Positions 1-64,000 of a DNA stretch of 64,000 nucleotides are shown in pieces. A program made the position numbers and the translations under genes. Below the pieces are notes generated by a model, which was not told the DNA's origin, did no database searches, and worked only from the letters and a program-made list of their open reading frames with translations. Location of the stretch: positions 1 through 64,000 of the forward strand of contig NZ_AUMU01000009.1 of the NCBI RefSeq assembly GCF_000430845.1. The letters run 5' to 3'. Within the stretch, counting starts at the first letter, position 1; each line of letters opens with the position of its first letter. Source of the stretch: Chryseobacterium gregarium DSM 19109 (lineage in GTDB: Bacteria > Bacteroidota > Bacteroidia > Flavobacteriales > Weeksellaceae).

Positions 1-149
1 TAATGATGATAGTTGTAAACATAACTGTGGAAGATCATGATAATATTAATGGTAAGAAACTTTGTCAGATAACAAACCGGATAGCAACTGGAGATTAGTG
101 ACCATTGGTGGTAATTTTATTTATATGCATGCCATTATTATATAGCAGA

Positions 150-260
150 CTACCCTAGCCCCGATAGAAACGGTTACCCCGCAGCAAAAAAGGATAAGCA
201 AAGGCTTTGCGGCCGGAAAGCATGGTGTGAGGAGTATAAGTGGATAGCGGGATTAGCTCC
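150..260. other. Structured intergenic element (possible RNA)
   Basis: No gene is supported in 1-322. Within it, 155-163 (CTAGCCCCG) can pair with 248-256 (CGGGATTAG) in 8 of 9 positions. An internal 6-bp inverted repeat GCAAAG/CTTTGC lies at 198-210. From memory, ends of the form CTAGCCCCGAT...GATAGCGGGA..TAGCTCC recur in many flavobacterial intergenic regions, and the Rfam Flavo-1 family is the first thing to test. That identity is not established here. Bases 1-149 show nothing I can name. Confidence 0.4.
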
Positions 261-322
261 AAAAGAAAAAATACTATAAGAAATGAAGTAATAAGTGAAG
301 TAATGAATTCTCGTTTACGCAA

Positions 323-682
323 TCAGAAAAAACGTTTGATAAGCATCTTATATATAAAGTATCCGATCAGACAGCCGATGGTATCCGCAACAACATCCAA
401 CGTTTCCATCGATCTTCCGAGGCCCATCTTTTCCTGAAGAATCTCGGTGATGAATGCATAAATCAGGATGATCTGAAAAAAGTAGGAAAATCTGATCCTG
501 GGAAAGGCAGAAATGAAACAAAAACCCAGCATGGCAAATATACTGACATGCAAAACCTTGTCGATCCCACTGAACATAAACCAATATTCGTGGTTTTCTT
601 CTCCGGGCCTGAGAAGCATATAAGTAAGAAATGCCCAGTAAACGGGCAAAATCTTACTAAATATGTTTGAAATCTTATCCAA
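323..682 (-). CDS. VanZ-like family membrane protein
   Basis: A small integral membrane protein of about 119 aa resembling the VanZ-like family. It has hydrophobic helices around KILPVYWAFLTYMLL, ISIFAMLGFCFISAF-like and FFQIILIYAFITEILQ segments. The conserved tail region with E-x-x-Q then R-S-x-E-x-x-D-x-x-A-D-x-x-G-x-x-x-G is typical of the family. The frame stays open to an ATG at 739, but that start would overlap gcvH by 65 bases. A TTG at 682 overlaps the gcvH stop by only 8 bases and begins just before the first helix, so I chose it. Translation is probably coupled to gcvH. VanZ homologues are linked to teicoplanin resistance in enterococci, but the role in Bacteroidetes is unknown. 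Confidence 0.75.
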   Translation of the reverse strand: MDKISNIFSKILPVYWAFLTYMLLRPGEENHEYWFMFSGIDKVLHVSIFAMLGFCFISAFPRIRFSYFFQIILIYAFITEILQEKMGLGRSMETLDVVADTIGCLIGYFIYKMLIKRFF

Positions 683-1052
683 TGATTTCCTGATATTCTT
701 CTGCAGAAAGCAATTCTGAATGATCTGCACCTTCAGCAACTTCTAATTTGATGATCCATCCGTTTCCATAAGGATCTGTATTCAATAACTCAGGCTGGTC
801 TTCCAAATCTGAATTGAATTCGATTACTTTCCCTGCAATAGGCAAGAACAGATCCGAAACTGTTTTTACAGCTTCTACACTTCCGAAAACGGCACCTCCT
901 TCCAATTCATCATCTACGGTATCTATATCTACATAAACGATATCTCCAAGCTCGCCCTGTGCGAAATCTGTAATACCGATGGTAGCTACGTTACCTTCGA
1001 TTTTAATCCATTCGTGATCTTTCGTGTACTTTAATTCTGATGGTGTGTTCAT
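675..1052 (-). CDS. gcvH: Glycine cleavage system H protein
   Basis: Lipoyl carrier protein of the glycine cleavage complex. It shuttles the aminomethyl group from the P protein to the T and L proteins in the cytoplasm. The 125-aa length is normal for GcvH. The lipoylation site is the lysine in GSVEAVKTVSDL, followed by the typical ending with YGNGWIIKL. It lies downstream of sprA in the same direction, separated by a strong hairpin terminator at 1113-1141, so it probably has its own promoter. The vanZ-like gene overlaps its 3' end. Confidence 0.97.
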   Translation of the reverse strand: MNTPSELKYTKDHEWIKIEGNVATIGITDFAQGELGDIVYVDIDTVDDELEGGAVFGSVEAVKTVSDLFLPIAGKVIEFNSDLEDQPELLNTDPYGNGWIIKLEVAEGADHSELLSAEEYQEIIG

Positions 1053-1112
1053 TTTTAAATTTTATTTTGTACAAATGTATTCAAAATTCCATAAGGTTCA
1101 AATATCGGATAT

Positions 1113-1141
1113 AAAAAATGTCCTTCAAAACTGAAGGACAT
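1113..1141 (-). terminator. Intrinsic terminator after sprA
   Basis: A perfect 10-bp stem ATGTCCTTCA/TGAAGGACAT (118-127 and 132-141 of the 1.1 kb region, i.e. 1118-1141) has a 4-nt loop. On the minus strand it is followed by a run of Ts (the A run at 1113-1118 on plus). It sits 22 bases past the sprA stop. Confidence 0.8.
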
Positions 1142-1162
1142 CCCTATTTATTTTTGTTCTTA

Positions 1163-4100
1163 TTAAAAACCTCCTGAATCCCCGAAGGTAAACGTAGCGG
1201 AAATACCGGCCCTAACCGTTGACAGCGGGAAAGCGGTTGATATTTTATATTTGGAAGTCATCTGCTCATAGAATACCCTCAGGTTTAAGTTTTCGGAAAC
1301 ATTATAGTCGGCGGAAACTTTGATGTTCATCAGCCTCTGGCCTCCCGTTACCTGCGAGTCATCCAACAGAATATTGGTTATGCTTGTTCTGCTGTCTCTC
1401 AGTGAAAAATCTCCCCTGATATTCAAGTCGGTGCCCTTCCCTTTTCCTCTTCCTCTGACATTGGTCATCCCCAACCTGAAATTCCTGATGATATACCCTA
1501 CTCTTACGACATATTCACTGTTTGAATCTTCCGTTAAAGTATGGTTAACCAATCCCAATAATAATGTCCGTAACCGGTTGTACTGAATACCGAGCTGGAT
1601 ATTGTTTCTCATGGTCATATCTACCCCGATCAGTGGTGAGAAATTCTCAACATATCCTACCTGAGCGAAAGTAAATGGATTGATATAATCATCATTGATA
1701 TCCCTCTGGGTAGCATTGAAAGAACTGAGGGAATTGAAATAATCTATACTTGACTGGATTCCCGTTGCCGTATAGGTGGCTTGATAAGCATGCAGGATAT
1801 CAAATTTTGAGAACTGCCCGTTAATGATAGGGACATTCCTCAACCCTGAATAGGTAATCCTCCAGTTCGGAATCGGAAGTCCTGCTTTCTTAGGATTATC
1901 CATCATTTTTACCGTCTTCCCTTCCACTGCTGCACGGAATGCCGGAATTAAAATATAGGCATTTGAAATTCCGTACCCGTCTTTAAATCCGTCCGATTGA
2001 AGAGCTCCCGGCATCTGCTGGGATAAGGTTCTTGCATTTTCCCTGATGGCCTGGTAAATAGCCGTCCCGTCCTGGAATGCTGTTTTCAGGAGCACTACAG
2101 AATTGGTATAAGTAACCAGATCATTGGCAAAAGTATAATCCGGGTTTGAGAGTCCAGTGATCGGATCCCTGTAATTAAATCCGGTATGGGTAAAATTCCG
2201 GTTGTAATTATGTATTGCGCTGAGATCAATCCTCAGATCATTCATCGGCATCACCTGTAAATTGGCCCGAAGTTCCCTCGTTGACATCCGGATGTAAGGA
2301 TCCGTCATAAAATCTGAATCACTGACCCAGCCATTTTCTATAACCGCCCTTCTGATATCCGCCTGTGAACCCAATAAGAACCCTACTGTCGGACCTCCTC
2401 CTGTCTGTCCGTAGCCATACCAGTTCGGAGCAGATAATAGGCCCGGAAGCACCGTTCCGTTATTTTCAGAATAATTAACATCCAATTGCTTGATTGATGT
2501 CAGTAAATATGCCATGCTCTGAAGTGGAGTCAGCCTGTTTTTAAACTTATATTTTTTGTATGCATACCTGTTTTTCTCCCAGGCCTGGGTATAAACATTA
2601 TTCAATGAATCGACCTCCTGCTTACGCTTCTGAAGCTTCGCAGAAACGTTTTTGAAATATTTGAACTGACTGAAGAATTTGGTAAAGTCTGCTGATCCCG
2701 TCGCCTGGATCACGTTGGTATTCTGACCGATTGACCCTAGGTTTCCATCCGGACTTGCCAGTAAAACGGTAGATCTTGCATTCCAGTTATAGGTAAATCC
2801 GTATCCCAGTTCCGCATCAATGAAATCCAGATAAGGAAGATACTGGAACGGCAGCTTGTAGTTCAACTGTACCCTGTGGTTATACAATACCGGCCTTCCG
2901 GCTCTGAATACGTTTCCAAAAATGGACGTATTATCCATGGTATTGACATCCATATTATCGTTCAGCGTTCTGGTAGCGGAATTGATCTCAAGCTTTAAAG
3001 ATTTAGTAAAGTTGAATCCTAAACCATACTGCCATCCGAAATAAAAATTCCTGTTCTTAAGGGCCCCAAAGTCATCTCCATAATTCCCGTTTAGGATAGC
3101 ATCAATATTCCTGAACTCCAGTTCATTGTAATTCCTGTCTACTTCTGTCCTGAAAGAGAATCTCGTAGGAACCGGGTTAAAGTTAAATTCTTTTACCCAT
3201 CTTAAATATTTCGTAGACTTCGCAGTATCGCTGATCATTTTGTTGAACGGACGGATTACCCATGGCTTGAACGTATAGTTGTAATCAACATACCCTCTCA
3301 GATACTGCCTGTAATTTCTTTTTGTGTAAATATCCCTGTAGAAATCGTCATTATAAACAGCCGTTACGGAAATGTTTTCCACATCATAGAATTTCGGTTT
3401 TCTATTCTGGTTCATCCTTTCTTTATGCATGTTTACCACACCGATACTTCTCTGCTGGGTATAAGTTCTTGCTACTTTTTTCAGCTCCTCCCTGTTAGCC
3501 GCTTTCTTAAATTCAACATCGGTATCCAGAGGATTGTACTTCGGATCTTCGATGGTCTGAGAATAAGAATAATTCAACGGGATTTTCACTCCGCTCTTCG
3601 CCGGCAACAATTTATCCACATTCACCGCTGTGTTAATACTGAAAGCTGACTGTGTCGATTGGTTTCTTTCCGCCGGTTTAGAATCAATATTTCCAAAGCC
3701 TACAGAGGTATAGGATGCACTTGTATTTACGGTCGCAAAATCTCCGAGATTGAAGTTTAAACTCGCGTTTCCTGCATATCCTCCGTCATTTTCAATTTCA
3801 GAAAGACGGATTTCGTTGACCCAGAGAATTCTGTCAATCGGTGCTGCACCAAGCTCGCCTCTCGCATAGCCGTTTCTTACCCCGATCATAATTGTAGTAA
3901 CATTCCCCAGACTCGGGCGCCCCTTGATATATAACTTTCTAAAGGTTCCACCTTCATCAAATGAAGTGTCCATGAGCCTTTTTGTAATATCATTAGGATT
4001 ATTTTTATCCCTTCTGATTTTAGCATCTACAAAGTCCTGAATGTTCAAATCCACATCATTTTCCATCGGCCAGATTTCCATTGGTGCCGTTGCTGTTGTC

Positions 4101-7100
4101 GGAGTCATTTTCAAAGCAGATTCATACTCGTAGTAATTATCTGTAGCATCACTTCCGAAACGGATAAAGAACTTAGTGTTCTTATCCAAACCAATTACTC
4201 TGTTCGTCGGATCCTGTGCGTGTACAAAAAGTTTAAGCTTTTTATATCTTCTCATATCAAGAGAAGTATTTTTGAACACCCCTTTTGCTTCTGTAGATGC
4301 TAAATCTTTAACTTTTAAATATAATGAAGATTCATTTTGTCTCTGAGCTCCTGCATTTCCACTCAATATCTGTCTGTCGATTCCCGGAGGCAGTACATAA
4401 GGGGGCTGATTTAATGCATTTTCTTCAATATTCACACTTCCTACCTCCAGATTCTCAATCGTTGTATCATTGTTAAATCCCTCATTGGTTGCAGGATCAG
4501 CCTGAGTATTACTTCCAAATACCGCAACATTTTTAGGATACTTTCTCCAATCCGATCTTACAAGATCCATCGTTCCGAATCTTAAGGTCGAAGTCTGGTC
4601 AAAACCTTTTAATAATAATCTTGCAAAGCGTACATTATTTAAAACCGAAGGATCAGCGTCACCTGCAGTGGTCACATATTGTGAAACCGGAATTCTGAAC
4701 AAATACCATTTTACCTGTGAAGTCTGACCATTCTGGAAGGTTGCCTGAACGGTTTTAATATCAACAATATTATTATTTGATCCTAAAGTTAAGCTTCCCG
4801 GCGCCAAATCCACTTCATACTGGTTATAGCTTTCACTCTGGTCCAGGTTGTAATCTTTATTGATATCTTCTGCATCCGGAGTCTGTGAAGCTACTTCCAG
4901 AGAGTTGCTCTGTGAGTTGCCTTCAGGCCCCCTGAAATATTTGTATCTCTGGATAACGGACGAAGCCTGGTTCCCTGTAAAGCGGTCAGACATATAGAAT
5001 ACAAAATCATCTACTGCCGGATCAGATAAATTCGTCACCGGATTGATGAATGTATTTCCGAATAAAGCCGCTTCCTGATCTGAACTCAAGCCGTCATAAC
5101 CCAAATCCTGCGCTACCCTGTCCTCCCCTTCACTGGAGAAAGCATATAAAATCGGCGGCTGCTTAGGCTGGGTTCCCCAGTTTGAGCTTGTGGTGGTTGA
5201 CGAGGCCGAAGCTGTCGGCAATCCGTTTTCGTACTGCATCTGTCCGTCTTTCAGAACATCCTCGGATACATTCCCTAACTGTAATAAAAGTTTTGGAGCG
5301 GCACCCAGTGTATTTCCATCGGCATAAGGATCCATCATCCAGAATTCTACATATTCAATATTAGAATTCACAAAATTGGAAACCGAAATCGGTCTCATGA
5401 TCCCGGCCCATCGCTGTGCCGTGCTTTCGGTTGCCGGGTTTGAGTTGTAAGGTCCTTTTTCTGTAGGATAATAGGAAATATCGAAAGTATTCGTAAATGT
5501 CTGTTCACCCGCAACAAAATCACGGTTGTTGAAGATTTCGGAAAACTGAACCCTTCTTGAGGCGTGATTAGACACTGACTGTGGTGTAATACCGGTCGGC
5601 GCTTTTCCTCCTACTCCCCAGAATCTCGGGTCGATGTTGTACCATGATAACAAACCTCTTCCATAACCTTCTCTTATGTCATTATTTTTTCCGGCTCCTG
5701 CAAAAAGAGGATCCGACTGGTTTCTTTCAGGTTTCGAAGCCAGGCTCCAAGCTGTCGGTTCCTTTAAAGTAATTTTTGAGGTGGTCTGTTCGAAATCATC
5801 AATATAAGACTGATCATTGATTCCTTTATTGAGTCCCGGAAGCAGATAAGCGGCTTCCATTTTGAAGTTCAGATTTGAAGGTGCTTCGGTATTGACCAGC
5901 GGGATCTTATCCGTTAATCTGGTCAGGAACGGGAGCTGGTTGTTGTACATCAGATTGATACCGGCCATGGTATTGTTTACGGCTTCCTGACCGTAATTTA
6001 CTTTCTGGGTCAGCGGAGACTCGGAATAATTGACAACGGTTCCGCCTAAAATAAAGTTTTCATTAAACCTTCTTTCTAAATTCACTCCCAGAAAGCGTTT
6101 TCTCTGGGTATTGAAAGTCAGTTGATTTTCCAGTGAAATATTAATCGCCTGACCTGATTGTTTTACCTGGTCATTAATAATCGTTACGGTTCCCAGCATG
6201 TAATCCACGGTATAGTCGATTCCTTCTGTCAGCTGTACGCCGTTTGCAGAAACTTTTACTGAACCCTGCGGAACATTCACAGCCCCTAATGAGATTCCCT
6301 GGCCCTGGGTTCCTTTATACCGGCCTTCAATGGTGTAACGCTGCGCCAGATTACTGGAAGTAGCCACCTGCTTCTGCTGGTTATACAAGTCTGAAAATAC
6401 ATACTGAGGATCGTTACTTCCGATCACATTCTGAATAAAGCTTCCGAAAGGCTGAACTTTGGTAAAGATCACCTTCCCGGTTTCCGGCCTGATGGTAATG
6501 CCGTTGACAAAGTCAAAAATACCGTCTCCGGTTGACCCTCCGTTATTCTGTAAATCCCCGTTGGCATTCAGCCTGTCCCAGTTTAATAATTTAATTAAAG
6601 GCTGGCTCCGGATCTGCTCGTTATTGTTAACCGGAAGATAATTTACCTTACCTCCGGACTGGGGATCCCTGTATAAAACGTTCAGAATAAATCCGTCCTG
6701 GTTTACCTGTCCGGCATCCAGGGAATAGATGTTTTTCATCATCAGATTCCACATCGGAGAAGAGGTCTTTACGGTCGTGTTCGGTTTTAAGAGCTTAGTT
6801 ACCAAAACCGTACTTTCTTCAGAGAATTCCCCTACTTTATACACCTGGTTGCTTCCGTTTACCGTGTAGGAAAATGAAACTCCCAAAAGCTGGTTGTCAT
6901 TCAGTCTCTGGTTTAATGAAATGTACCCTAACTGCGGCTGAACTATATATTCGTTCTGATTTAATCTTCTTGCTTTCTTGTTAAAAATAAAATGCTCTCC
7001 GTCTACATACGGTTCCGTACCTCCTGAAGAAACCGGAAGATTGGCGCCCTTGATTGCATTATAGGCTGTACTCGCATCCCTGAGTCCGGGTAAACCGTTC

Positions 7101-8269
7101 ACTGTAGAATACAGATTCAAACCCGGCTGATCATTATTCGGCAGAATGCCCGGAGCATCCCCTAAATCCCTGATCCCGACAATACTTTTCTGATATTGTA
7201 AATTACTGTTCCCCTGATCCAATACCCAGACTTCCATCCTGGTGATGCTTATTTTTGAGTTGATCTGAGGATAGTTCAGCAAGGAATTATCATAACTGTC
7301 AAGGAAATAATGTCCTATAAAATAATGCTGGTTGTCTTCATAATCAATGGCATTCAGCTTGAAGTTATTCAGGACGCCGCCGCCCTGAACCGTAATATTT
7401 CTTGCTTCTCCCTGCTGTTGGGATAAAACCACCGTCCCATATGTTTTTCCCATCTGAAACTCGGTCTTCACCCCAAATAACGACTGGGAACCGCGTATCA
7501 AACTGGTTGACAGCGGCATATTCACGTTACCGAATTCTACTCTTTTAATGATTTTATCTTCTCCTCCTGCACTCGGCTTATCCACATCCTGGAGCCCTTT
7601 CTGCTGAAGGTCTTTCCAGCTTCCTTTAGCCTGCCAGACCAGGTTCATCCTGTTCTCGAAGGCAAAACCACTCTGGGTATCATAATTGGCTTTCAGCTGG
7701 AGGTTTTCTCCTACTTTTCCTAATAAACCCAACTGGATCCTCTGGTCGATATCAAACGTAAAGCTGGTTCTGTTCTGTGGCAGAATCAGAGGGTTGTCAA
7801 TCTTTTGATATAATCCGCCGAAATCAAACGAAGCATATCCCGAAGGAATAATTTCAATCTTATTGCTTCCGAAAATGGTTTCAAAAAGCCTGTTGTTGAT
7901 CTGTAAGGAAGGAATCAATCCTTTTCTTGCCGCATCGCTTTTGTCTTTCCTGAACATCAGACTGTAGCGGTCTGATTTTTCCTTGTAATAGGCACGCGTC
8001 TGTTCCGCCATCATGAACTCCTTATAATCTTCAGGAGACATGGCAGTCGGTGGCCCGGTTATTGTATTTCCTACTTTAGGATATACGAAATACATCCCTG
8101 TTTTTATATCATAATAAGCCTCATACTGTGTAGGATCGGCCAGTTGATAGTCTTTTTTTATGATCGCTGTGTCACGGACCGGCGGTCTCTGCTGTGCAAA
8201 AGTAAATACTGATACACATAAAAACGACAGGAACAAAAATATGTTGAGATACTTATTATTTGCCACCAA
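1163..8269 (-). CDS. sprA: Cell surface/T9SS translocon protein SprA
   Basis: Giant outer-membrane protein of 2368 aa, the size expected for SprA (Sov). SprA forms the outer-membrane channel of the type IX secretion system and is needed for gliding and protein secretion in Flavobacteriia. The N-terminus has a signal peptide ending near FTFAQQRPP. The rest is rich in aromatic, Asn and beta-strand-like repeats such as GGTVVNYSESPLTQKVNYG, and the protein ends with alternating beta-strand residues (SATFTFGDSGGF), as in outer-membrane barrels. The start is non-ATG: TTG at 8269, or GTG at 8266, three to six bases after the ruvA stop, so it is probably translated with ruvA. The ruvA-sprA-gcvH order fits what I recall of other Flavobacteriia. 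Confidence 0.95.
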   Translation of the reverse strand: MVANNKYLNIFLFLSFLCVSVFTFAQQRPPVRDTAIIKKDYQLADPTQYEAYYDIKTGMYFVYPKVGNTITGPPTAMSPEDYKEFMMAEQTRAYYKEKSDRYSLMFRKDKSDAARKGLIPSLQINNRLFETIFGSNKIEIIPSGYASFDFGGLYQKIDNPLILPQNRTSFTFDIDQRIQLGLLGKVGENLQLKANYDTQSGFAFENRMNLVWQAKGSWKDLQQKGLQDVDKPSAGGEDKIIKRVEFGNVNMPLSTSLIRGSQSLFGVKTEFQMGKTYGTVVLSQQQGEARNITVQGGGVLNNFKLNAIDYEDNQHYFIGHYFLDSYDNSLLNYPQINSKISITRMEVWVLDQGNSNLQYQKSIVGIRDLGDAPGILPNNDQPGLNLYSTVNGLPGLRDASTAYNAIKGANLPVSSGGTEPYVDGEHFIFNKKARRLNQNEYIVQPQLGYISLNQRLNDNQLLGVSFSYTVNGSNQVYKVGEFSEESTVLVTKLLKPNTTVKTSSPMWNLMMKNIYSLDAGQVNQDGFILNVLYRDPQSGGKVNYLPVNNNEQIRSQPLIKLLNWDRLNANGDLQNNGGSTGDGIFDFVNGITIRPETGKVIFTKVQPFGSFIQNVIGSNDPQYVFSDLYNQQKQVATSSNLAQRYTIEGRYKGTQGQGISLGAVNVPQGSVKVSANGVQLTEGIDYTVDYMLGTVTIINDQVKQSGQAINISLENQLTFNTQRKRFLGVNLERRFNENFILGGTVVNYSESPLTQKVNYGQEAVNNTMAGINLMYNNQLPFLTRLTDKIPLVNTEAPSNLNFKMEAAYLLPGLNKGINDQSYIDDFEQTTSKITLKEPTAWSLASKPERNQSDPLFAGAGKNNDIREGYGRGLLSWYNIDPRFWGVGGKAPTGITPQSVSNHASRRVQFSEIFNNRDFVAGEQTFTNTFDISYYPTEKGPYNSNPATESTAQRWAGIMRPISVSNFVNSNIEYVEFWMMDPYADGNTLGAAPKLLLQLGNVSEDVLKDGQMQYENGLPTASASSTTTSSNWGTQPKQPPILYAFSSEGEDRVAQDLGYDGLSSDQEAALFGNTFINPVTNLSDPAVDDFVFYMSDRFTGNQASSVIQRYKYFRGPEGNSQSNSLEVASQTPDAEDINKDYNLDQSESYNQYEVDLAPGSLTLGSNNNIVDIKTVQATFQNGQTSQVKWYLFRIPVSQYVTTAGDADPSVLNNVRFARLLLKGFDQTSTLRFGTMDLVRSDWRKYPKNVAVFGSNTQADPATNEGFNNDTTIENLEVGSVNIEENALNQPPYVLPPGIDRQILSGNAGAQRQNESSLYLKVKDLASTEAKGVFKNTSLDMRRYKKLKLFVHAQDPTNRVIGLDKNTKFFIRFGSDATDNYYEYESALKMTPTTATAPMEIWPMENDVDLNIQDFVDAKIRRDKNNPNDITKRLMDTSFDEGGTFRKLYIKGRPSLGNVTTIMIGVRNGYARGELGAAPIDRILWVNEIRLSEIENDGGYAGNASLNFNLGDFATVNTSASYTSVGFGNIDSKPAERNQSTQSAFSINTAVNVDKLLPAKSGVKIPLNYSYSQTIEDPKYNPLDTDVEFKKAANREELKKVARTYTQQRSIGVVNMHKERMNQNRKPKFYDVENISVTAVYNDDFYRDIYTKRNYRQYLRGYVDYNYTFKPWVIRPFNKMISDTAKSTKYLRWVKEFNFNPVPTRFSFRTEVDRNYNELEFRNIDAILNGNYGDDFGALKNRNFYFGWQYGLGFNFTKSLKLEINSATRTLNDNMDVNTMDNTSIFGNVFRAGRPVLYNHRVQLNYKLPFQYLPYLDFIDAELGYGFTYNWNARSTVLLASPDGNLGSIGQNTNVIQATGSADFTKFFSQFKYFKNVSAKLQKRKQEVDSLNNVYTQAWEKNRYAYKKYKFKNRLTPLQSMAYLLTSIKQLDVNYSENNGTVLPGLLSAPNWYGYGQTGGGPTVGFLLGSQADIRRAVIENGWVSDSDFMTDPYIRMSTRELRANLQVMPMNDLRIDLSAIHNYNRNFTHTGFNYRDPITGLSNPDYTFANDLVTYTNSVVLLKTAFQDGTAIYQAIRENARTLSQQMPGALQSDGFKDGYGISNAYILIPAFRAAVEGKTVKMMDNPKKAGLPIPNWRITYSGLRNVPIINGQFSKFDILHAYQATYTATGIQSSIDYFNSLSSFNATQRDINDDYINPFTFAQVGYVENFSPLIGVDMTMRNNIQLGIQYNRLRTLLLGLVNHTLTEDSNSEYVVRVGYIIRNFRLGMTNVRGRGKGKGTDLNIRGDFSLRDSRTSITNILLDDSQVTGGQRLMNIKVSADYNVSENLNLRVFYEQMTSKYKISTAFPLSTVRAGISATFTFGDSGGF

Positions 8270-8272
8270 ATG

Positions 8273-8857
8273 TTAAATGTTTTTTAAAATTTGTTTTACC
8301 AATTCTTCTATTGTAATATCGGGATTCTGTTTTATAATCCTGTCCGCAATCTTCTCGCTCATCCGTTTCGGAATCCCCAAAACTTCTAATGCAGATAACG
8401 ATTCTTCCTTTACTTTATTATTTGCATAGGTAGAAATATTTTCATCCGGATTACTGAATTTCTGCACTTTATCCTTTAGGTCGACAATAATTCTTTCCGC
8501 CGTTTTTACCCCAAGCCCTTTGGCTTTCTGAATCAATGCGCTGTTTTTGGAAAGTATAGCTGAGGCTATTTCATCGAGACTTAATGTTGACAATAAGATA
8601 AGGGCCGAAACAGCGCCTACTCCGTTAACACTTATTAAGAGATTGAACATTTCTTTTTCTGAACGGGTATTAAATCCGAAAAGCAAATGAGCATCTTCTC
8701 TGATGATCTGCTGAATAAAAAGGAAGGTCTCCCGGTTGACAGCAAGTGTCTGTGAAGTCATTAGACTTATACCAACATAGTAACCAACTCCCTGTACGTT
8801 GATCACTGCATAGGTAGGTGTAAGTTCCTGAACAGTGCCTTGTAGTGAAAATATCAT
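8273..8857 (-). CDS. ruvA: Holliday junction branch migration protein RuvA
   Basis: DNA-binding subunit of the RuvAB branch-migration complex in recombinational repair. The 194-aa length is normal. It begins MIFSLQGTVQEL (OB-fold domain I). The helix-hairpin-helix motifs are seen as VNGVGAVSALILLS and AKGLGVKTAERIIVDLKDK. The C-terminal domain III that contacts RuvB ends the protein (SALEVLGIPKRMSEK). It is followed almost without a gap by sprA. Confidence 0.97.
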   Translation of the reverse strand: MIFSLQGTVQELTPTYAVINVQGVGYYVGISLMTSQTLAVNRETFLFIQQIIREDAHLLFGFNTRSEKEMFNLLISVNGVGAVSALILLSTLSLDEIASAILSKNSALIQKAKGLGVKTAERIIVDLKDKVQKFSNPDENISTYANNKVKEESLSALEVLGIPKRMSEKIADRIIKQNPDITIEELVKQILKNI

Positions 8858-8973
8858 TATTAATTTTTAAAACTCCCAAATATAGCAAATTAAACTAAGT
8901 AATGTTTTCATTTAACACACGAATGGTTTTTAACTTAATTTTTAATGACGATTTTAAAGATCGTGTATAAAAA

Positions 8974-9002
8974 CAAAAGACTTCAAAAAATTGAAGCCTT
9001 TG
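8974..9002 (-). terminator. Intrinsic terminator after maeB
   Basis: Imperfect stem CAAAAGACTTCAA / TTGAAGCCTTTG with a short A loop. Read on the minus strand it is followed by a T-rich stretch. It lies 44 bases past the maeB stop and before ruvA. Confidence 0.65.
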
Positions 9003-9045
9003 TTTAAGTATGTGTATTGAGATTATTTAATTACATATTCCCATT

Positions 9046-11346
9046 TTAAATAGTTGCCTGTCCCTTTTTCTCTCTTTTCTGGGCATCCAGAACGGCAATG
9101 GTGGCCAGATTCACGATCTCATCGACGCTCGAACGCATCTGCAGTACGTGAACAGGCTGCTTTAACCCCATCAAAATCGGCCCGATGACCTGCGCCACTT
9201 TCATTCCTCTGATAATTTTGTATGATAAGTTCGCACTTTCAAGATTCGGGAAGATAAAAGTATTGGCCGGCGTTGTTCCTAATTTTGAGAAAGGATAGTC
9301 GCTTAGATGGTCGGCATTCATGGCGAAATCCGGCTGGATTTCTCCGTCAACCACCATTTTAGGATATTTTTCGTGAAGGATGCTTACCGCTTTTGCTACT
9401 TTTTTGGACGTTTCCGAAATTGCTGCAAAGTTTTCAAACCCAAGCATGGCAATTCTCGGCTCAATGGCAAAAGATTTCACTGTGATTTCCGCCATTTTAG
9501 CAATATTGACCAGATCTTCGGCTGTAGGATTTTGGTTTACGGAGGTATCTGCAAAGAAGATCGGTTTCTTTTCAGAAAGGATCATCATCATAGCCGCCAC
9601 TTTATCAACACCTTTGTCTTTTTCAATGATTTCCAGAACCGGTCTTAAAACAGAGACATAGTTTTTAGAGAAACCGACAATTAATCCGTCCGTATCGCCA
9701 TGCCTTAACATCAGAGGCCCGAAGTAATCCCTCTGGCGAACGAATCTTTTTGCTTTGTATTCATTCATCCCTTTTCTCTGACGAAGTTTCCAAAGCGTTT
9801 CCCTGTATTTTTTGCGGTTTTCTTTCTGGTCGTCATCGCTCGGATCGATAATCGGTACATCAAGACTGATGCCGAAACGCTCCATCTGCTCCTGGATATA
9901 TTTTTTGTTTCCTAAAAGACTTGGATAGGCAATCCCTTCTTCATAAAGGATCTGTGCCGCTTTCAATACATTGTATTCTTCTGCATTTCCTAAAGTAATC
10001 CTTTTGGGATTGGCTTTCGCACGGCTCTGCATCATCCTTACCAGCTTCTCGTCCCTTCCCATTCTGTCCAGAAGGCTGTTTTCATATTCATCAAAGTCGG
10101 CAATTGTTTTTCCGGCAATACCGCTGTCAATGGCAGCTTTAGCTACCGCACTAGACACCTTCGTGATCAAACGGTTATCAAACGGCTTAGGGATAAAATA
10201 CTCTCTGCCGAACTGTAAATTCTGAACGTTATATGCTAAAATTACAGCTTCAGGAACCGGTTCTTTAGCCAGATCTGCAATTGCTTTTACGGCGGCCAGC
10301 TTCATTTCTTCATTGATCCCTTTTGCCTGAACATCCAACGCTCCGCGAAAGATATAAGGGAACCCTAATACATTATTAACCTGGTTAGGATAATCGCTTC
10401 TTCCGGTAGCCATGATCACATCCTTACGGGTTTCAAGCGCAACATCATAAGCAATTTCCGGATCTGGATTGGCCAAGGCAAATACAATCGGATTTTCGCT
10501 CATGCTTAACAGCATTTCGGGAGTCATGACATTTCCTTTGGATAATCCGATGAAAACGTCTGAGCCTTTTACGGCATCCTCCAGGGTATCAATATCCGTA
10601 TTGGCAACGAAATCTATTTTTTCAGGGGTAAGGTTTTCTCTTTTGTGATTGATTACGCCTTTGCTGTCGCACATCAATACATTTTCTCTTTTTAAACCTA
10701 AAGAAATATATAAATTGGTACAGGCAATGGCCGCAGCTCCCGCTCCGTTTACCACCACTTTCACCTCTTCGATCTTCTTATTTGCAATCTGCAGTGAATT
10801 AATCAGTGCCGCTGCAGAAATAATAGCCGTTCCGTGCTGGTCGTCGTGCATTAACGGAATATCCAGCTCTTCCTTCAACCGCTGTTCGATATAAAATGCT
10901 TCAGGCGCTTTGATGTCTTCCAGGTTGATCCCTCCGAAAGTCGGGGCAATCCCTTTGACAATATCGATAAATTTATCGGGGTCTTTTTCATTGATCTCAA
11001 TATCAAAAACATTGATATCCGCAAAAATTTTGAACAGAAGACCTTTTCCTTCCATCACCGGTTTTGAAGCCTCCGCACCGATATCTCCCAATCCCAGCAC
11101 TGCCGTACCGTTAGAAATTACCGCCACCAGGTTTCCCTTACCTGTGTAGTCGTATACTGTTTCCGGCTTGTTATGGATTTCCATACAGGGAACGGCAACT
11201 CCCGGTGAATATGCCAGTGACAGATCTCTCTGGGAAGAGTGCGGTTTTGAAGGGATTACTTCAATTTTTCCTTTAGGTTCAGCTTTATGATAATCTAACG
11301 CGGCCTGATTGAAATTCTTTTCGTCGCGTTGGTTTTTTTTTGACAT
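9046..11346 (-). CDS. maeB: NADP-dependent malic enzyme (malic/phosphotransacetylase-like fusion)
   Basis: Oxidative decarboxylation of malate to pyruvate with NADP reduction. The 766-aa length matches the MaeB class, in which a malic enzyme domain (about residues 1-430) is fused to a phosphotransacetylase-like domain (about 430-766). Visible malic enzyme signatures are [48 protein letters not shown] and the nucleotide-binding [15 protein letters not shown]. The C-terminal part has PTA-like [14 protein letters not shown] and [18 protein letters not shown]. In this class the PTA domain usually acts as a regulatory site for acetyl-CoA, which is family knowledge and not visible here. It probably has its own promoter and ends at the hairpin at 8974-9002. 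Confidence 0.95.
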
Positions 11347-11362
11347 ATTGAATGTTTTTTAT

Positions 11363-12214
11363 TTATAATATATATTGGATATGGTAACTGACTAAACTTT
11401 CGATAGGTTTCTGTACAATCTGTCCCACATTTAAATTGAGCTCCGCCGCTGCAGAACGCAGAATATCTTCATAGTAATACGCAATTGAACCGATAAAATT
11501 AATTTCGGCATCTTTTGATTCTTCATACGGCAATACCTGGTAATCGAAGAAATTCAGCATTTCATCAAAAACCATTTTTTTGAAATAAGGATGGTCCTTT
11601 CTTTCTACCACAAATTTATTGAAATCGGCCAGGTATGCATTCGGGCGTGATGTATGATACATATTTTTAAGTGCCTCATCTACCGTCAGCTTATACGTTT
11701 CTTCAAATTCAGAAGACAGGTCTTGCGGCAGTTTCTGCATAAAGAATCTCCGCACCAATTGTTTTCCGATAGAGCTCCCGCTTCCTTCGTCACCAACGAG
11801 GAAACCAAGAGACGGCAGTTTAATTTTTACGTGTTCACCATCAAAAAAACAGGAATTGGATCCTGTTCCCAGGATACAGACGATGGCAGGCGTCCCTCTG
11901 TAAGCAGCATAGGCCGCTGCTGTCAGGTCTTCTTTGGCTTTTATTTCCGCATGAATAAAGAACTTCTCCAGCTCTCTTTCAATAATGGCGCAATTCTCCG
12001 GGATACCGCAGCCGGAACCATAGAAGAAAACTTTTTTAATAGAATTCTTCACCGATCCCAGACTGACGTTTTTCTCAATCTCGGGAACAATAAGCTCTGC
12101 TGCAATGTTATTAGGATTAAAACCAATGGTTTCGGTTTTTAAAAAGACCTTGTTAAAGTCATCCAAAATTACCCAATCACATTTTGTAGATCCACCATCA
12201 ACAATAGCAACCAT
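11363..12214 (-). CDS. BadF/BadG/BcrA/BcrD ATPase family (N-acetylglucosamine kinase-like)
   Basis: ASKHA-fold kinase of 283 aa. The phosphate-1 motif is VAIVDGGSTKCDWVILD at the N-terminus, phosphate-2 is VCILGTGSNSCFFDG, and GFLVGDEGSGSSIGKQL is the typical GDEGSG signature of N-acetylglucosamine kinases. It likely phosphorylates an amino sugar such as GlcNAc, perhaps during cell-wall sugar recycling. That substrate is inferred from family resemblance only. The gene lies 16 bases upstream of maeB in the same direction and may be co-transcribed with it. Confidence 0.85.
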   Translation of the reverse strand: MVAIVDGGSTKCDWVILDDFNKVFLKTETIGFNPNNIAAELIVPEIEKNVSLGSVKNSIKKVFFYGSGCGIPENCAIIERELEKFFIHAEIKAKEDLTAAAYAAYRGTPAIVCILGTGSNSCFFDGEHVKIKLPSLGFLVGDEGSGSSIGKQLVRRFFMQKLPQDLSSEFEETYKLTVDEALKNMYHTSRPNAYLADFNKFVVERKDHPYFKKMVFDEMLNFFDYQVLPYEESKDAEINFIGSIAYYYEDILRSAAAELNLNVGQIVQKPIESLVSYHIQYIL

Positions 12215-12299
12215 ATTTTAGATTTTAGTTTAAGGATGCTAAATTAGGAATTAATCTTTAAACGGCCTTTACAAACAGCATGGAAGCTGTCTAAAATCA

Positions 12300-12563
12300 T
12301 CAATGTTTTATATCAGTTTTATTTTCGCTGAACTGTACCAGCCAGTCTTCGATTTCTTCTTCCAGATAGGAAGCCTGCAGAATCATCGCATTGATAAAAT
12401 CATCCGGAACGGATTTACCATCAGAATTTTCGAGGCTCCAGAGTTCATTAGACATATTTTCATATTCTGAATACACCCGCCGGAAACGGGAATTTTCTCT
12501 TTCAAGAGTCGCAATATTTTCCTGCTGGAGCTGGAATTTTCTGTATTTGTTTTGATGTTTCAT
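12300..12563 (-). CDS. Small hypothetical coiled-coil protein
   Basis: An 87-aa protein I do not recognise. It is strongly charged and predicted helical: the N-terminal half (QQENIATLERENSRFRRVY) looks like a coiled coil, and the C-terminal half is acidic (YLEEEIEDWLVQF). There is no signal peptide or membrane segment. It stands alone between the kinase and the divergent gtrA-like gene. The open frame, ATG start and Bacteroidetes-like composition support it as real, but no function can be given. Confidence 0.6.
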   Translation of the reverse strand: MKHQNKYRKFQLQQENIATLERENSRFRRVYSEYENMSNELWSLENSDGKSVPDDFINAMILQASYLEEEIEDWLVQFSENKTDIKH

Positions 12564-12745
12564 ACAAATAATATTAATATTTAGCGGTAAAATTTTAGAT
12601 ATTATACCTACCTTCAGGCACTACAAGATAGAAAAACCATCAACATAAATTGTTGACAATGAATTTATTATCAGGTACGGGTTTCTTTATTCAGAAAATT
12701 AAATTTAGAAATTATTTTGAATTTAAAAAAATTTTTAACATCTTT

Positions 12746-12776
12746 TTTCAGTGTTTAACATATAGTTATAAATTTG
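12746..12776 (+). promoter_or_regulatory. Bacteroidetes-type promoter for gtrA-plsC
   Basis: The -7 box TAAATTTG (12769-12776) matches the consensus TAnnTTTG exactly. A TTTC lies 19 bases upstream at the -33 position. The start codon is 18 bases downstream. Confidence 0.6.
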
Positions 12777-12793
12777 CATACCATATCAATTGA

Positions 12794-13252
12794 ATGAGAG
12801 ATTTACTATTACGTCAGAAGCAGGTTCTGTTCTTCATTATAGCAGGAGGGCTGAGCGCTATTGTAGAAATCGGGAGTTTTAAGTTCCTGAGCACTTCCCT
12901 TCCTCACTTTTTTCCGCGTGAGACCAATTTTCACGGAGTGCACTATCCCCTGAGTAATATCTTCTCGACCAGCTGCGGCATTATCACCAATTATTTTCTG
13001 AGCATCTGGTTTGTTTTTGAAAGAGGCAAGCATTCCAAACGAAAAGAATTCGCCTACTTCATGATGGTCTCCTTTATTTCCACTTTATTGAGCCTGGGGT
13101 TTTTCCAGATTTTTTACAGTTATGTTTTTAAGGATAATATTGATCTTATGGTATATACTTTAAGTCCGGAAGTCATCAGTAAGATCGCAGCCATCCTGCT
13201 CGTTTCGGTTCTTAATTATTCGATCAAGAAAAAAATAATTTTTAACGGATAA
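12794..13252 (+). CDS. GtrA-like membrane protein
   Basis: A 152-aa protein with four likely transmembrane helices, in the GtrA/DPMS-like family. Members typically help flip or transfer polyprenyl-linked sugars in cell-surface polysaccharide synthesis. Features are an N-terminal helix after RQKQVLFFIIAGGLSAIVEI, then CGIITNYFLSIWFVFERGKH (the Asn-containing helix and F-x-F/W-V-F motif of the family) and a C-terminal helix ending in basic residues SIKKKIIFNG. The stop overlaps the next start (TAATG), so it is translationally coupled to the acyltransferase gene. The specific sugar is unknown. Confidence 0.85.
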   Translation: MRDLLLRQKQVLFFIIAGGLSAIVEIGSFKFLSTSLPHFFPRETNFHGVHYPLSNIFSTSCGIITNYFLSIWFVFERGKHSKRKEFAYFMMVSFISTLLSLGFFQIFYSYVFKDNIDLMVYTLSPEVISKIAAILLVSVLNYSIKKKIIFNG

Positions 13253-13989
13253 TGACGAAAGCTTTAAACTATCTCTGGAGATTCTGGCTTTTGCTGCTCG
13301 CATTTGTTTTCACGATCCTTTTCGGAATTCCTGTCTACATTTTATCTTTTAACAAGAAACACTACCGCTATGCGTACCGGTTCATCAGGTATTGGAGCTA
13401 CTGTATGTTTTTCGGAATGGGTTTACGCTACGAACTTCAGAAACTTTCTGAACAGAAGCTTGATAAAAACCAGCAGTATGTTTTCATTTCCAATCACACC
13501 TCGATTATGGATATTATGCTGATGTGCATTTTATGCGCTGATCATCCGGTATGTTTCGTAGGAAAAAAAGAACTGGTAAAAATCCCTATTTTCGGGACCA
13601 TTTATAAAAGGATCTGTGTCATGGTAGACCGTAAAAGCGCCAGAAGCCGTGCCGATGTATACCGAAGATGCGCAGAAAAAATGGAAGAAGGAAACAGCAT
13701 TGTCATTTTTCCGGAAGGCGGTGTTCCGGATGATACTTCTGTTATCCTGGATGAATTTAAAGACGGAGCCTTTACTCTCTCTTCGAAGCATAATTCCCCG
13801 ATCGTTATTTTTACTTTTACCGGATTGAAGGAAATTTTTCCGTTTAAAAGTTCAGAAGGTCATCCCGGTAAAGCAAAGGTTTATTTTAACGGTATTCTCA
13901 ATCCTTCAGCGTCACCGAAAGAGCTTAAAATGTCTTCTTTTGAGACCATAAAAAAAACTTTACTGGAATATAATAATCGGAAGAAATAA
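13252..13989 (+). CDS. 1-acyl-sn-glycerol-3-phosphate acyltransferase (PlsC family)
   Basis: Membrane-bound acyltransferase of 245 aa that adds an acyl chain to lysophosphatidate or a related acceptor. An N-terminal hydrophobic segment (FWLLLLAFVFTILFGIPVYI) is followed by the catalytic HX4D motif in SNHTSIMDIML, and the substrate-binding block is VIFPEGGVPDD. Both match the PlsC/LPLAT family. The gene overlaps the gtrA-like stop by one base. It could be the housekeeping PlsC or an acyltransferase for a surface lipid, and the sequence alone does not separate these. Confidence 0.88.
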   Translation: MTKALNYLWRFWLLLLAFVFTILFGIPVYILSFNKKHYRYAYRFIRYWSYCMFFGMGLRYELQKLSEQKLDKNQQYVFISNHTSIMDIMLMCILCADHPVCFVGKKELVKIPIFGTIYKRICVMVDRKSARSRADVYRRCAEKMEEGNSIVIFPEGGVPDDTSVILDEFKDGAFTLSSKHNSPIVIFTFTGLKEIFPFKSSEGHPGKAKVYFNGILNPSASPKELKMSSFETIKKTLLEYNNRKK

Positions 13990-13991
13990 TA

Positions 13992-13999
13992 TATATTTG
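13992..13999 (+). promoter_or_regulatory. Putative -7 box upstream of the MFS gene
   Basis: TATATTTG matches TAnnTTTG exactly and lies 20 bases before the ATG at 14020. No clear TTTG is seen at the -33 position, so the assignment is tentative. Confidence 0.4.
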
Positions 14000-14019
14000 T
14001 TTTTCTTAATTTTTATGAT

Positions 14020-15774
14020 ATGGATGCAAATCAACAGCAGACCAAGTGGTCTCAATTTCTATCTTTAATTGTTGTCTTCTTCTTCTGGGGATTTGTTGCG
14101 GCAAGTAATGATATATTAATCCCGGTATTCAAGAAATGGTTTGTCCTGTCTCAGGTTCAGAGCCAGCTGGTGGCCTGGGCATTTTATGTTGCCTATTTCG
14201 TGGGATCAGTTATATTCTTTCTGATTTCTTTAAAAAGTGATATTCTTCAAAAATTCGGATATAAGAAAACACTGGCTGTAGGATTAGGGCTTTCCGCTTT
14301 GGGAGCATTCTTATTTGTTCCTGCTGCCTCTGCTGCCAGCTTCTGGTTTTTCCTTACAGCTTTATTTATTGTCGGATTAGGCTTTTCGGTACAGCAGATT
14401 GTTGCGAATCCATTAGCAATTAAGATGGGAAGCCCGAGAACGGGAGCCCACCGTCTGACTTTAGCGGGCGGAATCAACTCTTTGGGAACCACCATAGGTC
14501 CGATTCTGGTAGGTATTGCCCTTTTCGGAATGGGAAATAAAGAGGAAACCGTTAAAAATGATAACCTCACTAAAATCGAGATCGTAAAGACTGAATACGT
14601 GACGCATAAGAATGAACTTAGTGCCAATATTGCAGAACTGAAAAAGGACAGTCAGGATGACCCGGCTTCCATCAACGAAACGGTTACAAAATTAGAACAG
14701 AATATTAGTGAACTGGATAAGCAGATTGTCGTAATAGATCAGAATCCTGATGATTCAAAGGTTGATGCTTATAACTCAAAACTGAGCGAAATCAAACAGA
14801 AATCGACCAACATTTCTTATCCTTTGGGATTTGTAAAGGAAAATCTTAAAATGGTTAAGATCCCTTTTATTGTTTTGGGTATTGCGTTTATTTTTGTGGC
14901 GATCTTTATGCTTTTCTCAAAAATTGAAGATCCTGTTAAAGACGAAGAGGTTAAAACAGATGATGCAGATACCAAATTCAGTATTTTTAATTACCCTCAA
15001 CTGTATCTAGGCATGCTCGCGATCTTTATCTATGTAGGCGTAGAGGTTTCCATCATCAGTAACCTGCCTGCACTTTTACATACAAAAGAATTCGGCGGGG
15101 TTCTGGAACATAATATTGCGCCGTTTGTTTCTTTATACTGGGGGAGTTTGATGATCGGCCGATGGAACGGAAGTATCAATGTTTTCAATATCTCCAAGGC
15201 AACTAATATGATCCTGAAATTCATTGTCCCTTTCATTGCATTCGGAATTATTATCGTAGCCAATGAACTGAGCGGTAAAGACGTTTCTTCATTCTATATT
15301 TACGCCATATGGATCGTTGCATTTATCATCATGAGCTTTATCGGCGGTAAAAACCCGGGCAGAACGCTTATGATTTTTGGGGTAGCCGGCATATTAATGA
15401 TGTTTTTGGGACTGGTATATCCGGATAAAGAGATTGCAAAATATTTCTTTATATCAGGCGGGCTTTTCTGCTCGATTATGTGGCCGTCTATTTTTGACCT
15501 TGCGATTGCAGGGCTTGGAAAGAATACCGGAAAGGGATCTTCTTTCCTTGTGATGATGATCCTGGGAGGAGGTATTATTCCTTTAATCCAGGGTTGGATC
15601 TGTGATTTTGACAAATCCAGTCCCGAAGGAATCATGGGGCTTACCTGGACACATTTTTCATATGTCATCCCTATCCTGTGTTTTGTTTACCTTGCTTTTT
15701 ACGGATTCGTTACCCCGAGAATTTTAAAAAGACAGGGAATAGAAATGGAAGAATCTACATCAGGTGGACACTAA
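14020..15774 (+). CDS. Sugar MFS transporter (FucP/glucose-galactose type) with periplasmic insert
   Basis: Proton-coupled sugar symporter of the major facilitator superfamily, resembling the FHS (fucose/glucose/galactose) subfamily. Motifs include FFFWGFVAASNDILIPVF in TM1, QQIVANPLAIKMGSP in TM4 and RLTLAGGINSLGTTIGP in TM5. At 584 aa it is about 150 residues longer than E. coli FucP. The excess is a hydrophilic, Lys/Glu-rich stretch at about residues 170-282 with coiled-coil character (NISELDKQIVVIDQN), lying between TM5 and TM6 and so predicted on the periplasmic side. Exact substrate unknown. It is probably co-transcribed with the overlapping DUF3810 gene. Confidence 0.88.
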   Translation: MDANQQQTKWSQFLSLIVVFFFWGFVAASNDILIPVFKKWFVLSQVQSQLVAWAFYVAYFVGSVIFFLISLKSDILQKFGYKKTLAVGLGLSALGAFLFVPAASAASFWFFLTALFIVGLGFSVQQIVANPLAIKMGSPRTGAHRLTLAGGINSLGTTIGPILVGIALFGMGNKEETVKNDNLTKIEIVKTEYVTHKNELSANIAELKKDSQDDPASINETVTKLEQNISELDKQIVVIDQNPDDSKVDAYNSKLSEIKQKSTNISYPLGFVKENLKMVKIPFIVLGIAFIFVAIFMLFSKIEDPVKDEEVKTDDADTKFSIFNYPQLYLGMLAIFIYVGVEVSIISNLPALLHTKEFGGVLEHNIAPFVSLYWGSLMIGRWNGSINVFNISKATNMILKFIVPFIAFGIIIVANELSGKDVSSFYIYAIWIVAFIIMSFIGGKNPGRTLMIFGVAGILMMFLGLVYPDKEIAKYFFISGGLFCSIMWPSIFDLAIAGLGKNTGKGSSFLVMMILGGGIIPLIQGWICDFDKSSPEGIMGLTWTHFSYVIPILCFVYLAFYGFVTPRILKRQGIEMEESTSGGH

Positions 15775-16822
15775 AAAGATATTTTTTTCAAAGAAAAAAT
15801 TTTGGGCAGGTTTATTACTTGCCCAATTTCTTTTGTTCTATGCATTTTCAAAATCAGGAATGATGATTACTTTTTTTGAATGGTTTTTTGAAATCCAGAA
15901 GGCGGCCCATCAAAAAATGTTTTCATGGATTCCTTTTGCTTTCGGAGACCTCCTGTATGTGGGGTTAGTCATTGTACTTTTTTATCTTATCATCAGATGT
16001 TTTAAAAGTAAGACCCGAAACAGTGCTTTATTACGGCTTTTTGTCCTGGTTAATGTTATCTATTTTATATACCAGATCTTTTGGGGAATACTGTATTTCC
16101 AGACCCCGATTATTAAAAAGTTGCCAACCCAGAGACAGCCGACAGTAGTACATGCAAAAATACTGGCTTTAAGATATCTTGAAAAATGCAGGGAAACAAG
16201 AAAACTTGTCCATGAAGATCAGAATAGGATTTTTATCATCACCGATCTGAAAGCCATTCAGGAAGAGATTCTTTTGCAACAAACCAAACTTCCTAACAAC
16301 ATTTCGAATAAAAAGTGTCCTGGGATCAATTCATTTAAGCCAAGCCTGTTCAGGAACATGATGAGCTTTACAGGAATACTCGGATACTATAACCCTTTTA
16401 CCGCAGAGTCTCAGTTCAATTCCCAATTGCCCAATACATTGATCCCCTTTACCTCTGCTCATGAAAGTTCACATCAGCTCGGTTTTGCCAGAGAGCAGGA
16501 AGCTAATTTTATAGGTTACATGATAGGGATTCATTCCACCAATGACGAACTTCGCTACAGCACCGAATATTTCACTTTAAAAAGTCTGCTGAATTTTATT
16601 TTTGATAAAGATCCTGAATTTGTAAAGGACGTCATGGAAAATTATTCTCCCGGGATGCAAAGAGACAGGGCGTATGAAAAGTCATTTATGATGCAACATC
16701 AGGGATGGCTGGATGATTTTTTCGGATTTACCAATAATCTTTTCTTACAAAGCAACCAACAGGAAGGTTCGGTGACGTATTCGTATTTTATTGACCTTCT
16801 CCTGAATTATGAAAAACAATAA
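15764..16822 (+). CDS. DUF3810 family membrane protein with HExxH-like motif
   Basis: A 352-aa membrane protein of the DUF3810 type. It has about three N-terminal hydrophobic segments: FWAGLLLAQFLLFYAFS, FGDLLYVGLVIVLFYLII and LFVLVNVIYFIYQIFWGIL. A soluble domain follows, with the zinc-peptidase-like signature SAHESSHQLGFAREQEANF (H-E-x-x-H then E-x-x-x-N). That resembles a metalloprotease site, but activity is unproven for this family. The start is GTG, overlapping the MFS stop by 11 bases. The next in-frame ATG would remove the first helix, so GTG is preferred. A palindrome follows at 16830-16852. Confidence 0.82.
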   Translation: MDTKKIFFSKKKFWAGLLLAQFLLFYAFSKSGMMITFFEWFFEIQKAAHQKMFSWIPFAFGDLLYVGLVIVLFYLIIRCFKSKTRNSALLRLFVLVNVIYFIYQIFWGILYFQTPIIKKLPTQRQPTVVHAKILALRYLEKCRETRKLVHEDQNRIFIITDLKAIQEEILLQQTKLPNNISNKKCPGINSFKPSLFRNMMSFTGILGYYNPFTAESQFNSQLPNTLIPFTSAHESSHQLGFAREQEANFIGYMIGIHSTNDELRYSTEYFTLKSLLNFIFDKDPEFVKDVMENYSPGMQRDRAYEKSFMMQHQGWLDDFFGFTNNLFLQSNQQEGSVTYSYFIDLLLNYEKQ

Positions 16823-16829
16823 AATAAAA

Positions 16830-16852
16830 GAATCGTATCAGTGATACGATTC
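16830..16852. terminator. Palindromic hairpin after the DUF3810 gene
   Basis: A perfect 11-bp inverted repeat GAATCGTATCA/TGATACGATTC around a single central base, 8 bases after the stop. No T run follows on the plus strand. On the minus strand the hairpin is followed by TTTTATTTTATTG, so it looks more like a minus-strand terminator although no minus gene reads into it. It may act as a 3' end stabiliser. Confidence 0.5.
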
Positions 16853-17252
16853 TAAAACACAAATGATGAAAAAAAATTTATTACCCTGATTTGTTCCCTC
16901 ATTCAAGGCTCTGTAAAAATACGATATATTTTAGTAAAACAAAATCATTTCATCCGTTTTTTAAAAATTTAAGAAAATTTTAAGATTTCAAAATCCCCAC
17001 TCAGATAGATGCAATTTTACTACTGATTATTAACAAGTTAAACCATCAGTAAAAGACCATTAACTCTACTATTGAATCATAAAGAGCCACAAACTAATCA
17101 TTTGTTTGATAGATAAAAAAGTACAGATGATCATCTCCAATATGTAGGAATCAGTTACATTAAGTAAAATATAAAAAGACTGCTGTTTTTTCATTCAATT
17201 CATTACAGGAAGTTTCAAAAAAATCATAAATCACTTAAAATAGAAAAAACTA

Positions 17253-17283
17253 TTTGTTTTTCTCAAACATCTGCGTATTTTAG
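17253..17283 (+). promoter_or_regulatory. Promoter of the peptide export locus
   Basis: TTTG at 17253-17256, 19 bases, then TATTTTAG at 17276-17283 (one mismatch to TAnnTTTG). The spacing is ideal for the Bacteroidetes primary sigma factor. The ATG at 17297 leaves only a short leader. The same variant -7 box TATTTTAG recurs upstream of the second precursor at 19253-19260. Confidence 0.6.
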
Positions 17284-17296
17284 TTGAAAAATTAAT

Positions 17297-18802
17297 ATGC
17301 TTTTGGATAAACTCATCAACTATCTCAAACTAGACAAACAGGAGTTTCTATTTCAGTTCAATTCACATCCGAATTACCCTTCAGCCTTAGCGTTCAGTGA
17401 TACCCTAAATTTTATGGGCGTAAGAAATGATGCATATGAACTGGATAAAGAATATTGGGATGAACTTCCGGAAGAATTCATAGCGATCGTTGACAATTCT
17501 TTCTCTTTGGTAAAAAAATCCGGCAACCAATATTCAGTTTATTCAGATAAAGCAAAAACGCTGGACAAAACGGAACTGCATCAAAAATCTACGGATTTTG
17601 TTCTTTTATTTGAAAAGGAAAAAACAGAAAGCCATTCAGCAACTAATTATAAACCGTTTATATATGCCGTTTTCGCGATAACTTTGATCTACTCGCTGTT
17701 AAATCTGGTTTGGTATGAAGCTGTTTTCAATCTGCTTTCATTAGCAGGAGTTTATATTTCATTAGAAATTTTCAATCAGAAATTCGGAAATACATCGGCC
17801 GTTATCGGAAGTATTTGTGGTGATACGGCTGGCAGCCAAAGTGTGAATTCATGTAATAAGATTATTACTCAGGACAAAACAAGCATTCTCGGATTAAAAT
17901 TTTCAGATTTCTCTTTAATTTATTTTATCGGGCTCACCGTTCTTGGCTTATTTCTGCCCGCAACATCTTTTATTATTAAAGGGTTTACATTGGCTTCAGT
18001 AATTGCAATCGGTTACTCAATATATATTCAGGGTATTGTGGAAAAAACCTTTTGCCGTGTATGCCTTTTAATTATTACAGTTCTGGCAGCTCAGTTATTC
18101 ATCGGAATATTTCTTTTTGACAATCTGTATTTTGATATGAAAATCGCTTTGTTAAGCCTTATTTTATGGATTGCTGCTTTTTCTTTAATTCTATATGTCA
18201 ACAATACGCTTGAACAAAAAGAAAATTTACAGAAATCAAATGCAAAAAATTTGAGATTTAAAAGAAATTATGATCTTTTCAAAAGAGAACTTCTGGAAAA
18301 TGAAAAAATAACGTTCACTGATACAGAAACTTTTTTTGTTGGAAATAAAGAGGCAAAACTTCATCTTTCCATTGTTTCAAACCCCTATTGCGGCTTTTGT
18401 AAAGATGCTCATAAAATTATGGAAAACCTTCTGGAAAGATATCCCAACGATATTTCTGTGCAGATGAGGCTCAACTATTCTCCGGATCCTAATAACGAAA
18501 AATCGACCAATCTGTTCTCTGATTTTATGCATACCTATAAGAATAAATCTGCCAAAGAATTCTTAGACCTGGTAGAATATTGGTTTGAAACCCGTGATGA
18601 AGAGAAAACGAGAAAAAAAGCAGGGATGATATCAGGAAGTGAAGATCTTACTCCGTTAATCAATATTTCTGCAGAGAACAGGAATGCAGGTCTTAATTTC
18701 ACACCGATTATTTTGGTTAACGGATATCAGTTCCCTGACAAGTATGAACGTGAAGATATTTATTATTTTATCGATGAGCTGACGGAAGATGAGGAAATTT
18801 AA
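17297..18802 (+). CDS. VKOR-thioredoxin fusion with degenerate C39-like N-terminal domain
   Basis: Predicted disulfide-bond-forming membrane enzyme of 501 aa. Residues about 1-105 resemble a C39 peptidase fold but lack the catalytic Cys and His (HPNYPSALAFSDTLNFMGV where the Cys motif would be). Residues about 118-302 form a vitamin K epoxide reductase domain with several helices, the loop cysteines C174 and C186, and the active-site C253-R-V-C256. After a basic linker, residues about 340-500 form a DsbA/thioredoxin-like domain with C365-G-F-C368 and a later TP cis-proline region (NFTPIILVNG). The fused VKOR would reoxidise the thioredoxin domain using a quinone. As the first gene of the cysteine-rich peptide locus it probably oxidises the exported peptides. 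The degenerate C39 domain might hold precursors, which is inference. Confidence 0.88.
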   Translation: MLLDKLINYLKLDKQEFLFQFNSHPNYPSALAFSDTLNFMGVRNDAYELDKEYWDELPEEFIAIVDNSFSLVKKSGNQYSVYSDKAKTLDKTELHQKSTDFVLLFEKEKTESHSATNYKPFIYAVFAITLIYSLLNLVWYEAVFNLLSLAGVYISLEIFNQKFGNTSAVIGSICGDTAGSQSVNSCNKIITQDKTSILGLKFSDFSLIYFIGLTVLGLFLPATSFIIKGFTLASVIAIGYSIYIQGIVEKTFCRVCLLIITVLAAQLFIGIFLFDNLYFDMKIALLSLILWIAAFSLILYVNNTLEQKENLQKSNAKNLRFKRNYDLFKRELLENEKITFTDTETFFVGNKEAKLHLSIVSNPYCGFCKDAHKIMENLLERYPNDISVQMRLNYSPDPNNEKSTNLFSDFMHTYKNKSAKEFLDLVEYWFETRDEEKTRKKAGMISGSEDLTPLINISAENRNAGLNFTPIILVNGYQFPDKYEREDIYYFIDELTEDEEI

Positions 18803-18849
18803 TAAAAATAATTTTCGTAATATAATATTCACTAAATTAGGAAAAAATT

Positions 18850-18882
18850 AAGCGGAATCCGAAAAGCTATATAGAGTAGGAA
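18850..18882 (+). promoter_or_regulatory. Putative structured leader element, copy 1
   Basis: AGCGG-AAT-CCG-AAAA-GCT followed by GAGTAGGAA lies 20-50 bases before the first precursor. It can form an outer AGC/GCT stem (18851-18853 with 18866-18868) and an inner CGG/CCG or GG/CC pairing. The same layout occurs at 37341-37374 with GGC/GCC as the outer stem, a compensatory change that argues for RNA structure. A weak -7-like TAAATTAG lies at 18833-18840. Ligand or protein partner unknown. Confidence 0.5.
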
Positions 18883-18902
18883 AATAAAAACAACTTATTA
18901 CT

Positions 18903-19079
18903 ATGAAAAATCTAAAAAAGATTTCAAGAACAAATCTAAAATCTGTAAAAGGGGGAATTACAGAAGAATGTGCAAGAGCTCAAGCAACGATGACTTGTTT
19001 TTCAACTTTAAGTGCTTGCCAGGCGGGTATTGAAATTGATGATCTCTGTCTAAAAGTGTGTAACAAATATTGTCGTTAA
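18903..19079 (+). CDS. Cysteine-rich double-glycine leader peptide precursor 1
   Basis: A 58-aa secreted peptide precursor. Residues 1-18 (MKNLKKISRTNLKSVKGG) are a double-glycine leader of the kind cut by C39 peptidases. The 40-residue core has six cysteines: C23, C32, C39, C49, C53 and C57, ending CNKYCR. From memory the leader matches those of small bacteriocin-like proteins of Chryseobacterium. It lies 100 bases after the VKOR fusion and upstream of the C39 exporter, so it is a likely exporter substrate and would carry up to three disulfides. No modifying enzyme is nearby. Antimicrobial activity is inferred only from the context. Confidence 0.82.
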   Translation: MKNLKKISRTNLKSVKGGITEECARAQATMTCFSTLSACQAGIEIDDLCLKVCNKYCR

Positions 19080-19083
19080 ATAA

Positions 19084-19250
19084 AATACGAAGGTAGAATT
19101 TAAATCTATAAAAGGAGGAATTTCCATTGAATATGTATCAGCTAAAGCTTTTTTTAAACAATATTAGCTTGTCAATCTGATACGAACTCAACAGATTCTA
19201 ATTTCAGATTTTTGTATTGCCAACGTTTTTGTAACAAGTATTGTTATTAA
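19084..19250 (+). pseudogene. Decayed precursor peptide gene
   Basis: Remnant of a paralogue of precursor 1. The frame at 19084 reads NTKVEFKSIKGGISIEYVSA and stops at TAG (19165-19167). Shifting frame at 19167 gives ACQSD... and then FCNKYCY and a TAA at 19248-19250. This aligns with precursor 1 over the end of the leader (LKSVKGGI) and over ACQ...CNKYCR. The leader start including the ATG is lost and a frameshift splits the core. It sits directly between the two intact precursors and suggests past tandem duplication. Confidence 0.75.
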
Positions 19251-19260
19251 CATATTTTAG
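19228..19260 (+). promoter_or_regulatory. Possible internal promoter before precursor 2
   Basis: TTTG at 19228-19231, 21 bases, then TATTTTAG at 19253-19260, the same -7 variant seen at 17276-17283. The ATG is 22 bases downstream. It would allow extra transcription of the second precursor and the exporter. Confidence 0.4.
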
Positions 19261-19281
19261 AATAAATCATAAAATTAAACT

Positions 19282-19482
19282 ATGAAAAATTTAAAAAAGA
19301 TTTCAAGAGAGGGCTTAAAATCAGTAAAAGGAGGCACCAAGGAAGGATGTCCTGGACCTAAATCACCATATTACCGTCCGTATGCATCACAGGAACAATG
19401 TGAAATTGCAACAGGAAAAACTTGTTATTATTCAGAGGACAGCTATTGCTTTCCTGCAGGATGGAATGCTGATTTACTATAA
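19282..19482 (+). CDS. Cysteine-rich double-glycine leader peptide precursor 2
   Basis: A 66-aa precursor. Residues 1-18 (MKNLKKISREGLKSVKGG) differ from precursor 1 at only two leader positions. The core is unrelated: rich in Pro, Tyr and Gly, with four cysteines at C23, C40, C48 and C56. The constant leader with variable core is the pattern of peptides sharing one C39 exporter, which follows 145 bases downstream. Up to two disulfides are possible. A hairpin lies between this gene and the exporter. The product's activity is unknown; bacteriocin-like is the best guess. Confidence 0.85.
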   Translation: MKNLKKISREGLKSVKGGTKEGCPGPKSPYYRPYASQEQCEIATGKTCYYSEDSYCFPAGWNADLL

Positions 19483-19551
19483 TTTCTTAATTTGATAAAA
19501 TCTATTATTGTTTTGATAATTATAACAAAATTTATAGTTTTATAAAAATTA

Positions 19552-19577
19552 AATGTCGTCAAAATATTGACGACATT
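19552..19577. terminator. Hairpin between precursor 2 and exporter gene
   Basis: A perfect 11-bp stem AATGTCGTCAA/TTGACGACATT with loop AATA, but no T run follows (CTAATAAAA). It may partly terminate or stabilise the precursor mRNA ahead of the exporter gene at 19628. Confidence 0.5.
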
Positions 19578-19627
19578 CTAATAAAATATCAAAATATTTC
19601 TTATCTATCGGAACGCTTTAATATCAA

Positions 19628-21826
19628 ATGATTTCAAAACAATTTCCTTTCTACCGCCAGCCCGATTCCAAAGACTGCGGCCCTACCTGCCTTCGTATTG
19701 TAAGTAAACATTACGGTAAAAGCATCTCCTTACAACAAATCCGGAACCTTTCAGAAACAACCCGGGAAGGAAGCAGCCTGCTCGGCTTAAGTGATGCTGC
19801 AGAAGATCTGGGATTCCGCTCATTGGGCGTTCAGATCAACTTTGAGTCCCTTGCTGAAGAAGTTCCGCTTCCGTGCATTGTGCACTGGAATAAAAACCAC
19901 TTTGTGGTGGTTTATAAAATCGATAAAAACAATAAAATATATGTCTCAGATCCGGGCTATGGCCTGATCACGTATTCCCGTGAAGAATTCATTAAGCTTT
20001 GGATCGGTGAGAACGCAAATGAAAAAACAGAAGAAGGGATTGTACTTATTTTAGAGACCACTCCTGCTTTTTTCCAGTCTGAATTTGATGATCAGGAAAG
20101 CAAGGCCAGCTTCAGTTTCCTTTCAAAATACCTGCTGAAGTATAAATCACTTGTTATTCAGCTTGCCGTAGGACTGTTAGCGGGAAGTTTACTATCCCTT
20201 ATACTTCCGTTTCTTACGCAAAGTATTGTCGATGTCGGGATTCAGAATCAGGATCTGAATTTTATTTACCTGGTCCTGTTAGCTCAGATCATGCTTTTCC
20301 TTGGCAGAATGGGTATCGAAGTAATCCGGAGCTGGATTTTACTGCACCTTTCCGCAAGAATCAATATTTCTATCATTTCCGATTTCTTTATTAAATTGAT
20401 GAAACTTCCCATCAGTTTTTTTGATACGCGCATGACCGGAGATATTATGCAGCGGATCAATGACCATCACAGGATCGAGCAACTGCTGACCAGTTCTTCG
20501 CTGAATACTCTATTTTCATTAGTGAATCTCGTTATTTTCAGCATTGTCCTTTTATTATATGATTACAGGCTGTTTGTGGTCTATCTGGTGGGCGCTGTTG
20601 CCTATATCGGATGGATCAGTTTTTTCCTTGGCAGAAGAAAGGAACTTGATTACAAAAGGTTCTCACAGGTTTCACAGGAACAGAGTAAAGTGATCGAACT
20701 TATTAACGGCATGCAGGAGATCAAAATGCACAATGCCGAAAAGCAGAAACGATGGGATTGGGAATTTCTACAGGTTAAACTATTTAAAATCAGGATTAAA
20801 TCACTTTCACTGGAGCAGTGGCAATCTGTAGGAGGAAATTTCATCAATCAAATGAAAGATATCCTGGTGAGCTTCCTGTCTGCAAAACTTGTTCTCAGCG
20901 GGAATTTAACGTTGGGGATGATGCTTTCCGTTCAGTACATCATCGGCCAGCTGAACAGTCCTTTGCTGCAGCTGATTGATTTTATCAAACAGACCCAGGA
21001 CGCCAAGATTTCCCTTGAGCGATTAGGCGAAATCCATGATAAAGAAGATGAGGAAAATAAAGATGAACAATATTCGCACGACCTCCCTCAAAAAGATATT
21101 GAAGTAGAAAACCTTTCTTTCAGATATATCGGTTCCGATGCATTTGTTTTCGAAAATCTTACCCTGACTATTCCTTATCAAAAAACGACAGCTATTGTGG
21201 GAAGCAGCGGGAGCGGGAAAACAACACTTTTAAAATTGCTGATGAAGTTTTATGAGCCTACCCAGGGAGATATTAAGCTTGGCAATACAAAACTTAAAAA
21301 TATTTCACCGAGATTCTGGAGGGATCATTGCGGTGTAGTGATGCAGGAAGGATATGTGTTTAATGACACGATAGCCAATAATATTGCGATAGGCGAAGAT
21401 TATGTGGATAAAAATAAACTCAGAAGAGCTGTAGAGATTGCCAATATTAAAGAATTTATTGAAGAATTGCCTTTAAGTTACAATACGAAAATCGGAAACG
21501 AAGGTCTGGGCGTAAGCGGCGGCCAGAAGCAAAGATTATTTATTGCCAGAGCGGTTTATAAATCCCCGGAATACATTTTCTTCGATGAGGCTACTTCCGC
21601 TTTAGATGCCAACAATGAAAAAGTCATTATGGAAAACCTTGAACAGTTTTTCAAAGGTAAAACCGCTATTGTCATCGCCCACCGGCTTTCTACGGTAAAA
21701 CATGCCGATAAAATTATTGTTCTTGATAAAGGTAACGTCGTAGAAGAAGGCAGCCATACAGAACTGGTAGCGTTGAGGGGCGAATATTACAGACTGGTAA
21801 AAAACCAACTAGAATTAGGAAACTAA
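19628..21826 (+). CDS. Peptidase C39 domain ABC exporter (peptidase-containing ABC transporter)
   Basis: An inner-membrane exporter of 732 aa that removes double-glycine leaders and transports the core. Residues 1-140 are a C39 peptidase with catalytic C17 in DCGPTCL, H91 in NHFVVVY and D108 in VSDPGYG. About residues 155-460 are the six-helix transmembrane domain. The C-terminal ATPase has Walker A GSSGSGKTTL, signature VSGGQKQRL, Walker B IFFDEATSALD and the switch histidine in IAHRLSTVKHADK. All active residues are present, so it should be functional. The neighbours, three GG/GA precursors and an HlyD adaptor, fit a type I-like export route. It would need a TolC-type outer-membrane partner, which is not in this window. 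Confidence 0.95.
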   Translation: MISKQFPFYRQPDSKDCGPTCLRIVSKHYGKSISLQQIRNLSETTREGSSLLGLSDAAEDLGFRSLGVQINFESLAEEVPLPCIVHWNKNHFVVVYKIDKNNKIYVSDPGYGLITYSREEFIKLWIGENANEKTEEGIVLILETTPAFFQSEFDDQESKASFSFLSKYLLKYKSLVIQLAVGLLAGSLLSLILPFLTQSIVDVGIQNQDLNFIYLVLLAQIMLFLGRMGIEVIRSWILLHLSARINISIISDFFIKLMKLPISFFDTRMTGDIMQRINDHHRIEQLLTSSSLNTLFSLVNLVIFSIVLLLYDYRLFVVYLVGAVAYIGWISFFLGRRKELDYKRFSQVSQEQSKVIELINGMQEIKMHNAEKQKRWDWEFLQVKLFKIRIKSLSLEQWQSVGGNFINQMKDILVSFLSAKLVLSGNLTLGMMLSVQYIIGQLNSPLLQLIDFIKQTQDAKISLERLGEIHDKEDEENKDEQYSHDLPQKDIEVENLSFRYIGSDAFVFENLTLTIPYQKTTAIVGSSGSGKTTLLKLLMKFYEPTQGDIKLGNTKLKNISPRFWRDHCGVVMQEGYVFNDTIANNIAIGEDYVDKNKLRRAVEIANIKEFIEELPLSYNTKIGNEGLGVSGGQKQRLFIARAVYKSPEYIFFDEATSALDANNEKVIMENLEQFFKGKTAIVIAHRLSTVKHADKIIVLDKGNVVEEGSHTELVALRGEYYRLVKNQLELGN

Positions 21827-21872
21827 TTAATATTTCATTAAATTTAAATAACCAACTCAAAATCTTATAGTT

Positions 21873-22076
21873 ATGAGAAATTTAAAAAAAATTGAAAGAA
21901 AGAACTTAAAAAATGTGTATGGCGCAGGCCCGGTTCCTGTAGTCCCATGCAATTGTTTCTGCTTCATCAATGACGTTAAGCAGTGGAGTCCCTGCAACCG
22001 ATACTGCCCCGGCGGAGTAATCCCGGGAGTAGAGACCGGTAATGATCCCAAATGTAATTATACATTACCATCGTAA
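21873..22076 (+). CDS. Cysteine-rich leader peptide precursor 3 (Gly-Ala cleavage site)
   Basis: A 67-aa precursor with leader MRNLKKIERKNLKNVYGA. It ends in Gly-Ala rather than Gly-Gly, which C39 peptidases commonly accept. The core is rich in Pro and Gly with six cysteines at C26, C28, C30, C41, C45 and C61, including a CNCFC cluster. It lies 46 bases after the exporter gene and is followed by a strong terminator-like hairpin before the HlyD gene. Its core is unrelated to those of precursors 1 and 2. Function unknown; likely another disulfide-rich exported peptide. Confidence 0.82.
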   Translation: MRNLKKIERKNLKNVYGAGPVPVVPCNCFCFINDVKQWSPCNRYCPGGVIPGVETGNDPKCNYTLPS

Positions 22077-22096
22077 CGATTATTTTTTAGAACCTG

Positions 22097-22133
22097 CTCA
22101 ATAATCTTCACCATTGAAGATTATTGAGTTTTT
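22097..22133 (+). terminator. Intercistronic terminator/attenuator before hlyD-type gene
   Basis: A perfect 14-bp stem CTCAATAATCTTCA/TGAAGATTATTGAG with loop CCAT, followed by TTTTT. It ends 6 bases before the HlyD ATG, so read-through, not a new promoter, must supply the HlyD mRNA. It probably lowers adaptor expression relative to precursor 3. Confidence 0.8.
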
Positions 22134-22139
22134 AAGTAT

Positions 22140-23438
22140 ATGGAAAAAGACATTTTAGACAATATAGAACTTCGCTCAGAAAGCGTTCAGGATATCCTTA
22201 CCCAACCGCCTCACTGGATGATCCGCTGGGGAAATACCATTATTCTTTTAATCCTTGTTCTCATTATGATGATGAGTTATGTGATCAAATATCCGGAATT
22301 CATTCCCGCACCTATTGTGGTAACATCTGAAAACCCGCCGGAAAAACTGGAAGCAAGAACCAATTCTAAAATTGAAAAAATATTCATCAAAAATCACCAG
22401 GAAGTTAAAAAAAATGATGTTTTGATGGTGATGCAGTCTACAGGAAATTACAAGGATATTCTGGAATTAAAAAAAATAATTGATTCAATAAATCCCAACC
22501 GATTATCCTCTTTCCCTGTAAATGAGACCACCCATTTCAAATTAGGTGAATTGCAGGGCGACTACAACAGCTTTGCAAAGGCGTTTCAGGACGAAGCCTT
22601 ATTTACCAGGCTTCAGCCTTATGCCCCGGAAAATCTTGCGGCCAATCAGAGTCTGTCGGAATATAGGGTCAGAATTGCCACTTTAAAGCAGCAAAAGAAC
22701 CTTGAACAGGCAAAATATGATCTAACCAGAAAAAGCTACCAGCGTTCTCAGGAATTATATAATCAGGGCGTTATTGCGGCACTGGAACTGGAAAATGAAA
22801 AAATAAAATATATTCAGGCTCAGCAGAATCTGGAAAATATTGCCCTTTCCCTTTCTCAGATTGAAGAAGGAATCTCCAATCTTAATAAGACCAAAAGCGG
22901 AACTGCTATTAATACGGAAAAAGATAAGATCAATTATTCATCCCAGACCTTGCAGCTGTTTGAGCAGCTGAGAAAATCTTTAAAGCAATGGGAGCAGAAT
23001 TACCTCGTGATTTCCAATACGGATGGCGTGGCAAGTTTTCAGCAGTTTTTCGGTGAAAACCAGTTTGTAAAAGCCGGGGATGCCATTTTATCCATTCTTC
23101 CTAAAAGCAGGGACAAGATTGTAGGCAGAATGTCTGTTCCCGCCACAAATTCCGGTAAGATCGTAGCGGGAGAAAAGGTGTTGATCAAGCTGGATAATTA
23201 CCGCTACCAGGAATATGGTATTGTAGAGGGGAAAGTTCAGAACATCTCGCTTTCTCCCGATAAAGACGGTAATTATTATGTAGACGTAATTCTCCCCAAA
23301 GGCTTGAAAACCTCTTACAACAAAAATCTGACTTTTGACAAAGAGTTAAGAGGGAATGCGGAAATTGTCACACAGGACTTAAGACTTATTGAAAGATTCT
23401 TCTACCAGATGAGGAAACTTCTGGGATATCAAAGCTGA
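22140..23438 (+). CDS. HlyD family secretion adaptor
   Basis: A periplasmic adaptor of 432 aa linking the C39 ABC exporter to an outer-membrane channel. A short cytoplasmic N-terminus is followed by one membrane helix (TIILLILVLIMMMSYVI, about residues 33-50), then the first half of a lipoyl-like domain (EKIFIKNHQEVKKNDVLMVM), a long coiled-coil hairpin (about residues 170-290) and the second half with the beta-barrel (ILPKSRDKIVGRMSVP). This is the order expected for HlyD-type adaptors of bacteriocin exporters. It is the last gene of the locus and ends at the terminator at 23470-23496. Confidence 0.92.
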   Translation: MEKDILDNIELRSESVQDILTQPPHWMIRWGNTIILLILVLIMMMSYVIKYPEFIPAPIVVTSENPPEKLEARTNSKIEKIFIKNHQEVKKNDVLMVMQSTGNYKDILELKKIIDSINPNRLSSFPVNETTHFKLGELQGDYNSFAKAFQDEALFTRLQPYAPENLAANQSLSEYRVRIATLKQQKNLEQAKYDLTRKSYQRSQELYNQGVIAALELENEKIKYIQAQQNLENIALSLSQIEEGISNLNKTKSGTAINTEKDKINYSSQTLQLFEQLRKSLKQWEQNYLVISNTDGVASFQQFFGENQFVKAGDAILSILPKSRDKIVGRMSVPATNSGKIVAGEKVLIKLDNYRYQEYGIVEGKVQNISLSPDKDGNYYVDVILPKGLKTSYNKNLTFDKELRGNAEIVTQDLRLIERFFYQMRKLLGYQS

Positions 23439-23469
23439 TTCTTTAATAAAAAGCATCACATAGTATATA

Positions 23470-23496
23470 GGCTGTCTCAAACGAGATGGCCTTTTT
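23470..23496 (+). terminator. Intrinsic terminator of the peptide locus
   Basis: A 9-bp stem GGCTGTCTC/GAGATGGCC (two G-U pairs) with loop AAAC and a run of five Ts, 32 bases after the HlyD stop. Confidence 0.75.
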
Positions 23497-23709
23497 ACAG
23501 CTCATTATTAATGATTAGTACTATTAATAATGAATCAATATGTTATATTTCAGATATAATTTGCATATAATTTCATATAAATATTGAGAATTTGATAAAT
23601 TGTTAAAGAAAAATTTACTTGGTTTCATATTAACCTTAATACAATATAAAAACCTCTGTAATGTCAAACTGAAGAAGATATGATTTGCTATTATACCTTT
23701 AGTAAAAAA

Positions 23710-23737
23710 GGCTGTAAGAAATCTTACAACCTTTTTT
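23710..23737 (-). terminator. Terminator of tRNA-Met (bidirectional form)
   Basis: Stem GGCTGTAAG/CTTACAACC with loop AAAT, flanked by A6 and T6. On the minus strand it starts 1-2 bases past the tRNA 3' end and ends in a T run. Confidence 0.8.
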
Positions 23738-23738
23738 G

Positions 23739-23812
23739 TAGCGAAGACGGGAATTGAACCCGTGACCTCAGGGTTATGAATCCTGCGCTCTAACCAACTG
23801 AGCTACCTCGCC
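23739..23812 (-). tRNA. tRNA-Met (CAT)
   Basis: A 74-nt cloverleaf on the minus strand. The acceptor stem GGCGAGG pairs with CTTCGCT, the D arm reads GCTCAGTTGGTTAGAGC, the anticodon loop is TTCATAA with anticodon CAT, and the T arm is ACGGGTTCAATTCCCGT. CCA is not encoded, as is common in Bacteroidetes. Without the three G-C pairs of initiator tRNA in the anticodon stem, it is probably elongator tRNA-Met. A CAT tRNA modified to read Ile is less likely. Confidence 0.93.
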
Positions 23813-23856
23813 GTTTTGGTGGTGCAAATATAGAAAATATTTACAAATCACCAAAA

Positions 23857-25143
23857 TTATTTTAGCTTAAAATATTCCAAAACATCACCCACATGCTCTG
23901 GCTTGCTGATTATCTTATTGTTAGCATCCAAAATAAAATAGGTTGGAGTGGCATGAACATTATAGGTCTCTGCATAAGTACTGTTCCAACCTCTCAGTTC
24001 AGAATCATTTACCCAGGGAAAAGCACTGATCTTTTTGGAATAAGAATCTTTATCCATATCCAGAGACAGCCCTACTACCTGGATATTCTTAGCTTTTAAA
24101 TCATTATATTTTGCCAATAACTGAGGCAGTTCAGTTTCACAGTGCGAACAGGTAGACGACCAGAATACGATAACCTTTTTGTCCGCTTTAATCGCATGAA
24201 TTGTTTTAGCGGTAGTGTTCACAGGCGACTGGAATTTATAATCAGGAAAAACAGCGCCCATTTCCACGTTGGCATTAGATTTTAAGGTGGTAGCCAATCT
24301 GTCGGTAATGGTACATTTTAAATTCTTGGCGAGACCCAGATATTTATCCTTAAATTCCTGCATATCGTAGACATCAAAAATATCAATCAGCTCAGAAAGT
24401 ACCGTCTGTCCCCGTGGGGTTTCAACTTTCAACCGGTCCAACAGCTTATCTACAGAAGCGGATACGTTGGTATTTCCTCCGGTATTAAGATATGATACTA
24501 AAATAGGTCTCAGCAGAGATGATGTTTCAAGCATGTCATTAGACTTGTCTATAAAGTTAATGATTTCCTCCTGATTTACCTTTTTAGAGGCATCTGCAGA
24601 AAGGTATTTGCTGTAATTGGTATTGTAATAATAGATGAACGGATGCTGAGCCTGATCGATTCCCTGTGAGCCGCCTGACAGCCTGTCGATCTCAGTCTTC
24701 AGCGCTTTTCCGAATTCCGTGTTGTCTTTATAATATTCTTTGATCTGGGAAAGAGCCGGAAGAATGAGTTCTTTTTTCTGGGACCCTTCCTGAAGTCCGT
24801 TCATAAGGTTATTAGACTCATCCAGATAAATAATGTTTTTAATTTTATTGGCCTGTGTTTCAAGTTTAACGTTTACATTTTTATTTTCTGAAATAAAATT
24901 GAATGTATTATTGGAACCGGGAAAATAGACTTTCATCATCCCCATATAATTTTTCGGGTATTTAAAAGTCCAGGTATTCCCTTTACTCTGCTCTTTCGAG
25001 AAAATAATATCTTTGGAACCGTTTAAAGTATATAGAATAGCATCTGGGTCTTTGAAATCAGCAGGAGCCTGAATAGTAACTGTAAACTGAGCCTGCAATG
25101 AAAATACAGCTAAGAAAGCTGATAATGTAAAAATCTTTTTCAT
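23857..25143 (-). CDS. TlpA-like thioredoxin domain protein
   Basis: An exported 428-aa protein. A signal peptide (MKKIFTLSAFLAVFSLQAQ) is followed by an N-terminal region of about 300 residues, resembling the DUF4369-type domain often joined to TlpA in Bacteroidetes, and a C-terminal thioredoxin-like domain. The redox motif is in FWSSTCSHCETELPQL, and a later HATPTYFILD gives the cis-proline. It probably reduces or oxidises disulfides in the periplasm. It lies just after the peptide export locus but in the opposite direction and behind a tRNA, so a link to that locus is not supported. Confidence 0.85.
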   Translation of the reverse strand: MKKIFTLSAFLAVFSLQAQFTVTIQAPADFKDPDAILYTLNGSKDIIFSKEQSKGNTWTFKYPKNYMGMMKVYFPGSNNTFNFISENKNVNVKLETQANKIKNIIYLDESNNLMNGLQEGSQKKELILPALSQIKEYYKDNTEFGKALKTEIDRLSGGSQGIDQAQHPFIYYYNTNYSKYLSADASKKVNQEEIINFIDKSNDMLETSSLLRPILVSYLNTGGNTNVSASVDKLLDRLKVETPRGQTVLSELIDIFDVYDMQEFKDKYLGLAKNLKCTITDRLATTLKSNANVEMGAVFPDYKFQSPVNTTAKTIHAIKADKKVIVFWSSTCSHCETELPQLLAKYNDLKAKNIQVVGLSLDMDKDSYSKKISAFPWVNDSELRGWNSTYAETYNVHATPTYFILDANNKIISKPEHVGDVLEYFKLK

Positions 25144-25154
25144 AGCGTAAAAAT

Positions 25155-25184
25155 AAAAAAACTCCCCGACTAATCAGAGAGTTT
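25155..25184 (-). terminator. Probable terminator downstream of clpX
   Basis: AACTC[CC].../[GA]GAGTT hairpin (25160-25164 with 25179-25183) preceded on plus by an A run, hence a T run on the minus strand. It separates clpX from the TlpA-like gene. Confidence 0.55.
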
Positions 25185-25281
25185 GTTATTATTTTAATAA
25201 AATTTTATATTTTCTGGCTTTAGGCTTTGCCTTGGTAAAAATACAATCAAAGCAAAAGGGATATTATAAAATCAAAATATT

Positions 25282-26469
25282 TTATTTGCTGACAAAAATA
25301 TTTTCTTCAGTTAATACGATCTCTTTCTCTTCTCCAATCGAAAACATATAGTCTTCAAGAACCTTTTCCGTAGTTCCTCTTAAACCTCTTGCGCCTAAGC
25401 CTTTTTCAAGAGTTTCCTCTACAATTTTTTCAATGGCCCCGTCTGTGAAAACAAGATGGGTTCCGTCCATTTTGAAAAGTTCGATAAACTGGTTCACGAT
25501 TGAGTTTTTAGGCTCAGTCATGATCCTTATCATCGTCTCTTTGGTAAGTTTATCCAGATAAGTAATGATCGGAAATCTTCCTAAAAGTTCAGGGATTAAA
25601 CCGAACGACCTCAAATCTATTGCATTCAGATTGGTTAATATATATTCATCCTCACCGGTTTTATTAATTTTTTCCGAACTGAAGCCGATAGCCTGCTTGT
25701 TCATCCTTCTTTCGATAATTTCCTTGATCCCGTCAAAAGCTCCTCCGGCAATAAACAGAATATTCTGTGTATTGACCTGGATATATTTCTGATCCGGATG
25801 TTTTCTCCCTCCCTGAGGTGGAACATTCACAATACTGCCTTCAAGTAATTTCAACAATCCCTGCTGGACACCTTCCCCGGAAACGTCTCTAGTGATACTC
25901 GGGTTATCAGATTTTCTTGCAATTTTATCAATCTCATCGATAAATACAATTCCTCTTTCCGCTTTTTCAACATCATAATCCGCTACCATAAGCAGTCTGG
26001 ACAGGATACTTTCCACATCTTCTCCCACATATCCGGCTTCCGTTAAAATAGTAGCATCAACGATACAGAACGGAACGTTCAGTTCTCTGGCGATAGTCTT
26101 GGCCAGCAAGGTTTTACCCGTACCGGTCTCGCCGATCATGATGATATTGGATTTTTCCAGCTCCACTTCCCGGTTTTCATCCTTCGCATGAAGCAGTCTC
26201 TTGTAATGATTGTATACCGCTATCGATAGCTGTTTCTTTGCCTGATCCTGTCCTATGACATACTGATCCAGAAATACCTTGATCTCTTTAGGCTTTTTAA
26301 GTTCTTCCATATTTTCTGCCGGAGCATACCCGGATTCTGAGCCACTGTCTTTTACAATAGCATGAGCCTGCTCAATACAGTTTTCACAAATGAAACCGTT
26401 TTGGCCGGAAATCAGCATCTGAACTTCATTTCTCTTTCTTCCACAGAAAGAACACTGGTTTGAATTCAT
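25282..26469 (-). CDS. clpX: ATP-dependent Clp protease ATP-binding subunit ClpX
   Basis: Hexameric unfoldase that feeds substrates to ClpP. The 395-aa length is close to the usual 410-425. The N-terminal zinc finger is C6-x2-C9...C28-x2-C31. The AAA+ domain has Walker A GETGTGKTLLAKT, the pore motif GYVGEDVES, Walker B GIVFIDEIDKIA and sensor 2 GARGLRGTTE. There is also an IGF-type ClpP-docking loop region (KQAIGFSSE). clpP is not next to it. It lies downstream of greA and the HIT gene in the same direction. Confidence 0.97.
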   Translation of the reverse strand: MNSNQCSFCGRKRNEVQMLISGQNGFICENCIEQAHAIVKDSGSESGYAPAENMEELKKPKEIKVFLDQYVIGQDQAKKQLSIAVYNHYKRLLHAKDENREVELEKSNIIMIGETGTGKTLLAKTIARELNVPFCIVDATILTEAGYVGEDVESILSRLLMVADYDVEKAERGIVFIDEIDKIARKSDNPSITRDVSGEGVQQGLLKLLEGSIVNVPPQGGRKHPDQKYIQVNTQNILFIAGGAFDGIKEIIERRMNKQAIGFSSEKINKTGEDEYILTNLNAIDLRSFGLIPELLGRFPIITYLDKLTKETMIRIMTEPKNSIVNQFIELFKMDGTHLVFTDGAIEKIVEETLEKGLGARGLRGTTEKVLEDYMFSIGEEKEIVLTEENIFVSK

Positions 26470-26506
26470 TTTTTATATATGATATATAAGATATAGATTA
26501 AAGAAA

Positions 26507-26528
26507 CTCGTAAAGGTTGGTTTACGAG
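26507..26528. terminator. Hairpin between the HIT gene and clpX
   Basis: A perfect 8-bp stem CTCGTAAA/TTTACGAG with loop GGTTGG. It lacks a clear T run on the minus strand, so it may be a weak terminator or an mRNA processing hairpin. Confidence 0.4.
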
Positions 26529-26540
26529 CTTCGGTATTTT

Positions 26541-26930
26541 TTAGGAATTAATAATTGAGTCCTGAATTTCTTTATATTCTTCATCTGTTAATTTCAGCCT
26601 CTCATTTCTGAAATTCATCTCTTCTATTGTATTGAGAGGAATTAAATGGATATGGGCATGGGGAACTTCCAATCCTACCACTGCCACCCCTACCCTTACA
26701 CAGGGAATCGCATTTTTGATCTTTTTGGCCACTTCCTGAGCAAATCCCCAGAGGTTTTTGTACTCTTCAGTTTCAAGATCGAAAATCAGATCGGTTTCTT
26801 TTTTGGGAACTACCAAGGTATGTCCTTTTACCAAAGGCATCGCATCTAAAAAAGCAATAAAGTTTTCATCTTCGGCAATTTTATAAGAAGGGATCTCGCC
26901 ATTAATGATCTTAGTGAATAGGGTGCTCAT
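26541..26930 (-). CDS. HIT family nucleotide-binding protein
   Basis: A cytoplasmic 129-aa histidine triad protein, probably a nucleotide hydrolase or adenylylated-compound hydrolase of the HINT branch. The triad is visible in EVPHAHIHLIPLN (H-x-H-x-H), and the N-terminal part FTKIINGEIPSYKIAED is typical of the branch. It lies 54 bases after greA, an arrangement common in Bacteroidetes. Confidence 0.93.
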   Translation of the reverse strand: MSTLFTKIINGEIPSYKIAEDENFIAFLDAMPLVKGHTLVVPKKETDLIFDLETEEYKNLWGFAQEVAKKIKNAIPCVRVGVAVVGLEVPHAHIHLIPLNTIEEMNFRNERLKLTDEEYKEIQDSIINS

Positions 26931-26984
26931 TTTTCAGAAATTAATTTAAGATAGAATCAGGTTTAAATATCTAATGGTTAATGA

Positions 26985-27455
26985 TTACAGACTGATGTCC
27001 AGTACTTCAAAAGACAGTTTGTTTCCGTTGGGTAATGTAATATCAGCCGTTTCCCCGATCACTTTGCCCAAAAGCCCTTTGGCAATCGGCGTACTCACAG
27101 AAATTTTCCCTGCTTTAAGATCACTTTCGTTATCAGGAACCAATGTAAATACCTGTTCCTGATTGGTGGCATTATTTTTAAGCCTTACTGTTGTAAGGAT
27201 GGAAACCTTTGAAGTATCTAATTGACTTTCGTCTATAACTTTAGAAGAGGAAATGACATCTTTCAGCTTGGAAATTCTCATTTCAAGCATGCCCTGAGCC
27301 TCTTTTGCCGCATCATACTCTGCATTTTCAGATAAATCCCCCTTGTCTCTGGCTTCTGCAATCTGCATGGTAATTTTCGGTCTTTCTACAGTTTCCAACT
27401 GTTCCAGCTCAGCTTTCATTTTCTCTAACCCCTCCTTTGTAACATAGCTTGCCAT
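26985..27455 (-). CDS. greA: Transcription elongation factor GreA
   Basis: Rescues backtracked RNA polymerase by stimulating transcript cleavage. The N-terminal coiled coil (MASYVTKEGLEKMKAELEQL, then the loop motif DLSENAEYDAAKEAQ with the catalytic acidic residues) and the C-terminal FKBP-like domain (TPIAKGLLGKVIGETADI) are complete. Length from the chosen ATG is 156 aa. An in-frame TTG 9 bases upstream (27464) is a poorer start. An exact TAnnTTTG box (TATATTTG on the minus strand, 27540-27547) lies about 85 bases upstream. Confidence 0.96.
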   Translation of the reverse strand: MASYVTKEGLEKMKAELEQLETVERPKITMQIAEARDKGDLSENAEYDAAKEAQGMLEMRISKLKDVISSSKVIDESQLDTSKVSILTTVRLKNNATNQEQVFTLVPDNESDLKAGKISVSTPIAKGLLGKVIGETADITLPNGNKLSFEVLDISL

Positions 27456-27564
27456 AATTTTCAAAATTTAGTTTTAGTATAAAAAAATAATCCGACATTT
27501 GCCGGACAATGTTTTCGTGTTGTAATTGTTTACTTTATACAAATATATAAAAATTTAAATTGAA

Positions 27565-28017
27565 ATGAAAAAAACTTTTTCAATCTTAACCATAATCACA
27601 TTATTGATTTTCAGTAATTTAACTATACAATCCTGCGGAAGCCGTGAAGACACCGTAAGTTGTTTCCCTAACAACCCGATCAACGTTACATTGAATCTTA
27701 ATCTGCCCGCTTATTACGCCTTAAACCAGGTAGGAGGATGGGTCTATATCAACGAGCAGCAATCAGGAACCCAGGGCCTGATCATTGTAAGATCGTCGGA
27801 TACTACCTTTAAAGTATATGACAGAAATGCACCGCACATATGCCCGGACAATAATACGACCCTCGAAGTCCAGGACAATATCAGAGTGGTCTGCCCGAAA
27901 GACAATGCCCAGTGGATTTTACTGACGGGACAACCGACCGCCGTCGCCAACGTGCCCCCGAAAACCTATCTTTACAATTATGATCCTGCGGGGAAAATTT
28001 TAAATATCTATTATTAA
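27565..28017 (+). CDS. Lipoprotein with degenerate Rieske-like domain
   Basis: A 150-aa lipoprotein. The signal peptide ends in a lipobox with Cys near residue 24 (NLTIQSCGSRED). The rest resembles a Rieske fold: a cluster-1-like segment DRNAPHICPDNN and a cluster-2-like VVCPKDNAQWILLTGQP. The classic C-x-H and C-x-x-H ligands are not intact because the histidines are displaced or missing, so it probably does not hold a normal 2Fe-2S cluster. It is followed after two bases by dtd and is likely co-transcribed. Function unknown. Confidence 0.7.
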   Translation: MKKTFSILTIITLLIFSNLTIQSCGSREDTVSCFPNNPINVTLNLNLPAYYALNQVGGWVYINEQQSGTQGLIIVRSSDTTFKVYDRNAPHICPDNNTTLEVQDNIRVVCPKDNAQWILLTGQPTAVANVPPKTYLYNYDPAGKILNIYY

Positions 28018-28019
28018 AA

Positions 28020-28469
28020 ATGAAAATCGTCATTCAAAGAGTTTCAGAATCCAGTGTAAAAGTGGACGGCAAAACAGCAGGCGAAATCGGTAAAGGCCTG
28101 ATGCTCCTGATCGGGATTGATGAAAATGATGAAAAAACAGATGCAGACTGGCTCATTCAGAAGATTTTAAACCTGAGGATTTTCGGGGATGAAGAAGGCA
28201 AGCTCAATCTTTCCGTACAGGACATCAAAGGGGAAATCCTCTGCATCAGCCAGTTCACACTGATTGCCGATTATAAAAAAGGCAACCGTCCATCTTTCAT
28301 TAAAGCAGCCAGACCTGAAAAAGCCATTCCCCTCTTCGAGTATTTTAAAGAAGAAATCGCAAAATCCGGACTGAAAACGGAAAGCGGGATTTTCGGAGCC
28401 GATATGAAAGTATTATTAATTAACGACGGCCCGGTAACGGTTGTCATGGATTCTATGACCAAAGCTTAA
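28020..28469 (+). CDS. dtd: D-aminoacyl-tRNA deacylase
   Basis: Proofreading enzyme that hydrolyses D-amino acids (notably D-Tyr) and glycine mischarged on tRNA. The 149-aa length is standard. Both family signatures are present: SQFTLIADYKKGNRPSF and the Gly-cisPro motif in INDGPVTVVMD. The N-terminus MKIVIQRVSESSVKVDGK is also typical. It starts two bases after the preceding lipoprotein gene. Confidence 0.97.
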   Translation: MKIVIQRVSESSVKVDGKTAGEIGKGLMLLIGIDENDEKTDADWLIQKILNLRIFGDEEGKLNLSVQDIKGEILCISQFTLIADYKKGNRPSFIKAARPEKAIPLFEYFKEEIAKSGLKTESGIFGADMKVLLINDGPVTVVMDSMTKA

Positions 28470-28498
28470 ATTTACAAAACAGATTATATTTAATAAAC

Positions 28499-29182
28499 AT
28501 GAAAAAGACATTCATTAGTTTAGTTCTGCTGACCGCATTCAATTTTTCTTTTGCGCAAAAAACGTATACGGATGACCAGAAAGCATCCTATTACATCGGG
28601 CTGGATATTGCCCAGAATATGAAAAAACAGGGATTCCCAGTAGATCCGGACCTTTTGGCCCAGGCGATGAAAGATGAGTTCTCCGACAAGCCGAAATTAT
28701 TCCCGAAAGAGGAAATGGGAACTTTCTTACAGGGTTTCATGCAGAAGCAGAATGAAAAAAGACAGGCCCAGGAAAAAGCAAAGGCAGACGAAAACAAAAA
28801 AGCAGGCGCTGAATTTCTTGCCAAAAACAAACAGAACAAAAAAATAGTCACCACTGCAAGCGGACTGCAGTATGAAGTATTGAAAGAAGGCGACAAAAAA
28901 GCCAGACCTGCCGCTTCAAGTACAGCTACCGTGACTTACACCGGAAAACTGATGGACGGTACCGTTTTCGATTCTACGGATAAAAAAGACGGAAAACCTA
29001 TTGAGCTTAACCTTTCCAGTGTTATAAAGGGCTGGACCGAAGGCATACAGCTGATGAGCAGAGGAGCGAAATACCGGTTTTACATTCCTTCCGACCTTGC
29101 TTATGGTGATAACGGAGCGGGCAATGTAATTCCTCCGGGATCAACGCTTATTTTTGATATTGAACTGGTAGATTTTAAATAA
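28499..29182 (+). CDS. FKBP-type peptidyl-prolyl cis-trans isomerase (Mip/FkpA-like)
   Basis: An exported 227-aa folding factor. A signal peptide (MKKTFISLVLLTAFNFSFAQ) precedes an N-terminal alpha-helical dimerisation domain (YYIGLDIAQNMKKQGFPVD, about residues 20-95), a charged linker, and a C-terminal FKBP domain (about 110-227) with GTVFDSTDKKDGKPIELNL, VIKGWTEGIQLMSRGAKYRF and YGDNGAGNVIPPGSTLIF. The layout matches FkpA/Mip proteins that act in the periplasm or on the outer membrane. It ends at the palindrome at 29204-29235. Confidence 0.95.
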   Translation: MKKTFISLVLLTAFNFSFAQKTYTDDQKASYYIGLDIAQNMKKQGFPVDPDLLAQAMKDEFSDKPKLFPKEEMGTFLQGFMQKQNEKRQAQEKAKADENKKAGAEFLAKNKQNKKIVTTASGLQYEVLKEGDKKARPAASSTATVTYTGKLMDGTVFDSTDKKDGKPIELNLSSVIKGWTEGIQLMSRGAKYRFYIPSDLAYGDNGAGNVIPPGSTLIFDIELVDFK

Positions 29183-29203
29183 TAATCATTTTACTATCTG
29201 ACA

Positions 29204-29235
29204 AAAACGTCTTTCAAAATTTTGAAAGACGTTTT
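29204..29235. terminator. Bidirectional terminator
   Basis: A perfect 16-bp arm palindrome AAAACGTCTTTCAAAA/TTTTGAAAGACGTTTT with T runs on both sides, between the FKBP gene and the convergent lipoprotein gene. Confidence 0.85.
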
Positions 29236-29262
29236 TTAAATAAATAAATTTTTATAAAAAAA

Positions 29263-29775
29263 TTAATTCGCAGGAATACTGCTGAAATTAAGGGCAATTC
29301 TAAGGTTCATGTCTGAACTGGTCTGGTTTTTAAGTTCATATACGGTTCTTACCGTAAGTCCCGTACTTTTCACCACCGTATCCAGAAAACCTGAGTTTTC
29401 AATATCAAGACTCAAACTTGAAGCATCCGTAGAAATATTTGATCTTGAAGCAACCAGTCTTTCTCCGGTTCCGTTTGATGAGATATATACTTTAATCGAT
29501 TTAAAAGCATTCAGACTTCCGCCTGAAGGAGATACTACCGAAACTTTTGCCTCTGAAATCCTGACATCTTTAATTTGTGCATTATTATTACCGCCAAACC
29601 ATGTCTGAACGTTGGAAGCCGTAGAAGATGATGAAACCTCGTTATTGGCAGGAACTCCGGTAGAAACTAAAACATTGGCCGTATAGGGAAATGTATTCTG
29701 AACCAGCGACTGTACGGTTCCACAGCTTACCAAAGCCGCTGAAGCCACTGCCGCTGACAAAAACATATTTTTCAT
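29263..29775 (-). CDS. Hypothetical lipoprotein
   Basis: A 170-aa protein from the ATG at 29775, starting MKNMFLSAAVASAALVSCGT with a lipobox Cys at residue 18. The frame extends upstream to 29835, but that would put 20 residues before the signal peptide, so the later start is chosen. The mature part is Ser/Asn-rich with beta-strand character (NAFKSIKVYISSNGTGERL), suggesting an outer-membrane-anchored beta protein. I do not recognise the family. Confidence 0.75.
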   Translation of the reverse strand: MKNMFLSAAVASAALVSCGTVQSLVQNTFPYTANVLVSTGVPANNEVSSSSTASNVQTWFGGNNNAQIKDVRISEAKVSVVSPSGGSLNAFKSIKVYISSNGTGERLVASRSNISTDASSLSLDIENSGFLDTVVKSTGLTVRTVYELKNQTSSDMNLRIALNFSSIPAN

Positions 29776-29827
29776 AATGATAAATTTTAAAGTTGTATTT
29801 GCAGAAATTATACCAAACGACAAAAAA

Positions 29828-30373
29828 TTATTCAATGCTTACGGTAAAACTCCCTTTGGTATTTCCTGAAGCCATATTGCTTTTCCCGATCATCAGCCAG
29901 ACTTCTCCTTTCTCTTTTACTTCATAGGTGATCTCTCTGCCGAAAGGGCCATCGTAATCACCGTTCGGCAGCCTGATCTGGTTAAACCTGATATTAAAAT
30001 CCTTTTCTTTCGTCGATATTTCAGCCTTGATTCCAGGCTTATTAAACCCGGTTACTTTAAGCACGAATTCCTGGCCGTCTTTGGTAAATTCCTCACCCAA
30101 GGTCACAGGAAGCTGCTCTGCATCTATTGTCCTGGTAATTTTTCCTTCCTTTACTTCCCGCATCACGCCTGTCTTCAACACTTCTTTGGTTTTCGGAGCA
30201 TTATTGATTACGGAATCCCTCATCCTCAATGCAGCAGAATCTTTTTTTTCCGAAGAGACAGGCTGCTCTGTCACCATCGATGAATCCATTCCGGAAGAAG
30301 TTTCGGAAACAACCGGATCTTTTTTACAGGAAACCATAACCAACGGAATGAGCAATAAGGATTTTTTCATCAT
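29828..30373 (-). CDS. Hypothetical lipoprotein
   Basis: A 181-aa protein from the ATG at 30373, starting MMKKSLLLIPLVMVSCKKD with a lipobox Cys at residue 16. The longer frame to 30451 would place a non-signal stretch first and is rejected. A low-complexity Ser/Thr/Glu stretch (about residues 17-60) precedes a beta-rich C-terminal domain (TLGEEFTKDGQEFVLKVTGF, ending NTKGSFTVSIE). It lies upstream of the other lipoprotein on the same strand with a 52-base gap, possibly one unit. Function unknown. Confidence 0.72.
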   Translation of the reverse strand: MMKKSLLLIPLVMVSCKKDPVVSETSSGMDSSMVTEQPVSSEKKDSAALRMRDSVINNAPKTKEVLKTGVMREVKEGKITRTIDAEQLPVTLGEEFTKDGQEFVLKVTGFNKPGIKAEISTKEKDFNIRFNQIRLPNGDYDGPFGREITYEVKEKGEVWLMIGKSNMASGNTKGSFTVSIE

Positions 30374-30630
30374 AATTCTTTTGTATAATAGTTTAAACAT
30401 CTCGTTCACCACCCGCATAAGGTAAAAAAATCTGATTATCAACCAATGCAACTTTTCGGTCTACTCTATTTTAAATTTAAACAGATTGATATTAAAGCCA
30501 TCTGACTTTTGAGTATACAGAAAAGCCAAAACTGTTCCATCTTCAGGATTTTAAACTTAAAAAAATATTAGAATCAGCTTCAGTGGATGTAATTTTTTAT
30601 TTTAAAAACTTTTATTTTCAGTTATGAGGT

Positions 30631-32001
30631 TTACCGTACAGTCTGATAATAAAGGGCCTTGGAAAGAAATTTCTTGTTTTTCCGTGGCTTCACCTTATTC
30701 AGAATTTCGGCTTTTAATTTTAAATTGCCTTTCTCTTCGGCATACTTCAGGAGCTGCTTTTCATTAAACCTGATTTCGTTCATATGATAATTTAAAGCAA
30801 AGTCTTTACGCTTCATATTTTCAGCAGTAATAATGCCGCCCCAGTTGATATAGCTGCAGATCAGAACCGTACCGTATACATACCAGGTCATGGTGTTGAA
30901 AAGAAAAGCATTCTTCTTTTGCATCTGGATTTTGATGAGTGTCATGATTAAACCTACCAATGACAACATGAGAAATACGTAAACCCCTAACCGTTTGTAG
31001 GTAAACCCATAGTTGATAATATATTCCGAATTTTTCACCATGGCAGAAATGATCAGTACAGCGTTCAGCAGGATCCATATTTTAGCTAAGATTTTCATCA
31101 GTCCCGCTTTCGGATCAAAATTAAAACCGGATTTGAAGTAAAACATAATTACCAAAACGGCCATTATAATGGATAGGATCACTGCGTTTACCCTTTCATG
31201 GGTTTCTTCCGAAAGACGGCCGGGGGTTTTTGGCGTTTCATAAAACTGTTCATAGTTATAGGTGATGATGAAAAAGATCAGCATGATATTTAAAGTGAAG
31301 AAAGAAACCACTCCGCTCATTCTTTCAGCATCCAGATCAAGAAATGAATAAGTCGGCTTCTGAATCTGATCTCTTACTTTGAAATCATTATCCAGAACAG
31401 GATTGTTTTTATAGATTAATTTTTCCACGGCATAATTCCAGTAATTAAAGGCGATAAAAAAACCTAAAATGATCATCGCAACAAGCTGCCAGAAATTAAT
31501 GTCAAATTCTACATTAGCAAAAAGATTGGCAAAATGATCGCTCCCCGCAGAATAAATTCCAAAGAAAGCCGAAATTAAAAACAACGGAATGAGCACAAAT
31601 GCCAGCGTTTTCTGCCATAGCCCAGGGACATTTCTTTTAGGCAGCCATTCATCAAAGCTGAAGAATCTGCAGAGAGATGTAAATGCATTCACAATAATAA
31701 CCGGAATCAGTAAAAGGATTTTCATCCGCCTGTTTTTTGACCGGTATCCTAACAATAAAAGGGAACTTACCTCCGCCAGGAATGAGGCCAAATCTCCATA
31801 CCAGGCAAATGCTATACTTGAAAGTACGCTTGTCAGGAAAAGGAAAATAAAGGTCATGGTTCTATTTCTTACGGGCGTTCTAATAAAAGTAAGAAGGGCA
31901 TAGATGATCCCGATAATCCCGAGATTCAGGCCTGTATTCTGATCGTAAAATACAATAACAAACAGAGCGGTGGTAAGAAATATATAGTGATGTGTTTTCA
32001 T
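30631..32001 (-). CDS. Polytopic membrane protein (DUF4153/DUF4173-like)
   Basis: A 456-aa protein with about 11 hydrophobic segments and a cytoplasmic C-terminal tail rich in Lys. It resembles the DUF4173/DUF4153 group, with FTYKRLGVYVFLMLSLVGL as a typical segment. The group has no established function. It is the last gene of a minus-strand run after the Coq4-like gene, with a 25-base gap. Family assignment is from memory of conserved segments. Confidence 0.7.
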   Translation of the reverse strand: MKTHHYIFLTTALFVIVFYDQNTGLNLGIIGIIYALLTFIRTPVRNRTMTFIFLFLTSVLSSIAFAWYGDLASFLAEVSSLLLLGYRSKNRRMKILLLIPVIIVNAFTSLCRFFSFDEWLPKRNVPGLWQKTLAFVLIPLFLISAFFGIYSAGSDHFANLFANVEFDINFWQLVAMIILGFFIAFNYWNYAVEKLIYKNNPVLDNDFKVRDQIQKPTYSFLDLDAERMSGVVSFFTLNIMLIFFIITYNYEQFYETPKTPGRLSEETHERVNAVILSIIMAVLVIMFYFKSGFNFDPKAGLMKILAKIWILLNAVLIISAMVKNSEYIINYGFTYKRLGVYVFLMLSLVGLIMTLIKIQMQKKNAFLFNTMTWYVYGTVLICSYINWGGIITAENMKRKDFALNYHMNEIRFNEKQLLKYAEEKGNLKLKAEILNKVKPRKNKKFLSKALYYQTVR

Positions 32002-32026
32002 AGTATGGAATTTTAAAATTGTAATA

Positions 32027-32512
32027 TTAATATAGAGCCTGGGTTTCTTTTTGACGGATAAAATCTTTCAGGTGGTCAAAATTCTGCCACAAAAGACCTT
32101 CAAAATCCCAATGATGGAAAGCCTTCATATTTTGTCCTTTACGGAAAGCTTTTAAATACGTTTTGAAATACTCAGGAAAAACCATGGTCCCCAAAGCCAG
32201 AACTCCTAAAAGATAAGCGCTTCGCTTCCCGTTTCCGAAAAGCAGATACTGCATGGCAATTTCATCCTGAATATTGGTTCCGAAATCTGTGATCAGATGA
32301 TACACATCATGGTTTTCCATCTTGGCAATCATTCGGAAACCATGGTTGTGATAAAATTCACCCAAGGTTCTCCCAAGAGAATCTTCATTGAAACTCAACA
32401 GCTGTTTTTCATTGAACTGCCATTGCCTTTTTTTCTTTTTAAAATATTTCCTGTACTGCTTCTGTGAACTTTCGTACATAAAGATGATAAAGCGGACGCG
32501 TAGTGTTTTCAT
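32027..32512 (-). CDS. Coq4 family protein
   Basis: A 161-aa protein with the Coq4 zinc motif H-D-x-x-H-x11-E intact: H68, D69, H72 and E84 in NHDVYHLITDFGTNIQDE. A central LLFGNGKRSAYLLGVLALG segment follows. Coq4 organises or acts in ubiquinone synthesis in eukaryotes and proteobacteria, but Flavobacteriia normally use menaquinone, so the role here is unclear. An alternative ATG at 32479 would drop 11 residues. It is co-directional with the DUF4173-like gene. Confidence 0.78.
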   Translation of the reverse strand: MKTLRVRFIIFMYESSQKQYRKYFKKKKRQWQFNEKQLLSFNEDSLGRTLGEFYHNHGFRMIAKMENHDVYHLITDFGTNIQDEIAMQYLLFGNGKRSAYLLGVLALGTMVFPEYFKTYLKAFRKGQNMKAFHHWDFEGLLWQNFDHLKDFIRQKETQALY

Positions 32513-32590
32513 AATTTAAAGATTTTATAGTATTCAGGTCTGTAAAGTGACTGCCATCAGGATGGGGAAGTTTTAAGTTTTGTTTCGTGT

Positions 32591-32890
32591 TTAAAAATTC
32601 AGAAGAGATGTTCCTATAAAAAAATAGAGAACTGATACCGGAATATTTATACAGATAATTAATGATGCTCTCATGCAGGTTTTGAGTTGATCTGTATTGA
32701 TCAGGCCGTAAATCACTAAACACAAGATCACTGATAAATTTATTATAGCCCCGAAGATTAAAAGAAGATAGCCTCCGATTGCGAACTGATCATTTTTGGA
32801 AACTATATATCCGAAAAGGCATATATTTCCTAAGATCAATGAAAGCCAAAAGAAAAACTTTCCAACTGATATGATTTTTTTATTATCCAT
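32591..32890 (-). CDS. Small three-helix membrane protein
   Basis: A 99-aa protein with three likely membrane helices (VGKFFFWLSLILGNICLFGYI, GGYLLLIFGAIINLSVILCL and a C-terminal LIICINIPVSVLYFFIG). The layout resembles many small Bacteroidetes membrane proteins of unknown function. It starts 11 bases after the phosphoesterase stop. An overlapping frame at 32439-32723 is rejected because it lacks these features. Confidence 0.65.
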   Translation of the reverse strand: MDNKKIISVGKFFFWLSLILGNICLFGYIVSKNDQFAIGGYLLLIFGAIINLSVILCLVIYGLINTDQLKTCMRASLIICINIPVSVLYFFIGTSLLNF

Positions 32891-32900
32891 TATTTTAAGT

Positions 32901-33743
32901 TTAAGCCTGAGTTAAAGTAAAAACTGTAATTTCCGGGCGCACCATAAACCTCACCTGAAAAGAATGCCCTAAGGCCCGGTTGATATAGAGCATTCTTCCG
33001 TCTTCCAAATCAATTTCCCCAGAAATGTATTTTTTGTTTTCGACAGGAAGAACGGGCGTGATCACTCCGGGAATCCGGCATTGTCCGCCGTGCGTATGAC
33101 CACTCAAGATCCAGCCCTGATAACCGTTCCAGACCTTTTTATCGCAGACATCGGGATTATGGCAAAGCACCAGATTTGCTTTTCCGGGATCATAATCTTT
33201 CATCACCTTCATCGGATCAAAATTGGGAGACCATAAATCATCAAAGCCGATGATATTTAAGCCGTGAGATTCTTCCTGTTCATTCATCAGCATGGTCACG
33301 CCACTGTTTTGAAGGATGCGGCAAACCTGTTCTGAAGAGCCCAGGTTTTTCCAGCCTTCTCCGTAATCATGATTGCCGAGGATCCCAAAAGTCCCCATTT
33401 TTCCATAGACTGCTTTTTCCATCACTTTTAAAAGGTGTTTTTGATCTTCTGAAGTTCCGTGATTGACGTAATCTCCCGTATATACCACAAAATCCGGATC
33501 GAATTTTTTCGCTTTCTGGAAAGATTCAATCAGAAAATTCCAGTCGAAACGGTTTCCTACATGCAAATCTGAAATCTGCATCAGTATCTTTCCTTCCAAT
33601 GCTGCCGGCAAATTTTTTATCGGAAGCTTCCTCTCTACAAACTCTACCCAAAAAGGCTCGATCTGCCAGGAATACAGAAAGGGCAAAGCTCCAGCTGCTG
33701 AAAGCTGCAGAAGTTTCTTGAGAAAATGTTTTCTGGTCATCAT
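32901..33743 (-). CDS. Metallophosphoesterase (YkuE-like)
   Basis: A calcineurin-type phosphoesterase of 280 aa. Metal-binding motifs are in order: ISDLHVGNR (D-x-H), VYTGDYVNHG (G-D), GILGNHDYG (G-N-H-D), and SGHTHGGQCRIP (G-H-T-H-G-G). The N-terminus (MMTRKHFLKKLLQLSAAGALP) is a membrane anchor or export signal. The G-H-T-H-G-G-Q form is typical of YkuE-type enzymes that act on lipids or cell-envelope substrates. The substrate is not identified. Confidence 0.9.
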   Translation of the reverse strand: MMTRKHFLKKLLQLSAAGALPFLYSWQIEPFWVEFVERKLPIKNLPAALEGKILMQISDLHVGNRFDWNFLIESFQKAKKFDPDFVVYTGDYVNHGTSEDQKHLLKVMEKAVYGKMGTFGILGNHDYGEGWKNLGSSEQVCRILQNSGVTMLMNEQEESHGLNIIGFDDLWSPNFDPMKVMKDYDPGKANLVLCHNPDVCDKKVWNGYQGWILSGHTHGGQCRIPGVITPVLPVENKKYISGEIDLEDGRMLYINRALGHSFQVRFMVRPEITVFTLTQA

Positions 33744-33761
33744 TTCAGAATTAATGACAAA

Positions 33762-34052
33762 CTAATTTCCAGCGAAAGGAGTTCCGAAGATTCCGACCGC
33801 CAATTCTGTCCAGATAAGCATCAGCAGGAGAACAATTGCCACACCCATAAGAATTTTCCAGGTTTTGTTCTGTACTGTTCTCTGTATCAAATCAACAAGA
33901 AAAGCGGTTCCGAATAAAAGTATACCTCCGATTATAAAATCGTTTACCGACCAATTAAATTCCCCAGAAAAAATATTTCCCAGCAGCGGAATGCATAATA
34001 AAACTGCAGGCAGCGTGTAAATGAGCGTTGTTGTTTGTTTTTGAGTAGTCAT
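33762..34052 (-). CDS. Small membrane protein under the winged-helix operator
   Basis: A 96-aa protein with three hydrophobic helices (TLIYTLPAVLLCIPLLGNIF, DFIIGGILLFGTAFLVDLI, WKILMGVAIVLLLMLIWTEL). I do not know its function. Its upstream region carries the palindrome ACTTTG-TATTT-CAAAGT (34079-34095), also found before the regulator operon, so it is probably controlled by the same winged-helix protein. Confidence 0.75.
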   Translation of the reverse strand: MTTQKQTTTLIYTLPAVLLCIPLLGNIFSGEFNWSVNDFIIGGILLFGTAFLVDLIQRTVQNKTWKILMGVAIVLLLMLIWTELAVGIFGTPFAGN

Positions 34053-34078
34053 TTTTTTTGATTTTAATTTTATAAAGT

Positions 34079-34095
34079 ACTTTGTATTTCAAAGT
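34079..34095. promoter_or_regulatory. Palindromic operator 1 (ACTTTG-N5-CAAAGT)
   Basis: A 17-bp inverted repeat upstream of the 96-aa membrane protein gene. On the minus strand it overlaps an exact -7 box TAACTTTG, so a bound regulator would block transcription. The same palindrome occurs at 35091-35107. Confidence 0.65.
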
Positions 34096-34117
34096 TAATT
34101 AGCAAAAAAATATAGAG

Positions 34118-34408
34118 TTATCTTGCTATTAATTTTTCCAAGGCATCTAGATGCTCGGTAAAGGCAGTCCGTCCAGATTGCGTCACCCGGTAAGAAGTCT
34201 TTGGCTTTTTGCCTACGAATTCTTTTTTCACTTCAATATAATGGGCCTTTTCCAGAGCATTGCTGTGGCTGGCCATATTCCCGTCAGTAATTTCCAGCAG
34301 GCTTTTCATCTCTGAAAAATCAACCCAGTCGTTGACCATAAGGACAGACATAATGCCCAGTCTTACACGGCTTTCGAATTCTTTGTTGAGTTGATTTATA
34401 TTGATCAT
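34118..34408 (-). CDS. Winged-helix transcriptional regulator
   Basis: A 96-aa DNA-binding protein. Helices around RVRLGIMSVLMVNDWVDFSEM and LEITDGNMASHSNALEKAHY (recognition helix) are followed by the wing VKKEFVGKKPKTSYRVTQSG. This looks like the compact MarR/ArsR-related 'winged helix DNA-binding' family common in Bacteroidetes, usually encoded with small membrane proteins. It is the second gene after a 212-aa-frame membrane protein with a 57-base gap. The two palindromes in the neighbourhood are likely its binding sites, giving autoregulation. The ligand is unknown. Confidence 0.88.
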   Translation of the reverse strand: MININQLNKEFESRVRLGIMSVLMVNDWVDFSEMKSLLEITDGNMASHSNALEKAHYIEVKKEFVGKKPKTSYRVTQSGRTAFTEHLDALEKLIAR

Positions 34409-34465
34409 AATCAGAGTGTGGTTTACAGGATGTTTAACAGCTCTTTCCAGCCTGCAATTTATAAT

Positions 34466-35083
34466 TTATTTATATTTTTTGTGCATAATCAGGCCGTATA
34501 CAATATGCAGAATGCCAAAACCAATGGTCCAGAAAAGCAGCCCCCAGCCTAAAAAGAACAAGGAAACCAATCCTAAAACAATCTGGCAGTAGCCTAAATA
34601 TTTTATATCAGTCAGTGTATACCTTTCCGCATTTACCAGAGCCAGGCCGTAAAAGACCAGCGTTGCAGGAGCAACAAATACAAACAGGTGATGAAAAAGA
34701 AGGGCTAAGCAAAATATACCCCCGGCCAGTAAGGGAACAGCAAAAGTAATCAAAAGGCGCTTTGTTGTGGCATCCCATATTTTAAGCCCTTTTCTTCTGC
34801 TTTTATTAGCGGTAAAAATATATCCGCTGAGCACAGCAGCTAATAAAATCAAAGTCCCTACCAGTACAAGTTCTTTTACAAGGGACAGCCCGAAAATGTT
34901 TCTTTCTCCGTCAAAATAGTCAATTCCTTCTCTTTTAAAAACGAAGTATACATATACGGCACCAATAACAGCAGCCAGCCCTGCAACCACTCCGGATAAA
35001 CCGCTCAGAGAAATAAACCGGGAAGACCGTTCCATCATAGAACGGATATGCAATAAGTCTTCGTGATAGTTTTTCGAATCCAT
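34466..35083 (-). CDS. Membrane protein in the winged-helix operon
   Basis: A 205-aa protein from the ATG at 35083 (MDSKNYHEDLLHIRSMMERS). The upstream start at 35104 would lie inside the operator. A soluble N-terminal helix precedes about six hydrophobic segments, e.g. GLSGVVAGLAAVIGAVYVYF and FAVPLLAGGIFCLALLFHHL, in three pairs. The C-terminus is basic. I recall similar proteins next to winged-helix regulators in Bacteroidetes but no defined function. Confidence 0.8.
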   Translation of the reverse strand: MDSKNYHEDLLHIRSMMERSSRFISLSGLSGVVAGLAAVIGAVYVYFVFKREGIDYFDGERNIFGLSLVKELVLVGTLILLAAVLSGYIFTANKSRRKGLKIWDATTKRLLITFAVPLLAGGIFCLALLFHHLFVFVAPATLVFYGLALVNAERYTLTDIKYLGYCQIVLGLVSLFFLGWGLLFWTIGFGILHIVYGLIMHKKYK

Positions 35084-35089
35084 ATAAAG

Positions 35090-35131
35090 AACTTTGAAAT
35101 ACAAAGTTATAATTAAATTTGAAATCTCAAA
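35090..35131 (-). promoter_or_regulatory. Promoter with overlapping palindromic operator 2
   Basis: A near-ideal promoter on the minus strand: TTTG (35128-35131), 18 bases, TAACTTTG (35102-35109). The -7 box lies within the palindrome AACTTTG-AAATA-CAAAGTT (35090-35108), the same motif as at 34079-34095. This is the expected layout for repression of the membrane-protein/regulator operon by its own winged-helix protein. Confidence 0.7.
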
Positions 35132-35213
35132 ATGTTTTTTGATGTTTTCACCATATTTTTAATTCTGACTGTTTAATTAATTATCTTTAGAATAAATCTG
35201 TTACTCACAATAT

Positions 35214-36020
35214 ATGAAAAGATTTTTTAAAGTTGTCCTGGTATTGTTCGGGGTTCTTTTCGGGATTATAGCTGTAATCATCATTGCATGGAACGTTTCA
35301 AGTTGTCAAAGAAGAAAAAAAGCAAATGAAGATTTTATTACCTTTTCGGAAAAATGCGATTCTGTTCCTTCCATAACCGAGCAGCCTGAAATCGGGTTTT
35401 CAGATTTCAGCAGTAAAGAAATAAGCATCCTCAGATTTCAGATTTTACGGAATAATAAACTGATCGGAGATTCAGTTATCAAAACAAATTTCAAAGAGAA
35501 TTCCTTGATGCAAGTGAAGATCCCGTACAGAGAATTCCTGAAAACCGACACCATTGTAGTTATTACCGCCCGCAACAACCTTAAATATTACATCTCAGGC
35601 TATCATCATGTAGCAAGCCTCCATTATGGGATGATGGGTTATGTAGGCAGCCACGACTGTTCATTATCCGAAAGCTGTACCATTAATAAAAGCGAAACCA
35701 ATGGGGTTATTTCAAAGACGGAAGCATGGCTGGAATCAGAAAAAGAAAACAGAATAAAAATCATCAGTCCTCAAAGCGAAGAGTATGAAGAAATCTCAAA
35801 GCGTTCGAAAATAAATAAGGACATGGCAAGCCATATATTTCAGAATAACAGGAAAAATGAACACCTGATGTCTGAAATCATGTGTGGAATTGAAATCCGG
35901 CGGGAAGGAACATTCTATATTTTTAAGGAGGAAATGGAAGATTCAAGGAAAAAAGATATCATTAAAATCAATGCTGAAACGGGAAGCTGTAAAAGATATA
36001 CCGATTATCCTTTCCATTAA
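35214..36020 (+). CDS. Hypothetical membrane-anchored protein
   Basis: A 268-aa protein with one N-terminal membrane helix (VVLVLFGVLFGIIAVIIIAW) and a predicted extracytoplasmic domain. Four cysteines occur in the mature part (SSCQRRKK, EKCDSVP, SHDCSLSESCTINKS), and His-rich YHHVASLHYGMMGY precedes them. I do not recognise the family. It is divergent from the regulator operon and ends at the terminator at 36021-36053. Confidence 0.7.
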   Translation: MKRFFKVVLVLFGVLFGIIAVIIIAWNVSSCQRRKKANEDFITFSEKCDSVPSITEQPEIGFSDFSSKEISILRFQILRNNKLIGDSVIKTNFKENSLMQVKIPYREFLKTDTIVVITARNNLKYYISGYHHVASLHYGMMGYVGSHDCSLSESCTINKSETNGVISKTEAWLESEKENRIKIISPQSEEYEEISKRSKINKDMASHIFQNNRKNEHLMSEIMCGIEIRREGTFYIFKEEMEDSRKKDIIKINAETGSCKRYTDYPFH

Positions 36021-36053
36021 AAAAACCGCTGAGTGAGTTCATCAACGGTTTTT
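36021..36053. terminator. Convergent-gene terminator
   Basis: AAAAACCG...CGGTTTTT outer stem with inner TGA/TCA pairing and flanking A and T runs, between convergent genes. Confidence 0.65.
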
Positions 36054-36077
36054 ACAATTTTTTCAGAAGAAATATTA

Positions 36078-36842
36078 TTATTTTGCTCTCAGCCTTTCTT
36101 TGATAGAGGCTATATTTTTCTTTGCAGAATCTTCCAGGATCAGGCTTGCGCTCATATGAATCCTTGCCGGCATCAGCTCATTAAAATGTTCCGTACCTTC
36201 CCATGAAACTTTTTTAATTAAAGCCAGAGCTTCACTGCTCCTTGAAGCCAAAGTCTCTAAAAATTTATCCAGCTTTGCATCCATCTCTGCAATATTTTCA
36301 GAAACCGAATGATAAATATTATGCTGTTCTGCCCAGGCTGCCGATCTGAAATCTGCATCAATAGCCATCGCTGAAAACTGGGATTTCCCAATTTTTCTTT
36401 CTACATATGGCCCGATTACAAAAGGCCCGATTCCAAGGTTGATTTCCGTTAAAGCCAATGCTGAATCTTTTGTTGCAAAACAGTAATCGGCACCACTGGC
36501 AATTCCTACGCCTCCACCGGTGGTTTTCCCCTGAATTCTTACGATCACAATTTTACCGCAGTTCCTCATGGCATTCAGAACTTTTGCAAAACCGCCGAAA
36601 AACCGGGTTGATTTTTCCAATTCTTCAATTTCCAGAAGTTCATCAAAGCTTGCCCCGGCACAGAACGCTTTTTCACCTTCACTTTTTATGAGAATTGCTT
36701 TTACCTCATCTTTTGCGCCTTCATCCATAATAGTCTGTGACAGCTTTTCAAGAATGGCTCCGGGAAGCGAATTGCTTTTGGGAGTTCCGAATGTGATTTC
36801 GGCAATATGATTTCTAAGTTCTGATGTTACGAATCCGTTCAT
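36078..36842 (-). CDS. Enoyl-CoA hydratase/isomerase family protein
   Basis: Crotonase-fold enzyme of 254 aa. The CoA-binding and oxyanion segment is FCAGASFDELL, and the second oxyanion helix is GKTTGGGVGIASGADYCFA with ALTEINLGIGPFVIGP. One expected catalytic Glu is present in LTEINLG, while the usual second Glu position is less clear. It could hydrate 2,3-enoyl-CoAs. Phenylacetate catabolism needs a PaaF-like hydratase that is missing from the paa cluster 5 kb away, so this gene is one candidate, though it is equally compatible with amino-acid breakdown. An exact TATTTTTG -7 box lies upstream on the minus strand. Confidence 0.85.
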   Translation of the reverse strand: MNGFVTSELRNHIAEITFGTPKSNSLPGAILEKLSQTIMDEGAKDEVKAILIKSEGEKAFCAGASFDELLEIEELEKSTRFFGGFAKVLNAMRNCGKIVIVRIQGKTTGGGVGIASGADYCFATKDSALALTEINLGIGPFVIGPYVERKIGKSQFSAMAIDADFRSAAWAEQHNIYHSVSENIAEMDAKLDKFLETLASRSSEALALIKKVSWEGTEHFNELMPARIHMSASLILEDSAKKNIASIKERLRAK

Positions 36843-37284
36843 TTTAGTATAATTGATTATTGCAAAAATAGTAAATAGAATGTGCCCGTACAGAATAACT
36901 TTAAAAATTAAGGAATTTATCTCATTATGTAAATCAGCTGGCTAATCATCAGTCATCTTTCCTGTAAATCTATCAGATCTTCTAATTACAAGTAATGAAA
37001 AAAGTGAAAAATCCGGAAATATGACAAGCAGGAAACTCAAACCAGACAAAATTTGGCGTATTTTATAGCAAACACATGAAAGATCAAACACAAACATAAA
37101 GGAAAATTTATCATAAAATCGCAATAATATCCTATTATATATTTTAAATTAAATACATAATTACCAATCAAGTGAAAATAATTTAAAATTAATATGGTAA
37201 ATAAACACCATATCGTGATTTATTATTACATTTACAGCCTATCCGTAGAAATACGTAATCCTGAATTTGGTATTTTCTACGCTA
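36843..37284. other. Intergenic region
   Basis: About 440 AT-rich bases between divergent genes. A 60-codon frame on the minus strand has no coding features and is not accepted. Apart from the promoter of the hydratase gene at the left and of the tail-collar genes at the right, I see nothing. Confidence 0.5.
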
Positions 37285-37313
37285 TTGCAGAACATCCGGT
37301 TATTGTTACTTTG
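37285..37313 (+). promoter_or_regulatory. Promoter of the tail-collar gene cluster
   Basis: TTG (37285-37287), 18 bases, then TTACTTTG (37306-37313), one mismatch to TAnnTTTG. Transcription would start near 37320, placing the structured element at 37341-37374 in an 80-nt leader. Confidence 0.55.
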
Positions 37314-37340
37314 TCATATCAATAGGACACAGATAAGATT

Positions 37341-37374
37341 AAGGCGGCATCCGAAAAGCCAATGACAGAGTAGG
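37341..37374 (+). promoter_or_regulatory. Putative structured leader element, copy 2
   Basis: AAGGCGG-CAT-CCG-AAAA-GCC followed by GAGTAGGAA. The outer stem GGC/GCC (37343-37345 with 37358-37360) replaces AGC/GCT of the copy at 18850-18882, and the loop, A4 linker and GAGTAGGAA tail are conserved. It is predicted to lie in the 5' leader of the tail-collar genes. No known riboswitch class is recognised. Confidence 0.55.
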
Positions 37375-37402
37375 AATATTAAAACTGAAAAAACTATTAA
37401 TT

Positions 37403-37945
37403 ATGGACGAGTATTTAGGTATTATCAAATTATTTGCAGGAGACTTTGCACCCAGAGGATTTATGTATTGTGACGGATCTTTATTAAGTATTGCACAAAA
37501 CACAGCACTTTTTTCTCTTTTGGGAACGACTTATGGTGGAGACGGACAAACAACGTTTGCTTTACCTAACCTGAAAGGACGTTTTCCTTTAGGAGCAGGC
37601 AATGTAAATGCCAATGAATATTATCCTTTAGGCGTACAGGCAGGAACTGCACAAAATACACTTGGCGTTCAAAATTTACCAAGCTTCAGCAGTCAGCTGA
37701 AAATTGCAAATGCAAATGCGAATTCTTCTGCACCCTCCGCTTCTTCTTCAATAGCTATTACAGGAACTCCCAACGGCAGAGAATTCAGTCCGCTTCCAAG
37801 CTTTGTAGACGGTGATCCTGATACAATGATTAACGCAAAAGCTGTTTCATTTACAAGCCAGAATACCCCGTTTAACAATATGCCTCCTTATTTAGGATTG
37901 AACTACATTATTTGTGTGGAAGGAATTTACCCTTCAAGACCGTAA
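37403..37945 (+). CDS. Tail-collar (microcystin-dependent protein-like) protein 1
   Basis: A 180-aa protein of the phage tail collar/MdpB type. The N-terminal domain has the signature MDEYLGIIKLFAGDFAPRGF, then YGGDGQTTFALPNLKGRFPLG, as in microcystin-dependent proteins and short tail fibres. The C-terminal part ends MPPYLGLNYIICVEGIYPSR. It has no signal peptide. A paralogue follows after 33 bases, sharing PNGREFSPLPSFVDGDPDT. No other phage gene is nearby, so it is not a prophage tail module. The role in Bacteroidetes is unknown. Confidence 0.9.
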   Translation: MDEYLGIIKLFAGDFAPRGFMYCDGSLLSIAQNTALFSLLGTTYGGDGQTTFALPNLKGRFPLGAGNVNANEYYPLGVQAGTAQNTLGVQNLPSFSSQLKIANANANSSAPSASSSIAITGTPNGREFSPLPSFVDGDPDTMINAKAVSFTSQNTPFNNMPPYLGLNYIICVEGIYPSRP

Positions 37946-37978
37946 CAATAAACACTAACAAAAAAACTTATTAATATT

Positions 37979-38509
37979 ATGGACGAATATCTTGGATTTA
38001 TCAAAATGTTTGCAGGCAATTTTGCACCGAAAGGTTTCATGTTCTGCAACGGAGCTTTATTAAGCATTGCAAATAATTCAGCACTTTACTCGATTTTAGG
38101 AAATATATACGGTGGAGACGGTCGAACCACTTTCGCCTTACCTAATCTAAACGGCAGAATGCCGGTAGGAGCAAGTACAGGACAATATAATCTTGGTGAA
38201 GCTGCAGGAAGTACACAAACCACAATCCTGTCTCAAAACCTTCCGAGCTTTGTGAGCCAGCTGAAAGTGGCGAATGTAAACGGAGCCTCTGCTACACCGT
38301 CAGCCACCTCATCCATAGCGATTACGGGAATCCCGAACGGAAGAGAATTCAGTCCGCTACCAAGCTTTGTAGACGGTGATCCGGATACTGCAATCAATGC
38401 AAAGTCAGTTTCGTTTGCAGGTCAAAATCTACCGGTAGATAATATGCCTCCGTATTTAGGGATGAATTATATCATCTGTGTACAGGGGTTATATCCATCC
38501 AGGCCTTAA
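37979..38509 (+). CDS. Tail-collar (microcystin-dependent protein-like) protein 2
   Basis: A 176-aa paralogue of the preceding gene with the same domain order: MDEYLGFIKMFAGNFAPKGF, YGGDGRTTFALPNLNGRMPVG and ending MNYIICVQGLYPSRP. The C-terminal third is almost identical to the upstream copy, whereas the centre (STGQYNLGEAAGSTQTTI) differs, which points to tandem duplication with partial homogenisation. It is co-transcribed with copy 1 and with the T9SS cargo gene 27 bases downstream. Confidence 0.9.
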   Translation: MDEYLGFIKMFAGNFAPKGFMFCNGALLSIANNSALYSILGNIYGGDGRTTFALPNLNGRMPVGASTGQYNLGEAAGSTQTTILSQNLPSFVSQLKVANVNGASATPSATSSIAITGIPNGREFSPLPSFVDGDPDTAINAKSVSFAGQNLPVDNMPPYLGMNYIICVQGLYPSRP

Positions 38510-38536
38510 ATCATAAAACAACCTAAAAATAAAATT

Positions 38537-39364
38537 ATGAAGAGTACAACTATTTTCTTATTCTGCAGCATGCTACTATCTACTTTAGGATTTGCGCAGA
38601 CCAGTACTGAACAGTTTGAAACAGAATCTGTAGGCAGTAGCAGTTTCACAGATAATGGGGTAATTTTTAATATTATCTCCCATCAGGCAACGTTTGACAT
38701 GTATGTTTTAGCTAACGCAGGATGGAACGGAACAGCCGCTGACAACAGGTTTATAGACAACACCGGAACCGCTACTGCAGCCAATACCAATCCCTCTTTC
38801 AGTATTAAAACAACATCCAACCTGTTTAAAGTTAACAGGTTCTGGGTATTCGTTACCAATCAGTTTTTTAATCAAAATGCTGTAGGAACGCTTACCGTGA
38901 CAGGAAAATTATCTGGTGTAACAAAATTTACCCAAACTAAAACTACAGGTTTCGTTACAAGTTTAGGTGCTACGAACGGATATACATTAATTGACCTTAC
39001 CAATCTTAACGGTCAGAACTATTCTAACCTTGTTCTTGATGAGATTATGATCACAATAGGAGGTAACTACCGTTATTTAGGATTGGATGCATTTACCTGG
39101 GTAAAAGATACCGGTATTGTATTATCTGCGAATGACGTGAAAACTTCTAAAAAAGAACCGAGTATTTATCCTAATCCTACGAGTGGTCCACTTACCATTA
39201 ATGCTGTTGAAAATACAAAGTTTGAAGTATATAGTCAGTCTGGACAGTTGCTTAAAACCATTGAGGCAAAAAAAGGAGTCAATGCAGCAGATATTTCAGA
39301 ACTTCCTAAAGGAGTTTATATGGTTAAATCTCCTTCAGAATCTTACAAGATTATTAAAAAGTAA
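38537..39364 (+). CDS. T9SS type A sorting domain-containing protein
   Basis: A secreted 275-aa protein. The signal peptide MKSTTIFLFCSMLLSTLGFAQ is followed by a beta-rich domain (about residues 22-200) that I cannot name. A C-terminal sorting domain of the type IX system (about 208-275) reads SIYPNPTSGPLTINAVENTK, then QSGQLLKTIEA and LPKGVYMVK. It would be exported through the SprA channel encoded in this window. It is the last gene of the tail-collar cluster, suggesting it works with those proteins at the cell surface. Confidence 0.9.
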   Translation: MKSTTIFLFCSMLLSTLGFAQTSTEQFETESVGSSSFTDNGVIFNIISHQATFDMYVLANAGWNGTAADNRFIDNTGTATAANTNPSFSIKTTSNLFKVNRFWVFVTNQFFNQNAVGTLTVTGKLSGVTKFTQTKTTGFVTSLGATNGYTLIDLTNLNGQNYSNLVLDEIMITIGGNYRYLGLDAFTWVKDTGIVLSANDVKTSKKEPSIYPNPTSGPLTINAVENTKFEVYSQSGQLLKTIEAKKGVNAADISELPKGVYMVKSPSESYKIIKK

Positions 39365-39424
39365 GATCCCGGCTTTTTTGATACCGTAAGAGATCAGAAA
39401 GATTCTAATACATAAATGAATAAT

Positions 39425-39460
39425 AAATCCCCTGAATTATTTTTCAGGGGATTTGTTTTT
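39425..39460. terminator. Bidirectional terminator
   Basis: A perfect 12-bp stem AAATCCCCTGAA/TTCAGGGGATTT with a 6-nt loop and a T run. The stop codon of the convergent glycosylase gene lies in its loop. Confidence 0.85.
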
Positions 39461-40138
39461 CAGTGCTAAAATATACTTGTCAATATATATTACTTTTTCT
39501 TTTGATTTGTACTGTTGAATATAGCGCGGATGCTCCAGTACAGTCATGGCATCAAAAAGACAGGCCTCCTCATTCAACCGTGTAAGGAATTCAGCATTTT
39601 TCTTGCCAAGAATAAATACTTCTGAAGTATCCAGGTTAAGGCTGATATGCTTTTTCAGTGAAGCGATCATAAAATCTTTTACTTCATTAAACAATCCTTT
39701 ATCATCATAGTAATTGGCATTGATCCAGCTGCCTTTTGACTTCCTTACAATAGCTAAGGGAAAAGGGGAATTGATGTAGATATCATTGTAGAATTCTTCC
39801 GGCCCTCCGTATGCTGAAATAACGTCATACATGAAAACAGAGGAAATTTCGTGGGTTCTGGCAGATTTCATCGGAATTCCGCAGACACTTTCCAGACGTT
39901 TGGTATCCGTAAAAGGAACGCCGGTAACCCCGGCTCCGTGGCGGCTCGGATTAATCCCGATCATGAATTTTCTCCGGTTGAAGTCATTGTAATATTTGTG
40001 ATAAAACTTTTGCATGACTTCCATTGTTTCAGGATTGTCCAGATACGGATTCAGTACCAAAAAATCTTCTGGTAATTGTCCGTCATAATCCAGATTTTCA
40101 TTGAATTCTATGACTTTGTCAGCAAAAGTTTTATTCAT
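39437..40138 (-). CDS. SMUG2-type DNA glycosylase family protein
   Basis: A 233-aa uracil-DNA-glycosylase-fold protein resembling the SMUG2 (formerly DUF4918) family. The catalytic-loop-like motif is FMIGINPSRHGAGVTGVPFT, the middle reads ISSVFMYDVISAYGG and the second motif region is VLEHPRYIQQY. Family members excise damaged bases such as uracil or hydroxymethyluracil. It starts 2 bases after the DUF4241 gene, so the two are likely co-transcribed. Confidence 0.85.
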   Translation of the reverse strand: MNKTFADKVIEFNENLDYDGQLPEDFLVLNPYLDNPETMEVMQKFYHKYYNDFNRRKFMIGINPSRHGAGVTGVPFTDTKRLESVCGIPMKSARTHEISSVFMYDVISAYGGPEEFYNDIYINSPFPLAIVRKSKGSWINANYYDDKGLFNEVKDFMIASLKKHISLNLDTSEVFILGKKNAEFLTRLNEEACLFDAMTVLEHPRYIQQYKSKEKVIYIDKYILALKNKSPEK

Positions 40139-40140
40139 GT

Positions 40141-40920
40141 CTAGTCTCTGGGAAAAATAAAATTTTCCGGCTGGTTATTACCATCTTCTTCGTTTTCATC
40201 CTCCTCATCTTCATCGCTTAAAACCAGTTCAACATCAATAAACTGAATATATAATCCGCAGACTTTTTCATTCGCATCATAGGCAAAGTAGACAGGATAT
40301 ACTCCATCTCCGAAACCGCTTGCAAACATCGGAATCTGATATTGGGTATTTGGTACAGTCCAGTTGATCCAGTCTCCTGCCTCTCTCTGGTTATCCGGAT
40401 TTTCTTTATAACTCTGTTCAAACAGTTCTGCAAAGTAATTGTCGTAAATATTATCAACATTCAGTTGAGACAAGAACTGATCCACATGCGGAAGAACTTC
40501 CGGGTCAGCAATACATGCCAAGCCGGCATCCACTCCAAAACCGAAATAATCATCTTCTTCTATTCCTTCCAGGTCCTCCTCACCCGTCAGAGCTTCCCGG
40601 TAAACAACAGGCTTTTCTTTGGTAAATTCCACTTTTACCACAGCATAGCGGTCCCCCCATTCTTCTGATTTTACCACCGCAACGGTTACAGGAAAATTTC
40701 CTTTCGGAGTGGTCTCAAAATAAGGCTCTTCACCGGAATTCAGAGATACTAACGGATCTCTTACCAATACCTTACCGGAAGGAAGGGAAACATTTCCTAT
40801 TTCCATGGTTTCCATCGTCTGCCCGGAAATTTTATCCGAAATAAAATAGGATTCTAAATCCGTAGAACAGAATAAAATATCTTTCACTTCTTCCCATTTC
40901 TGCATCCAGTTTTCATTCAT
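40141..40920 (-). CDS. DUF4241 domain-containing protein
   Basis: A 259-aa soluble acidic protein. The DUF4241 signature LPSGKVLVRDPLVSLNSG lies about residues 45-62, followed by YAVVKVEFTKEKPVVYREAL, GVDAGLACIADPE and near the end GFGDGVYPVYFAYDANEKV. A very acidic tail follows (LSDEDEEDENEEDGNN). DUF4241 has been reported among immunity-type families of polymorphic toxin systems and also in stand-alone genes. The adjacent SMI1/KNR4 gene fits such a context, but no toxin is present. Confidence 0.85.
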   Translation of the reverse strand: MNENWMQKWEEVKDILFCSTDLESYFISDKISGQTMETMEIGNVSLPSGKVLVRDPLVSLNSGEEPYFETTPKGNFPVTVAVVKSEEWGDRYAVVKVEFTKEKPVVYREALTGEEDLEGIEEDDYFGFGVDAGLACIADPEVLPHVDQFLSQLNVDNIYDNYFAELFEQSYKENPDNQREAGDWINWTVPNTQYQIPMFASGFGDGVYPVYFAYDANEKVCGLYIQFIDVELVLSDEDEEDENEEDGNNQPENFIFPRD

Positions 40921-40971
40921 TTTTCTAATATTTTAAATTTGGTTGAATTAAGAATTAAAAATACAGTTTAT

Positions 40972-41508
40972 TTACTCTTCATCAAACTCTTCTTCATCTT
41001 TTAACCCTTTAATAAACGTTTCAAAATCTTTTGCCAGAAAAATCTTCTTATAATCACCTTCCTGATCCACATGTACCACTTCCGGTTCCCCGTCTTTTCC
41101 GCATTTCGAATAATCTAGCAGGATCATATCATGGCCGGCAGAGGGACAGTCTGCGATATAAACACCGTCTGCAGGATATCCCCATTCTTCCATCATAAAC
41201 CGGCTCCCGAGTTCTCCGCAAACAGAATAAGTTTTCTCGCGTCCTATTCCCATAATTCCGGTGATCGCTATATGGTTGTCTGCCCAGGAATTGTCTTCTG
41301 TTGTTGGGAAGCAGCTTTTTTCTACCAATCCTCCGTTCTGGATTCTCATTAATTCGATATAGGAGGCAGGGAGCTTGTAACCTAATTCATTTTCAATCGA
41401 AGCTATCATTTCATCGTTGGGGAATCCTTCGATATAATCTTTTTCCGAATAACGGTTTTCACTCCAGAAATCTGTAAAGTCAAAGTCTTTGAAAAATTGC
41501 AATTCCAT
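40972..41508 (-). CDS. SMI1/KNR4 family protein
   Basis: A 178-aa protein from the ATG at 41508 (MELQFFKDFDFTDFWSE). The frame to 41556 would run into the terminator hairpin of paaZ, so the later start is chosen. SUKH-type features are the helix SIENELGYKLPASYIELMRIQNGG and the following beta strands, ending in an acidic tail (KGLKDEEEFDEE). SUKH proteins often serve as immunity proteins. Neighbouring DUF4241 supports an immunity-like pair, which is inference. Confidence 0.88.
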   Translation of the reverse strand: MELQFFKDFDFTDFWSENRYSEKDYIEGFPNDEMIASIENELGYKLPASYIELMRIQNGGLVEKSCFPTTEDNSWADNHIAITGIMGIGREKTYSVCGELGSRFMMEEWGYPADGVYIADCPSAGHDMILLDYSKCGKDGEPEVVHVDQEGDYKKIFLAKDFETFIKGLKDEEEFDEE

Positions 41509-41523
41509 ACTATTCTGTTTTAT

Positions 41524-41553
41524 TAAAAAAGGAAGCCTTGTAAAAAGCTTCCT
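41524..41553 (-). terminator. Terminator of the paa cluster after paaZ
   Basis: Stem AGGAAGC/GCTTCCT (41530-41536 and 41547-41553) with a T run on the minus strand (A run at 41525-41530 on plus), 24 bases past the paaZ stop. Confidence 0.75.
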
Positions 41554-41576
41554 CAAATATCATTATTTATTTTGAA

Positions 41577-44072
41577 TTAAATCAATCCGAACTGTTCAAA
41601 ATGATGGGTAAAATGTTTTTTATGAATCAGTTCCCACATTTCTTTGTTTAATTTTCCGAAAACGAAATTCATGTGTTCTGCCTGCGGATTTTCTTTATAA
41701 TAAACAGAGAATTTCTTCAGGTTATCCATGAAAGACTGTTTCGCCGCTTCAAGATTTTTATGCCTTAGATCCAATAACTTTTCATCTTCCGCTAAGAAAG
41801 GTGCCGGGAAATCTTTCGGCATTTTTCTGTGATTGTACAGAGAATCCTGCCATTTTTCCAACTGTTCTTCCGGTGTGAAACATTTATCGGCTTCCGGTTC
41901 GCCTAAACTTACCAAAACAGTAAAATCCAAATGCTCGATCATCTGCTGAGGTGACATTTCCCCCCAGTTTGGCTGCGTGCTTTCGGTTAAACCATTTAAT
42001 GATTTCTGAATATTTTTTAGATTAAGATCAATAAAAGGAGACTTTTTCGCCACCAACGTTAAGATGGTCGCTACACATACGATCTCATCTCTCTGATTGA
42101 CTACCTCAACCAGCCATTTAACTACGCCGGAAGGAATGTTTCTGCCTTTTACGCCACGGTTGATCTTTTCTTTTGCCGTTAAATAAACCGTCATCGTGTC
42201 TCCTGCATAAACAGGTTTGAAGAATGAACAGTTTTCCAATCCGTAATTTGCAATAACCGGCCCTTTTTTCCCTGAAACAAACAATCCGGCCGCTGCCGAA
42301 AGAATAAAATATCCGTGAGCAACGGTTTTATCGAAAATCGTTCCCGTTAAGCTGGTTGCATCGGTATGTGCATAAAAATGATCCCAGGAAACATTGGAGA
42401 AATTTACGATATCAGCGTCAGTAACCGTTCTGCCTGCTGTTTCCAGTGAATCTCCAACCTCAACATCTTCAAAATATTTCTGGAAAGGATGTTTATCTGC
42501 AAATTTTTTCTCGGCTCCCTGCTGATATACCTTTGTAATCGCTGTTAAAATATCCGGAGAACCCTGAATGGCTGTTTTCTGAAGGAAGAAATGAAGACCG
42601 TTCAGTCCGCCCATTTCCTCGCCGCCGCCTGCTCTTCCCGGGCCGCCGTGCATCAAAGTAGGAAGCGGAGAACCGTGACCTGTACTTTCTTTCGCATTGT
42701 CCCGGTTTAACACGAAAATTCTACCGTGCTGGGAAGCCATTTTCCAGGAAGTTTCTGCCACGAATTTCTCATCGTGAGAAACAATTGAACCTACTAAACT
42801 TCCTTTTCCTCTTTTTGCCAACGCCGCCGCTTCTTCCGCATCTTTGTAAGGCATTAATGTAGAAACAGGACCGAAAGCTTCGACGTCGTGAGAGATATTT
42901 TTAGTGAAAGGAGAATCATTTAAGAACAATTTCGGGCTCATAAATGCACCATTTTCATAATCTGCATCTACCAGTTCGTGTTTTCCGTCGTAGATCAGTT
43001 CTGTTTCAGCTTTCAGAAGATTTACTTTTCTCAACACTTCGTCATACTGCTGCTTTCCAACCAAAGAGCCCATTCTTGTTTCCCTGCTTAACGGATTTCC
43101 TATTTTCGTCTGATCCAATGCTTTAGACAAGGCATTCTGAACGTCGCCAACCAAATTTTCAGGTACAATAATCCTTCTGATTGCGGTACATTTCTGTCCG
43201 GCTTTTGTGGTCATTTCTGTACGGACTTCCTTGATGAACAAATCAAATTCAGGAGTTCCCGGCTTTGCATCCAATCCAAGAATCGAACAGTTTAAAGAAT
43301 CCGCCTCCATATTGAAACGAACAGAGTTTCCTGAAACAGAAGGCAAAGCTTTTAATTTTCTACCCGTCGTTGCAGAACCTGTGAATAATACAGAATCTCC
43401 ATCTTTAACATAATCCAAAATATTTCCCGGTTCACCACAAACTAATTGAAGTGCTCCTTCAGGAAGAACTCCACTTTCAATCATATCCTGAAAAACCGCA
43501 TTGGTCAAATAAGAACCATAAGGCGAAGGTTTCACAATGGAAGGAACACCTGCCAGTAATGAAGTCGATAATTTCTCCAGCATTCCCCATACCGGAAAGT
43601 TGTAGGCATTAATCTGCACGGAAACACCTTCGCTCGGCGTTAGGATATGAGTTCCCAGGAACGTTCCGTTAGCCGAAATTTTCTGGGTATCACCGTCTAC
43701 CCAGAACGGCGTGTTCGGAAGCATTCTCTTTGCCAGCCCTGAATAAGTAAAGAAAGTACCGAAACCACCTTCAATATCTACCCACGAATCTGCATGAGTC
43801 GCTCCTGTTTTATATGATAATTCGTAATATTTTTTCTTTCTTTCTAAAAGGTAAAGTGCTGCTTTTTTCAGCATTTCTCCACGATCGTAAAACGTCATGG
43901 ATGAAAGGTTTTTGTAACCTACCGTTCTTCCGTAATCCAGAGCCTGCTCAAAATCCAGTCCTTCCGTATCTGAAACGGCAACCTGCTCGCCTGTCACGGC
44001 GTTGTACAAAGGAATCCCTGTTCCGGTTCCTTCTACCCATTCGCCATAGATATAGTTTTTAAGTTTGTTCAT
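41577..44072 (-). CDS. paaZ: PaaZ: oxepin-CoA hydrolase/aldehyde dehydrogenase with extra C-terminal domain
   Basis: Bifunctional ring-opening enzyme of phenylacetate catabolism. The N-terminal aldehyde dehydrogenase (about 1-515) has the catalytic Cys near residue 295 in AGQKCTAIRR and the Glu in FNMEADSLNCS. The MaoC-like hydratase (about 531-677) begins YFEDVEVGDSLETAGR and has its active-site segment WDHFYAHTD. At 831 aa it is about 150 residues longer than E. coli PaaZ. The extra part (about 680-831; QPNWGEMSPQQMIEHLDF, ending ELIHKKHFTHHFEQFGL) resembles a DinB/DUF1569-type domain. It is the last gene of the cluster. Confidence 0.95.
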   Translation of the reverse strand: MNKLKNYIYGEWVEGTGTGIPLYNAVTGEQVAVSDTEGLDFEQALDYGRTVGYKNLSSMTFYDRGEMLKKAALYLLERKKKYYELSYKTGATHADSWVDIEGGFGTFFTYSGLAKRMLPNTPFWVDGDTQKISANGTFLGTHILTPSEGVSVQINAYNFPVWGMLEKLSTSLLAGVPSIVKPSPYGSYLTNAVFQDMIESGVLPEGALQLVCGEPGNILDYVKDGDSVLFTGSATTGRKLKALPSVSGNSVRFNMEADSLNCSILGLDAKPGTPEFDLFIKEVRTEMTTKAGQKCTAIRRIIVPENLVGDVQNALSKALDQTKIGNPLSRETRMGSLVGKQQYDEVLRKVNLLKAETELIYDGKHELVDADYENGAFMSPKLFLNDSPFTKNISHDVEAFGPVSTLMPYKDAEEAAALAKRGKGSLVGSIVSHDEKFVAETSWKMASQHGRIFVLNRDNAKESTGHGSPLPTLMHGGPGRAGGGEEMGGLNGLHFFLQKTAIQGSPDILTAITKVYQQGAEKKFADKHPFQKYFEDVEVGDSLETAGRTVTDADIVNFSNVSWDHFYAHTDATSLTGTIFDKTVAHGYFILSAAAGLFVSGKKGPVIANYGLENCSFFKPVYAGDTMTVYLTAKEKINRGVKGRNIPSGVVKWLVEVVNQRDEIVCVATILTLVAKKSPFIDLNLKNIQKSLNGLTESTQPNWGEMSPQQMIEHLDFTVLVSLGEPEADKCFTPEEQLEKWQDSLYNHRKMPKDFPAPFLAEDEKLLDLRHKNLEAAKQSFMDNLKKFSVYYKENPQAEHMNFVFGKLNKEMWELIHKKHFTHHFEQFGLI

Positions 44073-44109
44073 ATTGTTTTTTACTTTTTCAATTAAATGT
44101 ATTCAATAA

Positions 44110-44370
44110 TTATTTTAAAGCTTTTCTGATTCCATAGTAGATTAAAAACAGGAGAATTGCGGCATCCAGAATCAAAACCGTATCAACGATGGTATTATAA
44201 ATTTGTTGCTTTGATTCAAGTTTTTCAATTTTATCCCGGCTTGTAAATTCTAATAAATAGGCTGTCTCCAAAGATTCAACATAGAAGAAAAATCCTAAAA
44301 CATTGAATTTGAAACCCAAAACCAATATAATAAACCCATATTTTTTAAGAAACTTTTCCAGTTTAATCAT
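44110..44370 (-). CDS. Small membrane protein of unknown function
   Basis: An 86-aa protein with two hydrophobic segments (YGFIILVLGFKFNVLGFFFYV and TVLILDAAILLFLIYYGI) separated by a charged loop. It lies inside the paa cluster, 7 bases after the esterase gene and 37 bases before paaZ. I do not recognise it and no paa role is known. Confidence 0.6.
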   Translation of the reverse strand: MIKLEKFLKKYGFIILVLGFKFNVLGFFFYVESLETAYLLEFTSRDKIEKLESKQQIYNTIVDTVLILDAAILLFLIYYGIRKALK

Positions 44371-44377
44371 GACTGTT

Positions 44378-45205
44378 TTATTTCGGTTCCTGATAAGGAA
44401 ACAATTTCACCAGACCTTCATACAGGCTTCTGTGAAGAATGGTGGCATGATTATCCATTTCCATCATTTTATATTCTACCGTCCAGTTTTTTTTATCTGA
44501 TTTTTTAAGAATATTATACAAATCTTCTGCATCTTTTACCATCACCGGATGTTCCCCTTTTCCGACAGAAATGTAAATAAATTTCTTTTTGTCTGCTGAT
44601 TTGGAAAGCAGCTGGGCAGACTGTTTCAAAAGGCTTTCATCATCCCACCATAAACTCGGACTGATAATAAAATAGTTATTAAAAAGTTCAGGTTTTTTCA
44701 ACAAAATTTCCGTTGCCAAAAGCCCACCAAGCGATTGACCGAATAGATAAGCATCAGTTGTTTTAAACTGACTTTCGATGTAAGGTTTTAATTCTTTTTC
44801 AAGAAATCCAATAAACTTATCTGAATGTCCGGTTGTTGGATAATCTTTCTGCAGATCTTTTAAATCCGTATGAAATGTGAAGTCTCTTTTTCTGTCGATA
44901 TTCGCAATTCCCACTACAATGGTTTCCGGCATGGAATACATTTGATTAAAGAACTGTACCAATCCTGTCACATGAATAAAATCTTCATTTATGCTCCCGT
45001 CCAGAAGATAGATAATCGGATAAGATTTTTTTTTATCAAAGCCTTGTGGAAGATAAATGTTTAATGTTCTATCTTCATTTAAGATCTTAGACTTGAATGT
45101 TCTGATTTCTCCGATATTCAGTGGCTTTAAACTTCCTTCTTGAGCGAAAACTATAGATTGAAATACAAACAAAATACTACAGAAAACAAGAATTTTTTTA
45201 ATCAT
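44378..45205 (-). CDS. Exported alpha/beta hydrolase (esterase D-like)
   Basis: A secreted 275-aa esterase. The signal peptide MIKKILVFCSILFVFQSIVFAQ is followed by the fold of the esterase D/Fes-like family. The nucleophile elbow is FGQSLGGLLA, preceded by YPIIYLLDGS. The catalytic His is probably in MDNHATILHRSL near the C-terminus. Relatives include siderophore esterases, but no siderophore gene is near. It is inserted between paaY-like and paaZ on the same strand with a 21-base gap to paaY, and a role in phenylacetate use is not evident. Confidence 0.85.
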   Translation of the reverse strand: MIKKILVFCSILFVFQSIVFAQEGSLKPLNIGEIRTFKSKILNEDRTLNIYLPQGFDKKKSYPIIYLLDGSINEDFIHVTGLVQFFNQMYSMPETIVVGIANIDRKRDFTFHTDLKDLQKDYPTTGHSDKFIGFLEKELKPYIESQFKTTDAYLFGQSLGGLLATEILLKKPELFNNYFIISPSLWWDDESLLKQSAQLLSKSADKKKFIYISVGKGEHPVMVKDAEDLYNILKKSDKKNWTVEYKMMEMDNHATILHRSLYEGLVKLFPYQEPK

Positions 45206-45226
45206 ACTAAATTTTGTAAGGTTGGA

Positions 45227-45820
45227 TTATTTAACATCATCCCATATACTATAATCAACAACTTTCGTAGGAATTTGCTGGACATATTCTGTAAACGGTT
45301 CGCAGGGCAGAATCGCTTCTTTTCCTTCTCTTGCCAGTTCCTGATAGAGTTTTGTGCCTTCTGTTTTCCATTTGATCATTTCATCAGAAACATCACGGAT
45401 GATTTTTGCAGGACTTCCTACAATCAGTTTTCTTGCATCACATCTGAAATTGGCAGGAACAAATGCCAAAGCACCGATGATACATTCATCGCCGATAACG
45501 GCTTTGTCCATGACCACGGCATTCATCCCGACCAGACAGTTTCTTCCGATATGTCCGGAATGAATAATCGCACCGTGACCGATGTGTGCCGATTCTTCTA
45601 AAATGGTTTCAATACCCGGAAAGACGTGAAGCGTACAGTTTTCCTGTACATTCGCTCCGTCTTTGATGATAATCTTACCCCAGTCGCCGCGGATCACCGC
45701 ATTGGGACCAATATAAACCTCTTCGCCGATTTCTACATTTCCGATAATCACCGCCTGTGGATGAACATAAGCGGAAGGTTTGATGATGGGGCGAATGCCG
45801 TGATATGAGTAAATGTTCAT
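45227..45820 (-). CDS. paaY: PaaY-like hexapeptide transferase/thioesterase
   Basis: A gamma-carbonic-anhydrase-type left-handed beta-helix protein of 197 aa. Hexapeptide repeats run through YVHPQAVIIGNVEIGEEVYI, GPNAVIRGDWGKIIIKDG and MNAVVMDKAVIGDECIIG, with metal-binding histidines in AHIGHGAIIHSGHIG. In E. coli PaaY is a thioesterase that clears dead-end CoA esters of the pathway. Its position beside the thiolase and other paa genes supports that name. Confidence 0.88.
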   Translation of the reverse strand: MNIYSYHGIRPIIKPSAYVHPQAVIIGNVEIGEEVYIGPNAVIRGDWGKIIIKDGANVQENCTLHVFPGIETILEESAHIGHGAIIHSGHIGRNCLVGMNAVVMDKAVIGDECIIGALAFVPANFRCDARKLIVGSPAKIIRDVSDEMIKWKTEGTKLYQELAREGKEAILPCEPFTEYVQQIPTKVVDYSIWDDVK

Positions 45821-45848
45821 AATTTTTTAATTAAAAAATTAAATTTAA

Positions 45849-45955
45849 CAATGTATCAATTTAATAGTTTACCAATTAAAATGCTTCGACAACTCCGGCA
45901 TAATACTGGAATTGTTACATTGATACATTTTTATATTGTTACATTATTGAAAAAG
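45849..45955. repeat. Intercistronic inverted repeat, paaY/paaJ gap
   Basis: AATGTATCAAT (45850-45860) and ATTGATACATT (45919-45929) form an 11-bp inverted repeat. The segment between holds ATGCTTCGACAACTCCGGCAT, a diverged copy of the sequence at 51884-51904 in the paaA/paaB gap. Confidence 0.6.
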
Positions 45956-47164
45956 TTATACTTTTTCAATGACCATTGCATAGCCCTGTCCGACACCGAT
46001 ACAAAGCGTACACAATGCATATTTTTTATTTTGTTTTTGAAGCTCGATAGCAGCCGAACCAATGATTCGAGCCCCGGAAACTCCCAGTGGGTGACCGATG
46101 GCGATGGCTCCTCCGTTTGGATTGATTCTTGAATCGTCATCCTGTAAACCTAAACTTCTGGTTACCGCTAAAGATTGAGCCGCAAAAGCTTCGTTCAATT
46201 CGATAATATCCATATCATCCAGTTCAAGATTTAATCTTTTCAACAGTTTTTGAGTCGCTTCAACAGGTCCGATTCCCATGATTCTCGGTTCAACACCGGC
46301 AACCGAAGATCCTAAAATCTTAGCTTTCGGTTTCAATCTGTATTTTTCAACGGCTTCCTCACTTGCTAAAATTAAAGCTGCTGCTCCGTCATTCATTCCT
46401 GACGCATTGCCGGCCGTTACCGTTCCTCCTTCTTTTCTGAACGCAGGACGGAGTTTTCCCAATCCTTCCATGGAAGAACTCGGTTTGATGAATTCGTCTT
46501 TATCGAAAACTTTCGGTTCGCCTTTTTTCTGTGGAATTTCAACTTGTATAATTTCTTCCGCCAGCCTTCCGCTTTCCTGGGCTTTTGTAGCTTTCTGCTG
46601 AGACCAAAGGGCAAATTTATCCTGGTCTTCACGGCTGATATTGTGCATTTCCGCCAAGTTCTCAGCAGTGTCTCCCATCGCGTCAACGCCGTACATTACC
46701 TTCATTTTGGGATTCACAAACCTCCATCCGAAAGTGGTATCAAACATCTGGCTGTCTCTGCCGAAAGCGGTACTTGGTTTCGACATCACGTACGGTGAAC
46801 GCGTCATGTGCTCTACTCCACCCGCAATGTAAATCTCACCTTCTCCTGAAGCGATTGAACGGAAAGCATTGGCCACCGCCGACATTCCCGAAGCACACAA
46901 TCTGTTTACGGTTTCACCTCCGATTTTATATGGAAGTCCGGCCAGTAACAGTCCCATTCTTGCAACGTTTCGATTATCTTCACCTGCCTGGTTAGCACAT
47001 CCGAAAATAATATCCTCAATTTCCTCAACAGGAACTTCAGGGTTTCTTGCCACAATTTCTTTAAGGACAATGGCCGCCAGATCATCGGCTCTCACGTCTG
47101 ATAATCCTCCGCTTAGTTTTGAAATGGGAGTTCTGATGTAATCTATGATGTATACGTTGTTCAT
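45956..47164 (-). CDS. paaJ: 3-oxoadipyl-CoA/acetyl-CoA thiolase
   Basis: Thiolase of 402 aa. The acylated cysteine lies in NRLCASGMSAVANAF, the catalytic His in GGAIAIGHPLGVSGAR, and the second Cys in CTLCIGVGQGYAM. In the pathway PaaJ cleaves 3-oxoadipyl-CoA (and the C8 oxo intermediate) to acetyl-CoA and succinyl-CoA. The N-terminus (VYIIDYIRTPISKLSGGLSD) resembles the oxoadipyl-type branch. The cluster position between paaY-like and paaI supports this specificity. Confidence 0.92.
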   Translation of the reverse strand: MNNVYIIDYIRTPISKLSGGLSDVRADDLAAIVLKEIVARNPEVPVEEIEDIIFGCANQAGEDNRNVARMGLLLAGLPYKIGGETVNRLCASGMSAVANAFRSIASGEGEIYIAGGVEHMTRSPYVMSKPSTAFGRDSQMFDTTFGWRFVNPKMKVMYGVDAMGDTAENLAEMHNISREDQDKFALWSQQKATKAQESGRLAEEIIQVEIPQKKGEPKVFDKDEFIKPSSSMEGLGKLRPAFRKEGGTVTAGNASGMNDGAAALILASEEAVEKYRLKPKAKILGSSVAGVEPRIMGIGPVEATQKLLKRLNLELDDMDIIELNEAFAAQSLAVTRSLGLQDDDSRINPNGGAIAIGHPLGVSGARIIGSAAIELQKQNKKYALCTLCIGVGQGYAMVIEKV

Positions 47165-47245
47165 TTTTTATTAGATTTTAGATACTAGATTTCAGATTTC
47201 AGACAAACATGAATCTGTTATCGGATATCTGATGTCTTTTACCTT
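47165..47245. repeat. Intercistronic imperfect inverted repeat, paaJ/paaI gap
   Basis: AGATACTAGATTTCAGAT and a near-complement ending in TATCTGATGTCT flank the centre (about 13 of 18 positions). It is weaker than the other palindromes in the cluster gaps. Confidence 0.4.
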
Positions 47246-47659
47246 TTATAATTCTGTAATTTTCTTTCCGATTTTATAGACTGTTCCGACAAATTTTGCA
47301 ATCAGGTCGTTATTTTGATTGGTGATTTTAATGTCATAAACAGCCGTTTTTCTGGTGTTGCTTACCAAGATACTTTCAGCTCTGAACATATCGCCTTCTT
47401 TTCCGGCTTTGGTAAAATTGATGATACAGTTCAGGGCAACAGCTGCATCTCCGGTATTGTTGGATGAGAATGCCAGCGCAGAATCTGCAAAAGCAAATGT
47501 AACGCCGCCATGAACGGTTTTCAGCCCGTTGATCATCTCTTTTTTGATGGGCATTTCCAGTAAACAATAATTTTCTTTGACCTCGATCATCCTGATATTC
47601 ATCCATTGGGAAAAATAGTCCTGATCGAACATATATTCTGCAACTTGTCTTGGATTCAT
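47246..47659 (-). CDS. paaI: PaaI hotdog thioesterase
   Basis: A hotdog-fold acyl-CoA thioesterase of 137 aa. The conserved hotdog helix motif is KTVHGGVTFAFADSALAFSS, with the catalytic Asp in FADSA. PaaI hydrolyses ring-hydroxylated phenylacetyl-CoA and so keeps CoA free when the pathway stalls. It is 3 bases downstream of the 104-aa unknown gene and upstream of paaJ. Confidence 0.93.
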   Translation of the reverse strand: MNPRQVAEYMFDQDYFSQWMNIRMIEVKENYCLLEMPIKKEMINGLKTVHGGVTFAFADSALAFSSNNTGDAAVALNCIINFTKAGKEGDMFRAESILVSNTRKTAVYDIKITNQNNDLIAKFVGTVYKIGKKITEL

Positions 47660-47662
47660 TCT

Positions 47663-47977
47663 TTAATTTACATTGGTTATTTCTTCATATAATTCATCGG
47701 CCAGTTTATCATAAATGTTCATGGTTTTGCCGAGAATTACCTGTTCATACGAAAGGTTTTCTGAATGTGATGAATTTTCATTTGAATAAGAAGTATTTAG
47801 ATCAATGCCATTTTCGTTGGCCAACCTGTTGATCAGTTCTTTATATTTTTCGTTAAATTTCCCCAGCAATTCAAGCTTTTCCTGATCATCTTCCATCAAA
47901 GAAAGTTCCTGAATGATGTATTCTTTTTCAATAAGAAGCCTTGTTTCCAATTCGGCTCGAAATCCGTCTATATCCAT
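47663..47977 (-). CDS. Hypothetical protein in the paa operon
   Basis: A 104-aa acidic, mostly helical protein (RLLIEKEYIIQELSLMEDDQ) with a Ser/Asn-rich linker (LNTSYSNENSSHSENLS). It has no signal peptide, membrane helix or known motif. The gene is packed between paaH and paaI, separated from paaI by 3 bases, so it is surely co-transcribed with the pathway. I know no paa component of this kind. Confidence 0.65.
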   Translation of the reverse strand: MDIDGFRAELETRLLIEKEYIIQELSLMEDDQEKLELLGKFNEKYKELINRLANENGIDLNTSYSNENSSHSENLSYEQVILGKTMNIYDKLADELYEEITNVN

Positions 47978-48005
47978 ACTATCAATTTGAAAATTAAATC
48001 AATTC

Positions 48006-48067
48006 GAGAATTTGAAAATTAAAAATTATGGTAATTCATTTTCAAATTAACACATTTTCAAATTCTC
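48006..48067. repeat. Intercistronic inverted repeat, paaH gap
   Basis: GAGAATTTGAAAAT (48006-48019) and its exact complement ATTTTCAAATTCTC (48054-48067) form a 14-bp stem that ends at the paaH stop codon. Further copies of AATTTGAAAAT lie in between. Confidence 0.7.
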
Positions 48068-49203
48068 TAACTTAATTTACTAAGCAAAGGGCTTTGCCTG
48101 TATCGTTCTTCCTGATATTCCTCATAAAGATTCTGCAGGGTTTCGGAGATTTTTGAATAGCCGATTTCCTTTCCCCAGGCCAATAAACCTTTCGGGTAAT
48201 TTACGCCTTTCTGCATGGCCAGTTCCAGATCTTCATCGCTGGCAATGCCCAATCTTTTGGCTTCAACGGCTTCATTGATCAGCATGGAAATAATTCTTAA
48301 ATAGATCTGCTGATATAAAGCTTCGTCTTTTTCTGCAACCGGATTTTGAGCATTTTCTGAATAATCATAAAACCCTTTTCCGGTTTTTCTGCCGTGAAGC
48401 CTGGCTTCAGACATTCTTTGCTGCAATAAAGACGGCTTATATTTCGGATCGTAAAAATAATCTTTGTAAACGGTCGTGGTTACTGAGAAATTCACATCCA
48501 CACCGATGAGATCCATTAATTCAAATGGCCCCATTTTGAAGTTGCCTAATGTTTTCATGGCATCATCTATCTGTTCAGGAGTAGCGATGTTTTCTTCAAC
48601 TATCCTCAATCCTTCACCGTAGTAAGGGCGGGCAATTCTGTTCACGATAAATCCCGGAATATCTTTAGCGATCACAGGTATTTTTCCCCAATCTCTCATG
48701 AGGCTGTACATTTTTTCGGCTAAAGATTTTTCGGTAATTAAAGACGGAATGATTTCAACCAAAGGCATCAAAGGAGCCGGATTGAAAAAGTGAATCCCGA
48801 TGAAGCGTTCCGGTCTCTGCAATTCCGCACCGAGGGAGGTGATGGAAATGGATGACGTATTGGAACTGATCACACAGCTTTCCGAAACGTATTTTTCTAA
48901 TTCTGTGAAAACCCTGGTTTTAATTTCTTTCTTTTCGATGATGGCTTCGATGACTAACTCGCAATCTCTGAAGTCTTTCAATTCTGCAGCGATGGAAATA
49001 TTGGCTAAAATTTCAGTCATTTTTTCTGACGAAATTTTCTGCTTGTCGACCAATTTGATCAATGTCTTTTCCAAACCTACCGTTGCCGTTTCTACCTGTT
49101 TTGGGTTGGCGTCATAGACCCAGACCTTGCATCCGTTCGTTGCGGCTACCTGCGCGATGCCGATTCCCATCGTTCCGGCACCGATAATTCCTACATTTCT
49201 CAT
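48067..49203 (-). CDS. paaH: 3-hydroxyacyl-CoA dehydrogenase PaaH
   Basis: Oxidises 3-hydroxyadipyl-CoA to 3-oxoadipyl-CoA. The 378-aa protein has the NAD-binding Rossmann start VGIIGAGTMGIGIAQVA, the catalytic region SSNTSSISITSLGAELQRPE with GIHFFNPAPLMPLVEII, and two C-terminal 3HCDH domains (KDIPGFIVNRIARPYYGEGL, then a second copy). At 378 aa it is shorter than the 475-aa E. coli PaaH, so the second C-terminal domain may be reduced. Confidence 0.92.
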   Translation of the reverse strand: MRNVGIIGAGTMGIGIAQVAATNGCKVWVYDANPKQVETATVGLEKTLIKLVDKQKISSEKMTEILANISIAAELKDFRDCELVIEAIIEKKEIKTRVFTELEKYVSESCVISSNTSSISITSLGAELQRPERFIGIHFFNPAPLMPLVEIIPSLITEKSLAEKMYSLMRDWGKIPVIAKDIPGFIVNRIARPYYGEGLRIVEENIATPEQIDDAMKTLGNFKMGPFELMDLIGVDVNFSVTTTVYKDYFYDPKYKPSLLQQRMSEARLHGRKTGKGFYDYSENAQNPVAEKDEALYQQIYLRIISMLINEAVEAKRLGIASDEDLELAMQKGVNYPKGLLAWGKEIGYSKISETLQNLYEEYQEERYRQSPLLSKLS

Positions 49204-49204
49204 G

Positions 49205-49278
49205 TTGTATTATGTAAAATATATTATGTAAAAAGTATTTTAAAGTACGTTGTACATTTTACTTTCTACATGATACAA
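49205..49278. repeat. Intercistronic inverted repeat, paaH/paaG gap
   Basis: TTGTATTATGTA (49205-49216) and TACATGATACAA (49267-49278) pair with one mismatch across the gap. Confidence 0.6.
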
Positions 49279-49283
49279 TTTTT

Positions 49284-50084
49284 TTATTTCCCTTTATATT
49301 CAGGTTTTCTTTTTTGTAAAAAGGCTTGCACCCCTTCTTTGAAATCTTCTGTTTCGGCAGCTTTCTGCTGTAAGTCGCCTTCCAGCTCCAGCTGTTCTTT
49401 CAACGTATTGTGATAAGAATTGGCGAAAGCTTTTTTGGTCAGTTTTAAACCAACGGTCGGCATATTGGATACTTTTTCTAAAATTTCCATTGATTTGGAA
49501 TTGAACTCTTCTTCAGCAAAAACCTCAGCTACCAAACCATACGATTTTGATTCTTCAGCCGATAATTTTTTCCCTGTGAATGCTAAGTAATTAGCCAATT
49601 GCCTCCCCAATAACTTAGGCAGGAAATACGTTCCGCCGGTATCAGGAATCAACCCGATATTTGAAAATGCCTGAGCAAAATACGCTTTGTTACTCGCCAA
49701 AACGAAATCGCAAATCAAAGCCAACATTGCACCCGCTCCTACGGCAGGACCGTTGACCAAAGCCACAACCGGTTTTTTACAATGGGTAATTTCCATTACC
49801 AGAGGATTGTAATAGTCGGTTACGATTTTTCTGATAATATCGTCATCATGATGCTCATTGCCTTGAACAAAAGCATCATCCAGATTCTGACCGGAACAGA
49901 ATGCTCTTCCCCTTCCTGAAATCGCCACACATCTTACGGTCGGGTCATCACTGCATTCTTTTACAAAGTCCTTCAAGTCTGCTAACGAAGGCTTGGTTAA
50001 AGCATTCATTGTATCAGGTTGGCTGAGGTAAGCGATTTTTAATTTTCCGTCAAAATGAGATTCAATATCAAGTTGTGTGTACAT
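49284..50084 (-). CDS. paaG: Epoxyphenylacetyl-CoA isomerase PaaG (enoyl-CoA hydratase family)
   Basis: Crotonase-fold protein of 266 aa. The oxyanion-hole segment is SGRGRAFCSGQNLDDAF and the second is NGPAVGAGAMLALICDFVLA, with FSNIGLIPDTGGTYFLP. The GQ-L-D form and G-L-x-P-D-x-G motif match PaaG, which converts ring-1,2-epoxyphenylacetyl-CoA to oxepin-CoA. It is the only crotonase in the cluster, and the PaaF partner is not here. Confidence 0.9.
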   Translation of the reverse strand: MYTQLDIESHFDGKLKIAYLSQPDTMNALTKPSLADLKDFVKECSDDPTVRCVAISGRGRAFCSGQNLDDAFVQGNEHHDDDIIRKIVTDYYNPLVMEITHCKKPVVALVNGPAVGAGAMLALICDFVLASNKAYFAQAFSNIGLIPDTGGTYFLPKLLGRQLANYLAFTGKKLSAEESKSYGLVAEVFAEEEFNSKSMEILEKVSNMPTVGLKLTKKAFANSYHNTLKEQLELEGDLQQKAAETEDFKEGVQAFLQKRKPEYKGK

Positions 50085-50100
50085 AGTATTAATTTTTTAA

Positions 50101-50177
50101 TTTGAAAATTAGTCAATTTGAAAATTCTTATTTCACTACTAATTTACTCATTTTCAAATTAGCACATTTTCAAATTG
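50101..50177. repeat. Intercistronic inverted repeat, paaG/paaD gap
   Basis: CAATTTGAAAAT (50114-50125) pairs exactly with ATTTTCAAATTG (50166-50177), with an outer TTTGAAAATTAG/ATTTTCAAATT pair nested alongside. Confidence 0.65.
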
Positions 50178-50178
50178 T

Positions 50179-50643
50179 TTAATGGCATTTAAAATAATCA
50201 AACGGCTCCAGACAGTCTAAGCATTGGTAAGAAGCCTTACACAAAGTAGACCCGAATCTGCTGATCTGTTTTGAATTCATAGAACCGCAACGGGGACATT
50301 TTTTCGGTTTCCCGATGTGATGTTCGTCGGCTCCTTTTTCAGGAGGTGAAATTCCGTAGACGCGGAGTTTTTCTCTCGCTTCATCCGTCAGCCAATCGGT
50401 GGTCCAGATCGGAAACATTTTGGTGACTACTTTGGCATCCCACCCGTTTTCTTTCATCAATTTGATGATGTCTTCCTCAATCGTAAACATAGCGGGACAG
50501 GCAGAATACGTCGGCGTAATGGTTACTTCACAAGAATTCTCGCTTGTAACTTTCGCTTCTCTTACAATACCCAATTCCACTATATTGATTACCGGAATTT
50601 CCGGATCGGGAACTAATTGTAATATTTCTAAAGGATTTTTCAT
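50179..50643 (-). CDS. paaD: Phenylacetyl-CoA epoxidase subunit PaaD
   Basis: A 154-aa protein of the DUF59/MIP18-like family (EILQLVPDPEIPVINIVELG and TPTYSACPAMFTIEEDI) with a C-terminal cysteine-rich end: CPRCGSMNSK, then LCKASYQCLDCLEPF. PaaD is thought to assist assembly or iron-sulfur maturation of the epoxidase reductase. It follows paaC in the operon. Confidence 0.95.
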   Translation of the reverse strand: MKNPLEILQLVPDPEIPVINIVELGIVREAKVTSENSCEVTITPTYSACPAMFTIEEDIIKLMKENGWDAKVVTKMFPIWTTDWLTDEAREKLRVYGISPPEKGADEHHIGKPKKCPRCGSMNSKQISRFGSTLCKASYQCLDCLEPFDYFKCH

Positions 50644-50646
50644 TTA

Positions 50647-50727
50647 TTAATTTGAGAATTAAAAAATTTGAGAATTTGAGAATTAAAAGCTGTCCGCCGT
50701 TTTCAAATTAACTCATTTTCAAATTAA
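50647..50727. repeat. Intercistronic inverted repeat, paaD/paaC gap
   Basis: TTAATTTGAGAAT (50647-50659) pairs with ATTTTCAAATTAA (50715-50727) with one mismatch. Confidence 0.6.
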
Positions 50728-50739
50728 CTCATTGATTTT

Positions 50740-51489
50740 TTACCATGTACATCCCGGATACGCTCTCTGCATATATTGCAGCTCGCAAAGCATAAATCCG
50801 AAATATTCAGTATGGTATCCAGTTCTTGATTTTGGCTGCATGAAAGGATTTGCCGGATATTCCAAGCCAAAATCCTGAAAATCTTTTTGAGTAACCGAAA
50901 GAAAGTTTTGATACAGAACATCAACATTCGGAGCAATATTTAAAGCAATCAGATCATTTTCTCCTTCCACTTCCGCAAATAACCCTTTGGTATATTCCCA
51001 GATATTTTCGATGGATCTTTCCAGACGCCTTTTACTTTCTTCCGTTCCCTGCCCGAAAATCTTCATCCAGGAAGCAGCGTGTGTGTAATGATACCTTACT
51101 TCTTTCAATGATTTCTGGGCGATGGCGGAAAGTTCTTCATCGGCAGAACCAGACAGTGCTTCGTACATCAGTTTCTGATAGACAGAAAAAACATATACTT
51201 TCAGAATCGTCTGCGCATAATCTTCATTGGGAAGCTCTGTCCAGTGTGCATTTAAGTACTCATGTTCATATCTCAGGAAGGCGAGATCATCTTCAGTTTT
51301 ACCGTTATCAACAACTCTTGAAGCGTACACATAAAAGTTATTGGCCTGACCAAGTTCATCCAAAGCAATGTTCGTCAATGCAATATCTTCCTCCAAGTAA
51401 GGACCTTCACCGCACCACGCTGACAGACGCTGTCCCATGATGAAACTGTCATCTGCTAATTTTAATAGATAATTATATAATGGGTTCAT
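50740..51489 (-). CDS. paaC: Phenylacetyl-CoA epoxidase subunit PaaC
   Basis: Structural subunit of the PaaABCE monooxygenase, a ferritin-like four-helix protein of 249 aa. It has FIMGQRLSAWCGEGPYLEED and LTNIALDELGQANNFYVYAS, typical of PaaC, and YHYTHAASWMKIFGQGTEES. It partners with PaaA but lacks the active di-iron centre in this family (family knowledge). Confidence 0.95.
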   Translation of the reverse strand: MNPLYNYLLKLADDSFIMGQRLSAWCGEGPYLEEDIALTNIALDELGQANNFYVYASRVVDNGKTEDDLAFLRYEHEYLNAHWTELPNEDYAQTILKVYVFSVYQKLMYEALSGSADEELSAIAQKSLKEVRYHYTHAASWMKIFGQGTEESKRRLERSIENIWEYTKGLFAEVEGENDLIALNIAPNVDVLYQNFLSVTQKDFQDFGLEYPANPFMQPKSRTGYHTEYFGFMLCELQYMQRAYPGCTW

Positions 51490-51497
51490 TGTTTAAT

Positions 51498-51558
51498 TTT
51501 TGTAAAATGTAAAATGTCGGATGTACAATGTACATTTTACAGCCGACATTTTACAAAA
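51498..51558. repeat. Intercistronic inverted repeat, paaC/paaB gap
   Basis: TTTTGTAAAATG (51498-51509) pairs with CATTTTACAAAA (51547-51558). AAAATGTCGG/CCGACATTTT gives an alternative stem. The centre ATGTACAATGTACAT is itself nearly palindromic. Confidence 0.65.
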
Positions 51559-51560
51559 GA

Positions 51561-51842
51561 TTACATATTTTTTACATCGTTAGGAATATCGTAAAACGTC
51601 GGATGACGGTACAATTTGTCATCAGCCGGATCGAAGAATGCTTCTTTATCAATTCCTTCTGAAGTCACCATATATTTACTTGGAACTACCCAAACTGAGG
51701 TTCCCTCTTTTCTTCTGGTATAAACGTCTCTGGCATTCTGCAAAGCCATTTCTGCTGTTGGGGCCTGTACAATTCCAACATGTTTGTGGGACAATCCCGG
51801 TTTAGTCTGAATAAACACTTCCCACATATCTAAATTTGCCAT
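51561..51842 (-). CDS. paaB: Phenylacetyl-CoA epoxidase subunit PaaB
   Basis: A 93-aa protein of the normal PaaB length, bridging PaaA and PaaC in the epoxidase. The motif MWEVFIQTKPGLSHKHVGIV and LQNARDVYTRRKEGTSVWVV are characteristic. It follows paaA after a repeat-filled gap of 115 bases. Confidence 0.96.
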   Translation of the reverse strand: MANLDMWEVFIQTKPGLSHKHVGIVQAPTAEMALQNARDVYTRRKEGTSVWVVPSKYMVTSEGIDKEAFFDPADDKLYRHPTFYDIPNDVKNM

Positions 51843-51849
51843 AATTAAA

Positions 51850-51965
51850 ATTAATTTAACAATGATTTACCAATTTGAGATGCTTCGACAAGCTCAGCAT
51901 GACAATGCATATAATTGCTACATTTTTACATTGGTATATTTTTACATTGGTATATTTTTACATTG
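51850..51965. repeat. Intercistronic repeat region, paaB/paaA gap
   Basis: Contains ATGCTTCGACAAGCTCAGCAT (starts 51880), a diverged relative of the element at 45880-45901, and about 2.7 copies of the 16-bp unit TTTTTACATTGGTATA at 51923-51965. TTTACCAAT and ATTGGTATA also form a small inverted repeat. Confidence 0.6.
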
Positions 51966-52896
51966 AAATTTTTTCCTGTTTTTCTGCAAAAGCAATTGCT
52001 GCTTCTTTTACCCAAAGGTTTTCCTGCTGTGCTTTTACTTTGGTCTGTAATCTTTTTTTGTTGCAGGGACCGTTTCCTTTTAAGATTTCCATGAATTCAT
52101 CCCACGGAAGTTCCCCGAAATCATAATGTTGCCTTTCCTCATTCCATTTTAAATCTTTATCCGGAACGGTTAAGCCTAAAAATTCAGCCTGAGAAACGGT
52201 CACGTCGATAAATCTCTGACGAAGACTGTCGTTACTTTCCCTTTTAACTCGGTAATTCATAGAAATTTTAGAGTTGGGTGAACTGTCATCATTCGGGCCG
52301 AACATCATTAAAGCCGGCCACCAGAAACGATTCAATGAAGCCTGAGCCATTTCTTTCTGCTGCTTGGTTCCACGGCAAAGAGCCATCAAAATCTCGTATC
52401 CCTGTCTTTGGTGGAAAGATTCTTCTTTACAGATTTTCACCATTGCTCTTGAATAAGGACCGTAAGAATTCCCCATCAGCATCACCTGGTTCATGATCGC
52501 TGCACCGTCAACCAGCCAGCCGATGGCACCGATATCCGCCCAGCTCAATGTCGGATAATTGAATATACTTGAGTATTTCGCTTTTCCCTCCAGCATATCT
52601 TCATAGGTTGCATCCCGATCTGCCCTGATGGTTCCGTTTCCTAACGTTTCAGTAGCGGAGTACAGATATAAACCGTGACCTGCTTCATCCTGAACTTTAG
52701 CCAGAAGCGCCATTTTTCTTCTTAATGAAGGCGCTCTGGAAATCCAGTTGGCTTCCGGCAGCATCCCGACAATCTCAGAATGCGCATGCTGTGAAATCTG
52801 ACGAACCAATAATTTTCTGTAATCATCGGGCATTACATCTTTCGGTTCCACTTTATTTTCGTCGTGTACGTATTGTACGAATTTTTCTAAGTCCAT
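51958..52896 (-). CDS. paaA: Phenylacetyl-CoA epoxidase catalytic subunit PaaA
   Basis: Di-iron catalytic subunit of the epoxidase, 312 aa from the ATG at 52896 ([15 protein letters not shown]). The upstream ATG at 52932 lies within the intercistronic repeat and is not preferred. Iron ligands are expected in [16 protein letters not shown] and [15 protein letters not shown] (E-x-x-H type), with a second pair in [15 protein letters not shown]. This matches E. coli PaaA in length and order. Confidence 0.96.
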
Positions 52897-52913
52897 TTCT
52901 TTTGTTTTTGTAA

Positions 52914-52948
52914 AATGTAAAAATGTATTCATAAATACATCTTACATT
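52914..52948. repeat. Intercistronic inverted repeat, paaA/paaE gap
   Basis: AATGTAA/TTACATT (52914-52920, 52942-52948) and ATGTATT/AATACAT (52923-52929, 52934-52940) form a hairpin with a 4-nt loop. Confidence 0.6.
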
Positions 52949-52963
52949 AAGTCATTAATACAA

Positions 52964-54049
52964 TTAAACGTCATAATTAAGCATCACCACATTCGTTGTC
53001 GGGTGGCACTGGCAAGTCAGAACGAAGCCTCTGGCTACTTCTTCTTCGGTAAGCGCGTAGTTTTTCTCCATGAACACTTCCCCTTCGAGAACTTCCGCTT
53101 TACACGTACAACATACTCCTCCCTTGCAGGCAAAAGGCACGGGAAGATTGTCTTTTAATGCTTTATCTAAGATACTCTCTTTTTTTGAATTCAGGTGGAA
53201 TGAATATTCATCATCATCGATAATCACCGTTACCATACTTTCAATATTGGCAATGGCCTTGAATTCATCGCTCATTTCTGCAGAATCTTCTTCATCCGGA
53301 GCCGAGAAATATTCGAATAAAACCTGAATGGCAGGTACTTTTTTCTCTTTCTTTAAATAATCTGCGATCCCTTTAATCATCTCCGAAGGCCCGCAAATGA
53401 AAAATGTAGATTCCCGTACATCGATATCCGCATATCTTTCAAATAATATATCTAATTTTTCAGGAGAAATTCTTCCCTGAAAAATTGGATCCTCATGCTG
53501 CTCGCGGCTCACCAAATAGACGACTTTCAGTCTCCCGTTAAACTGTTCAACCAACTTATCGATTTCAGCCTTTTTCATCACATGGTTCATGCTTCTGTTG
53601 CTGTAGAACAGATACGCATTTGAATTAGGCTCCTGGTAAAGGCTTTCTTTGATATTTGACAACACCGGGGAAATTCCGCTTCCTGCCGCCAAACCGACAT
53701 ACGTTTTCACATTGGTCGGGTGATAAGACGTATTAAAGCCGCCCATGGGAGGCATCACTTCAAGAACTTCATCCATGTGAAGATGTTCATTGAAATAGCC
53801 GGAAACCTTTCCGTTCTCCAACAATTTCACCAATACTTCCAGCGTATTGCTTTTTTCACTCGGCGCATTGCAGATAGAATAAGAACGCCGCTCTTCGGTT
53901 CCGTCGATCATCATCCGGAAGTTAAGGTACTGCCCCTGCTTGAACCTGAATTTATCTTTCAGTTCCTCAGGAATTTCAACGGCTACATTTACCGCATTGT
54001 TGGTATCTTTCTGAACCCTTACCGTTTTTAATTTATAAAATGAATTCAT
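52964..54049 (-). CDS. paaE: Phenylacetyl-CoA epoxidase reductase PaaE
   Basis: NADPH-dependent reductase of the epoxidase, 361 aa. Domains in order: FAD-binding (RFKQGQYLNFRMMIDGTEE, RSYSICNAPSE), NAD-binding (YVGLAAGSGISPVLSNIKE, STFFICGPSEMIKGIADYL) and a C-terminal plant-type 2Fe-2S ferredoxin with C-K-G-G-V-C-C-T-C. The start overlaps the paaK stop by 4 bases (ATGA), so the two are translationally coupled. Confidence 0.96.
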   Translation of the reverse strand: MNSFYKLKTVRVQKDTNNAVNVAVEIPEELKDKFRFKQGQYLNFRMMIDGTEERRSYSICNAPSEKSNTLEVLVKLLENGKVSGYFNEHLHMDEVLEVMPPMGGFNTSYHPTNVKTYVGLAAGSGISPVLSNIKESLYQEPNSNAYLFYSNRSMNHVMKKAEIDKLVEQFNGRLKVVYLVSREQHEDPIFQGRISPEKLDILFERYADIDVRESTFFICGPSEMIKGIADYLKKEKKVPAIQVLFEYFSAPDEEDSAEMSDEFKAIANIESMVTVIIDDDEYSFHLNSKKESILDKALKDNLPVPFACKGGVCCTCKAEVLEGEVFMEKNYALTEEEVARGFVLTCQCHPTTNVVMLNYDV

Positions 54050-55371
54050 TTTGCTTTTAGTATTCTATTAATTTTTCCACCTTCACACTTAGGCAAACTG
54101 TCCTGGGCATGAATGTTCACTTTCGTGGTGATTCCTACCCGCTTTTTTATTTCGCTTTCTATACTTCTCCCAAAGTTTCCGACAAAAACAGCATAATCGT
54201 CAGTATCAATTTGGATTTGTTGTGCTTTCACAAAGTCATCACCGATTTCCAGATCGATATCCAAAGCTACGCACATTTGCTCTTTCTCAATCGGTGTTAA
54301 ATAATAATTCGGAACAACACCTTCTACATGAGAAAATGCTTCTTCAACCTGGCTTGGATAAACATTTACCCCTCTCACGATCAGCATATCATCAGCTCTT
54401 CCCAAAATCGGTTTCATTTTAACCATGGTTCTTTTGGCATTTTCCTCATAATAAAGGCTTGTTATATCGTTTGTCCAATACCGTAAAAGCGGCATTGCTT
54501 TTTTTGTTAAAGTCGTAATTACCAAAACGCCTTCTTCCCCGAAAGGAACTGGTTGTTTGGTAATCGGGTCTAAAATTTCAGGATAAAAATGGTCTTCCCA
54601 AATGTAAGAGCCTCCTTTTTCTTCAAAATCCTCCATCGAAACTCCGGGACCGATAATTTCGCTCAACCCGTAGATATTGGTTGCATGAACGCCCAATCTT
54701 TCTTCTATATGATGTCTGATGATTTCCGTCCATGGTTCTGAACCTAAAACGGCATATTTTAAACTGATTTCGTCTGCAGAAATCCCTCTTTTAGCAAATT
54801 CATCAGCAATGGTTAAAGCATAAGATGGCGAACAGCACAGCACTTCGGGCTTAAAATCGATGATTAAATCAACCTGTCTTGAAGTCATTCCACCTGAAAT
54901 AGGCAGAACGCTCATTCCTAATTTTTCAGCACCGTAATGAAGTCCAAGACCGCCTGTGAAAATTCCGTAACCGTAAGCATTATGCAATTGCATTCCCGGC
55001 TTTGCTCCGGCCGCATTCAATGATCTTGCGACCACTTCACTGAATAAATCAACGTCTTCTTTCGTATATCCCACGACCGTCGGTTTTCCCGTTGTTCCGC
55101 TTGAACAGTGAATTCTTTGCAATTCATTCTTCGGAACGGTAAATAACCCGAACGGATAATTATCCCTTAAATCCTGTTTGTAGGTAATCGGCAGTTTTGA
55201 AATATCTTCGATGCTTTTTATTTCCCCAGTTGACCTTCCTGATTCCTCAAATTTTCCTTTATAAAAATCCGACTTCTCTTCAAGATAACCCACCAAATCC
55301 ACCAATCTTTCCGACTGGAGCTGTCTCAATTGGTCGAGCTGTAAGTATTCAACTAAAAAATCCACATTCAT
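54046..55371 (-). CDS. paaK: Phenylacetate-CoA ligase PaaK
   Basis: Activates phenylacetate with ATP and CoA. The 441-aa ANL-superfamily protein has the P-loop-like HCSSGTTGKPTVVGYT, NIYGLSEIIGPG and the hinge region LGRADDMLIVRGVNVYPSQ. First gene of the transcribed cluster. The ATG at 55371 is chosen; a GTG lies one codon upstream (55374). The promoter and an inverted repeat lie immediately upstream. Confidence 0.96.
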   Translation of the reverse strand: MNVDFLVEYLQLDQLRQLQSERLVDLVGYLEEKSDFYKGKFEESGRSTGEIKSIEDISKLPITYKQDLRDNYPFGLFTVPKNELQRIHCSSGTTGKPTVVGYTKEDVDLFSEVVARSLNAAGAKPGMQLHNAYGYGIFTGGLGLHYGAEKLGMSVLPISGGMTSRQVDLIIDFKPEVLCCSPSYALTIADEFAKRGISADEISLKYAVLGSEPWTEIIRHHIEERLGVHATNIYGLSEIIGPGVSMEDFEEKGGSYIWEDHFYPEILDPITKQPVPFGEEGVLVITTLTKKAMPLLRYWTNDITSLYYEENAKRTMVKMKPILGRADDMLIVRGVNVYPSQVEEAFSHVEGVVPNYYLTPIEKEQMCVALDIDLEIGDDFVKAQQIQIDTDDYAVFVGNFGRSIESEIKKRVGITTKVNIHAQDSLPKCEGGKINRILKAK

Positions 55372-55377
55372 CACTAA

Positions 55378-55425
55378 CTAACATTTGTTAGGTGTAAATG
55401 TAAAAAGATTTTGTGACCTGACAAA
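55378..55425 (-). promoter_or_regulatory. paa promoter with adjacent inverted-repeat operator
   Basis: On the minus strand: TTTG (complement of 55422-55425), 19 bases, TACATTTA (complement of 55395-55402), a strong Bacteroidetes promoter with one -7 mismatch. Just downstream, 55378-55391 is CTAACA-TT-TGTTAG, a 6-bp inverted repeat overlapping the expected transcription start and ending 7 bases before the paaK ATG. This is a likely site for the TetR-family regulator encoded upstream, relieved by phenylacetyl-CoA in other bacteria. Confidence 0.65.
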
Positions 55426-55553
55426 ATTTTTATGATTTTCGTCATATCTGCATAAATCTTAGCATTGAGCCTTTCGTTCTGAAGAGAATGAATAAATTAA
55501 CGATCTCTAAGAATAACATGTATTCTTCCACTTCAGAATGGCAAGGATACAGT

Positions 55554-56132
55554 TTATGGTTTGTGATTTCCTAAAAGGCCGTAAAGGATTTTATCCCTTA
55601 TTTCATCCGTGATTTCAGTGGTTGATTCAATGTTTCTTTTAAACCAGAAATAAGAGTTGTTTAATGTGTGAAGAATAAACCTTGTGGTAAAAGTGGGCGA
55701 TTTGAGTTCCCAGTTTTCAGCCTGATAAATCTCAGAAATCAATTCTTCAACTTCCTGCTGGTATTTTTTTCTTAATTCTATAAATTCGGGAAGCCTTTCT
55801 TCCAGATGCTTCCACTCATTAGAATAAATATGTGTAACATCACGGTTTCTGAGCACTATTGATAAATGTTGATCGATGAATAAATTCAACTTATCTTTTG
55901 GATTGATGTCCGTGCTTTTTACGGTTTGGAGCCCGGTAAAGAAATCATTGGCAATCCCGAAGCAGATCCATTCCAGAATTTCTTCCTTTGAGCGGATGTG
56001 TGCATATAAGGAAGCCGCTTTAATATTGAGCTTTGTCGCCAAATCCCTCACGGAACTTCCCATGTATCCTTTCTCCTTGAAAAGTTCTACTGCAACATCT
56101 AATATTTTCCTTTGTTTTTCTTTAAGTTCCAT
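55554..56132 (-). CDS. TetR/AcrR family regulator (PaaR-like)
   Basis: A 192-aa repressor from the ATG at 56132 (MELKEKQRKILDVAVELFKE). An in-frame start 12 bases upstream is possible. The helix-turn-helix is in GSSVRDLATKLNIKAASLYAHI, typical of TetR. The C-terminal ligand domain is all-helical. It sits directly upstream of paaK in the same direction with a 182-base gap, so it probably controls the cluster. An exact TATTTTTG -7 box lies upstream. Confidence 0.88.
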   Translation of the reverse strand: MELKEKQRKILDVAVELFKEKGYMGSSVRDLATKLNIKAASLYAHIRSKEEILEWICFGIANDFFTGLQTVKSTDINPKDKLNLFIDQHLSIVLRNRDVTHIYSNEWKHLEERLPEFIELRKKYQQEVEELISEIYQAENWELKSPTFTTRFILHTLNNSYFWFKRNIESTTEITDEIRDKILYGLLGNHKP

Positions 56133-56375
56133 CGATGACCGCAAAAATAACTATTTTGATCCAATCTGTAGTTTTTTTGAACAATAAACTTTTTTAAACG
56201 ATATATTTAACTGACGATTTTTATATCAATTTCATTCAAATCATCACAAATAAGAAATTTTGTCTTTTAATTATAAATCCGAAATACATAATTCGGAAAT
56301 TTTGTCCTGAATATTTACAAATTCAACAATAGAACACTTTTTGCGGTAATGGTTTCAGAATTAAATGATTGATGG

Positions 56376-56420
56376 ACATTAAGAAATTGAGTTGGAAGAT
56401 TGAGTTTCTTAATGTTTTTT
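56376..56420 (+). promoter_or_regulatory. Terminator-like hairpin in the clpB leader
   Basis: ACATTAAGAAA (56376-56386) pairs exactly with TTTCTTAATGT (56405-56415) and is followed by a run of Ts (56415-56420), 31 bases before the clpB ATG. In an untranslated leader it could act as an attenuator or heat-sensitive structure. The rest of the 56133-56450 gap shows no ORF and no CIRCE-type repeat. Confidence 0.5.
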
Positions 56421-56450
56421 AAAAAAGTAAAAACTCCAAAAAATATAAAT

Positions 56451-59045
56451 ATGAACTTAAATCAATATACCGTAAAATCGCAGGAAGCCATTCAGGCCGC
56501 ACAGCAGGTGGCCATGGAATTTGGCAATCAAAGTATTGAACCGCAACATTTGCTTGAAGGAATTTTTCAGGTGGATGAAAATATATCGCCTTTCTTATTA
56601 AAAAAATCTGAAGCAGATGCTGCCTTGGTCAGAGAGCGCAACCGTGAGAATTTAGAAAAGCTCCCAAAAGTACAGGGAGGAAATATTTATCTTTCACAGT
56701 CGGCAAATAAAGTCTTGCTTGACGCACCCAATATCGCTAAAAAAATGGGTGATGAATTTGTCACCATCGAACATTTATGGCTTTCATTATTGGAAAGCGG
56801 TTCAGAAGTTTCGAAGATGCTGAAAGATATGGGCGTAACCAAAAGTCTTCTGGAAGGCGGAATTAAAGAATTAAGAAAAGGAAGCAAAGCGACTTCTGCA
56901 AGTTCGGAAGAAACGTATCAGTCCTTAAATAAATATGCTAAAAACTTTAATGAATTGGCTGCCGAAGGAAAACTGGATCCTGTAATCGGCCGTGATGAAG
57001 AAATCAGGAGGGTGCTGCAGATCCTTTCAAGAAGAACCAAAAACAACCCGATTCTGATTGGTGAACCCGGTGTCGGTAAGACGGCCATCGCCGAAGGGAT
57101 TGCACATAGAATTATTTCCGGAGATATTCCTGAAAATTTAATGGATAAAACATTGTATTCATTGGATATGGGAGCGTTAATCGCCGGCGCAAAATATAAA
57201 GGTGAATTTGAAGAGCGTTTGAAATCTGTGATCAATGAGGTTACAAAATCTAACGGGCAGATCATTCTTTTCATCGACGAGATCCATACTCTGGTAGGAG
57301 CCGGAGGTGGTGAAGGCGCGATGGACGCGGCAAATATCCTGAAACCGGCTTTGGCAAGAGGGGAATTAAGAGCAATCGGTGCAACCACTTTAAATGAATA
57401 TCAGAAATATTTCGAAAAAGATAAAGCATTAGAAAGACGTTTCCAGAAAGTGATGGTGGAAGAACCGGATACCGAATCTGCCATTTCCATCCTTCGTGGA
57501 ATTAAAGATAAATATGAAGCGCACCACAAAGTAAGAATCAAGGACGAAGCGATTATTGCGGCAGTTGAAATGTCCCAACGGTATATTTCAGACCGGTTTT
57601 TACCAGACAAAGCGATTGATTTGATTGATGAAGCTTCAGCTAAACTGAGAATGGAAATCAATTCAAAACCTGAAGAACTGGATGTTCTCGACAGAAAACT
57701 GATGCAGATGGAAATTGAGCTGGCGGCTATTTCAAGGGAAGGAAACAAGACAAAAATCGAGCATTTAAAAGAAGATATTTCCAAAATTTCTGAACAGAGA
57801 AATGAGATTAATGCGAAATGGCTTAAAGAAAAACAAAAATCTGAGGATTTAACATCTATCAAAAAAGATATAGAATCCCTGAAACTGGAAGCCGAAAGAG
57901 CATCAAGAGCAGGAGATTATGCTAAAGTTGCAGAAATTCAGTACGGAAAAATAAAGGAAAAAGAAGATGCTTTGCAGAAACTTGAACTGGAGATGCAAAA
58001 TCATCAGAATGAATTGATTAAAGAGGAAGTAACTGCAGAAAACATCTCTGAAGTAATTGCAAAATGGACGGGAATTCCGGTAACGAAACTTATTCAGTCA
58101 GAAAGAGAAAAATTACTTCATCTGGAAGATGAACTGCATCACAGGGTAGTAGGCCAAAACGAAGCCATTCAGGCTGTCGCAGATGCTATACGAAGAAACA
58201 GAGCGGGATTAAGCGACGAGAAAAAGCCCATCGGTTCATTCTTATTCTTAGGAACAACCGGAGTGGGTAAAACTGAGCTTGCCAAGGCATTGGCAGAATA
58301 CCTTTTTGATGATGAAAACAACATGACGAGAATTGATATGAGTGAATATCAGGAACGTCACTCGGTTTCGAGACTGGTAGGTGCGCCTCCGGGATATGTC
58401 GGATATGATGAAGGCGGGCAATTGACGGAAGCGGTTAGAAGAAGGCCTTATTCAGTTGTGCTTCTGGACGAAATTGAAAAAGCGCATCCAGACGTTTTCA
58501 ATACCTTATTGCAGGTTTTGGATGACGGCCGTTTAACAGATAACAAAGGCAGGGTCGTGAATTTCAAAAACTCGATTATCATTATGACTTCGAATTTAGG
58601 CTCGCACATCATTCAGGAGAATTTTGAGCATATTACGGAAGAAAATCAGGATGAAATTGTGGACAAAACCAAGATTGAGGTTTTCGATCTTTTAAAGCAG
58701 ACCTTACGTCCGGAATTCCTGAACAGGATTGACGAAACGGTATTGTTCCAGCCTTTGAGAAAAAAGGAAATCGGAAAAATTGTAACGTACCAGTTGAGAG
58801 GTTTTAATGACCTGTTGTCAAAAAGGAACATCATCATGACCGCCACTCAGGATGCTTTAAATTATTTAACCAACAAAGGTTACGATCCGGTTTTCGGGGC
58901 AAGACCTTTGAAAAGAGTAATCCAGCAGGAAGTTCTCAATAAATTATCCAAAGAGATTCTGGCAGGAACCGTGAATGACGGTGACAGAATCACTTTAGAT
59001 TATTTTGAAGAAACAGGTCTGGTTTTCCGACCTGCAGAAATATAA
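56451..59045 (+). CDS. clpB: ATP-dependent disaggregase ClpB
   Basis: AAA+ chaperone that dissolves protein aggregates with DnaK. Length is 864 aa from the ATG at 56451 (MNLNQYTVKSQEAIQAAQQV). The frame extends upstream to 56400 but runs through the leader hairpin and is rejected. Order: Clp N-terminal repeats (about 1-145), AAA1 with GEPGVGKTAIAEG and IDEIHTLVGAG, the coiled-coil M domain (about 395-515), then AAA2 with GTTGVGKTELAKAL and LLDEIEKAHPDVFN. The C-terminus has GARPLKRVIQQEV. The M domain separates it from ClpA/ClpC. Confidence 0.97.
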   Translation: MNLNQYTVKSQEAIQAAQQVAMEFGNQSIEPQHLLEGIFQVDENISPFLLKKSEADAALVRERNRENLEKLPKVQGGNIYLSQSANKVLLDAPNIAKKMGDEFVTIEHLWLSLLESGSEVSKMLKDMGVTKSLLEGGIKELRKGSKATSASSEETYQSLNKYAKNFNELAAEGKLDPVIGRDEEIRRVLQILSRRTKNNPILIGEPGVGKTAIAEGIAHRIISGDIPENLMDKTLYSLDMGALIAGAKYKGEFEERLKSVINEVTKSNGQIILFIDEIHTLVGAGGGEGAMDAANILKPALARGELRAIGATTLNEYQKYFEKDKALERRFQKVMVEEPDTESAISILRGIKDKYEAHHKVRIKDEAIIAAVEMSQRYISDRFLPDKAIDLIDEASAKLRMEINSKPEELDVLDRKLMQMEIELAAISREGNKTKIEHLKEDISKISEQRNEINAKWLKEKQKSEDLTSIKKDIESLKLEAERASRAGDYAKVAEIQYGKIKEKEDALQKLELEMQNHQNELIKEEVTAENISEVIAKWTGIPVTKLIQSEREKLLHLEDELHHRVVGQNEAIQAVADAIRRNRAGLSDEKKPIGSFLFLGTTGVGKTELAKALAEYLFDDENNMTRIDMSEYQERHSVSRLVGAPPGYVGYDEGGQLTEAVRRRPYSVVLLDEIEKAHPDVFNTLLQVLDDGRLTDNKGRVVNFKNSIIIMTSNLGSHIIQENFEHITEENQDEIVDKTKIEVFDLLKQTLRPEFLNRIDETVLFQPLRKKEIGKIVTYQLRGFNDLLSKRNIIMTATQDALNYLTNKGYDPVFGARPLKRVIQQEVLNKLSKEILAGTVNDGDRITLDYFEETGLVFRPAEI

Positions 59046-59075
59046 GTAGTTTTTTTCATATATATTATTTTTGTA

Positions 59076-59112
59076 ATAAGTGCCGCAGATAAAATTCTGC
59101 GGCACTTATTTT
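59076..59112 (+). terminator. Intrinsic terminator of clpB
   Basis: A perfect 12-bp stem AAGTGCCGCAGA/TCTGCGGCACTT with a 6-nt loop, followed by ATTTTTATTTTA. Confidence 0.85.
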
Positions 59113-59343
59113 TATTTTATAATGGACTGTCATATCAAGATGGTTACACCTCATACGGCTACTGTTAAATAATCATATTTTAGAATAAAACCAATCAATA
59201 AAAAACATATTTTAATACGATATAATCATTAATAATACAAAAGTATTATTGAATAAATAATAAAATAACTCAACAAATGTGTGAAATATTTGTATATTAA
59301 TTCAAAATCATTTAATTTCATCACCGCAACAAAATATATATTT

Positions 59344-60339
59344 ATGAAAAAGTTATTGTATGGAGTTCTTATGTTGAGCTTCTTGTCTGCCTGCAACAGC
59401 GACAACCTTTCAAACCCAAATGAAGAATCTGATAACCTGACTGCCCTACCGGGAGGTTCCGTTTTACAGAGAGGATGTGCTTCTGAAGAAATCAGGAAGA
59501 TTGCCCTCAAGAACAGTTCTGAGCTCAGACAAAAGTATTCAGAGCTTGAATCCAAAACTGAAAAATTCGAAAATGACTTAAAGCTTGGAAGAGTATTATC
59601 CGATGGTACGGTAGAAATCCCGGTTGTAGTCAATGTTCTATACAGGACGTCCTCCGAAAACCTTTCTGATTCACGGATTGCAGAACAAATTGCTGTTTTG
59701 AATGCGGATTACGGCGGAACCAACAGTGACGCTTCTAACATACCTGCTGCATTCCAGGGTATAAAAGCCGGAGATGTAAAGGTAAGGTTCAGGCTGGCCA
59801 ACACCGTGAGAAAAGCAACAACCAAAACCAGCTGGAGTGCCAATGATGCGATGAAGAAAGCGCCCAGTGGAGGGATTGATGCCACCAACCCATCCAATTA
59901 CCTGAATATCTGGATTATCGGAAATATGGGCCAGACCTTAGGGTATGCCACATTCCCGGAATCTTCCGGATTATGGAATGACGGCGTAGTGATTGCGGCT
60001 CCCTATTTCGGAAAAACAGGCGCCTCATCTCCTTTTAATAAGGGAAGAACTGCTACCCATGAAGTAGGCCACTACCTGAACCTGAGACACATCTGGGGAG
60101 ATGCCAACTGTGGAAATGACCTGGTATCAGATACGCCTACGCAAACCACAGCCAATTATGGAAATCCAAGCTACCCACTGTACAACACCTGCAGTGGCGT
60201 ACAGAGATCCGTTATGTTTATGAATTATATGGATTATGTAGATGATGCGGCTATGTTTATGTTCTCTGCAGGACAGAAGACCAGAATGCAGTCGGTAGTA
60301 GCCTCTTCCGGTGCAAGATCGGGACTAAGACTTTATTAA
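59344..60339 (+). CDS. M43 family zinc metalloprotease (lipoprotein)
   Basis: An exported protease of 331 aa from the ATG at 59344, starting MKKLLYGVLMLSFLSACNSD with a lipobox Cys at residue 17. The frame back to 59281 would place a non-signal stretch first. The zinc signature is ATHEVGHYLNLRHIWGD (H-E-x-x-H-x5-H) and the Met-turn region is MFMNYMDYVDDAAMFMF, as in M43/pappalysin-type enzymes of Bacteroidetes. It probably degrades extracellular protein. It is not followed by a T9SS sorting domain. Confidence 0.93.
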   Translation: MKKLLYGVLMLSFLSACNSDNLSNPNEESDNLTALPGGSVLQRGCASEEIRKIALKNSSELRQKYSELESKTEKFENDLKLGRVLSDGTVEIPVVVNVLYRTSSENLSDSRIAEQIAVLNADYGGTNSDASNIPAAFQGIKAGDVKVRFRLANTVRKATTKTSWSANDAMKKAPSGGIDATNPSNYLNIWIIGNMGQTLGYATFPESSGLWNDGVVIAAPYFGKTGASSPFNKGRTATHEVGHYLNLRHIWGDANCGNDLVSDTPTQTTANYGNPSYPLYNTCSGVQRSVMFMNYMDYVDDAAMFMFSAGQKTRMQSVVASSGARSGLRLY

Positions 60340-60370
60340 TCTTTTCATCATTTTTTTATAATTAAAATGG

Positions 60371-60402
60371 CGGCTGTTTCAATTCTGAAACAGCCGTTTT
60401 TT
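60371..60402. terminator. Bidirectional terminator
   Basis: An 11-bp stem CGGCTGTTTCA/TGAAACAGCCG with a 4-nt loop and a T run, between the convergent M43 and M1 genes. Confidence 0.85.
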
Positions 60403-60404
60403 AT

Positions 60405-62270
60405 TTAAAGAACTTTCTTATTGTCTGCCGGTGTATAATCCATAAAAAGACCACCGTCCAGATTGACGGATTTCACTTTTTTCCTGATAGGAATGGTCAG
60501 CATGGCCTGTTTCTGATCTTTTTCCCAGACTGATGGCGAAAAATGAAGTTTTTCAACCGTTCCGTCCTCATAACTGATTTCAGCATCAAAAGGAATTGCA
60601 AAACCTCCTGTATTATCAATATGGATGGTAAGAAGATCATTGATCTGAGACGTCCCGGAAATTTTCAGGTCAATATAGTAATTCGTGTAAAACCAATTGT
60701 TAAAGAACCAGTTCAGATCTTTTCCCGATCCCGTATTCATTGAATTAAAATAATCCCACGGAACCGGATGCTTGCCGTTCCAGTTGTTCATATAGTGATG
60801 CAGTGCTTTTTTAAACAGCTCATCACCCAAATAATCTTTTAAAGCCAGATAAGATAAAGAAGCTTTCACATAAGAGTTGTTGCCGTATCCCGCTCCGCTT
60901 ACCTGCGTGCTCATGGTAATAATCGGCTGGTCCTGTTCAGCAGAAGGATCATTGATCCATCTTTTCACCCTGAAGTTTTTGTAAAATTCCTTTGCTTTTG
61001 CTTCACCGTTTTCATCAATTCCTATTAAATATTCTAAAGTTGTTGCCCAGCCTTCATCCATAAAAGCATACCGTGTTTCATTGATTCCCATGTAAAAAGG
61101 AAAATAGGTGTGTGCAATCTCATGATCCGCAGTAAGCCTTGCATCCTGAAAATCATCTGGAATACTGGTATCATTGATCATCATCGGATATTCCATATCC
61201 GCATACCCCTGAATTGCGGTCATTACGTTATACGGATATTCAACACCCGGCCAGTTTCTTGAAAACCAGTCCAGGTTATAGCGCATCCATTCTGTATAAT
61301 GTTCAAAATCTTTAGCTCCGGCTTTATATCCGGCCTGAACACTGGCTCTTTTTGTTTTAAGCTGAACGCTTGAGGCATCCCATACATAATGGCTGCTCAG
61401 GGCAAAACAGAAATCGGTAATATTTCCGGCTCTGAATTTCCAGGTATTCCATTTGTTCTGCTTGGTAACTTTTCCTGATTTCATTTCCTGTTCAGAAGCC
61501 ACATGAATAACCTTATCACTTTTTAACGAAGCTTTATATCTTTTCAGGTATTCAGGCTGAAGCACCGACTCAGGGTTCAGGAAATCTCCCGTTGCCCAAA
61601 CCACATAATTCTTCGGCGCTGTAATTGCGAAGCTGTAATCATTAAAATCATTATAAAACTCCTGCCTATCTGAATGAGGGAGCATATCCCAGCCATTATA
61701 ATCATCATAAACAGAAATCCTCGGGAAAGAATAGGCTACATAAAAAGTTTCAGGATCAATCTGCCCTTCCCTTCCGCTTTGTCCGGACAGCGGATATTCC
61801 CATTCTATTTTAATTTCCGCTTTTGCTTTGGATTTTAAGGCCGTGTTGAGTTTTACTTTTTCTACAGTCCCCCAATCCTCGGTATTTACCGTATATTTTT
61901 CACCATTCACCATGAATGATTTGATATGGAGGCCAGAGGATAAGAAATCTTTAGAAACCACTCCTGATCTCGGAGCCTGGGGCTTATGTAAATTGTTAAC
62001 GAAACGTATGGCCAGTTCGTTCAGATCATCCGGGCTGTTATTGCTGTATACAATGGTTTCTTTTCCCGAAACGGTCTTTGAAGCGGCATCAACCTTTACC
62101 TCAACATTATAAATCCCTTTATTCTGCCAATAGCTTTTTCCCAGCGCACCCGAAAGATCACGCGTTCCTTTTTCGTAGGCTTTTTTAATATTTCTGGGCA
62201 TATACAGTTCCTGAGCCGAAACATGTAATGATGATGCCAACATGACCACTCCGAACAGAAATTTTTTCAT
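60405..62270 (-). CDS. M1 family metallopeptidase
   Basis: An exported 621-aa gluzincin. The signal peptide is MKKFLFGVVMLASSLHVSAQ. An N-terminal beta domain precedes the catalytic site DHEIAHTYFPFYMG...FMDEGWATTLEYL, i.e. H-E-x-x-H with the third ligand Glu 18-19 residues on. The exopeptidase GxMEN motif appears as GYADMEYPMMIND, slightly changed (M-E-Y). It probably trims peptides in the periplasm or at the surface. Confidence 0.92.
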   Translation of the reverse strand: MKKFLFGVVMLASSLHVSAQELYMPRNIKKAYEKGTRDLSGALGKSYWQNKGIYNVEVKVDAASKTVSGKETIVYSNNSPDDLNELAIRFVNNLHKPQAPRSGVVSKDFLSSGLHIKSFMVNGEKYTVNTEDWGTVEKVKLNTALKSKAKAEIKIEWEYPLSGQSGREGQIDPETFYVAYSFPRISVYDDYNGWDMLPHSDRQEFYNDFNDYSFAITAPKNYVVWATGDFLNPESVLQPEYLKRYKASLKSDKVIHVASEQEMKSGKVTKQNKWNTWKFRAGNITDFCFALSSHYVWDASSVQLKTKRASVQAGYKAGAKDFEHYTEWMRYNLDWFSRNWPGVEYPYNVMTAIQGYADMEYPMMINDTSIPDDFQDARLTADHEIAHTYFPFYMGINETRYAFMDEGWATTLEYLIGIDENGEAKAKEFYKNFRVKRWINDPSAEQDQPIITMSTQVSGAGYGNNSYVKASLSYLALKDYLGDELFKKALHHYMNNWNGKHPVPWDYFNSMNTGSGKDLNWFFNNWFYTNYYIDLKISGTSQINDLLTIHIDNTGGFAIPFDAEISYEDGTVEKLHFSPSVWEKDQKQAMLTIPIRKKVKSVNLDGGLFMDYTPADNKKVL

Positions 62271-62362
62271 GTATAATTTTTAATAATTAATCACAAAATT
62301 AAGCAAAATGTTGCATACAATTTATTGTGTTAACGATCAATATTATCAGAAAAAGTTTAACC

Positions 62363-64000
62363 TCACATCCTTCCCTGCTCGTCGGCTTTCTTAATGGACT
62401 TGGCATTCTTTACCGATTGGTTCCCGAAATTAAACTTCAAAGAGAGGGAAACACTTTGTGTATCGCGGTAATCAATAAAATAATTGTCCTGATTGGCGTA
62501 TTTGGTACTTACTTTTTCCCCTGACGTCCTGAAAATATCATTAAACATCAAGCTTGCTTCCAGTTTTTTATCAAAAAACTTTTTGTTCATGACCAAGTAT
62601 GCAGATGACGAACTAGAAATTCTAAATGTTCCCTGAATGGACGGTGAATTATACCGGTGGCCCAGCTCCAGTTTCCATTCACTGTTTTTATCCAGCGTGA
62701 AGCTGGTGGAAATATCGGAGACCCAATTCAGGACTTTGTTTTTATAGAGAGCATTATCAATCCCGATAAAATAATTTTCGTTGTGTTCAAGATTTTCAGA
62801 TACACTCAGGCTCCACCAAGGTTTGATCTGAAAGTTTTTATATAGGCTCAAACCATAAGCCTGAGCTTTTTCAATATTGGTGTAATGATAAATCAAATTG
62901 TTGGTGCTCGGATCCTGATAAGAAATTTCCATCGATGGGAAGATTTCTTTCCTGTAGTAGAAATCAAGGTTCCACTCTTTCCAGGTATATGTGAAATTTA
63001 GATTATGGACAATGGTGGCTTTTAATTTCGGATCACCCTGAAAATAAGAAAACAGGTTGTAATACGACTTTGCAGGATTCAACCATGAATAGGAAGGCCG
63101 GCTGATGCGCTTTCCGTAAGACAGCCCGAACTGATGATTGCCTGTTGTTGTATATTGGACATAGAGTGTAGGAAATAATTTCCAGTAATTATTCTTATTG
63201 ATTTCAAACGGTTCTGAAACCACACCTTCCAGATCGGTTTTTTCAGCCCGCAAACCCGCCTTAAAATTCCACTTCCCTGGATTGTATGCCAAAGAGGAAT
63301 ACAGCGCGAAATTATGTTCTTTATAATCAAAAATATTGCTTTTATCTGCCCTGTACTGTAATTCCCCATTCTCGTTGTCAGAAAAATCAAGCAGGCTGTT
63401 GGTTTTTACGAAACTGTATTTTCCTCCGGATTCCAGTTCCCATTTCTCACTTTTCCACTGATAATCTGCCTGTGTGGAATAGAGCTGGACATCGCTTTTA
63501 TTATTGGTTATAAAATTATTCTCTGTGGGAAGCTGATTGGCAAAATCAAGATACGTCAGTACATCCTGATATTTCCGCGCATTGTTTCCAGCAAAATAAT
63601 TGGTCCATGTCAGTTTGCTTTTACTGTTCAGTTTCCGGTCTGCCTGAAAGCTTACTGAATTATTGATAACTCGTGAATGATGGTCATTAACGGTTGTATA
63701 ATTAGATTCCACCACATTCTGATTATTGTAGATCAGGGTTGGGACATTATAGGTTCCGAAGGATTTAGGATTGAAAAAACCTGAATAGTTGAGACTTACA
63801 TTGGTAAGACTGTCGATTTCATATTCCAGATTGAAATTCAGGGTATTCTGGCTTTTATTCTGGTCTTTCCTGTTCATGGTGCTGATCCACCGCGTCTGGT
63901 CTTCAACATAATTTACGTAATCCGTCCCTTCACGGTAATATGTGCCGCTCCCCAAATAATAGCTCCCCATTACCGAAAGCTTGTTCTTTTTATAATATTG
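62363..64000 (-). CDS. Outer-membrane beta-barrel protein, TonB-receptor-like (truncated by window end)
   Basis: The C-terminal part (545 codons or more) of a large outer-membrane barrel. The frame is open to the window edge, reading QYYKKNKLSV before the first in-window ATG at 63970, so the true start is beyond 64000. Alternating aromatic and polar residues form many amphipathic strands (e.g. FALYSSLAYNPGKWNFKAGL, QFGLSYGKRISRPSYSWLNP, SVSLSLKFNFGNQS). That fits the outer-membrane beta-barrel family often annotated as TonB-dependent receptor in Flavobacteriia. The plug and CarboxypepD_reg-like regions are not in the window. The substrate is unknown. Confidence 0.85.
   Translation of the reverse strand, partial: QYYKKNKLSVMGSYYLGSGTYYREGTDYVNYVEDQTRWISTMNRKDQNKSQNTLNFNLEYEIDSLTNVSLNYSGFFNPKSFGTYNVPTLIYNNQNVVESNYTTVNDHHSRVINNSVSFQADRKLNSKSKLTWTNYFAGNNARKYQDVLTYLDFANQLPTENNFITNNKSDVQLYSTQADYQWKSEKWELESGGKYSFVKTNSLLDFSDNENGELQYRADKSNIFDYKEHNFALYSSLAYNPGKWNFKAGLRAEKTDLEGVVSEPFEINKNNYWKLFPTLYVQYTTTGNHQFGLSYGKRISRPSYSWLNPAKSYYNLFSYFQGDPKLKATIVHNLNFTYTWKEWNLDFYYRKEIFPSMEISYQDPSTNNLIYHYTNIEKAQAYGLSLYKNFQIKPWWSLSVSENLEHNENYFIGIDNALYKNKVLNWVSDISTSFTLDKNSEWKLELGHRYNSPSIQGTFRISSSSSAYLVMNKKFFDKKLEASLMFNDIFRTSGEKVSTKYANQDNYFIDYRDTQSVSLSLKFNFGNQSVKNAKSIKKADEQGRM

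What the first reader, a model, noticed from the sequence alone, without database searches (positions are those of the whole stretch)
17297..23438. Self-contained export and oxidation locus for cysteine-rich double-glycine peptides
Seen: VKOR-thioredoxin fusion, three precursors with near-identical leaders and unrelated cores carrying 6, 4 and 6 cysteines, a C39 ABC exporter with intact active sites, and an HlyD adaptor, all in one direction. Known: C39 exporters cut GG/GA leaders and VKOR-Trx fusions make disulfides. Inference: the peptides are oxidised to disulfide-rich, bacteriocin-like products without other modification enzymes. Pairing the disulfide machine with the exporter in a Gram-negative bacteroidete makes this the best candidate for an undescribed system.
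Basis: partly seen in the sequence, partly recalled or inferred. Interest (0 to 1): 0.82.

Follow-up and report, generated by a model that had tools for sequence, protein, structure and literature searches.

The report
Leader-guided oxidation and export hub
A Chryseobacterium bacterium carries one small machine that appears to recognise a shared tag on some thirty different cysteine-rich mini-proteins scattered around its genome, tie them up with disulfide bonds and ship them out, and the disulfide enzyme seems to be mounted upside down in the membrane compared with its known relatives.

Summary
The genes are real: a VKOR-thioredoxin fusion, three double-glycine precursors with 6, 4 and 6 cysteines, a C39 exporter and an HlyD adaptor. 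VKOR-exporter-HlyD order holds in 77 of 77 untruncated Chryseobacterium loci. "Self-contained" is wrong. The genome holds about 30 precursors with this leader on a dozen contigs, but one VKOR and two full exporters. In 16 sampled species the only C39 match accompanies 6-42 leaders. The locus is a hub acting in trans. Core cysteine counts are even in 40 of 42 family representatives. Two species with an empty hub site have no leader over the model's cut-off. New here: the fusion begins with a cysteine-free C39-fold domain, its first 60 residues the best-conserved part, then an extra membrane helix. Positive charge is reversed relative to ordinary VKORs: 31 of 31 fusions, 0 of 28 controls. I infer that leader reader and oxidising face both lie in the cytosol, so peptides are probably oxidised before export. 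Bacteroidetocins already pair disulfide enzymes with C39 export in Bacteroidetes, so this is a new variant. Peptide function is untested.

The parts
17297..18802 (+). C39-like / VKOR / thioredoxin fusion, 501 aa; the only VKOR match in the genome
   Evidence: Cys174, 186, 253, 256, 365, 368 invariant in 18 of 18 aligned fusions
17297..17620 (+). N-terminal degenerate C39-fold domain (aa 1-108), no cysteine; proposed leader reader
   Evidence: hhalign to exporter C39 domains Prob 85, E 6e-6, controls under 1; own AF2 model pLDDT 83; Foldseek ranks 1-20 all C39 or C39-like; Z 11.2 PCAT1, 10.9 LahT with leader, 10.4 HlyB CLD. Pfam at E<=1 gives no C39 match here
17648..17704 (+). extra membrane helix TM0 (aa 118-136), absent from ordinary VKORs
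   Evidence: AF2 helix 118-136; gap there in the 28 controls
17711..18205 (+). VKOR core (aa 139-303) with loop Cys174/186 and CxxC 253-256
   Evidence: aa 138-281 superpose on Synechococcus VKOR 17-158, Z 13.2; reversed charge bias
18296..18799 (+). DsbA/ScsC-type thioredoxin domain (aa 334-501), CGFC 365-368
   Evidence: Z 14.4 to ScsC; Thioredoxin_4
18903..19079 (+). precursor 1, 58 aa, 18-aa GG leader, core with 6 Cys
19282..19482 (+). precursor 2, 66 aa, GG leader, core with 4 Cys
19628..21826 (+). C39 peptidase ABC exporter, 732 aa (C39 domain 19643-20008)
21873..22076 (+). precursor 3, 67 aa, GA leader, core with 6 Cys
22140..23438 (+). HlyD-type periplasmic adaptor
23857..25143 (-). 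TlpA-like thioredoxin protein: conserved neighbour, present also where the hub is absent; membership doubtful

Best explanation
This is a genus-conserved maturation and export hub for a dispersed family of cysteine-rich peptides. Each precursor carries a common 18-residue double-glycine leader. The cysteine-free C39-like domain of the fusion binds that leader without cutting it (inferred from fold), as the C39-like domain of HlyB recruits its cargo. The VKOR and thioredoxin parts, carried on the same chain, oxidise the core to 2-3 disulfides and pass electrons to quinone (family knowledge). Because the N-domain has no export signal by eye, an extra helix precedes the VKOR core and the charge pattern is reversed, the catalytic side most likely faces the cytosol, so oxidation precedes export (inferred). 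The precursor then moves to the C39 exporter, which cuts after GG/GA and exports the core with HlyD, presumably through a TolC-like pore. Precursors from all over the genome use the hub in trans. The products are probably antibacterial (inferred).
For: Trans service: 23 leaders at E<=0.001 in the genome, 3 of them at the hub (none in 14 control genomes at that level); one VKOR match; two full C39 exporters. 16 of 60 genus genomes have the hub and exactly one C39 match, with 6-42 leaders (median 17.5); in 15 of 16 that exporter lies beside the hub VKOR. 16 of 77 hubs have no precursor inside by a strict leader pattern. Disulfides: core Cys count even in 133 of 133 hub precursors, 39 of 40 non-hub precursors (the odd one is cut short) and 28 of 30 of the own genome; 42 core families, 40 even representatives, 39 even throughout, p 2e-10 against one half. 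No DsbB match in the genome. Leader reading: C39 fold, no Cys in the first 110 aa of 47 of 47 genus fusions, 65% of positions 1-60 invariant against 27% and 24% in the VKOR and Trx parts (22% in positions 61-105). Orientation: TM0 plus reversed K/R bias, 31 of 31 fusions (mean 7.6 on catalytic-face loops, 1.3 opposite) against 0 of 28 controls (1.6 and 6.2). Linkage: empty hub site and no leader over cut-off in G011 and G057.
Against: No peptide, disulfide or topology was measured. The positive-inside rule is statistical, and AF2 confidence for the whole fusion is modest (pLDDT 73.5, pTM 0.43). Pfam finds no C39 domain in the fusion, and some papain-like protease toxin domains score nearly as high as C39 domains (Z 10.3, 9.4). 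In G038 the VKOR gene is split over two frames although 42 leaders remain; this may be a sequencing error. G053 keeps the hub-type exporter and HlyD with another fusion and another peptide type, so exporter and VKOR are not strictly tied. The hub-less genomes branch outside the hub-bearing ones in a midpoint-rooted one-gene tree, so co-occurrence within the genus may rest on one event. 6 of 20 fusion loci from other genera show no C39 exporter within the fetched stretch. The cytosol is normally reducing (recalled).
Confidence: 0.62

Rival explanations
1. Same hub, but the VKOR-thioredoxin face is periplasmic: peptides are cut and exported reduced, and oxidised as they emerge. The C39-like domain would then be periplasmic, or TM0 would not span the membrane.
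For: Natural VKOR-Trx proteins of known orientation face outward, as far as I recall; the Trx part resembles periplasmic ScsC/DsbA proteins.
Against: Needs a 117-aa domain without a signal sequence to cross the membrane, and few K/R in the inner loops; 31 of 31 fusions show that pattern and 0 of 28 controls do. Two further proteins with TM0 (L315, L318) are also reversed; three more without TM0 are ordinary; one without TM0 (L303) is neutral.
Confidence: 0.25
2. The VKOR fusion is the cell's general disulfide machine and sits near the exporter by chance.
For: It is the only VKOR match in the genome and no DsbB was found.
Against: Fixed gene order in 77 of 77 loci; 14 of 20 fusion loci of other genera hold a C39 exporter in the fetched stretch, many with Cys-rich GG ORFs; no homologue in two near-complete genomes that also lack confident leaders; C39-fold domain fused to it.
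Confidence: 0.08
3. The machinery works as described, but the peptides are signals, metal binders or host-directed peptides and not bacteriocins.
For: No immunity gene recognised at the hub; up to 45 leader matches per genome; family labels only.
Against: Bacteroidetocins, the nearest tested analogues, kill Bacteroidales and also lack an obvious immunity gene (PMC6671954, passages); diversity of cores suits an arsenal.
Confidence: 0.35
4. A self-contained three-peptide bacteriocin operon.
For: Three precursors lie inside the hub.
Against: 20 of the 23 confident leaders lie elsewhere; some hubs hold no precursor by the strict pattern.
Confidence: 0.03

Closest known systems
Bacteroidetocin loci, proposed class IIf (Coyne 2019, PMC6671954, passages read)
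   Same: Bacteroidetes; Cys-containing GG-leader peptide, thiol oxidoreductase and C39-type ABC exporter in one locus; deletion of the oxidoreductase lowers activity
   Different: leader 15-16 aa there and 18 here; separate five-TM protein and thiol oxidoreductase there, one C39-like/VKOR/Trx chain here; about one peptide per region there (36 in 35 regions), a genome-wide set here; no HlyD in the text read, HlyD inside the hub here
NCBIfam NF047798 leader_Chryseo and NF047792 CCPGW putative bacteriocins
   Same: same leader; some non-hub cores carry the CCPGW motif (by eye)
   Different: the models describe the peptide only; the three hub precursors score under the CCPGW cut-off
Synechococcus VKOR-Trx and other ordinary VKORs
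   Same: VKOR core with four conserved Cys; Trx domain in the Synechococcus one
   Different: no C39-like domain, no TM0, opposite charge bias
HlyB C39-like domain (CLD)
   Same: C39 fold without catalytic Cys, cargo recruitment (PMC6363468, passages)
   Different: there part of the exporter, here part of the oxidase
Inverted VKOR/DsbB in CyDisCo strains
   Same: disulfide formation in the E. coli cytosol by a flipped membrane enzyme (PMC5471842, passage; Hatahet and Ruddock 2013 seen only as its citation)
   Different: engineered there; natural and substrate-addressed here, if the inference holds. Natural inverted DsbB-type enzymes in archaea are recalled as proposed, not checked

Membership tests
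Bacteroidetocins (class IIf) | GG leader of 15-16 aa | tested here: not met
   leaders here are 18 aa to GG/GA; not filed as a member
Bacteroidetocins (class IIf) | separate five-TM protein gene beside the peptide | tested here: not met
   no further ORF of that size between 17297 and 23438 on either strand
Bacteroidetocins (class IIf) | thiol oxidoreductase and C39 ABC exporter in the locus | tested here: met
Bacteroidetocins (class IIf) | killing of Bacteroidales | not testable with these tools
   needs culture
NF047798 leader_Chryseo | score over curated cut-off 23.5 | tested here: met
   36.5, 35.6, 23.9 bits
PCAT/AMS exporter | C39 domain with catalytic Cys/His/Asp fused to ABC membrane and ATPase domains | tested here: met
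   domains; residues by eye
C39-like domain (CLD) | C39 fold without catalytic cysteine | tested here: met
   on a predicted structure
C39-like domain (CLD) | binds cargo or leader | not testable with these tools
   inferred only
VKOR family | four-helix core with loop Cys pair and CxxC | tested here: met
Outward-facing VKOR-DsbA systems | catalytic face in the periplasm | tested here: inconclusive
   charge bias and TM0 point to the cytosol; no experiment
Self-contained class II bacteriocin operon | machinery serves only its own local precursors | tested here: not met
   by gene counts; not by export assay

The most novel reading that the evidence does not exclude
A natural, membrane-flipped VKOR fused to a leader-reading C39-like domain oxidises a genome-wide set of leader-tagged peptides in the cytosol before a single exporter cuts and ships them. 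That would be substrate-addressed oxidative folding, with one leader serving as the ticket both for the oxidase and for the exporter, across Bacteroidota.
Probability: 0.55. Interest if true: 0.9.

Novelty: new variant of a known kind. Interest (0 to 1): 0.76.

Why it matters
It would show how a Gram-negative cell can keep dozens of unlike disulfide-rich peptides under one machine: a shared leader marks the cargo, and a dead protease domain brings the oxidase to it. If the face is cytosolic, it goes against the usual picture that quinone-linked disulfide formation of exported bacterial products happens outside, and it offers a natural part for making disulfide-rich peptides in the cytosol, with the leader as handle. 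It also gives a way to find many peptides: any short ORF with the leader in a hub-bearing genome.

Tried and rejected
Rejected: a self-contained operon. Rejected: the TlpA-like neighbour (23857-25143) as a needed part, because it stays in place at the empty hub sites and in G053; TlpA-like proteins do lie beside the fusion in G053 (by eye) and in some loci of other genera (L143, L145, L146), so a link there stays open. Inconclusive: co-loss within the genus as independent events; the one-gene tree puts the three hub-less genomes outside the others. A first script read minus-strand loci in the wrong direction; it was redone and only the redone output is used. A first charge count with narrow loops was replaced by wider loops that take in Lys/Arg at helix ends; both point the same way. 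Foldseek with the whole fusion ranked only Trx matches at the top (first C39-bearing chain at rank 38); the N-domain was therefore modelled and searched alone.

Rows dropped before the count: of 30 phylum VKOR loci, 22 were used as controls; L307 and L326 are fusions already in the fusion set under other ids; L303, L312, L313, L315, L318 and L319 were left out for unclear starts or extra regions. Checked afterwards: L312, L313, L319 (no TM0) show the ordinary bias, L315 and L318 (with TM0) the reversed bias, L303 (no TM0) none. Of 13 cyanobacterial plasmid records with a VKOR match, 6 were fetched and used. Of the 31 fusions, 18 are from the window's genus and 13 from seven other genera. The 40 non-hub precursors (27 genomes) were picked from the best-scoring listed leaders, so weak leaders are not represented. 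In the own genome 30 of 34 leader hits were fetched. In one search, 38 loci were scanned; the 20 hub loci are L065-L084.

Literature: searches (open-licence library only; searches list 20 of 33, 47 and 32 papers) listed no paper that, by title and start of abstract, joins VKOR or a C39-like oxidase fusion to double-glycine peptides. Passages were read of PMC6671954, PMC4555120, PMC5471842, PMC6363468 and PMC8939145; the rest were seen as listings only. Recalled and from no call: the positive-inside rule, outward orientation of known VKORs, TolC as partner of HlyD, the name clpX.
Full report
WHAT IS THERE. The window is the first 64 kb of a 211-kb contig (C8) of a 4.44-Mb genome. Its leaders belong to NCBIfam's leader_Chryseo, and the 80 kept of 110 relatives of its VKOR fusion are Chryseobacterium or Weeksellaceae records. 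From 17297 to 23438, all on + strand, lie the VKOR-thioredoxin fusion, two precursors, the C39 exporter, a third precursor and the HlyD adaptor. Upstream is a DUF3810 gene; downstream, convergent, a TlpA-like thioredoxin gene and a gene I take for clpX by eye.

CONSERVATION OF THE HUB. Of 80 named loci, 77 are long enough to show the exporter; in 77 of 77 the order is VKOR, C39 exporter, HlyD on one strand. The intervals between these genes hold 0-7 precursors by a strict leader pattern, with varied cores; 16 of 77 hubs hold none. In a sample of 60 genus genomes a close homologue of the fusion occurs in 57, in one of them (G038) split over two frames; G011 and G057 have no match, G053 only a 25%-identical one.

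NOT SELF-CONTAINED. In the window's own genome the leader model gives 34 matches at E<=1, on 12 contigs, and 23 at E<=0.001; three are at the hub. Of 14 control genomes two ring at E<=1, none over the cut-off, and none at E<=0.001. The 30 matches whose DNA was fetched open short ORFs of 44-81 residues, 29 of them with four or more core cysteines. Against this stand one VKOR match, no DsbB match, two full C39 exporters and one C39-like fragment. Over the 60 genomes 56 have leaders at E<=0.001, 6-45 each. Sixteen hub-bearing genomes have exactly one C39 match but 6-42 leaders, and in 15 of 16 that exporter stands beside the hub VKOR; in the other (G018) it is on another contig. The hub must therefore serve precursors in trans, unless they leave by a route unknown to these models.

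LINK BETWEEN LEADERS AND HUB. Both present 56, hub without confident leaders 1, neither 3, leaders without hub 0 (Fisher p 1.2e-4). The one exception, G029, has two weak leader ORFs with GG and 6 and 4 Cys. In G011 and G057 clpX, the TlpA-like gene and DUF3810 are in place and the hub is missing between them. At E<=1 these two genomes give 6 and 3 weak leader matches, none over the cut-off, most in long frames and two (G011, E 0.49 and 0.67) in frames of 56 and 42 aa; I take these as noise. G053 keeps the hub-type exporter and HlyD but has a different fusion, a different GG peptide and no such leader. The caution is that a midpoint-rooted one-gene tree places the three hub-less genomes outside the hub-bearing ones, so this may be one evolutionary event.

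DISULFIDES. These leaders were selected without regard to cysteine. Core Cys counts are 4 or 6 in 133 of 133 hub precursors (124 unique cores); even in 39 of 40 non-hub precursors from 27 other genomes, the odd one ending early; even in 28 of 30 of the own genome, the other two having 5. The 194 unique cores fall in 42 families by single linkage; 40 representatives are even and 39 families are even throughout, where 21 even representatives are expected and 20,000 simulations never passed 33. This is what full pairing of cysteines predicts.

THE FUSION HAS A C39-FOLD FRONT END. Pfam does not see it. Profile comparison of the first 108 residues with the exporters' C39 domains gives Prob 85, E 6e-6 over 97 collinear columns; the VKOR and Trx parts as controls give under 1. 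The domain modelled alone (pLDDT 83) has only C39 or C39-like chains at Foldseek ranks 1-20, and Z 11.2 to PCAT1, 10.9 to LahT with bound leader and 10.4 to the HlyB C39-like domain; two papain-like toxin domains come close (10.3 and 9.4). It has no cysteine in 47 of 47 genus sequences, so it cannot be a C39 peptidase. Positions 1-60 are the best conserved part of the fusion: 65% invariant, against 22% in positions 61-105, 27% in the VKOR core and 24% in the Trx part. In a Parabacteroides distasonis plasmid record this piece, there a separate overlapping frame, is annotated as a C39 domain protein. A dead, conserved C39 domain in a locus whose cargo carries C39 leaders is most simply a leader reader.

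ORIENTATION. The VKOR core superposes on Synechococcus VKOR from residue 138 on. The fusions have one more helix, 118-136, before it. With an N-domain that lacks a signal-like stretch (median best 15-residue hydropathy 1.03), one extra helix turns the core over. The charges agree: loops on the catalytic face hold on average 7.6 Lys/Arg and the opposite loops 1.3 in 31 fusions (18 from the window's genus, 13 from seven other genera); in 28 ordinary VKORs (22 from the same phylum, 6 cyanobacterial) the values are 1.6 and 6.2. There is no overlap: 31 of 31 against 0 of 28; densities flip as well. Eight set-aside proteins were checked later: four with TM0 are reversed (two of them already counted), three without are ordinary, one without is neutral. 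In one search the TM0 stretch passes a hydropathy of 1.6 in 26 of 31 fusions; the other five are weaker, which is a reservation. This is a prediction of topology, not a measurement. If right, oxidation happens in the cytosol, next to the leader reader and before export. Flipped VKOR and DsbB have been used for disulfide formation in the E. coli cytosol (PMC5471842, passage).

BEYOND THE GENUS. The fusion is found in 33 of 296 genomes of the phylum, 12 of 139 genera (E<=1e-20). Of 20 such loci fetched from other genera, 14 show a C39 exporter in the fetched stretch; 6 do not, one of them a 6.5-kb contig. Many hold sets of short Cys-rich ORFs with their own repeated leaders, such as MLKNILNLEGAQKLTKNEQKSINGG or MEFLNVLSREEMKNVKGG; the pattern used there asked for at least two cysteines, so no parity claim is made.

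WHAT IS KNOWN. [quoted passage not shown] deletion of the oxidoreductase lowers activity (passages). The present system works like that but fails two defining features (leader length, separate five-TM gene) and is not filed there. The leader family itself is catalogued by NCBI. Ten searches of an open-licence library listed no paper on the oxidase fusion with these peptides; three of the lists were cut at 20.

VERDICT. Shown: gene set, fixed order, genome-wide precursors, even cysteines, reversed charge; by prediction from sequence: C39 fold of the front end, extra helix. Inferred: leader binding, oxidation by this enzyme, cytosolic face, trans export, antibacterial role.

Noticed in passing
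G000:C2:249839-252037 (L085 6840-9038, minus strand): A second full C39 exporter in the genome, about 48% identical to the hub exporter, with a thioredoxin-like and an outer-membrane-like gene beside it by eye; no VKOR there; its cargo is unknown.
   Followed up: partly
L083 3417-4921 (G038): The VKOR fusion is split over two reading frames in a single-contig genome that still has 42 leaders; sequencing error or recent decay.
   Followed up: no
L099 (G053): Hub-type exporter and HlyD combined with a different VKOR fusion, two TlpA-like proteins (by eye) and a different GG peptide: modules appear to be exchanged.
   Followed up: partly
L333 6475-8020 (Parabacteroides distasonis plasmid): C39-like piece and VKOR-Trx piece in two overlapping frames, with a Cys-rich GGG ORF upstream; the frames were described, not joined.
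   Followed up: partly
L315 (G063): A 161-aa VKOR-like protein without C39 domain but with an extra first helix and reversed charge, perhaps another flipped VKOR.
   Followed up: no
L334 (Aureibacter tunicatorum plasmid): Fusion, two Cys-rich GG ORFs, C39 exporter and HlyD in hub order on a 615-kb plasmid record.
   Followed up: no
window 1163-8269: SprA, the large gliding/type IX secretion protein, lies 9 kb upstream on the other strand; unrelated.
   Followed up: no
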